This document shows, one piece after another, positions 1 through 64,000 of a stretch of 64,000 nt of DNA. The notes under the pieces were generated by a model. The model saw only the letters and a list, made by a program, of their open reading frames with translations. It had not been told where the DNA came from and did not search any database. Source of the DNA: Isoetes taiwanensis (taxonomy: Eukaryota > Streptophyta > Lycopodiopsida > Isoetales > Isoetaceae); the NCBI GenBank assembly GCA_021234155.1, contig JAJEKV010000334.1:188001-252000 (forward strand), given 5' to 3'. Position 1 is the stretch's first letter; the number at the start of each line of letters is the position of its first letter. Made by a program: the position numbers and the translations under genes.

Positions 1-854
1 ACAAACTTTCTGTTTTACACAACCAAACAGTGAATTAAACACATATTCATTTGGCATGACCAGTACATAGCATCCAAAAAGGAAAGTCTTTGCCAAATCA
101 TGACAAAGCTTGGGGCCCATCCCTAGTCAAATCATAGACGCCTAGTCACTCTGCTCTCAAGGATACCACTAAAAGACTATAAATGATACAACAGTGAGTG
201 TCATAATCCAAGCTCCAAGTTTATGTTGTGAATCAACAAAATAATAATAGAGAAATAAGAATGCGACCCAGGAATGTTGCTGATAACAGATATTATCAAG
301 GCTCTTTTCAGCTTCAACATTACTTGTTCTTTTGTTGCAGATCTGATTATATTTCCTGAACACTGTTAAAAGGCAAGGGGCGCATTAATGGTTCTGAAGT
401 TTGAAAGGAATATGAGTTTACATGAGGCCTTCTATGGTTCATATATTTAGTATCTGCCACTCACAGTGCTAGAATGCACATCCTAACGCCAGAGATCCCC
501 ACCTTGTGCAGTATCTAAATTATCTAGCAGATATGGTTAAGATGCCTAACTATATGCCTTGATTCTACCAAAGTTGGAAGATCAGATTATAAATAGAAAT
601 AAAATCAAACACTTTGGTGCTCTGGTCTATGCTAATTCTTATCAATACCGCTTTGCGCATTAAACAGAGAAATAAAAAGAACCTTAGCTGGCAATGGTCT
701 AATGGGCTCGTAAAGACAATACTACCTCCCAGATCTGGATCCAGAATGTCTTTTAAAACCAGATCTCATAATAACTTCACAGCTAAAACGGGTAAAATCT
801 TTTGAATAGAGCTGAAACACTAACTGGGAGATTTGATGAATGTGAGACATGCTA
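1..854. other. Intergenic DNA, no gene recognised
   Basis: No ORF here has recognisable protein motifs. The only structure I see is the first copy of a dispersed direct repeat (181-322), listed separately. AT-rich composition is typical of plant intergenic DNA. Confidence 0.6.
181..322 (+). repeat. Dispersed direct repeat, copy 1
   Basis: This stretch recurs at 8012-8177 in the same orientation with few substitutions. Both copies start with aaatgatacaacagtgagtg and end near gctcttttcagcttcaa. The second copy carries an extra insertion of about 22 bp (around 8072). Family unknown; no coding potential seen. Confidence 0.8.
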
Positions 855-1140
855 TCAAACAAGAAATGGCAACACTGACAAGCCTTGAGTACATGCTACC
901 AGACTTGAAAAGAAGGTTACCTTGTCTGGCTTAAAGTCATGCCATTGCATTTCTCTAAATAGTTCCATGGCCTCTTCAACAACATGATGAGCATACCCAG
1001 ACACCATGGCATTCCATGAAATAATATCTCGAGCTTGCATTTCGTCAAAGACCTGGCAGGCATTTACAATGCTGCCACATTTAAAGTATGTGCCTATGAA
1101 AGAGTGGCCAATGCAGATACCTACAATAAGTCCAACATTT
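855..1140 (-). pseudogene. PPR protein gene fragment (about one and a half repeats)
   Basis: The minus strand encodes residues typical of a plant PLS-type pentatricopeptide repeat. A segment ending in KCGSIVNACQVFDEM is followed by ARDIISWNAMVSGYA and then KPDKVTFFSSLVACTQG. These match the usual order of an L/S-type repeat and the start of the next P repeat. PPR proteins normally have many tandem repeats and bind organelle RNA. Only about 90 residues remain, with no start codon, targeting peptide or downstream E/DYW domain, so this is a truncated fragment. The reading frame is open across the join, so the fragment may be young or an exon piece moved by an element. The 88-bp tandem duplication begins immediately beyond its upstream edge. 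Confidence 0.75.
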
Positions 1141-1308
1141 ATATGTTGAATATCGTCATCTTTTCGAAGACACTTATAGCTTCACTACTTTTGCCTCGCA
1201 GAGCATGCCTTGAAATGATTCAACATTTATATGTTGAATATCGTCATCTTTTCGAAGACACTTATAGCTTCACTACTTTTGCCTTGCAGATCATGCCTTA
1301 AAATGATT
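1133..1308 (+). repeat. Tandem duplication, 88-bp unit x2
   Basis: Units at 1133-1220 and 1221-1308 are nearly identical, each beginning caacatttatatgttgaata and running through tcttttcgaagacacttata. The unit start is itself a short palindrome (acatttatatgt). It abuts the PPR fragment. No function evident. Confidence 0.85.
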
Positions 1309-1518
1309 ATGATCCATAAATTCAAATCATAAAATGACATTATTTCAAATGCTCGACAAGCATACTTCAATTAGCAAAGAAATTATATTTTAAAAATTGC
1401 ATGGAAGGTAGACATTTAAAACCTGGTAAATGAAATAGCAAAACAGCCCAATAACGCAACCATACAACCTACAAATTGCATAAAAACGTGTAAATTGGGC
1501 CAGCCTAAGAGCATATGC

Positions 1519-1534
1519 AATCTGTGCAATTATA
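1519..1534. repeat. LINE target-site duplication, left copy
   Basis: The 16-bp sequence aatctgtgcaattata is repeated exactly at 7996-8011. The two copies bracket the LINE, as expected for target-primed reverse transcription. Confidence 0.9.
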
Positions 1535-2081
1535 TATATATATTTTTTATTGAAGGCGTATTTATGTATTAATTATAAAGTATAAGTTAACAAAAAGTGG
1601 TACTTTTTGAAGGGAAGTATAACCCTAGTAGACCCGTAAAGAGTGCTGTTGGAAAATAGTGATAGTAACCAAGATAAGCTAGAGTATGAGCTAGAATCTA
1701 GCCCCTGTGCCAAATATAAAGCCTGTTGTGATCTAGAAGTGTGATCTGAGGTTAGTGTTGGTGGGCTTCCTGCCTCTGCCTCTGACCATAACAGAGAGCA
1801 AACAGAAAGGACACATGCAGGATTCTGCTTTGGCCATATTAGACCGGCCCTTACTATCTTTTGCCTCACAGAGCATTCCTCTTCTTGCATTATAATTACG
1901 GACACGACAGCGATTTGCGAGAGCGGGGGTTCGTCATGGCCATATATATTCGGAGGACCAAACACCTTGATCCATTGTTGATTTGCCACTGGGTCGATCT
2001 TTTTCCATTTGAGTTTGCGCACCAACACAAAGATAATCCCTATAAAATCAGAAACAAAGATGTCAGACTCATGTTTTAGTC
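1535..2081 (-). other. LINE 3' untranslated region
   Basis: This lies between the end of the ORF2 C-terminal segment and the A-rich tail. A minus-strand ORF of 176 codons (1573-2103) runs through it but has no recognisable domain. It starts inside the last ORF2 codons in another frame, so I treat it as chance. Confidence 0.6.
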
Positions 2082-3377
2082 CTATGCAGCAGCAGTAATC
2101 CATTTAATGTCATATTCGGTTTGCTTGATGATAGCCTCAGGATGAGTAATATCGCAGTTGAATATGAAGTTGTTTCTTCCCTTCCAAATTTGCCACAGAA
2201 GGATGTAAATCCTCCAGTCGTTGGGGTTATTTGGCAGAAAAAACTCTAGCGGGTCAAGAGAGTTAAGATCATAACCAAAAATGGTAGAGGCTAACTCCAG
2301 GATCCATTCCGACCAGATGCATGATTTAAACAAGTGCTCCTCATCCTCCCTAGAATTAAGGCACCTGGGACAGGCATCCGAATCTGACATTTGGATCTTG
2401 TGCCTTTTGTGATTAGTGGCTAAAGCTCTGTGCCAAAGCTGCCACATGAAAGATTTCACTTTAGGAGGGATTGGGCTCGACCACATGAACTTTTAGATTC
2501 CTTGTGCATCTGTCCTCCTCAGTTTTCCATTTAGTATGGATGGAGAGCCTTTGACCTCTCATCGGATACTTGTAAGCTGATTTAACCTTGAAACCAGTAG
2601 TTCCATTATGAGTCCAGTTCTGATCATCATCATCAATCCATCTTCCTTGAGAGAGCACTTGATAAATGTTGTTGTAGAGAATCTCGGTATCCATTCCTTC
2701 ACCAGCCAAAACAGAGTGTTGAAAAGGGATAATCCCTTGGTCATTAAACATATCTCGATGAAAATAATTCCTTTACTTCCCCATAACCTACTTTTGCTCA
2801 GGAAGTGACAGGCTAAACATAAAGAAGAGTCATTAGTTAGGAGCCCCGGGTTCCAAAAGATGGATTGATCCATGGATAGGCCCTCTTTCCAGGTAAACAT
2901 TCCCTTGACTAGGTTCCAAGCTCTAATCCATTTCTTTATAAGACCAGGGACAGAATTAGGAACAGTGAAGGGGAAATGAATCGAATGGGGCAAAATCAGA
3001 TTTAACTTTCTCCATCCATAGGATAGGCATTTGCTTAAATAATGTCTGATGATAATGGAGACTGGATGATTGATCATGTTATATGCTGCCTTATACAAGT
3101 ATTTGGCAGCAAGAGCTACCCCCTGTTTCTCAATGTTAATCACTCCAAGTCCCCCCAGATTCTTGCTTTTGCAACACTCATCCATGGCTACTGGAGTCCA
3201 ACACCTTCTATTCTGACCACAGGATATAAATCTCCCAATTATGCTCTGTAATTTGGACGTTACTTTCTTCGGAGCAAGGATAACAGAGGATTGATAGACG
3301 TGGGAGGAGGAAATAACAAAGTTAGCAATGATTGCCCTCCCCTGCTTAGAGATATACTTGGAATTTAGGCCGTCCAC
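2082..3377 (-). pseudogene. LINE ORF2, post-RT region and zf-RVT-like C-terminus (broken)
   Basis: This is the C-terminal part of the LINE polyprotein. The upstream piece (2559-3377) has the typical LINE thumb/connection pattern: an FVISSSHVYQSSV segment, then CCKSKNLGGLGVINIEKQG, which matches the common W..C.pK..GGLG motif. The downstream piece (2082-2486) opens with PPKVKSFMWQLWHRALATN and has CPRCLNSREDEEHLFKSC, the CxxC...H...C arrangement of the zf-RVT domain. The two are joined through a third frame near 2461-2751, so at least two frameshifts break the gene. No RNase H domain follows, unlike some plant L1 lineages. Confidence 0.85.
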
Positions 3378-3394
3378 CTTTTTCTGGAATTTCT

Positions 3395-5026
3395 CTATGA
3401 TCTCAGACCACAGATATCAGAGGGAGTACCTTTCAGGGCAAGGGAAAAGCCTAAAACCTTAGAAGAGGTGGTAGGGAGGATATACTTACAGCCCAGGAGA
3501 GCAGCTGTTTGCTCTCCTTTTACCTGGTCTCTGACCACCACTTTCGATTTGATAGGGTTGATCTTACAGCCTGAGGCTTCTCCAAAATTCTCCAGAATAC
3601 TTTGGGTGTTGGTGATGGATCTGTTGTCCATCGAGACTAGCAGGAATGTATCATCTGCAAATGACCATTTAGGATTTGATCCATTTCTCCGTTGTTGGGA
3701 AGGGTGAGACCTTGGATCACGTTAGTTCTCTTCGCCTCTTCCAATTTACCATGAAGAGCCTCCATCACAATGAGAAAAAGAAAATGGGCTAACGGGCATC
3801 CCTGCTTCACACCTCTTTGCAGAGGGAAGAAGGGGCCGCATTCCCCATTGATCAAAACAGAGGATCTGGAATTGGATAGAATTGCTTGAAATAAAAGAAT
3901 TACCTCATCCGAAAACCCCAAGGCTTTGCAGCATTTGAACAGGAAATCCCAACTTACCGTGTCGAAGGCTTTGGTGATGTCCAGCTTAATTAAGGCAATA
4001 TCCTGATTAGAGTCCTTAGCCCAATTAAGCCCCAGCATAGCTGTGACCACATTGTCCAATATGAATCTGTCTTTCAGATATGCAGCTTGTGAAGTGCTTA
4101 CAATTCTTTCCAAAACAGTCTTAAGTCTTCTGGCAATAGTTCCTGAAATTATCTTATAGATAACATTGGTTAGCGAAATAGGCCTGTAATCTGAAAACGT
4201 GGCTGGCATATCAGTTTTGGGGATAAGAGTGATGAAGCTAGTATTGATCCTTGCATCCAAGCGCTTTATAGTTCTGAACTCGTTAGCTAAATTAACAATG
4301 CTATCCCCTAAAATAGGCCAAACCTTGATGAAGAATTCGATTGGGAGTCCATCCGGGCCAGGACTCTTTCCCTTCTCCATTTCTTTAGCAATTTGGAAAA
4401 GCTCCTCTTTGGAGAAGGGTAATTCAATGCTAGAGTTGTCCTCCATACTAACTTTTGGTTGGAGGTTGATAAACCTGTTCATGATATCCTGGGAGCTGTC
4501 ATGATTGGTCCCCATTATCTTTTTAAAATGATCGGTAGCTTCTTTGATCTGATTTTCATCAGATTTCTTCATCCCCAACTCTTATTTCGAATATATGGTT
4601 CTTCTTGATTCTGCCTTTAGCCTTTACAAAAAAGAATTTGGAGCTACTCCTCTCGTCATGTTTGATCTCCCTTATCTTTGCCTTAAGCTTCCAACCTTCA
4701 GCAATTTTGATTTCTTCTTTCTCAATTTCCGCTCTGATATTGTCTTTGTCCCCTTCGGGAGCATTAGGGAGACTATCCCTCAGATTTTGGAGGGAGGGTA
4801 GCTTACTAAGATGAACTTTTTTCCCCCATTCCTTGAGCCACTTCTTTGTAGCCTTTGCCACTTGAATCCACCAGTACATCCAGCCCGATTGACCATTAGG
4901 CTTGGGGAGATTCTGTAAAACTTCCTGAAACTTATCCATAAAGTCTTCGTGGTCTAGGAGGCTGGCGTTGAGCTTAAAGTAAGTTTTCCTTTTCTTGTTG
5001 GACTTGTAGGTAGGCATGATCCTCAA
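3395..5026 (-). pseudogene. LINE ORF2, linker and reverse transcriptase domain (frameshifted)
   Basis: The linker (4559-5026) leads into the RT. RT landmarks are KGKSPGPDGLPIEFF (4578-3637 frame), SDYRPISLTNVIYKIIS, ALIKLDITKAFDTVSWDF, the RGVKQGCPLAHFLFLIVMEAL block and, in a shifted frame near 3645, WSFADDTFLLV with the catalytic FADD box. A frameshift lies just before FADD, separating it from the preceding RT motifs; another lies between the linker and the RT. The enzyme would copy LINE RNA at a nicked target site. Motif order and spacing are normal for plant L1. The breaks make this copy non-functional. Confidence 0.92.
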
Positions 5027-5155
5027 CTGTTGAGGGAAGTGATCTGAGAGAGTGTACCCTTCCAGGTTGCTTATTCTGCTGCTGTGGTTCCAAAGATTCT
5101 CAGAAAGGTAATACCTGTCATGAAGACATAGGGTGGGGTCTGCCCTTTTGTCAGT

Positions 5156-5730
5156 TTAGCTATAGGAGTTGGGCTTGGTTCTGGCCAGAGTAAGGTTATG
5201 GCTCCTAGTGAGGTCCAGCCAAGCATCCTTCTCATTCTGCCCTTGAGGTGCGAAATTCTTATTTTTCATGAAACTGTTAGTCACCATGTTAAGATCACCA
5301 CCTAAAATACATTCATCAAACTCTAAATTATCTAAACTAATTTTCACCTTCTTCCAAACATCTACTCTTTCTAAGGGGTTATTGAAAGCATAAATATTTA
5401 CGGGGCAAGCCTAGGGAAAATGGTACGAGAGAGGAGGATGCCATCCGCCATTCCTACTATTAATCATATAAATATCAGAGATGTTAAGATGATTTTTCCA
5501 AGCTATCGCAATGCCACCAGAGGATTCATTAGCAGGGATAGGCCATATACTATAATTAGGGGGAGAGCTCTACTTAAATTTCTCTCATAATCCGAGTCAT
5601 GCAGTTTGTGTTCCTGTAAGAAGAGAATATCAGGGTTAAGGGATGAGAGGCATACCTTCAGCCTCTCTCTTTTAATAATGATGTTGATACCCTGGAGGTT
5701 CCAGGTAACACAATTGATCTCTTTATCCAT
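5156..5730 (-). pseudogene. LINE ORF2, N-terminal apurinic-like endonuclease (broken)
   Basis: ORF2 begins with ATG at 5730, whose A is shared with the TAA stop of ORF1 (TAATG). The first segment reads CVTWNLQGI...NPDILFLQEHKL, matching the N-terminal motifs of the LINE exonuclease/endonuclease/phosphatase fold, including the metal-binding Glu in the LQEHK motif. A second segment (5156-5347) has ECILGGDLNMV, the GDxN motif. Frame is lost between about 5350 and 5500, and the region carrying the SDH motif runs into further breaks before 5026. The enzyme would nick target DNA to prime reverse transcription. Confidence 0.88.
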
Positions 5731-7244
5731 TAATACCTATATTTTCCTAGGACCATCCCTGCTTGAATGGTCTGTTTCCTTGGACTAGATCTGCTTGGGC
5801 CAGAATAGGACTTTTTCTTACCTCTACCTTTTTTCCTGTTGACAATATTCCAGCCTGTGTCTTCAATGTCTGGATCATTCCTTTGAGTTTCCCATTGAGT
5901 ATCAGCCTCATTACCCTGTTGAGTGGAGTCAAGATTCTTGGGAAAAGTGAAGACTAAGTTCCCTGTGTCAATTCTCACTGAAAGGTTAATATTCTTGATA
6001 AGGACAACCATGTCATCTTGAATTTTAATTTTAGGAAAGTGGTCATGACAATGCTTTCTTTGATCAGGAATGATCAGAGTTTGTTTGGTATCAAAGTTAT
6101 CCTCGATCTTATTGGGCACAGTATTATCCTTTTTATTAGCTTTCGGGATCCAAACTTGTTTAGGAATTTGGTTCGAGACTGCTTCAGGTTCTTGGATCGG
6201 CCATTTAGAATAATTGATGGTAAGGTCCAGGAATTCATCAGCCTTGACTCGGACTTTAATCTTCCTCTTCCATTCAGAGTTAATTTTCTTAGATATGCAT
6301 ACCGAAGGGAAGTTAGTTTGAGGAATAGTGATTTCGAGGACCTCCCCTAAAGGTTCACAAATGGCATTCAGATGGGATCTGGTCCAAAAAGCTGGGGGGA
6401 GATTTGGGAAAGATAACCATGTAGAGGTCTGGATCTCCTCCTTTGTTCCTGGAATGAAATTGGGCGACCAATTCATTAAGTAGAAGGGAGCATTGTTGAT
6501 GAAGTCCAGCTTCCTCCTCAGAATTTGCTTGACGCAAATCTCGTCCCTACAAACAATCTGGAAGGTCTTCTTATCCAACCTAAGTATGGAAAGGATCGGG
6601 ATATGTTGGGCTTTAGTAATCCAATTCTTAATTTCCCCCTGATTAGGGCACATACGCGGGAAATGTACAAGAATAGCATTCCTGGAAAACAAGTCAGTAG
6701 CAGAAGAGTCCGAAACAGCAAGCAAATCTATAAAATTCCCCCTAACTGTATTCTGGTTCCCTAAGTTAGTCGGTTGAGAAACAGAACCAGAAATATTATC
6801 CTTCATAAGAATATTTTTATAGGAGGGGATAGAAGGTGGACCTTTGATCTTGTCGGTCTTGCCAATTACGGGGATGGAGTTGCTAATTTTGTTTTCTCCA
6901 ATCTTAGCTTTCGGCACATTTAGCGCTGATAGCCGGATTTCCTCGCAGTTCCCGCATTCACATGAGTTCACCTCTTCCGGATTAAAGAATCCGTTTGAGT
7001 CCTTGATATTGCATGTTTTCGCTGATTTCTTGCCTCTTAACTGATATACCTCGAGGGATGTTGAGATGCCTTCCAATGGTTCGTTCAGCGCCAGAGTTTG
7101 CCTAAAGATTTTCCTGTGCCTTTCAATAACATTGTCTTCGGCCTCTTCCCATCTCTTTATGAGCCTGATGCTAGCATTGGACGTTTCTCTCAACCCGTCC
7201 CATTGAATGATCAGGTTTTTAACTTTTGCAAGCATTTCATCCAT
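5730..7244 (-). CDS. LINE ORF1 protein, DUF4283-like (504 aa)
   Basis: An uninterrupted ORF. I chose the ATG at 7244 (MDEMLAKVKN); the frame stays open upstream to about 7298 without another ATG. An N-terminal segment holds a Cys cluster (SCECGNCEE, plus CNIKD upstream) that could bind zinc. The middle (from about residue 190) resembles DUF4283: FPRMCPNQGEIKNWI, then YLMNWSPNFIPG, a TSTWLSFPNLPP segment and PLGEVLEI. In plants, DUF4283 is typical of L1 ORF1 proteins and is thought to bind element RNA. The C-terminus is basic (KKGRGKKKS), fitting nucleic-acid binding. The stop overlaps the ORF2 start by one base. An intact ORF1 beside a broken ORF2 is notable. Confidence 0.85.
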   Translation of the reverse strand: MDEMLAKVKNLIIQWDGLRETSNASIRLIKRWEEAEDNVIERHRKIFRQTLALNEPLEGISTSLEVYQLRGKKSAKTCNIKDSNGFFNPEEVNSCECGNCEEIRLSALNVPKAKIGENKISNSIPVIGKTDKIKGPPSIPSYKNILMKDNISGSVSQPTNLGNQNTVRGNFIDLLAVSDSSATDLFSRNAILVHFPRMCPNQGEIKNWITKAQHIPILSILRLDKKTFQIVCRDEICVKQILRRKLDFINNAPFYLMNWSPNFIPGTKEEIQTSTWLSFPNLPPAFWTRSHLNAICEPLGEVLEITIPQTNFPSVCISKKINSEWKRKIKVRVKADEFLDLTINYSKWPIQEPEAVSNQIPKQVWIPKANKKDNTVPNKIEDNFDTKQTLIIPDQRKHCHDHFPKIKIQDDMVVLIKNINLSVRIDTGNLVFTFPKNLDSTQQGNEADTQWETQRNDPDIEDTGWNIVNRKKGRGKKKSYSGPSRSSPRKQTIQAGMVLGKYRY

Positions 7245-7995
7245 GTATGCCCTGAAGATACTGTTCTCGAAGGGAATTTTTAATCCGGAAGAAAGCAACC
7301 GTTATCAGGCTGCAGACCTTTCCCCTTCACTTTTTCCCTCCAGAAAGGGGATAACTGCCAATGATAACTCCTTTCCCTTCCCAAGAAGAATCTCGCCTAA
7401 GATATGCCAAGCCGTACACAGAAGCTACAGAGAATGCAGATCCTAAAGAGCTAAACCTGACCCTAACCTGACAGCCCCCCTAGATCTGGCACGGGGCCCA
7501 AGAAAACCACTAATTGGATACTAGGAACCTCCACACCACCGTATCGAGATCAGTGATGTGTTGGGATGGCTGGAGGTCGAAGAATGTCGCCCATGATGGA
7601 ATATAGGTTCAATCCCAAATTCAATAGGGGCGCTCATAGTGAAGAGATTTCGTTCAAATCATTACCGGGGCCATGCGTCTGGTGAGAATTGTATTTGTAA
7701 CTCTCAAAGAGCCCGATCTATCAAAACAAAGAATACATAGGAAGAACGAACTAACACCAAATCTGCAAAAGCCAATTCTTGAATGAGAATCTACTGTACT
7801 GGAAATCAAATTTTCTATAACTACTACGACATCCTGCAGTTCCAGGGGGGTGATAGATATTCCCAACCCCTGGAGAACAGCTTCAAGCAAAGCCTCATCC
7901 ATCGGGTTTGGGAGATTCTCCCTGGAGCCAGGCGCTCGGTTCGAGGCACTCAACGTTCATTTTTCCTTGTGTCAATCCCCTTTGTTTTTCCATCT
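7245..7995 (-). other. LINE 5' leader with a short ORF
   Basis: This is the region upstream of ORF1 on the minus strand. An ORF from ATG 7905 to 7654 begins MDEALLEAVLQGLGISITPL and is acidic/hydrophobic at first, then degenerates. It may be the relic of an upstream start of ORF1 or an unrelated leader ORF; frames between it and ORF1 are not continuous. I do not recognise a domain. An internal RNA polymerase II promoter would be expected here but cannot be proven by eye. Confidence 0.45.
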
Positions 7996-8011
7996 AATCT
8001 GTGCAATTATA
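7996..8011. repeat. LINE target-site duplication, right copy
   Basis: An exact copy of the 16 bp at 1519-1534 (aatctgtgcaattata). It defines the 5' boundary of the minus-strand LINE. Confidence 0.9.
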
Positions 8012-8177
8012 AATGATACAACAGTGAGTGTTATAATCCAAACTCCAAGTTCATATTGTGAATCAACAAAAACTCCAGTATTTGCATATTTAAAATAATA
8101 ATAGAGAAATAAAAATGCGACCTCGAATGTTGCTGATAGCAGATATCATCAAGGCTCTTTTCAGCTTCAAGGAAGAT
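8012..8177 (+). repeat. Dispersed direct repeat, copy 2
   Basis: This matches 181-322 in the same orientation. It adjoins the LINE target-site duplication, and its end overlaps the start of the large inverted repeat by about 9 bp. Confidence 0.8.
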
Positions 8178-8429
8178 GTCATGCCTGAATTTTGTAGAGC
8201 ATTAGTAAAGAAAGGAAGATGTTGTGCCTAAATTTTGTAGAGGTGAATTTTGTCCGCTTGTGAGTGCACCTTGTTGGGCTAATATGTAAGCTTGACTTTT
8301 ATTTTAATGTTTGGATTGAGATAACTATTTGGTTGTCAGATATGTTGTGGTTTAGAAAGCACCTGTTCTATTGATCCACAACTAAGCTACCATTGCAGGA
8401 CAAACTGTTGAAGCCAGTCCTTAGCAATA

Positions 8430-8700
8430 CACATGTATATATGGCTTCATTCTTGCGAGCACCACAGACAAGAGTGATCAGGTTTATGAGAAATTTCATT
8501 TGGAGTCGTACAAAGGAAGAAGTGTAAATTTGGTGCACCAATTCTATCGAGCTAAAGTTTTGCTATATAAGATGCCAAAGAAAAATGGTAGAAATGCATT
8601 TCATCAAGATTATGCACTAGACCAAAGGAAAGTTCTTTGGAGGGCACTATTGAGGCAATGACCAAAGGAATGGTGTTTCTTAGGACCATGTTGCGGACAT
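8430..8700 (+). pseudogene. Possible LINE ORF2 fragment within the left arm
   Basis: Plus-strand translation gives MASFLRAPQTRVIRFMRNF followed by IWS, resembling the post-RT region of LINE ORF2 where a short helix precedes an FxW motif. Downstream frames are interrupted. The mirror copy lies in the right arm near 10890-11130. This is a weak call based on one motif. Confidence 0.3.
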
Positions 8701-9227
8701 TTGTTTGTAGTTGTGACTCTCATGTCATAAGGTATGAATAAATGAAAAATTGGCATGCCATCTAAACTTATATAAGTCAGCTTCCTATTTTTCTTTCTGC
8801 CTCAGTTTTTTGGGTTGCCCGTAGGGCAATCCTTGGGGAGTGTGGGGAGGGACAGATAAAGGGCCATGATTTAAGAATATTGTGATATATTCTTTGTCTA
8901 CGGCTATGTACTTTTGGGATTTGAGGGACACCTGAGGACATATAGACGGTGTGGATTTTATGGAGTCTGGGTGGAAGGCGGGGATGCGATCTCAGCTTCC
9001 TACAGTATGGTTATGTTCTCTTGTTCTTCTTAAGCACTTCCACAATGAGTTCTGTAAGGCTTAACCTACTCTAATCGCCGGAGCTCAGAAGTTCGAGCCT
9101 TTGAAGTTCGAGCCTTTGAACAAGTAGCCCAGAAGGAAATTTCCTTTCTTTCCAATCCAGTTATGATTTGTGGATCTGGAAATACGGATTGAATTCGCTA
9201 ATAGGCACTCAAATGTATTCATAAAGC

Positions 9228-9331
9228 TTGTCTTGGCATTTTGAAGGAGGAAAAGATTGCGAACTGGGAGCTCCGCTCCACACTTTTAACAAGGCAACGC
9301 ATTTGTTTAATGCCAAGGAATATTATGAATG
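9228..9331 (+). pseudogene. DUF309 exon, truncated copy
   Basis: This reads SWHFEGGKDCELGAPLHTFN then HLFNAKEYYEC, the first half of the DUF309 exon seen intact on the other arm (10050-10254). It stops mid-motif at the inner edge of the inverted repeat and runs on in frame into unrelated LINE-like sequence, making a chimeric ORF of about 108 codons (9228-9554). Non-functional as DUF309. Confidence 0.75.
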
Positions 9332-9554
9332 CCGTCAGCAAGTGCTCCTGGCTATTTATCCGGATACTTGGAATAAGTTGCAGAGCCAAGCATTTCATTT
9401 AGCATCAGGATGGTTGTTGTGGTCCATCTGGAAGCGCAGGAGATTGTGTGTCTTTCAGGGTTTAGATATTCCTCCTGTAGTTGTCCTCCAGGACGCACAA
9501 GCTAGAATTGCTAAGGCCTACCATTGCTCCTACCAAGCGACAGTTGATATTTGA
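9332..9554 (+). pseudogene. LINE ORF2 C-terminal tail fragment
   Basis: Translated in frame with the DUF309 piece, this gives FHLASGWLLWSIWKRRRLCV, followed by FQGLDIPPVVVLQDAQARI. The W.LW.IWK.RN/R...F pattern followed by a helical tail is typical of the end of plant LINE ORF2 after zf-RVT. It occupies the spacer of the inverted repeat. No start or upstream domains are present. Confidence 0.5.
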
Positions 9555-10049
9555 GTTCCATTTGAGTGTGTTGTCTTATGCATAGGCTGGTGGTTCTACT
9601 AGTGGATCATGATTATCCTTTGAGATTTTATTCTCGCCTGTACATTTGTATCTGGCTTTTGGCTTGGAGTTCCAATAAAGTTTTCCTCCATCAAAAACAA
9701 AAAGGGGAGCATGGGAAACTATTCAAAGGCAAGCGAGCCATTCATGACGCCAAGAAGATCATCAGATTCAGCAAAGTAATCCTCAGCGTCGGCATTACAA
9801 GCAAACTACGAGGCCACTTTCATGAAGATGGAAACATTGATAATGTAGTGTTATAGAAAAGGATATCACATGCCATGCACCTGACCAACTTTCAATCAAG
9901 TATCTCATTCACTAGGAATTAAGAACTGAGTCTAATTAAAAGAGCAAGCTATGGAACTTAAGCTAATCCTATAGGATTGAATATCATATTAGAGTCACAT
10001 CTCGAATATCAAATTAAATATAGCAATAAATCATTTGACAATAGCATAC
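9555..10049. other. Inverted-repeat spacer, no gene recognised
   Basis: The segment 9566-9856 has an open plus frame (GKRAIHDAKKIIRFSKVILS) but no known domain. From 10049 downward on the minus strand is the intron that follows the DUF309 exon (donor gtatgc). Confidence 0.45.
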
Positions 10050-10254
10050 CTGACTGAAGGTGATACATGGCAACAATACACTGAAGAACCCCAAGAAGTA
10101 AACTTCTTTCTGGCTCATGGGCATCATTCCACAGACTTTCCAGAACATCGTGACATTCATAATATTCCTTGGCATTAAACAAATGCGCTGCCTTGTTAAA
10201 AGTGTGGAGCGGAGCTCCTTCGCAATCTTCTCCTTCTTCAAAATGCCAAGACAA
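10050..10254 (-). pseudogene. DUF309-family protein, isolated exon
   Basis: The minus strand encodes HTFNKAAHLFNAKEYYECHD, VLESLWNDAHEPERSL and GVLQCIVAMYHLQSG. This is the core of the DUF309 domain, whose hallmark is N...YYe.HevlE.lW......r.ll.GllQ.....yHl. Plant members are predicted plastid proteins of unknown function. The exon ends in a good splice donor (cag|gtatgc, 10050/10049). Upstream an in-frame TAA precedes the coding start, and a preceding exon would be expected. A possible transit-peptide-like start (MESGWKAGRRSQLPV, near 10594) ends at a stop, so the 5' exon looks broken. No downstream exon was found, so I call it a captured gene piece. Confidence 0.7.
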
Positions 10255-11396
10255 GCTTTATGAATCCGTTTGAGTGCCTATTAACGAATTCAATCCGTGT
10301 TTCCAGACCCACAAATTATAACTGAGTTGGAAAAAAAGGAAATTTCCTTCTGGGCTACTTGTTCGAAGGCAACGAACCTAGAAAGAGCTCCGGCGATCAG
10401 AGTAGGTTAAGCCCTACAGAACTCATTGTGGAAGTGCTTAAAAAGAACAAGAGAACGTAACCATACTGTAGCTTCGGCATCCATCTTCGGATTGCCCCTT
10501 CTGTCATACCCTTGCCCCTGCCCCTAGTCGCCGCAGGAGGACAAAGTTCTCCTCTGCTTCAGTACAGGAAGCTGAGATCGCCTCCCCGCCTTCCACCCAG
10601 ACTCCATAAAATCCACATCGTCTATATGTCCTCAGGTGTCCCTCAAATCCCAAAAGTACATAGCCGTAGACAAAGAATATATCACAATATTCTTAAATCA
10701 TGGCCCTTTATCTGTCCCTCCCCACACTCCCCAAGGATTGCCCTACGGGCAACCCCAAAAACTGAGGCAGGAAGAAAAATAGGAAGCTGACTTATATAAG
10801 TTTAGATGGCACGCCAAATTTTCACTTATTCATGCCTTATGACATGAGAGTCACAACTTCAAACAAATGTCTGCAACATGGTCCTAAGAAACACCAATCC
10901 TTTGGTCATTGCCTCAATAGTGCCCTGCAAAGAACTTTCCTTTGGTCTAGTGCATAATCTTGATAAAATGCATCTCTACCATTTTTCTTTGGCGTCTTAT
11001 ATAGCAAAACTTTAGCTCGATAGAGTTGGCACACCAAATTTACACTTTTTTTGTACCACTCCAAATGAAATTTCTCCTAAACCTGACCACTCTTGTCTGT
11101 GGTGCTCGCGGGAATGAAGCCATATATACATGTGTATTGCTAAGGACTGGCTTCAACAATTTGTCCTGCAATGGATAGCTTAGTTGTGGATCAATAGAAC
11201 AGGTGCTTTCTAAACCACAACATATCTCGCAACCAAATAGTTATCTCAATCCAACCATTAAACTAAAAGTCAAGCTTACATATTAGCCCAACAAGGTGCA
11301 CTTACAAGTGGACAAAATTCATCTCTACAAAATTTAGGCATAACATCTTCCTTTCTTTACTAATGCTCTAAAGAATTTAGGCATGACATCTTCCTT
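10154..11396 (-). repeat. Large inverted repeat, right arm
   Basis: This is the reverse-complement partner of 8169-9331. It retains the fuller DUF309 exon and a segment of about 110 bp missing from the left arm, so it is closer to the ancestral sequence. Its outer end carries a small internal repeat (taggcataacatcttccttt and taggcatgacatcttccttc), also present in the left arm. Confidence 0.9.
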
Positions 11397-11593
11397 CCTT
11401 TCTATGATAATTATGTCGCCTCATGTTTTCACATGCCTATGTGGCATGTTCAAGGATGCGGCTTCTTTTTTTGTTTCACCTTGTTATTTAAAATGCTTTC
11501 GTTGCATGTGGTCTTTTTGTTGCTTGCATGTGGTCTTTTTTTTGTTGCTTGCATGTGAGTTGTACAACGTTGAACAATTATAACAAGTTGTAT

Positions 11594-11699
11594 AGGGGAA
11601 TGTCACTTTAGGTGACATTCACGTGGAACGCGTTGCCGACGCGCGTTAGCGCGGAGGCAACGTTGACACGTGGGAATGTCACCTAAAGTGACATTTCCC
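11594..11699. mobile_element. Foldback MITE-like element
   Basis: Arms of about 45 bp are inverted copies: gggaatgtcactttaggtga on the left and tcacctaaagtgacatttcc on the right. The match extends inward through cacgtg to the ggcaac/gttgcc core. Each arm itself contains a smaller palindrome (gtcactttaggtgac). The right arm overlaps the TIR of the next element by a few bases. No coding capacity; probably a non-autonomous DNA element. Confidence 0.7.
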
Positions 11700-11729
11700 A
11701 AACGTGAAGTTTGCTTAGGTTACATTCTG
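11692..11729 (+). repeat. Left terminal inverted repeat
   Basis: The core of 28 bp (acgtgaagtttgcttaggtt plus acattctg) pairs with 14585-14612 with a single mismatch. Confidence 0.8.
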
Positions 11730-12367
11730 TCACTTTTTTTTCCTCATTTTTTTTTTCCTCTGTTCGCGTTTCCTCTGTTCGCGTTGTGTTCTTGGTTGGC
11801 GATCTTCCTGTTTGCGGTGGCGCCATCGCCGTTGTTGCTTCCGGTGGCGCCAGCCAAGTATTAGGATCATTGTGACGAAGTTTGAAAGGATTTGGACGAG
11901 TTTTTGAAGAATCTTGCTCTGTTTTTGAAGAATCTTGCTCTGTTTTTCCTGCTACCTGAGCCGATGTGATAGTTTCTGGCGCCATTTGTGTTTTTTCTTT
12001 GCCTGAAGAAGTTGGACGAAGTGGTAAGAAGATTTCGGAAGATTCTTTGCTTGCATGTTGCTTTCTTGCTACAATATGTGTGCGGGAGCATGTAGCACGA
12101 CTTGGAAGACGGTCAGGATGCCTATTTTGCAAGAAATTCTTGCATGCAGGTTCTCTAGTCGAAGTTTTCTGGTTCCTAATTTGTTTCAGGTTCTGATACT
12201 TGGTATAGGACGAGTTTCAGAGTTGTATTTTAGGTTCTTGTTTGATCCAGGTGGTTTGCTTCAGCATTGTGTCAAAAAGGCAAGTATTATTCTTGTTTTT
12301 TCGTGTTTCTTTTGATATTCTTTGTTTCTTATTACTAATCTGCAATGTTTCTTGTAGGTTTCTGTCA

Positions 12368-14193
12368 TGGATGATCTTCAGGACAATGTACTTCGTGATA
12401 TTACGAACAATATTCTTGAGAGGGAGCTGCAGACAAACAAGCTTGCTAGTTTGAACATATCTGATGATGCTAACGAGATCATTGTGCATTTTGAGAGTGC
12501 ATTAGTTTCGAGTTTGGAGAGGAAGCTATTGCAAAGTATATGAGAGATTCGAGTCTTTGTCAAGCCGTCATTCTTCATTGCATCCCTCTTGGTAGTAGGC
12601 TACCATTTGTTGAGTTAGATGAAAAATTGCAGCAAGAGGTAGATGCTGGAGGTATTAGCAGGTCTGCTGCAAAGATTGCTTGGGCAAGAAACAGATTCGA
12701 TCTTTGGAGGAAGACTTTTGGGTATTCTTTGGAGAAACGCATTGAAGAGTTGGATCTTTCCTTATTTGCTTCTTTATTAGAGAAGTTTATGATGCAAGTA
12801 GTGAAGAAGGACAAGCAAGGATCATTCTACCCTCCAGAATCGTGAGTATAATTTGTTTTATATTTGTTAGTTGTTTTATATTTGTTTTATATTTATTACT
12901 TACCTTTGTTTGTTCTGGGCTTCATGACATGTTTATGAAATTTGGTGCAATAATCAGGAGGAATCAAGAAATTAGAATTGCTAATAGTGGAGTTTCTGAG
13001 GTAAAATTTTGCATCAAAGAATCTCCTATATTTGAGAGGGCAAGGCTTGCTTGTGTGGCGTCCATGAGACGTTCTAGAAACACGCCAGCGGTGTGCAAGA
13101 AAAGGAAAAAAGTGGCAGAAATACCCTATGGTTCGGCGGTTGCTTTCTTGTCGATGTTGATCATTCGATTAGTCATCCAAAAGGTTTGCAGAAAAGGTTT
13201 CTTTACTATTGTGTGGCTAGATTTGCTATTCGAGGTCAGGGTGAGGTGCATCAGTTGCTTATGAGTGATTTCTTTGTTGGATCGGAAAATGGAGATGAAT
13301 ACCTTGAATACAGTGAGAGGCTTTCCAAGAATAACGATACTGATATGAATCATTATCAAGAGGAACAATTTCGGACCTTGTCATTTGTTTTGAGTCCGAT
13401 GTAGTTCTTACATTGGACAATTGCGTAAACATTTTGCTTTGCCTAAGCCTAATATCGATGGGACTGCTGGGATCTGCCATTGTTTCATGCAGGCAATCAT
13501 TAATCACAGGGGACCTATCTGGTTCAATTCTAAAAATAGGGTGTCTGCTAGAAAATTGGCTAGTTGGGTCAAGTATATGTTGTTGATTGTTGGTGTTGAG
13601 GCGGTTTAGCAACAAATCGGCCGATGTACCGTGGTTTCGAATGACAAGAGCTCATGTTCCTATGAATATTGGGATGAGATTGATTGCCAAGAAGCCCGTG
13701 GGCAATTTGAAGCATATTCTAGGTGTGTTTTCTTCATTGTTCTTTCTTTTTTGCTATCTAATGTGTTCTAATTTTAGAATGTATTGCGGTATGACAAGAC
13801 CTTGGATTTGCAAAACAAAGTGTGCTATGTCATGTGTTTCCCAACCTTTTGATCGAGAATGGAAAGAGAAGAATGTTTGAAGATGTATACAAGCAAGAAC
13901 TCGACAAGTTGGATGATATGGATCGAGGAGCGGTAGTTCTCTTGCTTGTAGATTTACGGTAATATGGATATTTCGGTAATATGGATCTTTGGCCCACGAT
14001 GTTCCAAGTTGTGAAATGGATTCCATGGTACACCGTGAATCGGTGGAAATGTTGCCACCGCTTAATCGCTCCTACTTTTGATCTACGGTTTCCTGCTTTC
14101 GATTTGAAGGAGGATGATATACAGTTAAACAGAGATTTAGATATTTTGACTGAGTCTTCTCCAGATGTGAAGCTTGAGTTTTCAAAACATTAA
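12368..14193 (+). pseudogene. DUF3504/Crypton-like tyrosine recombinase gene, decayed
   Basis: The first ORF (ATG 12368 to 12541, 57 aa) is followed in another frame by QQEVDAGGISRSAAKIAWAR, then FDLWRKTFGY and VVKKDKQGSFYPPES (to 12841). This resembles the N-terminal core-binding part of DUF3504/Crypton-derived proteins (ZMYM2, QRICH1). A splice donor (gtgagta) follows at 12842. Then come an RRNQEIRIANSGVSEVKFCI segment (12957 on), YCVARFAIRGQGEVHQLLMS (Arg of the first catalytic box) and GDEYLEYSERLSKNN (to about 13350). After 13421 there is GPIWFNSKNRVSARKLASWV, then frame-shifted MTRAHVPMNIGMRLIAKKPV near 13640, where an HxxR/HK box would be expected. A second intron (gtgtgt...ttttag, about 13722-13776) follows. 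Multiple frameshifts make it non-functional. Assignment is by motif reading only. Confidence 0.5.
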
Positions 14194-14584
14194 TGTTCAA
14201 AGTTGGCAATATTTCGGTGGTTATTTTTGTAATTGCGGCATTGTTATGCGGTCATGTCTCAGGAAATGATCAAATGAAATGATAAAGGGTTTTGGCACGA
14301 AAAATTGTGGAAGTTCTACTGGTTTTGGACCTGCTACTACTCCTTGAAGTTCTTGTGTTTTAATGCTTTTGATTGTAATGTTTTTTTGAGGAATTGATAC
14401 TTTTAGTATCAGACTTTGACTTGTAATCTGGACACTCAGATTGAATCAGATATGAAGATATTTTGAGTCCTAAATTTGTTGTACAGTATAACTGAATTGC
14501 AAGTAAATTTGAAGACATAGAATTGCAATTAACTTAATCACATTTCTGAAAAAGAAAAACAAGCAGAATGTGGGATAAAAACAA

Positions 14585-14623
14585 CAGAATGTAACCTAAG
14601 CAAACTTTACGTGAATGGGAATG
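14585..14623 (-). repeat. Right terminal inverted repeat
   Basis: The inverted partner of 11692-11729, listed separately to mark the 3' boundary of the element. Confidence 0.8.
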
Positions 14624-14639
14624 AAGTTGGATGTAACTC

Positions 14640-15031
14640 GTGTTAGTTTTTTTTTTTTTTTTTTTGCATAGTTAAGGACTGTTTAGTTACCTAACAAGGC
14701 TAAACCTTTGGTTATATGTAGTTCATAGTTGCCTATGTATGGAGTGCATATGTAATTCCTAGTGCTTACTTTGCCACGAGGTTACTTGGCAGCCCTGATT
14801 CCTAATTTTGTTTTGCTTTAAATTGATGTAGAACGTGTTAATTTTCTTGCCAAACTGCATAGTTGAGGACTGTTTGGCTACCTGGCAAGGCGAAACCTAT
14901 GTGTTAATGGAATGCATACGTAGTTCATAGTTGCTTATGTATGGAGTGCATATCTAGTTCATAGTGCTTAACTTTACAATAGGGTTTTACTTGGCATCCC
15001 TGGTTTCTAGTTTTGTTTAGCTTTAAATTGG
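14640..15031 (+). repeat. Imperfect tandem duplication, about 190 bp x2
   Basis: Copies start at about 14668 (gcatagttaaggactgttta) and 14857 (gcatagttgaggactgtttg). Both continue through gttcatagttgc.tatgtatgg and end in a ttttgttt.gctttaaattg segment. An oligo-T run (about 14647-14666) precedes copy 1. No gene. Confidence 0.75.
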
Positions 15032-15514
15032 CTTTGCTTTAAGACTCATGAAGTTGAAAAATCAAGTTCTTTATTTCGCTTCCTTCTCGAAGGCCATTCA
15101 TTCTTTCATTCAGTTGCAAAGGTGCTTCATTTTGACAACTGCTTCTGAGAGTCCTTTGTTCAACGTTCCTTTGTTTTGTTCTACTCATTTGTTTTTGGAG
15201 TGCAAGGGCAATTCCCGCATAAGAAGAATGGAGGTCTCTCTGCCATCTTTAAACTCTTTTAAGTTGTCATCGTGGCTCCATGGCTCGTGTCTTTGAACTT
15301 AGGACATCTATCACGAACCCTTTTCATGTGATAAGTATAAAACGATAAGCTAGGGTGTTCTAGTGCATAAACAAATGTTGCAAATTCACTCTCCATGGAT
15401 GAAATTGGTAAGATTTACAAAACATGGTTATATCATTTTTTGGTAAGTAGGTCGCATATTAATTAATCGGGCCAAGGGGCTAATGGTAAGTAGGTCAAAA
15501 ATATATGGTTAAGA
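15032..15514. other. Downstream flank of the GDPD gene
   Basis: No recognisable gene. It presumably contains the 3' UTR and polyadenylation region of the minus-strand GDPD gene at its right edge; no clear AATAAA on the minus strand was identified. Confidence 0.4.
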
Positions 15515-17330
15515 CTATGCCACAACTTTTACTCCCATATTTCCAGCTATGGCGGATGAGGAATCGTCTGTTATGCCCAACCCCCTCGCTACGGTAACCA
15601 TCTCTAAAACATGGTCTACAATCACTCCATCTCCTCCGAGCTCTTGCTGTTTGTACAGAGCTTCAGTTACGTTGCTGCAAAATCCAACACACAAACCATT
15701 AGATCGATCAATTCTTTGTTCAATCCGATTAACCAAATCGCCTGAACCAGAAAAAACTTGATTCAATCTGCAATTCAAGCAATAGGAAAAAGGGGAACAG
15801 CCCAGATGCAAATCCAGCCTTACTTTAGCTCGCCATATGTTAGCAAGGTTAATCCAGCCTCCTTTACTTTCATAACCGAGGCCTGGCTATGGAGAATTGC
15901 CTTCACTTCCGACACTATGCCTTGCAAGGAACCTGAAATAACAAGATCCAATATACAGAACGTTAGTTTGTGTCCATATACAAATCCCACCAATTGGATG
16001 TCCAAAAATAGACTTACTTTTCTTGCATACTTCAATTGCCGCCTCTATGGAGTTTCTTCGTGAATCATTAAAGGTATGGACTCCACCATCTGTCAGGAAG
16101 AACACCTGTTTCCACCAATTTGCAACCAAAGTCAGATAACGCCAGACTGGATTGGAACAAAATGCTTCTAGATTAGAATGCATTGAATAATAAAAGGAAA
16201 AAACTTGCCGCATATGATGCTTGCATCTGCCTGAGTTTGTGCACTGCATCTGGGTGGAAGCTTGAGAAGAAAATTTTTCTCTCTTTGGCATGCTCTTTAA
16301 CTTCCTGCAATCGGTTAAAATTTTGAGATCTGATTCATAAGTTAAAATTAATCAGAAAGTTCTCCCTTTTTTTTTTTTTACCTTAACCACTATTGAGATC
16401 ACATGGTGGAGCTCTTCTTCGGTGACATGCCCATCGTCTGGAAATTTTAGCTCAATATTGAACCCCACTGTTTCCTGAACTAACTCAAATGCATCCTTTA
16501 AGGTACAGAGATGATCATCCATAGTTACACCCCAAGGATTGAAAGAGCCATCTGCTCCTTTCCTAAGTAATGTTTTTGTAGTCTGAAATTACCAAATAGA
16601 AGTGGCTAGTCAGAAACAGAATCTTTTCAAATCACAAGATATTCAGCAAGATCCAGAAATTTATATACTGTTTCTCAAACCTTACTTTCTCAGGATCTTT
16701 CTGCAAGCCTATTGCCATAAATTCTTCCAGAGTAAGCTCCCTAATAGGCCTTGCAATCTGAGCATTCAACACAACGAAACAAGATTATGGTCTGCTTCAT
16801 AATGCACCAGCAAGAATTTATCTTTCTATTGTCTAACCTGATCATCAGTAATAATCAAATCATCATGGAATATGACGGCATGGCCATCCTTTGTGACCTG
16901 GAAAAAAAACTCTGCATCAGAACTAAGATCCTGAAGCTTTATATAGAAAATTCAAACTCTGGCATTCCATACCTGCACATCAAATTCCACTAAATCAGCT
17001 CCATTATTTGCAGCCGTATTGAAAGAAAGAATGGTATTCTCCCTAATCGAAGGTCTTGGATCTGGGGCTTCCCCTGTTAAGGCAATTTTGTTCTTTCCCA
17101 TTCCCCTATGGCCAATCACCAGTAACTTTGCCCTTTCTTGGATCAAATCAATGCCTGCAAAATCTAGAAATATTACCTCCGAGGCTATTCATAACCACTT
17201 TAGGAAGACGAAAAGACTTACCAGAAACGCTGGAATCGCCCATCTTTATAAAATTTGACGATACTGGATTCTTGATATTGGATTTACCCAAAACTTCTAC
17301 AACAACAGGGATTGTCTGGATGCAAATCAT
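15515..17330 (-). CDS. GDPD: Glycerophosphodiester phosphodiesterase, nine exons, intact
   Basis: Plant GDPD hydrolyses deacylated phospholipids (glycerophosphodiesters) to glycerol-3-phosphate and an alcohol, recycling phosphate. Exons on the minus strand: 17222-17330, 16973-17154, 16838-16897, 16686-16757, 16382-16582, 16209-16304, 16018-16105, 15824-15932 and 15515-15674. They sum to 1077 nt, i.e. 358 residues plus stop, with all phases consistent. Residues seen: LLVIGHRG (His52), RENTILSFN, VEFDVQV (Glu93, Asp95), AVIFHDD (His108), FNIELKF (Glu185, Lys187), FFSSFHPDAV, VFFLTDGG and LQGIVSEVKAIL. Introns are GT-AG except that after exon 6, which has a GC donor (gcg|gcaagt). ATG 17330 is the first in-frame ATG of exon 1; a second, at residue 30, is possible. 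It resembles the Arabidopsis GDPD1-3 type; which paralogue, and whether plastidial or cytosolic, is unclear. Confidence 0.93.
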
Positions 17331-17584
17331 CAAAAGAGAAAGGGAAGGATTGGCATTGCCGAAAGAACGACAAGGGCAGAATGGGAATGAGAAAGATCAT
17401 AGAAAAAATTCGCAGAAACTAGCGGAATTGCTCATTGAGCAGATCAAACTCAAGGGGAAAAAGTAAAGAGAGGGACTTGAGGACGAAAGGGGGCAGGGCA
17501 CCGGAGCGGCCAAGCTCCGGCGATGGCAAAAATTCACCGCAAGGATCTAAGACAAAGAGATCGATTTTCTGGTTTTTCTGCGAA

Positions 17585-17596
17585 GGAATATATAAG
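17585..17596 (-). promoter_or_regulatory. Possible TATA box for GDPD
   Basis: The minus strand has ccttatatattcc about 255 bp upstream of the chosen ATG, in otherwise GC-richer sequence. This is a plausible core promoter position given a 5' UTR of about 220 nt, but there is no independent evidence for the transcription start. Confidence 0.3.
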
Positions 17597-18189
17597 GGAG
17601 AAACCTACGGGGAGGCGCCGCCAGGTTCTTGTGCAACGCCATAGCCTGTGCTGGCGGCGCCACCGCCGGACTTGGAAGGGTCCCTTTTGGCCGTTTGGCT
17701 TCGCGACGCCTTTTCCTTTCGAATATTCTGTTATGCCGCGCATGTGCTAAAACATATTCGTATATTCTTTGGATATTCTTTGATTCCCAGATATATGCTT
17801 TTGGGTTATACCTTTTTGGCCTTTTCCACAACCTCTTTGTTTTTGTCCTTGGTCCATATCCTATGGTGCATGTGCAACTCGCTCTCTCTCTCTTCTATTC
17901 TATTCTATTTTATTCTATATGTGTGTCTCTACCAATCCCTGGCTTACCTGTCGTGTCCCCTTCAGTCTGCCATGTCTCTCGATAAGGTTTCTGCCCAATG
18001 TTCTCTTCCCATCATCCGATCCATCGTTGTCCATTGACAGATAATCTTACTCTAGAGGACAATCTTACCCTCAAGAACCTAAAGAAAAGAAGAAGAAGAA
18101 AAAGAAGCAATTTTTATGCCCTGCATACTTGTAATAGCTACATCTTAAGTTCATTTCTTCTTAGTTGAGGGTGGGTTGCTTTGGACGTA
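17597..18189. other. Upstream region of GDPD, no gene recognised
   Basis: Several overlapping frames are open on both strands but show no domain. Short attct repeats occur around 17896-17918. Likely promoter-distal and intergenic DNA. Confidence 0.45.
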
Positions 18190-18308
18190 TAAGGGTAAGT
18201 TGTTTGGGACAGCTTACCTTGTTTGCCCCGTGGATGCTCCGACCGGCGGCGGCCGAGAGCAGCTCACTGGAGCAAACAGGGTAAGCTGGACCAAATAGCT
18301 TACCCTTA
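18190..18308. mobile_element. MITE with 40-bp terminal inverted repeats
   Basis: The left end reads taagggtaagttgtttggga and on through cagcttaccttgtttgccc. The right end is the inverse (ggagcaaacagggtaagctg, then gaccaaatagcttaccctta with one shared base). The 119-bp total leaves only a GC-rich core of about 40 bp. No convincing target-site duplication was found. Confidence 0.75.
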
Positions 18309-18339
18309 CAATATCATAATACCCTTACAATATCATAAT
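18302..18339 (+). repeat. 19-bp tandem repeat x2
   Basis: The unit acccttacaatatcataat occurs twice exactly, starting inside the right end of the MITE. It may reflect a local duplication at the MITE insertion junction. Confidence 0.9.
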
Positions 18340-19939
18340 AATCAGGGAGCTGAAGTTGAAGGATTTTCGTCTGATTTGTCACTTGTGCAGCGGATGATGC
18401 TAAATCAATGGACCCAACTCAAATTCCCTGTTGTGACGTGGCCGCATGAGAATGCACCGCCGACAAAATATGCGACCCGGTTATGATATTTTAAAAAATG
18501 CTCTTCTTCTTCAAATCCAAAAGCCCTATTCCTTTATCTTCCTCCAAAATCACGTCACTTTCCCATTCTCTCTCCTCTTTCATCATCTTATACAATTGTA
18601 TCTATGTCAGCATGATCTGAAACATGTGGAAGTTATATACCTTCGTAACAATCCTTATAGAAAAGAACAAAAGAATAGAGTTTAAGTCGATGAGTCCGAA
18701 ATGACCACAACAAGTGATGCGGCAATCCTCTTCATAGCAAAGATTCCAAGATAATCACCATGATAGAGAATACTTGCCAGTCAATAGATGCGGCGATCCC
18801 CGTCATAGCAAAGATTCCAATGCATAAACAACTTCAAACACGTGCATCAAGCTTAAGCTTATCATTTTGCCTAATATGACTATACATTTTATATTTTATC
18901 ACAGATTGTCTCGTAGCATTTCATTATCTTAAGGTAGTTCGGTACATGGGCTTTCAATAAAGGATATACAACAAAGGAAAACATGTGATATGCTCCTAAT
19001 GACGATGTAGATTCGCCATTAAATTGCCTTCCACATCAAGTTGTCAATCTTATCTTTGAAGTTGCCCAACACTCATAATTTATTTAGGATAACAATTGTG
19101 CATTTAACGTTGAGACCATTTTTGTGACCCTTCCCTATTGGTCTCTGTGGACGTTAAAAAAACTATTCTATTCTATTCTATTCCTTTGGCTTCTTTATCC
19201 ATGGCAATCATAGAATACTAGAAAAGTTTTTGGGCTCAAGTTGGGAACTTGTAATAGGTGTTGCTTGGTTAGGTTAGGATGTAAAAGTTGCTTTGAGGCC
19301 TGATTATTTAGGAAATCCGAATTGTCCTTGAATGCAATATTTAAAAAAATGTTTACACCAACAATATAAGGCAGGCTTGGGGCAATGGGTTAGGTCTTCA
19401 CTTGAGGGTTAATAACCTCTAAACATAAATATAAGACGCATACTCACTAAGAAATATAACTTTATTCATCCACTAACACGTGTGATTTGGTTAAATTTGT
19501 GACACAAGTTTTTTGTGAGTTTTTTGGGTTGCCCCTAGGGGGGCAAACCCTTGTTTATGTGGGCTTTTGGCATATTCTAGGTATATGCTAGAATATCCCT
19601 AGGATATCTTGGTATTTGCTAAAAAACTTAGGATTGGTCGTAAATGCTAGGTCACTTTGTTGGTGGGCGGTAGCTCTAAAACCGGCTAACCTGGGAGAGG
19701 TCGAGACCTTGCCCGGCCTCCACATGCCAGCACATATAAAGATCACATGGATGGGAACGAAGTTAAGGTCGATGTGCCTACAAAGCCAGATGGTACAGAG
19801 ATTTGTAACATAGGGCCAACAGATCCCGTTATACCCGATGCACATAATCTGAAACTCCTGTAAAGGTTCTTATTTTTTTCAGACATTTTTTCTTATATAT
19901 TGGTAGCATTTTCTCTTACCATTGCTTGGCGGGAACATA
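18340..19939. other. Intergenic DNA with a short duplicated motif
   Basis: No gene recognised. A 35-bp imperfect repeat lies at 18715-18749 and 18786-18820, ending in catagcaaagattcca. At about 19500-19600 there is a segment (ttttttgggttgcccctagg) like one at about 8810 and in the right arm near 10750, and a gcatattc.aggtatatg piece that recurs near 23750. Confidence 0.5.
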
Positions 19940-20430
19940 ACTCAATGACCAACGAAGGGAACTTGTGAGGGGAGTAATTTTGAAAACAGTAGCCTAGATA
20001 GCACCGCAAATAGTGGTCGGAAGCCTCATTCTAGGAAGCTCAATCTTGTGAAATTGAGAGAGCAAAGCGGTAGTGAGGATAGTACAACCAATTTGCGACC
20101 TTCTTTGCGGCAAGAGCCACAAAAGAAAAGGATTAATCTCCAACATCGGTTTGTGCGGAAATTGTAAGTTGACATTGTACATTTTTTTGTGGAGAAATCC
20201 TCAATGCATAATATTATGTTGAGCAAAGCGTGCATCCGTATTTCACTTCTTTAGTTACTTCTTATGGAAAGGGCCTTTTTACGTGGAATAGTAAGCGGAG
20301 TGATATAGTCACTACAATGCAGGCGCTTTTATGTGTTTTGAAAAGTGAAGTTCTTTTCTCGGGTCAAGATTCAAAGACAATCAGAGATCAATATGAGAGG
20401 CAATGCCAAGGCGCACAACAACTTTGAAAT
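19940..20430 (+). pseudogene. Probable hAT-type (DUF659-like) transposase remnant
   Basis: The plus strand reads VHFFVEKSSMHNIMLSKACI and, after a frame change, YFTSLVTSYGKGL, then an open run to 20427. DUF659 of plant hAT-like transposases has the same arrangement: FF.e..iPfn...SpyF..lv...gygkG. An upstream basic segment (about 20020-20160) could be the end of the linker. Frameshifts and stops interrupt it, and the hAT dimerisation domain is not seen. Moderate to weak call. Confidence 0.4.
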
Positions 20431-23400
20431 TACCCTTCATAAGCGGTGAGGTGGTTTATTCTTTCTTTGAAGTAAGTTGGAACAACATGAGTCAACAATA
20501 TGCTAACACGGTTGAAAGATGAGTATGTGTCCTTAGGCCGTCATAGGAACATGAATGGGGTCAAAAGCGAAGAATGGGTTGGCATATGCTAACGAATTAT
20601 GGTCCATAAAATTACATGCGTAGTAGTTGGCCTTAGTAATATAAATAGTATTCTGAATATTACAGTAAAATAGGCGGACAAGCCCATCCATAAATGCAAA
20701 TCCTTGTTTACGTTGGGCAATTCATGACCCATAAAGATCACGGATGGGGCATTTGTAATTGTAGCTCGCTTTGTTGGTATATCAAAACGTCATCTTAACC
20801 TCCACACCTCATTTAGAAGAAAAAGTAAAATCTTTGATTAAAAATTTATTTCGGTCTACCTTGCATTTTGTAATCATTACTATATATTGCGATTTGTGAG
20901 ACCTTAATTTGGGTTTTGGCGGATGCCGAGAGAAAACTTCATGAGTTGAGCAACCGGAGGAAGAAGAGCTAAGCACATTAAATATAAAAAGACGAGGACA
21001 CGAAGTCACTTGAAACTACAATTTTCAAAAAAAGAGGAACGTGCATGCTTTAAGGCCTTGCGAGATAGCTAGCGAGATGGCCAATATTTTAAAGCCTATA
21101 TTTTTTAGGTTGAGAACAGAGGCACATTCTTAGGTCTAAGTTATTTTCGAGAGCCTATGTTTCTAGAGCTGTCACATCTGAGTTCACTTCGGATCCGCTA
21201 TGTTCTTTGGCATGCTTTGTGGCTTTTTGCTAACATGCCCAGTGAATAAAGGCTGCCAAGAAGTATTGGAATCGAGTAAAAGAACTTGGAAAACATTGAA
21301 GGACAACAAGGAATAGGTAACTTAGTTGTCAAATGAGCTCATATGCCTATCTTCTCGTATCTAGAAAAGGTATATCGGTCTTATTTGCTTCATATATTAG
21401 AAATAGTGCAAAGGGGATATGCTTTGTATTTCCTCCTATTCTTTATTCATGATGCTCTATGACAACAAATAGTACATTCAAGAAGCCATATATGAGGTGA
21501 ACAAATGCCTATGTCTGGATGGTGGAAATACATAGCAAGATTCTTGTCAACAATCAGGGTAAATCAAGGTTTTTAGATCCATTGCTTTGGGCTTATTTTT
21601 AATATTTCTAATTTACCCTTTCATTCTAGGAGTAGCCTTACATCTGAGTATGGAGGCACACATTTTCAGAGAAGTATGCTCCAGAGATGTCTGTGCCAAT
21701 TGCATCCATTTCTATATTTATTTTGCCTGAGGTTTTGTAGTCCTATTGCAGCTTCATACATAGATATTGAAGTGGTTATGAATGCTCATGGGATTTGTTG
21801 TGCTTACTAAATAGAATGAGCTTAGGACTCTGGATTTCAAGAACATAAATGATAACACCTGCAAGTCGAAATTTGGCTTAATGTTCATAGGCTATCACAC
21901 ATTGGTTTCATTGTTTACTACATTGGCAAGCCTCTTGACTTATGGATCAAGGATCTTCCAACAGCATCTTATTAAAGATGTGGCATTGATTGAACAATTA
22001 CTATAGCTCCTTGATGTGCATCTGAATTACATCAGTTGCTTTTTATTCTCTTATGTGCATTGTCTTCTCAGGTTTTCTGATGGAGTAATTAGTTTCTAGC
22101 ATCATATCTATTTTCTACAGGGATTTTGGTTTTTTTGTACCTATGTTTCCATTTCTGCAGAACTCAAGCTTTCGGCAAACTATTATATCAAACAACATTA
22201 AGACAGAACGATGTACTGCAGAGAGCTTAGCCTAGATCATAAGGGAAGGTATAATCCATAACCCTATTTTGTATTTTACTTGCATAAGTCAGGAACTACC
22301 CTCTTTGAAGATAAGTGGTATGCAATATCAGGAGCCTATTATCATTTGAGCAAAATAGTGAGTTTAGAAACACTGCCGTTTTTGCTACAACTAGAGTTTC
22401 AGAACCCTGTTATTGATGCTTGCTATGGAGCTGCTCTGCTACAATTCTCTATTTTGCTTGACAACAAAGCACCAGATATATTTATGATTAGCTGTAACAA
22501 GACAAGTGGTATAAGCGGAGCTCTATCTCTTTATTGACCATTGATCTTGCATCTGTTTTGTTCCAAAAACATCTTTGCTTATCATTGATGATAGTGGATG
22601 CTTTCATTTCCCCAACCTCATACTTCTGCTAAATATTGCAGCCTTCAAGCATCCAATCCAATTCTATATTAAAATCTAAGGTCTCACAGTTACATTCAGT
22701 GGATTAGCAAATTGAACGGGTAATGGACCATCTTAGGGTTGTAGATTAAAAAAAAAAGGGATAAATTGCGAAAGAAGCCATGCACCTCTGTCATTTGAAA
22801 TTTTCAATATTTTACTTTACTTTCTTACTAACACCAAGATTTTAATAAGCCGTGTAGCATCATCTCCTTGAGGAAAAATTGACATCGGAGTCCTTTGGAA
22901 CTTAATTCGTGGTTGGGAGAAAGATTTTTCGATTGTGTTAAAGAGCTGTACTTTATTTGATAAATACAGATCCCTTTTTTTTTCTCTCTCTCTCTCATCT
23001 CTGGAAATCCGTTCATCCTTATGTAACGAATCAAATAAACGAGCCAAGGAATGTCACTATGCCATTGAACCTGACTAACACTATCCTTACATATGAAATA
23101 TGAAGCAGGTTTCATTGTTTTTAAGTGTCAAAGCAAGTTTATTAATGTGTTGGCATAGTGTACAAGAGTAAGCGATGCGAGTCCTCTCAAAGTGCTAATG
23201 CGTTAACTTCCTTCATTCAAATGTTAGAGCAACAATGCACCATAAAAAATAGTTTGATGTTATATAAGCATACAAACATACAAACGAATACACATAGGTC
23301 ATTTACTCAAGCCGAAATGCACCACAAAGCAAAATTTATGATATACATAAACTTAACGAACCTTAATTCACCCAAGCCCCAATGCATCACAAAGCAACAT

Positions 23401-24217
23401 TTTGATGTCATAGAAACAAGTAGCAATGAACAATAGCAATCCGGCTTCTATACCTAGGTAAATGAATTGTGCATTTAAAAATAACACAATAGAATTTCTT
23501 GAATAGTTCATTGTTCAATTATTTTCTATAGCTTTCTGAAGTTTGTAAACAAGCTGCTCTTGCCCTGCTGAGATGAAACTAGGTGCCTGGCTCATGTACA
23601 CTTCCTCTTCTAATTTTAAATTAAGAAAAGCAATCTTGACATCCTTCTGCTTGATACCAAAACCATGTTCAGCTACTATGAAATAATGAACTTAACTCAA
23701 CTTAGCTTTGCAACAGGGGGAAAATGTCTCATCCATGTGGGTTTGTGGCATATTCCAAGTATATGTCAGTATATGCTCGAAAACATGACTTTGAAGTGTG
23801 ATTTAAGCCATTTCACTCTCGGGTCACGGAGGGCAACCCTCCGTGCGCAGCACCTTGTTTGTATTGGCACACTTGTATGTGCAAGGATCCACATGAAGTA
23901 TGAGATTTCTAATGAGCAATAAGAGTTCCAGATTTTGAAGAAAAGCTTAGATTCAATATGGACGGGAGGAGTGCGTGTGGAGGTTAGTACAAATTAATTT
24001 GTGGATTAACCGAATAACTAGGTGTGATTGTCGTTCAATGTTATATGGAAAATGCAATCTCCTACTCTACCCCGAGTTTAGGAATGAAATTTATTTGTGG
24101 ATGCACTTCGACCTCGTATAAAGACTCCGGACATCAAGAATCAAGTCAGGGCCAGTGAAAACGAATAACATGATGAAATTGATGAAGGCAGCAGTGGAGA
24201 TACTGGACGAACAATTT

Positions 24218-24218
<1 letters not shown>
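20431..24218. other. Long intergenic stretch, no gene recognised
   Basis: No ORF has a domain I can name. The plus ORF at 22280-22537 (85 codons, KWYAISGAYYHLSKIVSLET) is the most protein-like but is unidentified. Segments around 23700-23870 (ggcatattccaagtatatg; then cacggagggcaaccctccgt, a perfect hairpin at about 23826-23845) resemble the dispersed sequence at 19500-19600. Confidence 0.5.

Positions 24219-24249
<31 letters not shown>
24219..24249 (+). repeat. Poly-T tract
   Basis: About 30 consecutive T residues followed by ggggg. It could be the A-tail of a minus-strand retrotransposed sequence, but no such element was identified to its right. Confidence 0.9.
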
Positions 24250-24373
24250 GGGGTATTTCAAATTTCAAGGGCGTTAAAAGATGCCATGTTGGTTTTCTAT
24301 TCCTAATCTTCCTCCTGATCTCTTGGTGCCAGAGTTTCTTATCAATATTGCTAATGGTTTGGGTACTCTTTCG

Positions 24374-24665
24374 GCATGGTTGTGAAAAGTAGCCCTATCT
24401 TTTTGAAGTATGCCTTGCAATTGCTCAATGGTCCTCAGCTTGTTGACTTGTTTCCTCAACTTGCTCTATCTGCAATTTTTTGTGCTAAGAAAGATCGCCC
24501 CGCAATGGTTCCTTTTGGTACTTTGCATGGTTGTGAAAAGTAGCCCTATCTTTTTGAAGTATGCCTTGCAATTGCTCAATGGTCCTCAGCTTGTTGACTT
24601 GTTTCCTCAACTTGCTCTATCTGCAATTTTTTGTGCTAAGAAAGATCGCCCTGCAATGGTTCCTT
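24374..24665 (+). repeat. Tandem duplication, 151-bp period
   Basis: The unit beginning gcatggttgtgaaaagtagc occurs at 24374 and 24525, nearly identical through cctgcaatggttcctt. It lies within the ORF1-like part of a LINE fragment. As 151 is not a multiple of 3, it shifts the frame. Confidence 0.9.
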
Positions 24666-24862
24666 CTTCCTCTGTGCCTCCTATCTCTGTTGTGTCCCCT
24701 TTACCTTATGTTGTCCCTTCTACCAATACTACTGATACCTCTATCGTTGCTATCCATCTGCTGCTAAAACTTCTATTCCACAGAAGATTGTGCATACTCC
24801 CATCTTTGATGAGGATGCTAGGGCCAAATTACAGAAGATCTAGGAGATGTAAGAGCGGCAAG
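24374..24862 (+). pseudogene. LINE ORF1-like fragment, 5' part
   Basis: Translation includes FLKYALQLLNGPQLVDLFPQ, KKDRPAMVP, a Ser/Pro/Thr-rich linker and FDEDARAKLQKI. The sequence ends where element X1 begins. After X1-X2 a similar low-complexity coding stretch resumes (25894 on) and is followed by a LINE endonuclease, so I infer this was the ORF1 of that LINE. No DUF4283 or zinc-knuckle signature is visible; the assignment rests on position. Confidence 0.4.
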
Positions 24863-25539
24863 ATTCTAGAATGGGACTCGCAAGAAACCAACAAAGCGCC
24901 CTATAGATAGGCTTCTCATTCATCTCAGCAGATTTTCTACAATGGTGGACAGTGGGTAGCCGCACACATGCGAACTACCCACGAAAAATAAAGGGAAAAT
25001 CCAATTATATCATTTGGACCCCAAAACAAATACAATGCTAAATAGATGAGTGGCTGATGTACCTGCCGAAAGCTTATCACCGGGATTAAAAAACCCAGCC
25101 CTTCGGGTTTTCGAGGAAAAACCTAGTGATAAGCCTTCGCAAGGGGCTTAGACAAACGTAAGGCATAGAATCGCCCCCAAAACCCCGCATGGAGAAGTCG
25201 AAACGGATGCCGCTCGCCAACCTGTACCTGCACATCACCAACACAACAAACGAGAAACATACCAGAGAATAGCATCACCCAGCGGGTGGAGAAAAAGCAT
25301 CACCCAGCGGGTGGAAAAACATGATAAACAAAACTTGTACAATAAACAAAGAAGGGGGAGGGTGGGTTCAAAGAGAATAAAGATGCTGCTGAGAGAAGAG
25401 GAAGCCCGATGAGGCGTGGATCGTAAAACACGCCTGAAATAGCGAACTCCCAACCCAAAGCGGGCATGCGCCGCGCGCATGCTGCATGACATGCATGCTC
25501 GTCCCATTCTAGAATGGCGATCCGATGTCTCGGATCGAT
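24863..25539 (+). mobile_element. X-family element X1 (Helentron-like, non-autonomous)
   Basis: The left end is attctagaatgggactcgc; the right end is gctcgtcccattctagaat, giving 15-bp inverted ends. Beyond the right end comes a hairpin cgatccga-tgtc-tcggatcg (25518-25537). Unequal inverted ends with a 3' terminal hairpin fit the Helentron/Helitron2 (DINE-like) plan. The interior includes two cacccagcgggtgga units (25268 and 25298) and the block cccttcgggttttcgagg, both also found in X3/X4. No coding capacity. It interrupts a LINE fragment. Confidence 0.7.
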
Positions 25540-25542
25540 CGC

Positions 25543-25893
25543 ATTCTAGAATGGGACTCCAAAAACCAACAAAGCGCCCGACTACCGAGAGAACTTCCTT
25601 ACAAACTAGGATCAAGGGGCGAGGTCCGCGGGGCGAGGCCAAAGGCCGAGAAAGGATAGCAAGAAAGATCGCCAAATTGGCTAAACCAAAGGTGAAGAAG
25701 CCCCCTCCCCGCCCGGAAACAATTCAAAGAGAATAAAGATGCTGAGAGAAGAGGAAGCGTAGATGAGGCGTGGATGCGTAAACACACGGGGAAATAGCGA
25801 ACTCCCAACCCAAAGCGGGCATCGCCGCCGCATGCCTGCATGACATGCATGCTCGTCCCATTCTAGAATGGCGATCCGATGTCTCGGATCGAT
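25543..25893 (+). mobile_element. X-family element X2, head-to-tail with X1
   Basis: It starts attctagaatgggactcc and ends gctcgtcccattctagaat followed by the same hairpin (25872-25891). It shares with X1 both the first 40 bp and the last 130 bp, but lacks most of the middle, so it is an internally deleted sister. It follows X1 directly in the same orientation with 3 bp between them. Confidence 0.75.
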
Positions 25894-26925
25894 GCGAAAG
25901 TGTTCAGGAACATCATGAAAATGTCCAAGTGGAATAGCAAAATGTGAATTGAAAAAGAGTTGCACGCAATAAGGCTAGTCAACATGCCTCTAATGTCATG
26001 AATGAGTCTGATACTTTGCATGGAAGGGTGGAGCAAAGAGGAGGCTCTACTTACTAGGTAGCCAACAAAATAATGGGGGATAGATAGAGAGGAGGCTCTC
26101 CCTCACCAAATGCTAAACAAAACAATGAAAGGGTGGAACAAAGAGGAGGCTCCCCCTTGCCAATTTCTAGGACGAGATGGGTTGACCTCCCTTCAGAATC
26201 ATGTGAGATGGACATGGTTGATGCTGGCTCTATTGGTAGGGAGGTGAAACATAATAGTTAGGGCACGTGAGCCTTTTGTCTTTGAATGTGAGAGGAGTGG
26301 CTTCTTCCTAAAGTAAAAGGAGCACCCTTTCTTCAAGAGCATAAACGCCTCCGAGGTGATGTATATAAGTAGGTAATATGTTTGGACGTGACTATATTGT
26401 CTTGGTGTCTGCTAATACATCTAAGGCTGGTGTGCTTACTACGTGGAAGTCCTCTGTAGGTTTGGGCAGGGGATAATAATCAAGTGGAAAGATAAAGGCC
26501 AAGAATGGGGTTTGATAAATGTTTATGCTCATAATAGACCTCGCCAGTGTGGTGCTTTGTGGGCAACTGTTGGGAATACAATTCTTCATCTTGGGCAGAA
26601 TGTTGCGTGGTTCCTGATTGGAGACTTTAACATGGTCGAGTTGGAAAGAGATAGAAGCGGTCAAGGTTCTAAAGTGGTGCAAGGGTTCGAGCGGGAACAA
26701 TGGTTGCGCCTTTTACACGATTGCCAACTTATAGAGTTTGATGATGATTAGTCCTTCACGTGATGTAATGGTTGGACATGAGTTGGTAGAGCTTATGCAA
26801 GACATGATAGAGGATACTTTAATACTTGTGCATCTGTTTTGCGAATAGATTTTCGTTGCTCGAATCTTCTGGATAGCTCCGTATCTGATCATAATTCGCA
26901 ACTCTTATCCAATGATGTGGCTAAT
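25894..26925 (+). pseudogene. LINE fragment: ORF1 tail and ORF2 endonuclease start
   Basis: From about 25894 a polar stretch with three gaggaggctc motifs (about 26038, 26091, 26135) ends in SRTRWVDLPSESCEMDMVDA. ORF2 then starts with LSLNVRGVASS (about 26282), continues VSANTSKAGVLTTWKSSVG (about 26400) and QEWGLINVYAHNRPRQCGAL, then AWFLIGDFNMVELERDRSG (to about 26660). The GDFN motif and the overall order match the LINE endonuclease. The frame ends near 26750 and no RT follows, so the element is truncated. It appears to continue the sequence left of X1. Confidence 0.8.
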
Positions 26926-29872
26926 TGTATTCTGATAGGAGTACTCCATAAGTTTTTGTTCTGTTTGTGATTATGCCTAAGGGAGTATACCAAAGAGCCT
27001 TTGGTACGAGGAGCAAGGCGCAGCATGGGGGCAATTTGCCTCATAAAAAGTCTGGAAAAAATAGCCATGGAAAGAAACAGACAAACAATTCTATGGAGCA
27101 ATGACAACAGAAATTAGGAGCGAATCCAATCGGGCTTGCATATTGAGATTAATATGGAATTTGTTATTTTAGAATAGTACACAATATTTAAGAATTGAAA
27201 ATGTTACGCACCTGGTTTAATTGTTTATTTTATCATCATACTTTAGCTGTGATCCATTTATCTGCCCTCTAAATGGTATGAACTGTAAATGCTTGCTGCA
27301 TTTGAGAAATTGGTTGCATGTGGCAGACTGTACTTGCTTTACACAGCTATTGGTGCTTAATATGTTTATGTTGGCAGGATACTCAAATAGTTGAGGGTCC
27401 TTAACCTTGATGCAAGGTCTATTGATGTTGCTAGGTGTTTTTTGTTTGGAGTAGTTGATGGCTTAGAAACAAGTCTTAAGAAATATGACGTGCTGTTGTT
27501 TTCATGCTGGCAGAAAATATGCAAATGCTTGACCGATATAGGCTTGCTAGGATTGTTGGTTGTTAGTTTTGGTATACTAAGTGGAATGTCCATTATGCTG
27601 GTGTAGTTAGATTGGATTGAAATGTCGAGTGCATGCTGGCTTAAGCATAGATGTGTGATGGTATTTGGTATGATAGCTATATGATGTTGTGCTATTTTTT
27701 TTTTTTTTTAAGGTTGCTAGATACTGATTGCATCTAAGTTAGAATTAGTTATTTAGATGTTTAGAATGCCTCTAAATAGGCTTAGGTTTTTTGAATAGTC
27801 AGCAGTTGCCTTAGCCATTAATTTAAGAATCGTTTGTTTATATAACAAAGGAATAAGGATATGCTGATCTCTGACATTAAATTGTACAACCTATACAACC
27901 TATATTGTAAAATTGTGAAATTGAAATAATAAAGCATAATGGCATACACAAGGGTTGTCATGGGCCACTCAATTGTATGCAACTCAAAGACACATTCAAA
28001 ATGCACAAAATCTCAAGACATTTTATTTACATAGCATAACATCATTATATAAACAAGAGATATATATACAATGTGCCCCCTCCACTCCCAAACAAATAGT
28101 ATAAAACGAAATGCCTATCAACATTTATAGGTTCCCACATGACGCCCACGTTGTTTACGGGTCCCCAAATTATAGAACTATATGGCTGTATTTGGCTTTT
28201 GCAGTCTTCAACTAGACCGTATGGGCACCATTCAAAGTTATTGCGTCTTACATTCACAGAATTTATCAGCAACAAGCTCCAACTGCTTATTTGTATTCTT
28301 GGAGTCCTTGCGATGGTTATAACTGTTGGCATTTGTTCATCCACAATGAACTTTTTGCATGCTTCAAAGGTAGAAACTCCATTGTTTATGTTGGTTAGAT
28401 ATATCATTCAAGAATTATTTTCTACATAAATTTTGGGCAAAGTGTGCCTTTGTAGTTCTCTTAAATACTGATCATGACCTTTTGACCTTTTTTGGTTTGA
28501 TTTGACCATTGATACTGGCAACTGAAGTTTTGGATTGCTTCTGATTGAGATGCCACCTACATAGTGGCCATTTGTGCATCAAGTTGCTGATTCAATGGTC
28601 CAAGTCCTAGAAACAGTGGCAAAAAAGAAGGTTATGACTTAATTGGATGAGCTAATTTTGGTTCATTTGTGATGTTTTGAAAAACGTCTCTAACTAGCTT
28701 CATTTTGATTTTTTGGATTCCTGATAACCATATATGGTGCCTATCTATATTTTCTTTTTATATGGTACTAACCATATGGAGTTCATGGATATTAAATCTC
28801 CATAAGCTTTCACGTCTGTCTGAACCACTTGAAAAGCCAAGGTTCATCTAGGCTTAAGTGCTTAACTATTTGAATTGGAGCTCTAGGCCTTGAAATATTT
28901 ACACTATAGAATCCAATTATTGCAGAGTGATCACCAATGAGACATGAGATCCAAGAGATGAATGGTGAATAAGCTGCAAGATTTCCATTAGATAAGAGAT
29001 ATTTTTGGATTTTCAATGTTTGCCGCCATACATTCTTAAGACTTGACAATCCAAGGGGAATGGTAACAAACGTATCGATATTAAAGCACAAAGCACAAAC
29101 ATGAACCCCATGAACCCTTGAATTAAGCTAGGGCATACATCAACATACATTGATGTATCCCAAATTGCCTATGGTTATCCAATATAAAGCAAGTCAAAGC
29201 CTTTGCCGAGTAGCATTTTAAAACCTCATTTTCATTCAATGACAAACATAAAGTCTACAACATTTTTGGATCAAGAAATATGCCTTAGTAAAGTTGTGGA
29301 GGTAAATGTGGTGTAAAGCACTTAACAACTCTTTTAAAACATTGGCATTCAAAAACAAATGCTATAAATATATTGATCAAGTATGGAAGCTAGATCTTAT
29401 CATGTATCTAGACTTTTGCTTTATCTTGAGGAACCATTGTAAGGCTTTGAGAGAGTCATTGTAAGACTTTAAGAGCATCACTGTTTTGTAGCGTAAGAAA
29501 TATTCAGCTTATGTTGGTGACATTTCTTACGCATTTGTCGATACTACACCTATACAATGCACTATAACACTTATTGTTTAAAGCTCAAGCTTGACAATCT
29601 AAAAATAAATTTCAAATTTTCTCATTGGCACATGGTTATTAATTTGGTTTATATGTTATCTCAGGGTTGAATGGATTCATATGCTATAGAATTTTTCAAA
29701 TTCAGAAAAGTGACATTAGATTTTGAATTCAGAACCGTGTTACAATAGATATGGCAACTTTTGTGGAAATAGCTTTGTCTAGGTTGGCTTGACAATACTG
29801 TTGTTTATGGTGCCTTTTCCTAATATAAATTTGGAAAGGACAACTCATTCTAACAGTTTGCTTGCTGGTCTA
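26926..29872. other. Intergenic DNA, no gene recognised
   Basis: Oligo-T near 27698-27709. A minus-strand ORF at 28045-28407 (120 codons, with MPTVITIARTPRIQISSW) is open but matches nothing I know, and the plus strand is also open there. The rest is AT-rich without domains. Confidence 0.5.
29868..29872. repeat. Target-site duplication of the solo LTR, left
   Basis: The pentamer gtcta is repeated at 30245-30249, immediately outside TG...CA ends. Confidence 0.75.
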
Positions 29873-30244
29873 TGTTACGAATATAGGTTAGGCCCTAGGT
29901 CATAAGTCGTATGTTCCATACACATATTGGTCCCTAGGTCATATAGGACCATCAAATCTAAGGATTTTAAGGGACAGGTGGCATAAGGAGGTGCCAAGAG
30001 GCTACATGCGCATGCATATGCGTGGCAGCATGCCACAAGAGTTGGTACCCTATATAAAAGATCAGGGATCTCAAGGGGAGAACACCATGGAGATTCGTTC
30101 TAGAGACGATTAGGAACTGCAATATGCAGCAGTGTTGATCCGAGAGATCAACACAAGTCTGGCGTGGGTCTAGGGGACTCAAGGAGTGGGAAACATAGGG
30201 GGTTCACGGTTGCCAAATTCGGCCTCTTTCATGGGGTTAGAACA
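29873..30244 (+). mobile_element. Solo LTR (372 bp)
   Basis: It begins tgttacgaatatagg and ends ggttagaaca, i.e. TGTT...AACA, flanked by gtcta on both sides. A TATA box (ccctatataaaagatcaggg, about 30048) sits two thirds of the way in, followed by an R/U5-like region including gagatcaacacaagtctggc. That late segment resembles plant LTR retrotransposon U5 regions. No internal coding region lies next to it, so it likely arose by LTR-LTR recombination. Orientation is plus from the TATA box. Confidence 0.75.
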
Positions 30245-33046
30245 GTCTATAACACTTCAGATTGGTCGATTATAGAATTGGCATTCTATCTTTCATGAAC
30301 AACAATGATATTATAATGGAATGAATTCTAAATCTATTATAATTTCTAAATAGAACTTTCTATCTTCCATATTCATTCATGCATTCATAGAATAGCAAAA
30401 ATTCTTTATTATGATCGAGACAATATGCCCTATCTACTTACATTTTTAATAGCTACACTTAAATATTTGTCACATTTGACCTACATTAACAAGTGTAAGG
30501 CCACGGAGCAAGACTGCACTTATTGCCGTTTGTTTTAAACAATTTTATTTTGTCAAAGTCAGATTATTTTTGATCATACTGCATGTTGGTACGGTAAGCC
30601 ATATCCAACCTCAAACGTATGCCAAAAAATTTACATGGAAGGCCTAACATTATGCATGAGAGACTTCTCTCATAAAATGTTTGGATAAAACTTATATGCA
30701 TTTCTGCATTCCAACTAGACAAGGTCTACAAATAAGCACGAGTCCAAATTGCATATGAAGCATTGTCTTCTTTAGATGATCTCGGGTTAAAGCCACTATC
30801 TTTATTAGTTTTTGAACTTATACCCAGCGAAAAGCCCAGCAATGCTTGGCACTTTTTCTAGTAAGAATATAAGAGTTTTGATGGATATAGCATAGTATAG
30901 ACTGTTTTGATCTCCGCTTGCCATGTCCGCCTTTGTCCAAACGGTTTCAATTTAGTGTTGTAAACAGTAGCCAAGCATTTCCCAACTTATGCACACGACT
31001 AGGGCATCTTTTATATAAAAGTTCTACGACCTTCTCCAACATAAATATGTAAGAAATAAGCTTATACTTGCATGTATCTTACAAATAATACTTTATATTG
31101 TAGAGGCAAAAAAGAAAGACCCTATTTGGTAAGCATGTTCCTCCAAACCTTATAGTATTTTACAAACCTCATTATACCATATACAAAAACTTGTACAAGC
31201 ATACCCCACAAACGAGAATCGCTATGTATGGTCTAGATCAAGGAACAAAGGGCAAATATGCCCATCCGAGCTTTGAAGCTTAGTGGATGATTGGGAGATA
31301 TCTTGAAGTAACATCTTCCTCTGTTGCTTTTTAAAACCCTAAAACAAATCTTTCATTCTAAAAACATACGGAATCAGTCTTATAAGGGAAACCCTGAAAA
31401 TCCATACAAAAAAGCCCTCTTCGCATTTCATGGACCTTGGCTGAATCTACTGGCCAAATTTGCATCCCTCGAATCTATTTGCACCATGACGATAAGAGAA
31501 ACCCTGAAAATCCATACAAAAAAGTCCCCTTCACATTTTATGGACCTTGGCCGAATTTGCTGGCCAAATATGCGAGCACCATAACACGGTGTCTTCACAA
31601 TCCTAAAATAAATCCAAAACCCGCAGCACTTGCATACCTGAGACAGAGAATGCTTCAAATAACTCTAAGATAACCCAAAAGTGAAAGAGCTCGATGCTTG
31701 CATGCATGGCTTATTAAAAAAAAAAGGGGGAGGAATAAAAATAAAGGGGGTAAATCATTGGGGATATGAAATTCAGACAATAAAACATGGAGTGCACTCC
31801 CTGTTATTCTGCTACATATGGAGAAATTGCATGCATATACTTTATTGGTTAAAAGAGAAAAGTGCATTAAGTCAATCGTCTAATTTTAAAGTGGGAATGA
31901 GAAAATGCCAACAAGAGAAAATGCTAACAAGTGGTGTCTATGCATCTTTAGGGCCATGTAACATAGAATAAGCCCTTGCAAATTAAATAAATACGTACCT
32001 TGATTTGTTTAAGCAACCTTTTGCAAATGTTTCAAGAATATCAGTTAGCATTACAAGAAATTTATCGTGGCGGCCTGCCGCCGCGAACATTTCTTTGTTT
32101 CTAAACATGTAAGGTTGGATTCACTATTAGCATCTAAGGTTTCATAATGTAATGACTATTTAGTAATGATGAATTTTTGAATTCTACTTTGTAGTGATGC
32201 ATAACTTAGGGATAACATAACATTTTCAAACCTTTGGTAGTGACAGTAAATCGTGTTTCATCGCTTGTTAAAATTCTATCCATCGATCCATCCATCCATC
32301 CTAATCCTGAGATTGTAGCTATTATAGTGATATGCATTTTCATGAGTTTGCATGTTGAAAATGCTGTCAGGGTCCTCCTAACTCCAAAGCAACGCAAGAC
32401 TTAGGATATTTTGGAGCATTCAAAATATTACTGCGATAGTTTAGGTTTAGAAATGCTTGGAATATCATTAGAACGTTGGCACACCCTTGAGGAATATTAA
32501 TATCACATCTTATTCTAGACACTTGGGCATAGCACTTTCGATCCACCTTATACTAATACAGTTTGCAGGATTCCTATGGTATATTATTGGCGGTGCATTA
32601 GAAATAGTACTGGACCATAAATTTAATCCACTCACTAATATTATAGACAGCTTCGACAAACATACCTAGTAGCCTTGTCTGTAAATTTGATGGTTGTTAA
32701 TTAGCATTCTTGCCACTTAAATCACAATATAAATAATGCAAAATTATACCCATAGATGCTGCAATATCAAGTAATTTTTTCTTTCTAGAACTGCAGGCCT
32801 GTTATTTTTGCGTGCTCTCCTTGGCTCCATTCCCTTCTCGCCGAATTGCCGGATCACTCATCTAAAGGAAGGGTTTTTTATTTCTTCGAATCCTTCTGTT
32901 CTCAACGTCTTTTATCTTCCAATGAGTACTGGAAAAGCTTTGGCGGTTAGATAGGATTCTTTGCAAAAAACATCTGTTGAACAAGAGCTCCAACTGCATG
33001 AATCCATCATAAACATAACTTGTAAGGACAAAATAGAGGATTGATA
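30245..33046. other. Intergenic DNA with a tandem duplication
   Basis: No gene recognised. An imperfect tandem repeat with a period of about 115 bp lies at 31382-31570 (each copy has gaaaccctgaaaatccatac and tatggaccttggc-like segments). Short A-runs at about 31710. Confidence 0.5.
33042..33046. repeat. Copia target-site duplication, left
   Basis: tgata precedes the left LTR and is repeated immediately after the right LTR (36634-36638). Confidence 0.9.
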
Positions 33047-33334
33047 TGTTGACACTCTCACCACCTGACACATCACATACAATTTGGACCACCCTATTGG
33101 CGACACATCGGGGACCGAGGTGGACGGTATATTCTTTGCTATTTAAAGCCCGCAGATTCCATAGATTACGCCCGATGTTTAGCTTCAGTTCCATAGTTTA
33201 CGGATTGATTCATGTTGCCTCGGTTTACGCCTTGATTGTTCCACAATCTACGGCATTCGGTGTATATATTCGGTTCATTGGTTCAATAGATCGGTGTGTT
33301 CTCTTCGGTCTATTTCTTGTTCTGTTCCTTCACA
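33047..33334 (+). repeat. Copia 5' LTR
   Basis: Starts TGTTGACA and ends TTCACA, with a TATA-like gtgtatatattcggttcatt in the second half. Confidence 0.93.
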
Positions 33335-33349
33335 TGGTATCAGAGCCCA
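33335..33349 (+). promoter_or_regulatory. Primer-binding site (tRNA initiator Met)
   Basis: tggtatcagagccca begins directly after the LTR. This is the standard plant copia PBS complementary to the 3' end of initiator-Met tRNA. Confidence 0.92.
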
Positions 33350-33387
33350 CCGATTAATCCTATATCGAAGTGATCCTTTGCAAGAAA

Positions 33388-34475
33388 TGGCGAATGCGAA
33401 CTCGCCTTCTTGAACCTTCATCCTCAAGCATTTGATGGAAAGGGGTATGAAGGATGGAGGCGTATGGTGACCTTGTATTTGAAGAAATTTGAATCGCTTT
33501 GGGAAGTAGTCGATGGTATGCTTGGTGAGCCCGACCATTACCAAAGCCGATGGCGTAGCTTGTGAGAGGCTCTTTTGTTGTGGAAGCAAAAGGATAGTAG
33601 GGCATTAGCATGCATTGCTATTTGCCTCTCCAAGAACATACGCAAATTGTTCAAGGGGAATTAGACAAGGCTGACAAATCTTTGTGGGATTTCCTTGCAA
33701 ATCGATATGGGGTTCATTCGAAGTAGAATTGATGCAGATCCATAGTGAGATGGAAGCCATCAGATTCCAAGATGGGCGGGACATCCGTGTCCACATCGCT
33801 AAGCTCCAAGAAAAATTTGACCGACTTCATAATGCCGGTAATTGCTCATGCCCTCTCGACACCCGAGAAAAATTACGGTTGTACACTTCCCTTCCACCAT
33901 CTTGGGGATCCCTTTGTTGATATGCTTGCAACCACACACAAGCGCGCCTCTTGGGAAGAGATAGGAGAAGACCTCATCGAGCTATCTCTTATCCACAAAC
34001 AGAGAGGGAAAGAAGTCGATCTGAGCAAGCCTGTGTTGCTCAAGCTAAGAAAACTAATCCTTCCAATGTCCAATAGCTCGGGATGGGGCTCCACTCGGAA
34101 GGACAGTCTAAACTCGTCTTGGATTTGGGCATTATGCTCATCAATGTCCCAAGTAAGCCATATTCGGCAAGAAGGATGCTCCATCTTCATCTTCTTCGAC
34201 AAAAGCGACTGAAGAAATTGCCAATGTTGAAGGTCTTACTCTCAAAGAAGAAAATTGTCTTCTTGAAGAAGCCTTCATTCGAACAATCTTTTTCTTCTTG
34301 AAGATAACCTTATCCTTTAAAAAATCATCTACGAAGAATCTCTCCACGTTGAAGCTGCTCCCATTCTGAGAGGAAGTTTTCTCCCTTGAAGATTCCCATT
34401 TTGTCCTTACGGTTGACTCTGCATGATGCCGATTATGGTCAAAGATGCCCATCTTCTACGTGATTGCAAGCCCAC
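33388..34475 (+). pseudogene. Copia gag region, frameshifted
   Basis: The start resembles copia Gag (FDGKGYEGWR-like segment near 33432). KLQEKFDRLHNAGNC at about 33800 and then, in the next frame, HKRASWEEIGEDLIELSLIH (33930-34000) match the UBN2-type Gag core. Near 34440, KDAHLLRDCKPTKHI resembles the end of a CCHC zinc knuckle, with the first cysteines lost. Several frame changes. The product would form the capsid. Confidence 0.75.
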
Positions 34476-35560
34476 AAAGCATATAAGTGTTGGGATCCGT
34501 CTCCAACAAGGTACTCATCGATTCGGATGTAATTTTTGATGAATTTGACATTCTGGTGAAGAGCAAAATGCAGATTTCATTGGTTGGTCATTACTTGTTC
34601 CACGATCCTCCGGTGACATTCTCACTCAAGCGGCCGGAATGCCTTGCACAAGCCCACTCTTACGCCCAACTCTGCGACACGGACTGTGTCTCATGATCGA
34701 GAACCCGTTCCTTCCAGCGCCCTTGATCCACCTCCTTCCATTTTGAACCCAAGCTGGCTGACCTGTTCTGTGCCTACTCCATTGCCCCGAAGCCAGCCGC
34801 CGGACTCCTAGTCACAAGGTCATTGCCAATCTTTGAAGCTAGTCGATTGAATGGGTACGTTTGGCCACAAATGACAATCCTCAAACCATCCATGCTGCTC
34901 TCAAAGCCCATTTCTTGCTGCACATTGGAAAAGGCGCATGCCTTCAAGAACTTGACTCCATGAAAGCCAATCACGTTTGGGATCTTGTACCACTTCCCTC
35001 TGGCGTAAACTTGTCGACTCCAAATGGGTTTTTTCCAAAAGTATCATGCGGATGGTTCACTTGATCGGTATAAAGCCCGATCTTGTTGCCGGAGGTTTCA
35101 CCCAAATCCATGGTGTAGATTACGATGAAACATTCTCCTGTTGTTCACATGAGTAGCCTCCGCACAATCCTTGCCCTTCTTGCCGCCAAAGAAGCGGGAT
35201 ATCATCCAATTAGATGTGCGGGGCGACATTCCTCCATGGTGATCCGGGTTGAAGAAGTTTATTTACAACCTCCAGGTTTTGAAGACAAAGACCATCCTCA
35301 ATATGTTTGCAGATTCACGCAAAGCCATCTATGGCCTCAAGCAAGCCTCCGAGCTTGGTTCCAAGCGGTTTGATCTGACTCTCCAAGACCTTCAATCCAT
35401 TTGTTCACCCGACCTGAATGTTTATCTCGGGAAAATAGATTCCTCCATTACCATTATTCTTCTCTATGTGGGACGACATGCTCACGATAGGTAATCCTGT
35501 GGACTGCTCTTGATCATATTCATGCTCTCCTCTGTCAACAATTTTCTATGAAGTACCTAG
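34476..35560 (+). pseudogene. Copia integrase tail and reverse transcriptase, broken
   Basis: VSNKVLIDSDVIFDEFD (34501 on) is the integrase C-terminal motif that normally ends '...isRDV.F.E'. It comes directly after the zinc-knuckle-like segment, so protease and the integrase core are missing. RT follows with QELDSMKANHVWDLVPLPSG (about 34947), LVAGGFTQIHGVDYDETFSP (about 35085) and MSSLRTILALLAA. At about 35464 the catalytic YVDD is split by an extra base (tatgtgggacgac). Non-functional. Confidence 0.85.
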
Positions 35561-35678
35561 GCGATGCTGCCTATTTCCTAGGCCTCCACATTTGCAGAAA
35601 TCGACCTCATAGAGTTCTTCATATCCATCAGCACTTGTATACTCAAGCCATCCAGAAGCCATCCTTGCACGATTCCAT

Positions 35679-36348
35679 ATGACTGATGCAAAACCTGCTG
35701 CTACTCCCATGGATCTCCATCTTCACTTGTTTGATGACACTCTTCCTCCAAATTCCTCCCCTGATCTTCCTTTCCGTTCCCTCATTGGCAGTCTGATGTA
35801 CCTCATGGTTTGTACTCTATCTTCGCTTCAGCATGGCATTACATATTCCCCTGGACCTTATTCCCAGCTTACCTTAATGGTAGATGCCAGCCATGGCACC
35901 AATTCCTTAGGCCGCTCTACTACTGGCTGTTGCTATTTTTTCCATGGCGGCCTCATTGGATGGCTCACCCGCAAACAATCTTCTGTTGCACGATCTTCTG
36001 CTGAAGCTGAATACCTTGCTCTCTCCCATGGTGTCCGTGATCTTGTTGTCTACGACAGGCTGCTCCAGTTTGTCTTGCATACCACAGAACATCCCATTCC
36101 CATTTGGATTGACAACACTAGTGCTATTACCTTAGCTCAATCCCCTGCTCATCGACCTCGAACTGCTCATATCCCTGTGCACTATCATTATATCAGAGAA
36201 CAACTTGAAGCTGGACTTGTCAAATTGCAGTACATGCCTACAGCCACCATGCTTGCAGATGGCTTCACAAAAGCACTTCCCATGGATGTTTTTCTTCGTC
36301 ATCGATCTCAGCTTGGAGTTTCTCAGTTTGTATCAGGCGTGGGGGGAC
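35679..36348 (+). pseudogene. Copia RNase H domain
   Basis: Open from 35679 into the right LTR. Motifs: SLIGSLMYL, LMVDASHGTNSLGRSTTGCC (Asp), VARSSAEAEYLALSHGV (Glu), PIWIDNTSAITLAQSPAHR (Asp) and TATMLADGFTKALPM. This is the usual C-terminal RNase H of copia Pol, which would remove the RNA template. The best preserved part of the element, but severed from RT by frameshifts. Confidence 0.88.
36339..36348 (+). promoter_or_regulatory. Polypurine tract
   Basis: gtggggggac immediately before the right LTR; the expected plus-strand primer site. Confidence 0.85.
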
Positions 36349-36633
36349 TGTTGACACTCTCACCACCTGACACATCACATACAGCTGGACCACCCTATTG
36401 CTGACACATCAGGACCAGGTGGACCAGTATATTGCTGCCACAGCACTTCTGCAGATTCCATAGATTATGCCCGATGTTTAGCTCGGTTCTATAGTTTCTG
36501 GATTGATTCATGTTGCCTCAGTTTCTGCCTTCGATTGTTCCACAATCTCTGGCATTCAGTGTATATATTCAGTTCATTCAGTTCAATAGATCAGTGTGTT
36601 CTCTTCGTCTATTTCTTGTTCTGTTCCTTCACA
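36349..36633 (+). repeat. Copia 3' LTR
   Basis: Same ends as the 5' LTR, followed by the TSD tgata (36634-36638). Confidence 0.93.
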
Positions 36634-36638
36634 TGATA

Positions 36639-37110
36639 CATCAGATGAAGAGTTTTTATGGAAACATAGGTCAGATTGGGGAGGCAAAGGAGCGGGAAAA
36701 GCTAGACATGTCATGGCGACTTCCCTCTTTGGCTATAATGGAGATCTGAATGGCTACCTTAAACGTTAATGCAAGAATTGACCCATTTGAAGCTGTATCA
36801 ATCCTTTTGAAGCAGGAATTGGCTTTTTGACGCAGATAATGTGACCGTCGACTCCTTAGTCCCTGTGAATACCCAACCTTGCAAAGATCTAAGCTGCAGA
36901 GGATTCGCAGCAAAGCAATGAACAGAGAAGGAAAACAGAGAGCAACGACAAACTTTCTCCCTTCAAAAGCCATGCTAGGCATATAAGATTTGTCCAATAT
37001 AAGACATGGCAGGAAAATATGTTATTGGATTGCGTTGCGGAAAAAATAGGGAGGAACACAGAAAAAAGAAAAAATGGCAAACTACTTTATATCCTAATAT
37101 TAATATAGTT
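36639..37110. other. Intergenic DNA between copia and Helitron
   Basis: A minus-strand ORF (36671-36997) is open but unrecognised. No domain or RNA gene seen. Confidence 0.45.
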
Positions 37111-37115
37111 ATATC

Positions 37116-37147
37116 GCATGAGGGGGGTTTGTTATGCCCCCTCATGC
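37116..37147. repeat. Hairpin near the presumed Helitron 5' end
   Basis: gcatgagggg and cccctcatgc are inverted copies with a short loop. The following 80 bp (accccatgga, ccttgaatccc) is similar to 62200-62270. Confidence 0.6.
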
Positions 37148-37639
37148 ACAACCCATGTGCATGCATACCCCATGGACCCCCTTGAATCCCCGCCGTCTGG
37201 TTAAGAGCCAATGGTCCAGATGATGAGAGGTCATGGGGTTTTTATGTATGCATCATGTGTTGCAGGTGTATGGGGTCATAGGCCATAGTTGCGAACCGTT
37301 GGATGAAAACATTGAAGTAAATCTTGGCGGTTGGTTCTGAGCAGGGGATGTATGGGGTGTTTGAGCAGGGGACCCAAAGAGGGGTTTTGATATTGGCCGT
37401 TGAGATTGGATGTCAATTTGGGGCTTTTCATCTCGATCGTTGAAGATGAAGTTCGAGGTTAGGGGACAAGGAACGAGGAGTGAAAGTTTCGTGGTACTTG
37501 CTGTGCATTGTGTTCCTCCTCAGTATTCTGAGCACTCTGTGTTCCTAGATTGTGATCTCCAGGTTTTAGTTATGGTGGTCGGAGCAGTGTGTTAAATGTG
37601 GTATCGTGCACGTGGGTGGAAGGGGAATGAGGTAAGCAA

Positions 37640-39720
37640 GGTTGTGGCTTCTTAAATGGGTGTGTGTTTTAGTGTTCCAGGGTTTTGTTGGGCTCTTTTG
37701 TGATAATTCTGTTGTGGTGATTGAAGGTCTTCGCATTTTGGCGATTGAAGGTTTGTGACTTGAATTGAAGTTTGTTGGAGTTCAGGATGAAATTAGCAGT
37801 AGCATGGCATAGAAATATAGATTAGTGGGGTAGATGACATTGTAGAAAGCTTGAAAGTTAGTTAAATTTGTGAATGCTAAAGAGAAAGAAAGCTGTTGGT
37901 AAGATTGCATTGAAATTGTGGACATGCAGCTGATGATCAACAAAATTCAATTAAGGAGTATTGAGATGATCTACTTACTAGATTCGAAGGATTAGATGAG
38001 AGTTTATGCAGATTACAAAGGAGTAATGATCTTCAAGCACATGCTATCTTCTAATTCGAGTGCATAGTGTTTCCTGGGAAGAATTAGTGTAGGCAGATGT
38101 GTTGGATATATGGGTGGCATATACTATGATGCCAAAAAAATATGTTGGTGTTGTTGTATCACATTTTCATAAGGGGAAAAAAAAGAGGGAATTGTGTGAA
38201 TCTGGTGTATTTGTAAGTACTTCCTTACGGAGTCTGATTGAGTAATCGTGAAAGTTCCCATATTGGTTACGGATTTCTTTCATATGGTTGTCAAGTTGTC
38301 CTGTTTAATATTCTCGTATATTTGGAAGTAGTGAAAGTTTGAAACTTAATTATAGAATTGATCTAGTTACCAGATTCGAAGGATTATATGAGAGTTTATG
38401 CAGATTACAAAGGAGTAATGATCTTCAAGTTCTCCTGTTTAATATCGTTGTATATTTGGAAGTAGTGAAATAAAATTGTGAGGGCTTAAATTTAAGGGGA
38501 TTATTTATATATTGAGCAGTTTGTTTGATGTTGGTGTTGCTTTGTATGTGCAGGGTACGGATTCGAGAATAAGGTTTCGTGAGTGGTATTGGAAGCGTGA
38601 CGTGCAGTGGAAGGTTGTCCTGGTGAGTTTGCTGGTGTGTTAAATATTCTAGGATTTGGGTAGCAGGTAGTAGGTTGGATATTTGTAGTAGATAGTAGGT
38701 TGTGGCTTCTTAAATGGGTGTGTGTTTTAGTGTTCCAGGGTTTTGTTGGGCTCTTTTGTGATAACTGGCATAGAAATATAGACTACTGGGGTAGATGACA
38801 TTGCAGGAAGCTTGAAAGTTAGTTAAATTTGTGAATGCTAAAGAGAAAGAAAGTTGTTCGTAAGATTGCATTGAAATTGTGGACATGCAGCTGATAATCA
38901 ACAAAATTCAATTAAGGAGTATTGAGATGATCTACTTACTAGATTCGAAGGATTATATGAGAGTTTATCATTACTAAGGAGTAATGATCTTCAAGCACAT
39001 GCTATGTTCTAATTCGAGTGCATAGTGTTTCCCGGGAAGAATTAGTGTAGGGAGATGTGTTGGATATATGGGTGGCATATACTATGATGCCAAAAAATAT
39101 GTTGGTCTTTGTTCTATCACATTTTCATAAGAAAGGGGAAAAAAAGAGGGAATTGTGCAGTATGAATCGGTGTGTTTGTAAGTACTTCCTTAAGGAGTCC
39201 GATTGAGTGATCGTGAAACTTCCCATATTGGTTCGGATTTCTTTCATATGGTTGTCAAGTTGTCTGTTTAATATTTTTCGTATATTTGGAAGTAGTAAAA
39301 GTTTGAAACTTAATTATAGAATTGATCTACTTACAGATTGAAGGATTATATGAGAGTTTATGCAGATTATAAAGGAGTAATGATCTTCAAGTTCTCCTGT
39401 TTAACATCTTTGTATATTTGGAAGTAGTGAAAGTTTAAAACTTAATTATAAAATTGCGAGGGCTTAAATTTAAGGGGATTATTTATATATTGAGCAGTTT
39501 GTTTGATGTTGGTGTTGCTTTGTATGTGTAGGGTACGGAATTCGAGAATAAGGTTTCATGAGTAGTCTTTGGGCGTGACGCAAATTGGAAGGTGGCTGTT
39601 ATTTACATTGGTTGGTAAGGTCATGGTATTTTTGGATTGTCATGAGGAAGGTTGTCTGGTGAGTTCTTTGGTGTGTTAAATATTCTAGGATTTGGGTAGC
39701 AGGTAGTAGGTTGGATATTT
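37640..39720 (+). repeat. Direct tandem duplication, unit about 1.05 kb x2
   Basis: Copy 1 (37640-38697) and copy 2 (38698-39720) both begin ggttgtggcttcttaaatgg (copy 2 gttgtgg...) and share long blocks such as gaaagttagttaaatttgtg and gattcgaaggattatatgag. Copy 2 lacks about 100 bp near its start. Each copy contains an internal sub-repeat ending ggagtaatgatcttcaag. Part of the Helitron leader. Confidence 0.85.
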
Positions 39721-41325
39721 GTGTGTGTATGCGTGTTTGAAAGGAGTGGAGTGTGAGGTTGTAATGCCAAGGTCTAGAGTACAGATTGATTCAAGTTATA
39801 TATACTTTGCTGATGATGTTAGAAGATTGAGGCGAAACGAGTATAGGTGGAGATGGTATGCAAATTTGGCTTACGATACCTTTTCAAAGGTCGGCGATGG
39901 GCAATGTGTCCATTTGAAAGCTACAAATCCTTGCGCTTAGGTGTCGAGAGGCCAGTCTTCGCAGGTAGTCAGCCACCGCCATTTGGCGAGTCGAGAATGC
40001 CTCTACCCAACAATCAAGAAAGGGCCTTTTTTTACTTATGAGTCGAGAATTTCTCGATTCGCAAGGCGAGAATAGGGAGTGTACATTTTGGATTGTTGGC
40101 TGGTTGAGGGATTCTCGACTTGTGAGTCAAGAATGCACAAAGGTCGAAAGACAAAGAATGCGAAAGGCGATGCCGCTCCCATCAAGCATTCTTTGGTGCT
40201 CGCCGATAGTCTGAGACACTCTCCTTCGACGTATCTTGGTCGAACATTGTGAAGGGAAGTGGCCCTGACTGTCTGCAGGCCTCTGGGTCGGGCTTGCTAT
40301 CTGCAAGTTAGATATACTTTGTTGATGAGCTTAGAAGATTGAGGCGAAATGAGTATAGGTGCAGATGGTATGCAAATTTGGCTTACAATACCTTTCAGTC
40401 TTCACGATGGGCAATGTGTCCATTTCAAAGCTACAAATCCATGCTGACACCACGGTTGAGTTTAAGAGTGGCCAGAATAGATATTTCTGCTTGATTTTTT
40501 AAGTTCAAAGATGAAAGCAACGGACTAAGAAGCGGTGTAGTTGACTAGCGGATTTATAATTGGGCAAAGATGTGAGATGGGATTAAGATCCGAAAGTGTA
40601 TGAGTGATGAATATAGACTCCACTTCTGTTTGGAGACCTTGCTTTGTAAAAACATGGGCCTTCTATCATTGTAAAGGAGCAAATCTCAATGCCTGGTCAT
40701 AGTTTTGTAGCTACTTGATGAGATCATGTAGATTTTGGTATGAAAACTAATCTGCTCAGATGTGCAATTTAGATAAAAGATGTGAGATGGGATTTCTATG
40801 AGTGATGAATATAGACTCCACTTAAATTTGGAGACCTTGCTTTGCAAAAACATGGGCCTTCTATCATTGTAAAGGAGCAAATCTCAATGCCCGGTCATAG
40901 TTCCAGAGCTACTTGATGAGATCATGTAGATTTTGGTGTAAAACTAATAGTTTGTATGTGCAATGGTTCTTGAAGTAGATAAAATTATGCACTTCTTTGA
41001 AATTTACTTAAATTTGTGACTTAAATAAAATTCTGAGGGGACTATTTATATGTTGAGTAGTTTGTTTGTTTGTTGATGTTACTTTGTATGTGGGGGAGGG
41101 CTTGGAGGGGTGGAGTGGATTTGGGAGCATGCCGGGCAGGGGAGGGTGGCCGGGTGGTCATCATCTACGTTGTCTGGTAAGGTTATGGTATTTTTGGATT
41201 GTGATAAGTAAGGTTGTGTTGGTGAGTCTGCTGGTGTATTAAGTATTCTAGGATTTGGGTAGCAGGTAGTAGGTTGAATATTTTTGTGTGTATGCGTGTT
41301 CCAAAGGACTGGAGTGTGAGGTTGC
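39721..41325 (+). repeat. Reiterated Helitron leader with duplicated ORF starts
   Basis: The beginning of the Helitron ORF is present in extra truncated copies: atgccaaggtctagagtaca at 39763, and a piece of the same region at about 40309-40445. The segment gatgagatgggatt...aaaaacatgggccttctatc is duplicated at about 40566-40741 and 40776-40940. Around 39940-40290 sits an inserted non-coding segment with repeated gagtcgagaat motifs. Confidence 0.7.
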
Positions 41326-44300
41326 AATGCCAAGGCCTAGAGTAGAGATTGATCCAAGTCAGACATACTCTGCTGATGAGCTTAGAAGATTGAGGCGAAA
41401 TGAGTCTAGGCGGAGATGGCGTGCGGAGTTGTCTCAGGAGAGGAGAGATGAGTTGAGGAGTTGAGGCCCGGAGAAGGGTTGGGGTGGTTATCGGGTGGGG
41501 GGGATTGGGTGGGAGGCATCAGGAGGAGGAGGGTGTGAGTGGCAGCGGATGGCAAGAGATGTGGAGAGTGCTCGAAGTGGTGGATCGTGGCGAGCATGGC
41601 GGTTATACATTGGCAACGGCGTATACTAAAGATGCAAGCTCGTCCTATTCCATCTGCTAGTGAATTCATGTGGAACAGATTTTGTGTGCATTGTCGCATT
41701 GCGTTATTGCCTGGTGAGAGTCAAACCTTCTATTGCAATCGCGGACGGCATATCTTACCAAAGCTACCTGAATTGCCTAGTTCGTTGATGTGGATGTTTA
41801 CGAGGAAGGGGATTTAGTGCGGAGAGTCGTGCATTAAACCATCTGTTTGCCTTCTTTGGGCTTGGTGTTGCCGGTGGAGAGTTTGTGCGATTAGGGATGC
41901 CATCCTCGGTTTCTTTGATGGGTGGGACATAGCATAAAATACACCCTACGTCAAAACCTAGCCGGTCATTGCATTGGTATATTCATGACAATAGTGAGAG
42001 AGGCGGGTTGCGGAAAGGAAGTTATTGCCCGTTGCATGGGTGGCCGCGAATAGCGGCGACTCTAGATTTGTTAATCCCTTCTTGTCATATGATAAGGCGA
42101 GTGAAACAAATGCGGTTGAGTCCGTGTTCTTGACATTGAATGGGCGATTCTGCAGTGATGAAGTTTTTTTGCCATAGTGCATGCAAATAACTTCGATCAC
42201 AATTAATCCAAGAATAAGCGGTTTTTGGCTTCACCAAGATCAACGACGGTTTTATGAATATCTTTGGATCGGCAATATGAACCCTTGCAATACCCGCTTA
42301 TATTTCTAGCTGGGACGGGCGGGATGGTTCCACGATAATGACCGGCGAGATGTGGCGGGTGGATTGGTATAGGTCACGTTTGCTTCATGAGGTGTGCGGT
42401 TTCTTGAGTTAGGGCATCGACTTGTGAATACCTTGTGGATATGTATTCTAGGGTCGAAGAAGAAAGGCTGAATTTCTTGGCAACTAATGGATATGAGAGG
42501 TCGAGGGTCTATGGTTGTGATTCAAATGTTGAGGAGGATGATGATTTTATTGAGAACCGAGGGTGGGGCGGTATGTCCGACGGTCGCTCCCTTCATCTTT
42601 TATTGGTTCTAGGCGGTGGTGCTCGGTCAGATTGCGGATCGTTAGCTCTTGCAAGAGTGAAGGGGCCTCCTAGCTGTTTATTACAATGACTCTGAATCCG
42701 GATTGGCGGAGATCAAGGCAAGTGTTGCGCGTTGGGCAAAGCTAGCTGCGCAGATGTGCCAATTATTGTTGTCGAGGTCATTCCATGCTCGTTTCCAATC
42801 TTTGAAGAATTTCTTGCGTTCTTATGTTGGTCGCTTTGCGTATATGATCCATGTTATAGAATTCGAAACGTGGGCTGCCTCATGGCCATATTGTACTTAA
42901 AAGCGAACATGAGATTCCATTTGAGGTCATTGACTTGCTAATATCATTTGAGATTCCAGAAAATGATGAGGTGCTTGCTCAAATGGTGCGAAAATATATG
43001 GTGCACAATCACTACGAGCGATGCTCTAAGGATGGGGCATCTTTGTTGGCATTATCCTCGAGACTTGACTACAAGAACACATTTGGACTCGAAGGGTTAT
43101 GTGCGATGTCGAAGAAGGAAAGTTGAAGATAGATATGTTGTGTCATACTCACCTTTCTGTTAAAGCGGTTTGATTGTCATATCAATGTTGATGTTGCCAT
43201 TTGTTCATATCTTCATGTATCTATCTGACTATATTTATAAAGATTTTGACAAGGTGGAGTATCGAATTGATCGTGAGCGACAATTTGATGATGAGATACG
43301 TGATTACCAAAGTGCAAGGTATCTATCGTCAAGCGAGGCGAGGATGGCGAATACTAAAGTTTCATGTCACGAGAAAAGTATCACGGTGTTAAGTGTCTTC
43401 CACTTCGCCGTCAACAAAAACGAGTAGATCATATAGGAGGCCCAACAGTGCCGTTGCTTGATCGTTATTTCTTGAGACCTCCTGCTATAGAATTCTCGGA
43501 GCTAACCTATCTTGATTACTATGAGCAATGCGAGCTTTGTATCCTGTAGAGATAGAGATTATCTTGATGGTGATCACCTTGAACTAGCTAGGCCGCGACT
43601 TCCTAGGAACATAGTTCGGAAGAAGTAAGCAAACCCTTATTTGTAGAATAAGGTTGGTGATGCTGCGTGAGGGGAGCTATTCTATTTGCGACGATTCTTT
43701 CTTTGCATACTCGAGGTGTTGGGAAGACTTAAAAAGTATAATGGGACTACCTATGATACCTATCAAAAGTGGTAGCTATTATGGGTTTATTGCATGATAG
43801 ATCGAGCCGGTTGTGACAATGCAAGGCGGTGTTGGCGTTAAACGCCGTCGTAGTTTCGTTCCTTTTTGCATTGCTTATCCTTGATGGCGCTCGGCAAATG
43901 AGTTGTGGTCGAATTTTTCATGATGAGCTGATAAAGGACTTCCATGATATTTCGAGGCAGGCACTTTGCTTGAAGGCAACAAGCTCTTTTGTGCATTGAA
44001 AATGTGCTTGTGCAACATGGCTCTAGTGCTTTGGTTTTTGGGCTGCTGAAATCCACATTCGGTCCGCGGCTAGTGTTGCAAGTGTTGTCAAAGTTTCCTC
44101 ACCATAGATCTTACATAGAAGAGTCAAAAAAGATGCGTGATAAGATGAGCGTGAATCAAGGACAATATATGATTATGTTAGGGAAGGCGGTGCATGGGCG
44201 GGGATAAAAGACACATGTTTATTGATGGGAAAGCTGATACAGGTAAGACTTTCCTACTCAATGCTATATGTTTGTTAATAAGAGGTCCCGATTGATTGTT

Positions 44301-45507
44301 TTGCCACTGTGCAACAAGCGCATTAGCTGGCCTGTTATACCGGGAGGGAAAGCTGCGCACTCATTGTTTCAAATTCACATGGCGAGAATAGTGTTCTTTG
44401 TGCACTTTCGACTATTGAGGCCACGTCAGAAAGCGAGCTTGCTGATTGAATGCCATTTAATCATTTGGGATGAATTGCGATGGCAAATAGAGAGTGCGAT
44501 TGAATCAGCAAGTGTGATTCTCTGAGAATTGTGTAGAAATGATGTTCCATTTGGAGGAAAATGTTTTGTGGCTGCGAGGCGACTTTAGGCGAGATAAGCC
44601 CATAGTACGAGTGCAGGGGAGAAGTGCTTGATGGTTGCTTCTATTAAATCATCGAGATTTGGAGAGCATTTATTATTCACAAGTTAGATGTATGGGTTAG
44701 AAATCTTTGCGGACCCGAGTTAATAACATTAGTGTCGTCCATAGGTGAGAATTGGCAATCGGATGTTGTGACATTTGATTTGTTTTCCCACAACAACATC
44801 TATGGAAGAAAACGGGGGGAATTCTTATACCCGGCAGATATTGTTTGTAGACCAACTTTGTGTGAAAGAAGAGCATTTTTATCTCCATTAAATGTGCATG
44901 TGGATGAGTTTAACAGGTCTATTCTTGATCGTATGCCAGGTCTGGAAAAGAGATATTATTCTCAGGATTCCATAAGTGAAAGTGACCAGGTAATTCACAC
45001 AAGCGCTCTTGCTGAAAATGAGTTTCTTCATAGTTATGATCACCCGACTTTGCCCAAACACACGCTTTGTCTTAAAGTAGGAGCTGTGTGTCAAATTATG
45101 AGATTGTTGGATGCGAGTAAAGGGCTTGTGAAGAATGCTAGAGTTGTTATACACGAAATGCACTGTGATTTGTGACTGTCCGGCTTCTTGGACATGAGGA
45201 CACGAGCTCAGAAAATATACATGCGATTTGTCGGGCAGATTTCTTTCACCAGCCAGCGCGCTGCCCTTTTACAGTACATAGACGTCAGCTGCCGCTCAAG
45301 CTGGCATACTCAACGACATTCCACAGTTGTCTTGGCCTAACATTACATAAAATAGTCCTGGATTTGCGAACGAATGTGTTTGCTCATGGGCAATTGTACA
45401 CGACATTGACAAGAATACGAACTACAGAAGATGCTTTGATCCTACAGAACGAGGCATTGGCATCTGTAACGACTAGAAATGTTGTTTTTAGAGAATTGCT
45501 TGAATAG
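41326..45507 (+). pseudogene. Helitron Rep/Helicase (RepHel), frameshifted
   Basis: It starts MPRPRVEIDPSQTYSADELR (41326) with a basic Arg-rich tail, then breaks. The Helitron N-terminal domain follows: FCVHCRIALLPGE, GRHILPKLPELPSS (about 41740), then LNHLFAFFGLGVAGGEFVRL (about 41831) and MDMYSRVEEERLNFLA (about 42435). The HUH endonuclease box PHGHIVLK is visible at 42878-42901 in a shifted frame. The tyrosine motif region reads MYLSDYIYKDFDKVEY (about 43215). The helicase has a Walker A-like GKADTGKTFLLNA (about 44227), LCNKRISWPVIPGGKAAHSL, Walker B LIIWDE, KVGAVCQIMRLLDASKG and LPLKLAYSTTFHSCLGLTL, ending RIRTTEDALIL (45480). Function: rolling-circle nicking, ligation and strand unwinding. 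Many frameshifts. Confidence 0.9.
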
Positions 45508-45769
45508 TTGGTAATTTTTTTTCGCCATTATTTGTGATGGAGTTTTGATAACTTTAATTGTGTTCTGAAAAAGTGTGTTCGTTGTGTTCGTGTGTGCATG
45601 ATGATGAGGTATCCTTGATGTGATCTCTTCTAGGTAATTCTCGTGGCTGACACAACATACCCCTAACTTTTCGTGTGTGCATGATGATGAGGTATCCCTT
45701 GATGTCATCTCTTTACATGTATGTAAAGATTTTTTATTTTGAGGAAATGTTGCGGTACAAATGATCTTT
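45508..45769. other. Spacer between RepHel and RPA1-like gene
   Basis: No gene. A short repeat, cgtgtgtgcatgatgatgag followed by gtatcc, occurs at about 45588 and 45674. Confidence 0.6.
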
Positions 45770-47450
45770 GAAAACATGGGAAGTGGGAGAACAATTTGTC
45801 CATTGGTTCAATTAACTCCTTACCAAGCAAATTGGACAATTAAAGTAAAAGTAATGTGGAAAGGACCTTTACGAGAGTTTGAGAACAGGTGAAGACCAGG
45901 CAAGGGGAAATTGTTTAATGTGGAGCTAAGAGACAAGGATGTATGCAAATTTGAATTGATTGGATTCTTTCTTCCCTTGCTTTATGAATATTTAAAAGTC
46001 ATCTTAATATATCACGAGGGGAGCAAAAATTCAAGCAACAATGTTTGTGAGGCGGTGACAAATTCTACAATAGACTTGAGTTGATGAAGGTAGGTTATAG
46101 GTTGATGCATAAATTGGGGATTATGTCATGAATAGAGGTAGTCGTTGAAGTTCTTTGTGGACATGTAGGTGTATTACATCTCTAAAGGAGTTGTTCGGCC
46201 TGCGAACAAGCGATATACAACCGTAAACCATGACTATCAGATAACGCTTGATGCACAGTCAATAATTGAAGTTGCCCGTGATGGGGCTGCGGAGGTGGGA
46301 AACTCAATGGGAGTAAGTTTGCAAAAGTAGATGAATTGCACAAGTACCTTGATGGGAAAGTGGTCTTTGGTACATGAAATACTTTCCGATTTGTTTGTTA
46401 TGGTATTGAGATAGAATACATTGTATAATTTCTCACCTTGCGAGATGTCATTGGAATTGTTTGCTCGGTCCGTGTCGTAAACTGTTCGTAGGAAATATGA
46501 TAAGCAAGATGTTTTAAAACGTACCATCAGCCTCCTTGATGAAAGGTATTTTATGAATACAATACGGGCGTGTGGATATTTTCTAACAAAGGAAACATAT
46601 TCCAGTGGAAAAAGTGTAAATGTGAGCCTATGGGGAGATCTTCTTTGTGAATGAAGGAGAGAAGAATGCCGCCAAATGTTGTGTGACATCCCAATAGTAT
46701 CTTGACTCGTGTTTGAGCTAGCAAATTCGAGGTTCTACTAATACTATTGATTGAATTAAATTCTGATTGAAGCTGGCGATTAGATAGTGTCTTACTTGAG
46801 GTGTCTCTTTGTCAACAACAAATAAAACAATGATGGAATTAAATCCAAAACAATTGGCCTTGCCTTCGTACATGGTATGGGTTATTGACTTCCCTTTAAA
46901 TATTGTAGCATGCTAATTCAATCACACTAAAGGTATGAGCAAGAGGGACATAAGTGTACAACGGCGCCCGGCCCGGTACATTGCATGATCGTGCATTTGT
47001 ATCGGACATATTACAACCTTACGTTGGGGATGGGCGGGGTAGGTTGTTAGTATGAGGTATGTTGATTCCTTGCTTTTCGCGTCGCTTATTCTAAGCTGCT
47101 TCTTGTGAATATTGAGTACTTCAATGTTCCCACAAGCGTGCATAACGTTTATTGATCCAAACCAGCCAATGTGGTATGAGGCATGTCTAAGATGCGATAA
47201 GAAGGTAAAAGCGAGAAAAAATTTTAGTCTTGAGAAATGTGGGGTGACTCTTGAACCATTAAAGAGGTGAGAGAGCTCTAATTTACCAATTGGTTTGAAT
47301 GGATGTGTGATGTCATTGTTATGATCAGGTATATATTCCATGCAACGTTGGGAGATGCAACAGGAGAAATTGTAGTTACTATCTTCAATAATGAAGGACA
47401 ACAAATCTTAGGGCAGACTGCAGATGAGATGTCAAAAATCAGGGATAATG
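45770..47450 (+). pseudogene. RPA1-like (replication protein A large subunit) gene of the Helitron
   Basis: DNA-binding OB folds are recognisable in order. DBD-A: QLTPYQANWTIKVKVMWKG and GKLFNVELRDKD (45815-45945). The DBD-A/B junction: YYISKGVVRPANKRYTTVNH (about 46170), then DYQITLDAQSIIEVARDG. DBD-C: FIDPNQPMWYEACLRCDKKV (about 47150) and TLGDATGEIVVTIFNNEGQQ (about 47350). RPA1 binds single-stranded DNA; plant Helitrons often carry such a gene next to RepHel, probably to protect the displaced strand. Frames change several times, so this copy is broken. A 160-codon minus ORF (46922-47404) is its shadow. Confidence 0.85.
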
Positions 47451-48704
47451 TAAGATAAGATTGGGGTGAGATTCTGCTGATGATTTTGTGATAGAAATTA
47501 ACAGGTTATCGATTGCAGGAGAATAATCAACAAGAATATTATTCTCTCTTTATGGAGCACCTTTGGATTAGCAAAATATTTCGACTAAGCGTAGTTCAGA
47601 CAGAATACAATGGATTCAAGAGTCATGCGAGTTGTGGTTCGTGAAGTCACGGCCTATAGATTGGGAAGCTGAATCGAGGAGGTTGTCATAGACGGAATAA
47701 AGAGGTCTAAAATGAGATTGGGAGGAGAGTTTAATCCCGGTTCAGCTTGGAATCTCCGATTGGACAACGTATAGTTATCGTTTGCATAAAGGAGATGCGG
47801 CTTCTGGCGTGGTCGATCTAAGTAAGTAGTTAATTTGAAATTGATATTATGTCATCTATTAGAAACTTTGACTTTTTGTTGTGAAGTTGTCTTTGTGTTT
47901 GGGATTTTGTTCTCAAACTCTATGTGTTTTCTTTATGAAGTTGCTTCCATGGTACACAGTAGATTTTGGTTAATTAGTAATAGCGAGAGGTACTTATATG
48001 AAGTGATTTGGATGATAGTATTCGGTCTCGTATCCATGATTAAACTTACGCGTGAAACTTATTGCTAATATTTGTTCTTGAAATGATGTTTAACAAGTGA
48101 TAAATCTATTGATGGCATGACAACCGTAAATTTAGTGGTGGTATTTGTCAACGAAGAGTGATGTGTATGATAACGTGTTTGAGAAAAAGACTTGTAAATT
48201 ATAGGTTAGTTTTAGGCGACACATGTGCGAGATTCTTTGGTATGCTTGAATAGTGAAGAGAGGGCCAGAGAAGATTCATATGAAGGCGGGGATTACGAAT
48301 GACATAGTCATTTGGGGTCGATATAAGTTGGAGGTGGAGAATATATTCTTTGAAGGCAAAGTTGGCGCTCTATTATAGCGATGCTTTTGAGTTTACACGT
48401 TGAATATGAACCTCGGTACATGGACCATATTGAAGACGGAAATGCTCAAGCTCAGAAACAATTTTCGAGTTCTACGGTTGTACGAAGAGCTGGCGACGAG
48501 GCTTTGCAGTCGAAAGATGACGACATGGAACACTTAAATAAGTTACAAAATAGAAAGTAGTTACAATGTCATTCTTATCAGAAAAGAACAACGGAATTTG
48601 AACAGAAACTGACTGATTGACATTACAATAGTAAGAACGATCATGGTGCAATAAATGCAGAGTATGATGACAGGGTGATTCAAGATTCAGAAGCATTTGA
48701 TCCC
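47451..48704. other. Helitron 3' region, no domain recognised
   Basis: Polar coding-like fragments occur (for example, EPRYMDHIEDGNAQAQKQF near 48410) but no family is recognised. It ends where the terminal hairpin of X3 begins (48707). Confidence 0.45.
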
Positions 48705-49959
48705 ATCGATCCGAGCCATCGGATCGCCATTCTGGGAAGGGACGAGCGCCTATATTAGGCCTTTTCGTCTTCGGCCCGGTTATCGGCGTCTTCTCACAGC
48801 AGCTCTTCTTCTCCTCTCGTGGCTTTCTTCGTCCACGTTGCCCCTGTCCACGATGTTTTTCTCTTTATCCACGATGTTTTTCTCTTCATCGAATCTCTTG
48901 TTTGGTATCACTCTTTGGATCGCTTCTCGACCTCGTCGTCTGGTTTTTCTTCTGGCGAGTTTTCCTTAATCATCCTCTTAAAAGGTTTCAATATCATCGG
49001 GATTTGTTCAATTTTGTGCAATCTTGTTCTTCCTATGTTTTCTGTCTCGATCTTGCTAACCGTGTTGCTCTCACGCTGCGCATGTCTCTCTTTCTATTCG
49101 ATGCACTCATCTTTCCTGTAGCACTATTAGCATGCATGGTTCGGTGGCACGATTCTTGTAGGCGGCATATCGATCGTTGGAGTCCATTTTTTCCGATTCA
49201 CCGGGTATCGGGTTCCTTCTTTTCGGCTTGGCATGGCTTGCTGCGATCTTCGATCTGTGCGCGTGATGAGTTCGATGGTTGTATCCGATCCTTTATTTGG
49301 GAGTAGCCTACTTGATCTGTTTCGGGTTCTAAGTCTCATTGGTATCATCCTTTTTTTTCTTTTCATTATGGGTTTAATCTCTTCTATCATGCTCGATTCT
49401 CATTCTTCTCCTCTAATTGTTAGTTTGATCTCTTCCTTGTGGCCATCTCCCCGCTTCGATCTGCTCCAACCAACCCGCTTCTTCTTAGATTTGTTTTCTT
49501 TCTCGTAGCCTTCACCTTTGCATCTTCCTACAACGATGGGCTCGGACTATGCTTATCCATTTTTACTTCTGCGAGAAAGGGATTTTTCTTCAATTTAAAC
49601 CTCTGTTGTATTCTAAGCGGATGCCTCTTAATCATCTCGTTTTCTTCCGTAATGTTTTCGGATATGGGTTTTGATTTGCGAGATCATTCCACCTAAAGCT
49701 TCCTCAAGCTCTACAATTGCATACCTAGCCCATACCTAGAAGCTTGCAGATAGAACAAGCCGTAGAACGGCCTCTCACACTCCTATTCCAGCATTCCGCA
49801 GTCATCTGACCTTGCTTCTATATGATTCCTCGCCATCCCGACCTGTTCTGACCTTGCTTTGCCATTCCGGCCTTGTCCTCGCACAAACAGAGTCTCTTGT
49901 TAGGTTTATTTGTGTTTGTTTACAGTTCTTATTAAATCCTTGGTTTTTAATTTGTTACA

Positions 49960-50040
49960 CATCCACTAGTCTAGTTGGTTAAGGTTTAAATCCATTGTAG
50001 CAAAGACCCAAGTTCAAATCCGGCTTAGAACTCAACTTTT
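49960..50040 (+). mobile_element. tRNA-derived SINE-like unit (plus)
   Basis: A-box-like tagttggttaagg (49972-49984) and B-box-like agttcaaatccgg (50011-50023) have tRNA-like spacing. Flanking sequence does not fold into an intact tRNA, so I read it as a pol III-derived SINE head or tRNA relic. Confidence 0.45.
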
Positions 50041-50055
50041 CCTAATCTTTCTTTT

Positions 50056-50321
50056 TAAGCTTTATGATATTATAATGTTTCTCGCATGCATTTACTCCTT
50101 ATAGGGTTCCTTGTTTGTAGATAACGGTATTGAAACGTTCTCTTTTATTATGTTCTTGTTATTTTGATATAAATGGTTAAAAACCTTTCTTTTTAAGCTT
50201 TATGATATTATATTGTTTCTCGCATGCATGTAATCCTTATAGGGTTCCTTGTTTGTAGATAACGGTTATTGAAACGTTCTCTTTTATTATGTTCTTGTTA
50301 TTTTGATATAAATGGTTAAAA
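50056..50321 (+). repeat. Tandem duplication, 135-bp unit x2
   Basis: Two copies beginning aagctttatgatattata and ending ttttgatataaatggttaaa (50056-50180 and 50191-50321), nearly identical. Confidence 0.88.
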
Positions 50322-50639
50322 GACATGACTAACTGTGTTTTCCAGTATCTATGGTGGTCGCGATTGTTTATGGTGATCGCACTTGTTTAATTTATATTGT
50401 TTTCACCTCTCTGGCTCTGCGATTCCCTACCACATGCCTTTTCTTCTATCTCTACCAGACTTACTTTAGCCTCCTTTTAGCTTCCTTTTGCTTTTCGGCC
50501 AGCCACTTCTCGACCTATCTTTACCGGGTTATCTTATGCCCCCTTTACATATACCCTTAGAAAGCATTACGAGTCACATTTACATTATATTTTCCATCAT
50601 TTGGGTGGACCCTTCCCATGCTTGCTCCATATCGGTATG

Positions 50640-52165
50640 TCATCCCCGTATGTCCTGCTAGTTGTTAAAATATTGTTACTTGACTTGTGTATGCCATCTC
50701 AGTTATTTTCAATCTTGCTACATGCCTTGTGTTCCAAGTATTCCATATGTTGGGGGTTTTTTGCTTGGGGTCATGTCCATGCTTGTTGTTCACATATTTA
50801 CTATGGTAAGTTCCTTTATAGTATTCTTTTATGATTATTGATTTTTGATGGTTCTTATGAGAACTATAACGGGTTCTCTTCTTGTTTTCACAAAGCCATC
50901 AGTTTAATTGCCTCATTTATGCATCTAGAGTTGCCTTGACATTGCTAGGCGTAATGGGACCTAGTTTTGACGGTTTTCTCCTTCTTGCCTTTTGGTTCCT
51001 TTGCACTCGTCACCAGGATCCTTTCCTCCTCCATCCATTCCACCGGCCCGGAAATTTGTTTTAGTTTTTCAGTGCATTTCTTAGCTCATCCATTTCTTTG
51101 TGGTGGGCTTACTGCTTCCACTTGTTATATGGTCTATAAGCATGCCTTTAGTCCCCGATAGCCATGCTACTATTTAAATGGGTCTATGCTCTTCTCGTGC
51201 TGTTTTTCTCTTGTTTATGTTCTGGCTCATTTTTTGCCTCATTTTCGTCTTGTGGTCGTTTACTTGGGATGTTGACTTGTTTTCATAATTCTACGCTGCA
51301 GTCCCATGGTTTATTATCTTTTTATTGCCTATAGATTTGTGGCCACCATCTTCCGGGTTGCATTTGTCTTTTTTACATTGATGCATTCCATTTCCATGGT
51401 AGGTTGCAGTATGGCCTCAATTGCGTGTTATTTCTCCGACATGTATCTCTTTTGTATGTTATTTTTTATATTGTGGTTCCCATGTGATTATGTGGCATTC
51501 TTTTCTGCGTTTAGGATTTCCCCATGGTGGTTTGGGTTTTATCTTTTGCACTTGTGTTTGTATCTTATGTGTGATGCACTACACTCGGCTCAGGTGGTAT
51601 ACGTTATTCGGGTGGTAGTATCTTCTACATTCTAGGTTTCCCATAGTTGTTGGGTTTTATTTTTTGCACTTGTGGTTTATCTTATTTTTTTGATGCATAT
51701 GACTTCTTCAACAATTATGTCGGGTTATTAGGTTGATTTTCTTATTTATGTTCTGGCCCGCATTTTTACTTTAGTTTCTTTCTGTGGCCTATGTGTTGTT
51801 TATTTTATATGCTGCATTCTCATGGTTTCCTTCTTTTTATTGCCCCGAGATTTATTCACCATATTTGCCAGGTTGCACTTTGTCTTTTTATGTCAGTTGT
51901 TAAAATATTGTTACCTGATTTGTGTATGCCATCTTAGTTATTTTTAATATTGCTACATGGCTTGTGTTCCAAGTATTTCATATGTTGGGGTTTTTTTGCT
52001 TGGGGTCATGTCGATGCTTGTTGTTCACATATTTACTATGGTAAGTTCCTTTGTAGTATTCTTTCACGATTATTGATTTTTGATGGTTCTTATTTCCTCA
52101 TCATTTATGCATCTAGAGTTGCCTTGACATTGCTAGGCGTAATGGGACCTACTTTTTGACGGTTT
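50640..52165 (+). repeat. Dispersed duplication inside X3
   Basis: About 300 bp at 50645-50965 recur at about 51895-52160: gttgttaaaatattgttac, then gcttggggtcatgtc, ttgttcacatatttactatg and gcatctagagttgccttgac. Copy 2 lacks about 55 bp (about 50870-50910). Confidence 0.85.
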
Positions 52166-52874
52166 CTTGTCTTAGAATACGATCAATGGAAACATTTTTT
52201 GCATCATATGGTGGCTCCTTCATTTTGCTTAGATACATGCATTTTTTCTATGTGCTAAATGATTTTTATTGGTTCTTTATGGGCTATGGCTCCTCCGTTT
52301 TGCTTAGATACATGCATTTTCTACCAAGTCGTTTGGCGTTGTGTTCTTGCCATTGTTCTTTTCCATTTTCTATAGGGATTGGTTTTTATCATGGCCTTAG
52401 TATTACTCGATAGAAACGCCATTTGTATTTGTGCTATTTAGCTTTTTTATTGTGATGCCATTGTTCTTTTAGGTTTTTCGGCATGTTGCCATTTTGTATT
52501 TGGCACTTCCTTATACTCATTCAACCTTTCATATTCTTCTCTTTGCCATGTTTTTTGCACTTTGTCATCTTTTTGCATTTGCGAGCTCTTTTGCACCTAC
52601 ATATTCTAAACGAGGGCAAAACTTGGACTACGCCGGCCGTCGGATCTTTCAATCCTATGGCCTGGATCGTATGTTGGAGCTTCTTGACACCTCTCGCTTC
52701 GATTATGCTCAATTATGATTGGAGGCGCCTATGATTTTAAGATGTCGAATACAAGTTTGCCTAAGGTTTTGATGGTATATCGAGCCTCTATCCTGGGTTT
52801 GGCTTAAGTTTTTAGAATATGAAATCAAAAGATTGAGCCTCTATACGGTTTGGCTTAAGCTTTTAGAATATGAA

Positions 52875-52965
52875 ATATGGTTTGGATTTGAACCTCTACC
52901 AAAATAACTCAATGTCCTAATACGACTACTTTAACCAATCTAACCGGTGAGCTAATGTGACTATT
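52875..52965 (-). mobile_element. tRNA-derived SINE-like unit, copy 1 (minus)
   Basis: On the minus strand: ttagattggttaaag (A-box-like) and, 35 bp later, gaggttcaaatcc (B-box-like). Confidence 0.55.
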
Positions 52966-53359
52966 TTTATCTTAAATCTATGTTTTTTATAATAACCCAT
53001 TGAATTGTTTTAAGGATATGGTCTATGGTTTCAAGAATTATATCTATATCAAATCCCCTCGAACCCCTGTTATTTTGCTACATATTCTAAACGAGGTGCA
53101 CCTTGGACTACCACGGTCAGTCGGATCCGGCCAATCCTATGGCCCGTGACCGTATGTTGGAGCTTCTTGACACCTCCTCGTTTCGATTATGCTCAATTAT
53201 GATTGGAGCGCCTATGATTTTAAGATGTCGAATCACAAGTTTGCCTAAGGTTTTGATGGTATATCGAGCCTCTATATGGGGTTTGGCTTAAAGCTTTTAG
53301 AATATGAAATCTGACATCCCGAGCCTCTATAATGGTTTTGGCTTAAGCTTTTAGAATAT

Positions 53360-53450
53360 GAAATACGGGGGATTCGAACCTCTACCAAAATAACTCAATG
53401 TCCTAATCGACTACTTTTAACCAATCTAACTTGTGAGCTAATGTGACTAT
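53360..53450 (-). mobile_element. tRNA-derived SINE-like unit, copy 2 (minus)
   Basis: The same unit in the second 481-bp copy. Here the B box is near-consensus, gaggttcgaatccccc, with A box ttagattggttaaaag. Confidence 0.6.
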
Positions 53451-54014
53451 TTTTTATCTTAAATCTATGTTTTTTTTTATAATAACCCATTGAATTGTTT
53501 TAGGGATATGGTCTATGGTTTCAAGAATTATATCTATATCAAATCCGCCTGGAACCCCCTGTTATTTTGCTACATATTTATCCTTTGAAGCCTATTCACC
53601 TCGTTGGTTTTAACTTCATGTTGTATTTTCATATTGTATATTCTTTCCTTGATTTTTCAGTTATAGGGAGCTTCGTCCATTGTTTTGCCCTGCTCACTCG
53701 ATCATTTTTCGTATTCTGCTTTCTGTCGGTATATCATCTGATGTGATTTTGGGGATTATAGCATTGTTCATGTTGTTATTAAGGCGATCATGTTTTACAC
53801 TTTTTTCTAGCCGTTGGGCTCTTGTCTGTGGTTATTTTCTTGTTGCATTATGCTACCATTATACCTCATATTTGTTATTTAGCTATATTTGGACACAAAT
53901 TTCTGTTTATCATGTGTTTTCTTCCACCCGCTGGGTGATGCTTTTCTCCACCCCCTGGGTAATGCTATCCTCTCTTTTTTCATGAATCGTTGATTTTTTT
54001 TTTTTTTTCTCACG

Positions 54015-55640
<1,626 letters not shown>

Positions 55641-55827
55641 TTCGATCTTTATGTCTATGCATTTTTACATTCCTATGCGTAACTCTTTGCCTTATTATCT
55701 CAGTTACTTGTTATTCTTCCTTCTTATTTATCGTTATTGTTTATTCTTTTTGGGGATCCATGATGAAGGGTTCCTTTGTTGACTTATCTCCCTCTAGATA
55801 TTGGCCACAGGTTCGGAAGGAATAATA

Positions 55828-55882
55828 GCCACATTCACGGACTTCGGTCCATAGCCACATTCACGGACTTCGGTCCGTAATC
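55828..55882 (+). repeat. 27-bp tandem repeat x2
   Basis: The unit atagccacattcacggactt continuing cggtcc occurs twice in direct succession. Confidence 0.85.
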
Positions 55883-56648
55883 TGTGTTCAAATCGGTCAA
55901 CTATCCATGGACATACGTTCGTGATCTGCATTCATATCATATGTGCATTGTACGCATTAACGTGGTTTGTTTTTTTATCACATGCCGGGGCGCTTCCTTC
56001 GATTCATCATCGTGGCGGCGTCCTTTTCTTTTCATTGTTTTTGTTCTCTAATGTCCTTCCCTTTTTCAGGTCATTGAGCTGATGCCGTCCATAGCAGGCG
56101 CTTTCGGCTCTTCTTCTTCAACTTCGCTTTTTTCTCCACGGCTCGCTCGCTCTTTGGTTTCTGCCAGCAGCGAGCTTCCCTCTCACTTGAACGGACTCTT
56201 GACCCTAGTTCCCTTTCTCCCCTGCCACTCAAATGAGACCAACTTGCCCGTGCTCATACGATTTCTTTAGCTCGCTTGCCTTTGTTCGCATGCCCCGTCA
56301 CTCCCCTGGCGCCTCAGAACGACCCTCTTTTTTTTTTTTTTTCGCTCCTCTCCTTCCTCTCTATGTCCTTTTTATCCTGTCAGGTTGCTTGGGGTGGTGG
56401 CGGGGAGTATCTTCTTGCTTTTAAACCGTCCTGGCCCGATATGGTACTCATTACGCTTTCGTCGCGACGGACCTCGGACGCTGCCACTCGGGGGTTCCAC
56501 ATGATCTTCGCTCACCTCCTCTTCTTCTCCTCCGCTATGTGTTTCTCAGCGACCAACCCAACACCGGCCCGGTTTGGCATTTGGGGCTTATAGTTAAGGA
56601 AGTCCTTTGGTAGTCGGCGGTTTGTGTCTCTCGAGTCCTTCCCGGAAT

Positions 56649-57521
56649 CCCATCGATCGGCCATCGGATCGCCATTGCGAAGGAAGGGGCCGCTCTATAT
56701 TGGGCCTTTTTCGGTCTTGCCCCGGTTACAAGGCGTCTTCTCAAAATGACTCTTCTTCTCCTCTCGTGGCTTTCCCTTCCCTTCTGCCGCATAGAGCGCA
56801 TGAGTCTTTTTCATTTTGTATTTTGTTCGAGGGCTCTTTGTTTGTTTCTCCACTGTAGGTGTTGCTATTCTCATGTTTTTGTTTACATTGGCATCCATTG
56901 CGTTATTCTCCACTTGCGGATGATGCCGTTTTATTTCCACCTCGAGGGTGATGCATATTTTTACATAATGGTTCTCCACCGTTGGGTGCTACTTTTTCCA
57001 CCCTATCGGTGATGCTCTCTTTTTAAACATGTTCTTGTTTCATCTGTTTTCATTCATCATATCTTGGACCTTCTTGGTGCCGCTTGTTTTTCATGGCTAT
57101 GCTGTTTGTTTTTTCTAATCATTTACTTGTATTTTTTGGGAGTTTTTGTATTGCTTGCGTGATTTCAATCCGGGACACATTTGAGGTCTTCGCCATCTTC
57201 TGGGGTCCTGCTGGATTTGCGTTCGCCATCAACCCATCTCCTCCCATTTTTCAGGCAAAACATTTAAGGCTTTTGGCGACCATTTCTCATTAGGGTTTTC
57301 CTCGAAAACCCGAAAGGGCGGGGTTTTTTATCCCGATGAGAAGTTGTCGCCATTACCCTTCTATATTGTCTATGCACGTTTTCTGTTTGTGGGGTAGTTC
57401 GATATTGTTCCTATGGTCAGCTACCCCTCTCTATTCTTCAAAACATTGTATACTGCTGCTGTGATGAATGACAAGCCTATCTAGGCCGGTTTTGTGTCTC
57501 TCGCGAGTCCCTTCCCAGGAT
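56649..57521 (-). mobile_element. X-family element X4, head-to-tail with X3
   Basis: It begins with the hairpin-containing segment cccatcgatcggccatcgga (56649 on; stem degenerate), then ccattgcgaaggaagg, and ends gcgagtcccttcccaggat at 57521. The first 120 bp match the first 120 bp of X3 (for example, ggcgtcttctca...cttcttctcctctcgtggct). Near its other end is the conserved block gggttttcctcgaaaacccg followed by aaagggcggggtttttt, matching X1 (about 25085-25125) inverted. Confidence 0.7.
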
Positions 57522-58429
57522 TGTAGTAACAAAGTGAAAGGGGGAAAATGCTGGTAATAAAAGAAGTGTTATTAGAGCAATGTCTAACTTCAGAAGATAG
57601 AGCAAAGATAGCATTATCTAAGGCTATTCAATTAGATGAAGAATTTAGAAGCAATGCAGAACTTCTAAGGGAATGCCGGGTTAGTAGATTTGAAGCTCTC
57701 ACACATGCGACGTTCTCAATGTTTCATGCACGTCTTACCTTTGTTTTTGTATATGAGAAGGCGCAATTTCTTTAAATACAAATTCCATCTGAATTACTTG
57801 TGAAGAGTTTGTTTTTATTTTGCATTTTCGTGGCTATTGCAATCATCGTGGTTTGGTGGTAAGAGTGTTAAATATGTTGGATACAATTTCAAGCCGTGAT
57901 TCGTGGGAAACGCGGGGAAACTCTAAACAAGAAGGAAACTCTAAAAAAGATGCTAGTTATGATGGTGTATTCCCTTAGATTGAACTCACACTGAGTATAT
58001 GCTACAATAAAGATATTGTATGGATACAAGTTCTCGCCAGGGATTTGATGTAATATAGGATAGAAAAATATAGCGATCTCGTGCCTCTATGTGATTTCAC
58101 AACTTCAAACTGGTACATATTCTTTACATTTCATTAACTATTTGGCATATATTCTCAGCTTTTTATAATGGATATCCGGTTATTGTATCATAGTGAGCAA
58201 TGGGTCTATTGGGTATTCTATATGCATACACAAGTATTAGGATGCCAAAGACAAAGGGGGTTTGAAATGATATTTAGTTGTTTAACAAATCATTTAAACA
58301 TTTTAAACATTTAAACACATTATGATAGTTGCCTTTTTTGTATGGAATGATTTCATGATATGGGATCTTAGTTTTTGTTTTATGAATGTTTTCTACCTTA
58401 TGTTTGCGGTGGCATAAAGTTCGTGATAG
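57522..58429. other. Flank right of X4, possible Helitron continuation
   Basis: A plus ORF (57548-57775) reads LLEQCLTSEDRAKIALSKAI, polar and helical but unidentified. It may be the continuation of the Helitron interrupted at 48705; there is no proof. A tRNA-like A box (tggtggtaagag, about 57854) lacks a matching B box. Confidence 0.4.
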
Positions 58430-58860
58430 AGTTGCTGTGCAAAAGTCGGGTGATCATAGTCGTGAATGAAGTTATTTCCGCCAAGACCGCTTTGTGTGAA
58501 TTATTTGGTCGCCTTCAGCTATGGAATCTTGAGAATAATATCTCGCTTTCAAGACATCGATATGATCAAGAATGCTTTTCACGCAAGGTTGGTCTACAAA
58601 GAATGTCCGTTGAGTATAAGAATTTCGGCCTTCTCGATACATGTTGTTGTGCAAAACAAATCAAATGTCACAATGTCCGGGATCAAATCTCACCTACGGA
58701 CGACACCAATGTTACTAACTTTGGGTCCGAACATTTCCAACCGATTCATCTAACTTGTGAATAATAAATGCTATGCAAATCTCGGATGATTTAATAGAAG
58801 CGACTATTGTTGCACTTCTCCCCCGCATTTGGTACTATGAATGTAAACAAATAGACATGT
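58430..58860 (-). pseudogene. Second Helitron helicase fragment, inverted
   Basis: The minus strand corresponds to 44600-45060 of the large Helitron, with about 20% divergence by eye. Shared residues include KARYYSQDSIAEGDQIIHT (the other copy has EKRYYSQDSISESDQVIHT), and at DNA level cttctattaaatcatc.gagatttg and tgtgacatttgatttgtttt. Only part of the C-terminal helicase region remains, with no Walker A. A separate, older member of the same lineage. Confidence 0.85.
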
Positions 58861-58980
58861 TCGGTCAATTCTTATGTATTTATCCAGTCCATTCTCTAAG
58901 AAATGTTCGAGTTTCCCATACCAACAAGTCTATGAAACTAGTTAGAAAGCAGATTATCCGGCCTTTAGCTTTGTTGTGAT

Positions 58981-61377
58981 GATTTGAAATAATGCCCAAT
59001 GTGCACAATAAGGAGGTGATATATTTGACAAAATTTCTTGAAAGGCACACAACATTTTAGATCTATAAGTAATCGATCTTACTCTAAATTTAAAAAGGAT
59101 TTTGGTGGCACGGAATCTCCATGCTTGAATAGACTTGGGCCAACAACCTCCTGTTCCTTGGTTCGATTTGGGGAAAATTGGGATGGGGATCTAATTTGTC
59201 GCTCAAATTAGCACCCTCATTTTGGGCAATCGAGTTTGGCTAGGTGTCTCCTAACTAATGAATTAATTAGCTTAATTAACTTAATTAGGTAATTAACCTT
59301 TAATTAACCACATAATTCACCATGCACCACATGTCACGACATGATTCACCAGATGTATGACATGTCACTATATGATTCACCACATTAGTACACCTTGCAA
59401 CAAACATATCAGGCGTCACATGGGATAACTAATACCTTCAAATTTATTTAATTCATCTTGCATAGATTAAAAAATTCTGGCCTTTTTGTGTATTGCCTTC
59501 ATTTTAGAGAATAGACGCTTGAATCCATATCCCAAGTTGGCTTCTTCTATGGAGATAGTTGGTGTCCGACCTGATCAAATAAACACATATGTTGTTTAAA
59601 TCGCCGTTTCTCATACGACAATGGTATGTTTCAAGATTGTTTCTAGAGATATTTTGTCTATCCAATTCTTATTTGTTTATGTAGTTCATTTCCTAAGAAA
59701 TAAGTAGTTTGTTCTCCTTTCCTCCTAATTCATATATTGTATGAGCCTTTAGAAAGCCATGTCCCTTGGATGTAAACCAGAATTGTTAGAATTCTAAATG
59801 AATTGGGTTCAATTACATGCATGCCATCTATATAATCTTAGATTGATTTATATATATGTATGCAATAAATACAATATACATAATATTCATAGGCAAATAT
59901 TAAATGGAATATTTATGTAAGAAGGCATCATCATCATTAAAAAATGACAGGCATGATTAGATATGTAATAATGATAATAGGATATTAAATCAGATCGCTT
60001 CGATTCCTCTTAACTTCGTTGCTCCCGCCTAATCAATCCTATTAATCGTAAAAGCACGTAAGTTTGTTGATGGCGATCGTGTTTTCGGGTCGACGCCAAA
60101 TTTGGTAATTGCTGGTAAGAAATCCGGTTGTATTTTTTATGTTATTCGTCTCCTTGTGATCACCGACGTTTTAAGCATGCCGTAGGAGCGGAGGAGTTGC
60201 GAGCAATTCAGATAAAGAAATCACCGCTGTTGGTTCAATCGAAAAATTATTCGTCTTTCACGGTGTGATTGGGCAAAGAATCTTCTTCACTGAAGGATGG
60301 GAGCTTTTTTTGCGCCGAAACAATATAACCGATGGCACTTTGCTCTTCTATGTTTCACATCAAATAACGGCACAAACTTGACAAAGAAGAGCTCTTGATG
60401 GGACTTATCGCGGTAAAAACCTCTTGGTAATTGGGAACTTGGCGCTCCTAGCGCACAATGGACCGCTAATACAAATAAAAAGTGGGCGTGATATTAACAA
60501 GGATTTTCCGTGCATGTGGATGTGGATGCCGAATGACGTTTTTTGTTACCGACGATGATTTATCCGATGAAGAAGAACCAAGATCAAAGAAAGCATTCCG
60601 TGTTCCTCTTCCAAAGCTAACTTCAACAGAGGCCCGGTAATCGGGCCAGATATTATCTTTTGCTTTCAAGTATTATAAATGTTTTGAATTACTACTCCTT
60701 TCTTTTTGCTTAGATACTAGAACAAGAAGATAGGTGGCTTAAATCCTCCCAAAGGATCCACCGTGGTAATTATCGGACCGGTGATCGAAAAGGTGGTTAG
60801 CAAGCAAAAAGCAAGCATTGTCTCAACCATGGTTGGAATGCTTTCAAAAATTGTTTGGCTTTAATTTGGTGATATCTTAGAATTTAAATTGCATGGAGAT
60901 GAACTTCAATGGAATATGAAAGTTCGAAGGTGCGTAGCTTTATATAGGCTAAAGCCTCGGGTTAATTAGTGTTCGAGGGCTTTTTATGTTTAGAGAGAAA
61001 CAAAGATTTTGTTTTGTCAATGTTTTCCTTATGTGATCGATTCTTAGTTCCCCGAATCGCTTTATGTTCTCCAATGTATGATCAGACTCCCGATAAATAT
61101 ATATTGAATGCCCTTTCCATGATTTGTAATATTGTGGTTGGATTGAATACAAGAACCTAAAAATGTTAGATGGACTATACTAAGCAGCATTGAATGTCAA
61201 GTTGTTTGTCATATGCTTATTCATAAATCCACGCTGGTCATAATTCATTCAATAATTGATAAAATGAAGCTTCCATTTATGGTTGAAGGGCTTTAAGCCA
61301 GAAAAGTTTATAGTTTATCTCTTGGCCAATTAAATGTTACCGTGTTTATGCTAATTATTGTTTTTCTATCTACAGGT
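58981..61377. other. Intergenic DNA, weak coding-like patches
   Basis: An AT-rich block with taattaa/ttaatta repeats and repeated catgattcacca-like phrases lies at 59250-59400. Around 60520-60650 the plus strand reads VTDDDLSDEEEPRSKKAFRV, an acidic segment of unknown family, in a short frame. Confidence 0.45.
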
Positions 61378-61618
61378 AATCAGAGTTCTTTCTACTTACT
61401 CTATTTCCGATTTTGATCATGCATTTATCGAGCGTGATAAGAAGGAGCATTCTGAAGTTTGCCTCCAATGGAAAAAGAAGTTCTTTGAGGAAGTACTAGC
61501 TAGGCCAAATAATCTGACTTACTTGCAAACTAGAGCCATCTTTAAGATATTCAGGTGGTTTTATTTTCCAGCATATTATTGTGCTAAATGCACGGAGGCT
61601 GGCCAGGTGTGGGCATGA
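61378..61618 (+). pseudogene. Unidentified exon-like ORF
   Basis: Flanked on the left by a plausible acceptor (ctatctacag, 61367-61376) and open to 61618. It reads DFDHAFIERDKKEHSEVCLQ, then WKKKFFEEVLARPNN, ending with YYCAKCTEAG. I do not recognise the family. It may belong with the acidic segment at 60520-60650. No start codon of its own is convincing. Confidence 0.25.
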
Positions 61619-62185
61619 ACATGGTAGTTTTACCTTTAAAAGAATACATGGTTAATATTCTAAGCTCAATTTCCCTACCTTAAAGTGTGAGAGGGTATCA
61701 CTTTTATAAACATGTTTTATGGTGAAAGTTAAATAATATCTATGTATGTTTTTTGAAAAATTTTGCTCTATAGTTGTTACTGCTTCGATCAATAAAATAA
61801 TTTGACTTCAATGTGTTGAATTCTTTTGCTTTTTTAATCTCGTCCTATATTTCATCGTTGCAAAGTTCAATTCCAAATACAATGGTCAATATCATATACC
61901 AAGTAATGTTAAAGGTTTGCGGTTTATGAAGTTAGCATTTCAATTGTTATTACATGACTTCTAATTTGCACTCACTAAAGATAATCTATGATAGATCTTC
62001 CATATCTTTTAAAGAATATTGTGTTTGCATAAAATATACGTTCGATGAACAGTATAATTGACTCCCAAATAGCAAGTTCAATGCAAATATATGAACATAT
62101 ATGAAAATATATCTGAAGAATAAATAGCTCTCCAAACAATGGTAGTCGAATACTATGGACATGACACAAGTTTAATGCAATGGTG
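61619..62185. other. Intergenic DNA, no gene recognised
   Basis: AT-rich, no domain or repeat of note. Confidence 0.5.
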
Positions 62186-62530
62186 AAAGGATGTGAGGGA
62201 TATATTATACCCCCCATCAATACCCCATGCATACATACCCCATGGATTGCCTTAAACCCCGTAGGGTTAAAAGAAAATGAACGCTCGCAACTTGATCGTC
62301 ATGGGGTATTATAAAAAGGTCATCGGACTGACCGGCCAAAGGGAATGCAGCGACATCTTTACATCGTTGGATAGAAGGGGCGGGGTGAATTTGACCATCC
62401 ATTATGGGCAAAGGGTCCAAGGAAAATGTAAAAATTAAGGCTTTGAATCGCACCTATGAAAATCAATGGGAGTTTCGGTGCCTTGAATATTCATTGTCCA
62501 GATTGAGGTTTCGCGTTCGTCAATGAAATC
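62186..62530 (+). mobile_element. Helitron leader-like sequence (same family as 37.1 kb)
   Basis: ccccccatcaataccccatg, then catacataccccatgga, ccttaaaccccg and gtcatggggt parallel the leader at 37130-37240 (catgcataccccatggaccc, ccttgaatccccg, gtcatggggt). Resemblance fades after about 62340. Probably a non-autonomous or truncated relative; the 3' end was not found. Confidence 0.45.
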
Positions 62531-64000
62531 GAGAGGAAATATTCCCCTTGCTTAATAAAAAATGTAATTGTGAAATTGTGCCTATGGCAAACACGAGAGG
62601 TGTTGTAGTGTATGGTAGTGATGCCATGACGGAGCCTAAGAAACGTGTTGCAAATAACAAATGGAGGTGTAGAGTTTGCCGACAAAACTAGATCATGTTA
62701 ATCGGCCCGCTAGTGATGATGCAAATTCTAATAGGCTGTCGTCATCCAGAAATGATCTTGTGTTTCTGACAACTAAGTGCGCATACATAATTGAATGAAG
62801 ATTTTTTTAAAAACGCGAAAATTTCAAGAAAGAAAATTTCTTTTTTTTCTTTTCTTTCACCTTCGCTGCGGAAACCTTAGCGAAATTTTCAGCGTAGTTT
62901 TAAACCTTGATTACGCTTTATTGAAAAAAAAAAAAATATTTTCCTTTCTTTCTTGGTTTTTCTGCGTAAATGAAACCTTGACTTTAAACTTCGAAAAAAG
63001 TTTTCGCCAGAGCTGGCCGAAGGTCTCGCTCTGAAAAAAAAAAAAAAAAAAAATCTTTCAAGACCATAAGGACTTTCATCTTACCATTCCTAAGTAGACT
63101 TAGGAACTTAAAGATCAATAAGCAGTCCTAAAAGAAAATAGGTGCTTTTTTCCTTTTAGGCCAAGACTTGATCACAAGTTAATAATCAATAACAATCTTT
63201 TATCCTTATAATCAAAGAGACATTTACCAAAATAAGTTCATATCCATAAACCATGTACAAAATGCAATATTTTAACTTAACAATGAGTGGCACATAGACA
63301 TGCATAAATAGACATGTATATTGTCTTTTGTCAAATAAATGGATGGGTAAAGGAATAATTCCATTGTCTCAAAAGTAAAGCCCATTATTCTCTTTTCATC
63401 AAATAAATGGATGGGTACAAGAATGATTTCATTATCTCAAACGTAAAGTACACTTTTATAATGTCAAGGTTTAACAAATTACTCAAGATAATGCAATGAT
63501 AATGCAGCGAACATAAACATGCTGATCTGCTATACTAGGTGGTTAAAATTCATGTGTACTTATTCTCATATAGTTTTGTACTTCCTTTGTTTTACGAAAA
63601 GACTTCATAAGAAAATACCTCATAAGATGATACAAAATAGAAACATCTTCGTAGGAAGACCTCATTTATAGCCAAAAAGCATCATTGCATTTAGAAGGTG
63701 GCCCATCAAGCCAATCAGATGACCTCTTGAGTAAATCTCGTATTGTCTTTGCCTTATTAAATATATAGCCATGAATAGAGTTGAGTGAATGTTGTCCTGC
63801 ACTAAAACAGAACATGCATTAAGACAACATATCCTAGAATAAGATGCCCTCTTGTTCTGCTTGAAGGCCATATGAGATTATAGAGTTCAGATAACTTATC
63901 TGGATTCTAAAAATTATGATAACAACTAAACGTTGTAACACCATCCTAAACGAACAAAAACAAGGAGGTGGAGTCCCGGTTACCTGCAGCCAACCAGACA
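62531..64000. other. Intergenic DNA with homopolymers and a short tandem repeat
   Basis: A-runs at about 62925-62937 and 63032-63052. An imperfect 75-bp tandem repeat around 63320-63450 contains caaataaatggatgggta in each unit. No gene recognised. Confidence 0.55.

Follow-up and report, generated by a model that had tools for sequence, protein, structure and literature searches.

Kojima and Jurka (2011, PMC3212892) reported Cryptons in animals, fungi, a diatom and oomycetes; in the part of their account available to us, the elements are described as having no terminal inverted repeats and no long direct repeats. The same part places Chlamydomonas under plants in a tree legend, where we noticed no Crypton label, and mentions that the mitochondrion of a green alga has a DUF3504 gene (PMC3212892). 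Recombinase transposons in general are said, in an excerpt of another paper, to be without inverted repeats and duplications (PMC3627910). For plants, the part available to us of a 2015 survey has Crypton among the superfamilies present in all groups studied (PMC4438587), a Dracaena repeat table gives a small Crypton count (24 copies, 1,719 bases; PMC6294377) and small Crypton matches were counted near Brassica WOX genes (PMC6482515). According to a 2020 Arabidopsis review, Cryptons are not described in Arabidopsis (PMC7385966), and the word Crypton is absent from a 2022 land-plant review (PMC9033089). The literature searched, which was partly available as excerpts and lay outside Repbase and most subscription papers, yielded no plant Crypton characterised by sequence, gene or ends. 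We make no claim to the first Crypton in land plants, because survey tables list the class there.

Inverted repeats can occur in the fungal Starships, which are recombinase elements. In DIRS retrotransposons, which use a tyrosine recombinase, an internal region is complementary to the joined ends. In the attP site of CTX phage, two inverted sites pair within one strand to give a recombination duplex, and the recombinases are XerC/D of the host. Within the tyrosine recombinase superfamily, Lys can occupy the position of the box II His.

The window analysed here, a 64,000-nucleotide stretch of DNA from Isoetes taiwanensis, contains an element of 3021 bp (11592-14612; Table 1) that is 92.5% identical to copy L010. 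We consider it likely that this is a Crypton-like tyrosine-recombinase DNA transposon with the ends described below, and that a hairpin at its left end is part of the transposition site. The first-pass annotation had placed the element at 11692..14623. Its right border was about right, but copy comparison carries the element leftward past the left border, through a palindrome of about 105 nt (11595-11699), to 11592. A left border at 11692-11702 was rejected, since copies and empty sites extend to 11592. The sequence common to the window and several copies runs from 11588-11590 to about 14612, and unaided BLAST alignments against the window start at 11588-11590 in eight copies (L010, L011, L013, L015, L017, L019, L026 and L027); the left-end motif used for locating ends itself contained GT.

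Table 1. Features of the element in the window (positions are those of the whole stretch).
Feature	Position	Strand	Basis or remark
Target TGT at left junction	11589..11591	+	Empty sites of two other copies already have YGT; element begins after it
Whole element	11592..14612	+	Copy comparison
Left-terminal palindrome (hairpin), outside left inverted repeat	11592..11700	+	DNA folding
Hairpin tip GCC-GA-CGCGC-GTTA-GCGCG-GA-GGC, tandem G-A/G-A mismatch	11635..11658	+	Flanking stems covary between copies
Internal site J', core ACGT 11702-11705	11692..11712	+	Inverted near-copy of in silico end junction
Left inverted repeat, internal	11702..11737	+	
Exon 1, degraded by small indels	12367..12841	+	Comparison with L010/L025
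Exon 2, bulk of recombinase domain	12919..13722	+	Acceptor before exon 2 altered
Exon 2, box I Arg (FAIRG) codon	13231-13233	+	
Exon 2, box II K-x-x-R region	about 13613-13626	+	Frame broken here in window copy
Exon 3	13789..14347	+	Preceding splice acceptor altered in window copy
Exon 3, predicted catalytic Tyr codon	13790-13792	+	
Right inverted repeat, terminal, ending ..TTTACGT	14577..14612	+	

The left end reads YGT/ATA(C)AGGAATG (the slash marks the junction), followed by the palindrome and then by the left inverted repeat, and on the right the element closes with the right inverted repeat and its final TTTACGT. The decayed recombinase-like gene is situated between the two arms, which are 36 nt long, 89% complementary and 2839 nt apart. 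Terminal inverted repeats of about 38 bp had been said to bracket the gene; the repeats exist, but the left one is internal and the hairpin, which had escaped the first-pass annotation, lies outside it. We conclude this because empty sites show the hairpin, both inverted repeats and the gene inserted as a single unit. The alternative of an unrelated nested MITE was rejected for the hairpin, which occupies a constant position wherever the left end is intact and covaries by subfamily. Over 30 nt in 13 copies, the left and right repeats have a mean identity of 0.86 within their own copy and of 0.64 against other copies, and since the former exceeds the latter, the inverted repeats are not due to chance. 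Between the two deepest groups the left/right identity is 0.47-0.73. Copy L019, in which the left repeat has decayed, is an exception (0.60 within the copy). As had been noted earlier, such repeats are unlike described Cryptons, which, in the part of the source available, have none (PMC3212892).

An 86-aa piece of the gene has at least 150 matches in its own genome (the best 150 of 1103 first-look candidates were scored; the genome searched comprises 1,658,258,908 bases in 1110 contigs). Of 28 copies analysed, both ends were located in 17. Outside this count are truncated, decayed or motif-less copies (L012, L014, L018, L020, L021, L028, L033, L034, L035, L036 and L039), among which L018, L036 and L039 still have YGT/ATA on the left. 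The left flank ends in YGT in all 17 copies (10 TGT, 7 CGT), and the right end is ACGT in 14, with ATGT or a decayed end in the other three. Matches between flanks outside the element never exceed 2 bp in these 17 copies, and ACGT stands on both sides in five once the terminal ACGT is assigned to the flank. The ends therefore share a short sequence, YGT on the left and ACGT on the right, and a target-site duplication is absent.

A search for empty sites used the joined flanks of six insertions (13 were prepared, and 40 of 396 candidates were scored) and yielded paralogous empty sites for two copies, of which seven were compared, one for L027 and six for L026. The joined flanks of L027 matched over their full length at one place, L041, with 214 of 220 positions identical, no gaps and the junction ..ACATTTTGT/TGCTATG... 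The junction of L026 was crossed at at least 27 places; in all six that were compared (L042-L047, copies of a repeat) the sequence ..GGTTACGT/TTGTGAGG.. is uninterrupted at the junction, and the left ACGT of L026 is already present in the empty target. For L010, L013, L015 and L016 there was no empty site among the matches listed. Copy L011 lies within a 15-bp tandem repeat that continues once the flanks are joined (30/35). Insertion is precise, after YGT and without duplication or loss, and the hairpin belongs to the inserted unit, as shown by the empty sites of two copies and by the tandem repeat that runs on in a third.

Compared with L010, the gene in the window is interrupted by numerous small indels, in line with the decay already noted from the window alone, and some of these indels could be assembly errors. 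In copy L025 the gene is intact and encodes 632 aa; its three exons, assigned by inspection, are separated by GT-AG introns of 83 bp and 81 bp. Direct profile matches are weak: Pfam DUF3504 was found for three of four recombinase regions, with a best E of 0.002 that may rest on a composite, one of the four rows of the alignment (A1) being made of two copies, and Phage_integrase for one of four (E 0.055). The intact L025 protein, whole or as the region, has no DUF3504 match in Pfam, and L013 alone reaches E 0.022 (15.2 bits, below the cut-off of 29.7). A PDB sequence search with A1 gave no match, the best E in NCBIfam was only 0.054, an integrase family in PHROGs was matched by one of four rows (E 0.06) and no related locus was confirmed in viral contigs or in bacterial and archaeal genomes.

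The same genome holds a second DUF3504-type recombinase family (L029-L032; G000 C31 and C606) that lies above the Pfam cut-off. A search of the genome with the PF12012 profile found two loci of this family above the cut-off, and the profile had no match in 14 control genomes. The second family matches DUF3504 at E 1.3e-8 and Phage_integrase at E 6.3e-6 (26.5, just under the cut-off of 27.1). Aligned by hhalign (four rows against two), the two families match at 96.5% and E 9.6e-10, with the residue blocks FAIRG/FLIRG, GKSGR/NKTLR, GQR/GHK and RYDK/NYDH (element family/second family). Given the weak Pfam matches and this strong profile match to a family above the DUF3504 cut-off, the gene is, as judged from its sequence, one that encodes a tyrosine recombinase related to DUF3504, the link running indirectly through the second family. 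The proposal of a DUF3504 or Crypton-type recombinase gene in a plant is thereby upheld.

The predicted catalytic set comprises the box I Arg, a box II Lys-x-x-Arg, the box III Gln and the nucleophile Tyr. Of the R...HxxR...Y pattern, the first R, the second R and the Y are conserved in the four rows of A1 (one of them composite) drawn from better-preserved copies, but Lys replaces the box II His. Box II had also been read as V-x-x-R; this reading was dropped when alignment with the second family gave K-x-x-R. We use the name Crypton-like because the catalytic R-H-R-Y is incomplete, with Lys for His. Over exon 2 of seven copies, dN/dS is 0.053-0.122 between groups, where dS exceeds 2 in most cases and has no defined value for three pairs. 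For the three closest pairs dN/dS is 0.27-0.53, and the pattern indicates long purifying selection between groups and decay within them. Because dN/dS between subfamilies is about 0.05-0.12, the recombinase is most likely the mover of the element rather than captured cargo.

The hairpin is the most unusual part of the element, and suggests an uncommon mode of DNA joining. Folded as DNA, positions 11592-11704 give -47.5 kcal/mol (z -12.4 against shuffles). Both strands of the hairpin fold strongly, and in the three copies compared the fold of the top strand is the more stable by 2.8-5.5 kcal/mol (z -12 to -16). The usual tip is stem-GA-CGCGC-GNNA-GCGCG-GA-stem. Across 13 hairpins, with 12 rows that are distinct, 281 cells were scored and 87.5% of them are paired, and double changes occur in 12 of 24 pairs; these hairpins were selected by the tip motif, which in part imposes an invariant inner GA but not the covariation of the stem. 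The covariation score of 0.370 exceeds both the 0.063-0.118 of slid partners and the 0.188 (sd 0.021) of shuffles, and none of 500 shuffles scored as high. Further pair types are unremarkable against shuffles (52/500). By crude halving, the hairpin arms are only 0.75 identical within copies, compared with 0.63 between them.

Tips that depart from the usual form, or copies outside the set of 13, are L010 (GG/GA), L017, L019 and L038 (altered), L018 (tip deleted), L022 (TC/TC), L024 (longer tip), and L023 and L039 (shortened or altered tip), and L040 is within the set though it has no outer GA pair. In L022 (about 6640-6745, minus strand) the top-strand tip is TC/TC, as if the hairpin were inverted relative to L024/L025. 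The tip mismatches, and the difference between the joined and the internal site (TTTACGT in J, TTCACGT in J'), persist while stems change. On the evidence of the aligned copies, the hairpin is shown to be kept by compensatory change; long palindromes can, however, be homogenised without selection, which counts against this reading. Structure conserved by compensatory change and a strand asymmetry (the latter in three copies) are both present, as in attC-like sites.

Joining the right end to the left end in silico, as in a circle, produces a junction J that reads AACTTTACGTATACAGGAATGAC in L013. In inverted orientation, this junction nearly repeats the internal site J', whose reverse complement is AACTTCACGTTACACTAATGAC. 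In the predicted folds of 13 copies, J, the hairpin and J' form a single imperfect duplex; among them, L016 has its hairpin nearly deleted and L019 has a decayed left repeat. The same duplex is given by L037 and L038, and L040 pairs only in the hairpin. In most of the joined folds each arm is symmetrical over about 80-90 bp, and an asymmetry at the crossover, with three unpaired nucleotides facing two, occurs in nine of the 13 (L013, L015, L016 and L017 differ). At L040 (543-850) there is an element of about 308 bp with both inverted repeats and no hairpin; its right end TTTACGT is directly joined to the ATATAGG of the next element, so that the predicted junction is present in the genome.

In the proposed mechanism, the recombinase would join both element ends to form a circle, and the circle junction ..TTTACGT/ATACAGG.. 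would recombine with a YGT target across the common GT, so that the element would be returned conservatively. Within the circle, or within a displaced strand, J would stand opposite its inverted near-copy J' across the hairpin, and one strand could fold into a long imperfect duplex containing the recombination site. The G-A mismatches and the 3-nt/2-nt asymmetry at the crossover may mark the site such that the mismatches favour one strand. By analogy with known folded sites, the recombinase may integrate a folded single strand or an extruded cruciform in which the ends and the internal inverted copy of the junction pair as the site; we advance this tentatively and think it somewhat doubtful. 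Recombination through a folded or extruded palindrome is, at close to an even chance, the likeliest cause of the conservation of the hairpin.

The main competitor to the folded-strand step, although not to the identity of the transposon, is that the palindrome acts only as double-stranded DNA, with J' as a second binding or synapsis site and the symmetry of the hairpin maintained largely through palindrome-correcting mutation. We regard this as a real possibility, if somewhat short of an even chance. The same arms recur in J and J' in inverted order, the TC/TC tip of L022 looks like an inversion of GA/GA and both strands fold strongly, all of which speaks for this reading. Symmetry over some 80-90 bp per arm is, on the other hand, more than the arms of 11-13 bp that are usual for recombinase sites in the part of the source available (PMC3212892), and the tip mismatches and the difference between J and J' have persisted through changes in the stems.

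Two further explanations concern what moves the element. In a rolling-circle element of the Helitron2/Helentron kind, the recombinase would be cargo. Read on the minus strand, the element does carry one repeat at the 5' terminus, the other in a subterminal 3' position, and a hairpin on the 3' side. In form this resembles Helitron2, which has asymmetric inverted repeats and hairpins according to the part of the description available (PMC3627910). The element also lacks a duplication, with a right flank that begins with T in 10 of 17 copies, that is, between T and T. We nonetheless think this unlikely: no Rep or helicase gene was noticed among the open frames listed for the copies, the left flank is YGT and not T alone in 17 of 17, the repeats are about 36 bp instead of 8-15 and the recombinase is under purifying selection in the seven copies compared. 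Capture of the gene by an ordinary cut-and-paste TIR transposon with a DDE enzyme, which the first-pass annotation had left open, seems scarcely credible. Such an origin would account for the inverted repeats, and for the 4-bp ACGT match at both ends in five of 17 copies if the terminal ACGT is taken as flank. It was rejected because a target-site duplication is absent, as seen both in the flanks, which match over at most 2 bp, and in the empty sites, where the left ACGT of L026 pre-exists in the target; the internal position of the left repeat and the strong purifying selection on the recombinase also contradict it.

As a Crypton-like transposon, the element resembles Cryptons in its single recombinase gene, DUF3504-like domain, lack of target-site duplication and short common crossover sequence, and differs from them in its long inverted repeats, its terminal hairpin and the Lys at the box II His position. 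It is like the attP of CTX phage in having two inverted sites that could pair in one strand, but attP belongs to a phage genome and depends on host XerC/D. With DIRS it shares an internal stretch that is complementary to the ends once these are joined, but no reverse transcriptase was noticed in it. Integron attC sites, as described in the part of the source available, are also imperfect palindromes recognised by a tyrosine recombinase, with a structure conserved more than its sequence and unpaired bases that mark the strand; they are, however, bacterial and part of a cassette platform, and the folding of the element is a prediction (PMC8946536). Helitron2, in the corresponding part of its description, likewise has asymmetric inverted repeats and a hairpin with compensatory changes, but a different enzyme and shorter repeats (PMC3627910). 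In the literature searched, part of it available as excerpts, we found no plant element with such hairpin and inverted-repeat ends.

The family thus represents a characterised land-plant transposon of the DUF3504-type recombinase class with an intact gene and exact ends, the earlier plant reports that we found being counts of repeat classes only. Its insertion signature is clean, with empty sites, a YGT target and no duplication, and annotation that relies on terminal inverted repeats and duplications would overlook or mis-class such an element. The conserved palindromic end raises the testable question of whether a eukaryotic tyrosine recombinase uses folded DNA. If it does, this would be a land-plant DNA transposon, with at least 150 detectable copies, that has a folded recombination site like integron attC and CTX phage attP.

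In copies L033-L036 the standard end motifs were not found, and of these only L036, a more distant copy, shows the layout of the element. It appears to follow the same plan, with YGT/ATAAGGG, then a hairpin, and short repeats that match each other, all arranged as in the element; in L035 the hairpin is present and a clear repeat partner is absent. A non-autonomous relative of about 640 bp lies at L024 (about 7792-8433, minus strand), with YGT/ATAAGGG, a hairpin, internal and terminal repeats and TTTTTACGT; its layout is that of the element, and the sequence of its inverted repeats is different. At 6390-6500 of L024, a hairpin of another subfamily, in reverse orientation and with ACGT on both sides, adjoins the right end of the L024 element. 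It is possibly a solo-hairpin MITE, or a sign that J' is usable as an end. Another long hairpin, with an ACGT-like end, is found at 6797-6938 of L024. The second recombinase family has long palindromes of its own near the gene (L032, 5042-5203). Elsewhere in the window, LINE-like frames occupy 3637-7301 on the minus strand (RVT_1, E 3e-23; DUF4283, a domain known from plant LINEs, E 1.5e-16), and a Pif1 helicase 2B domain at 44648-45175 on the plus strand (E 2e-7) is perhaps the remnant of a Helitron.
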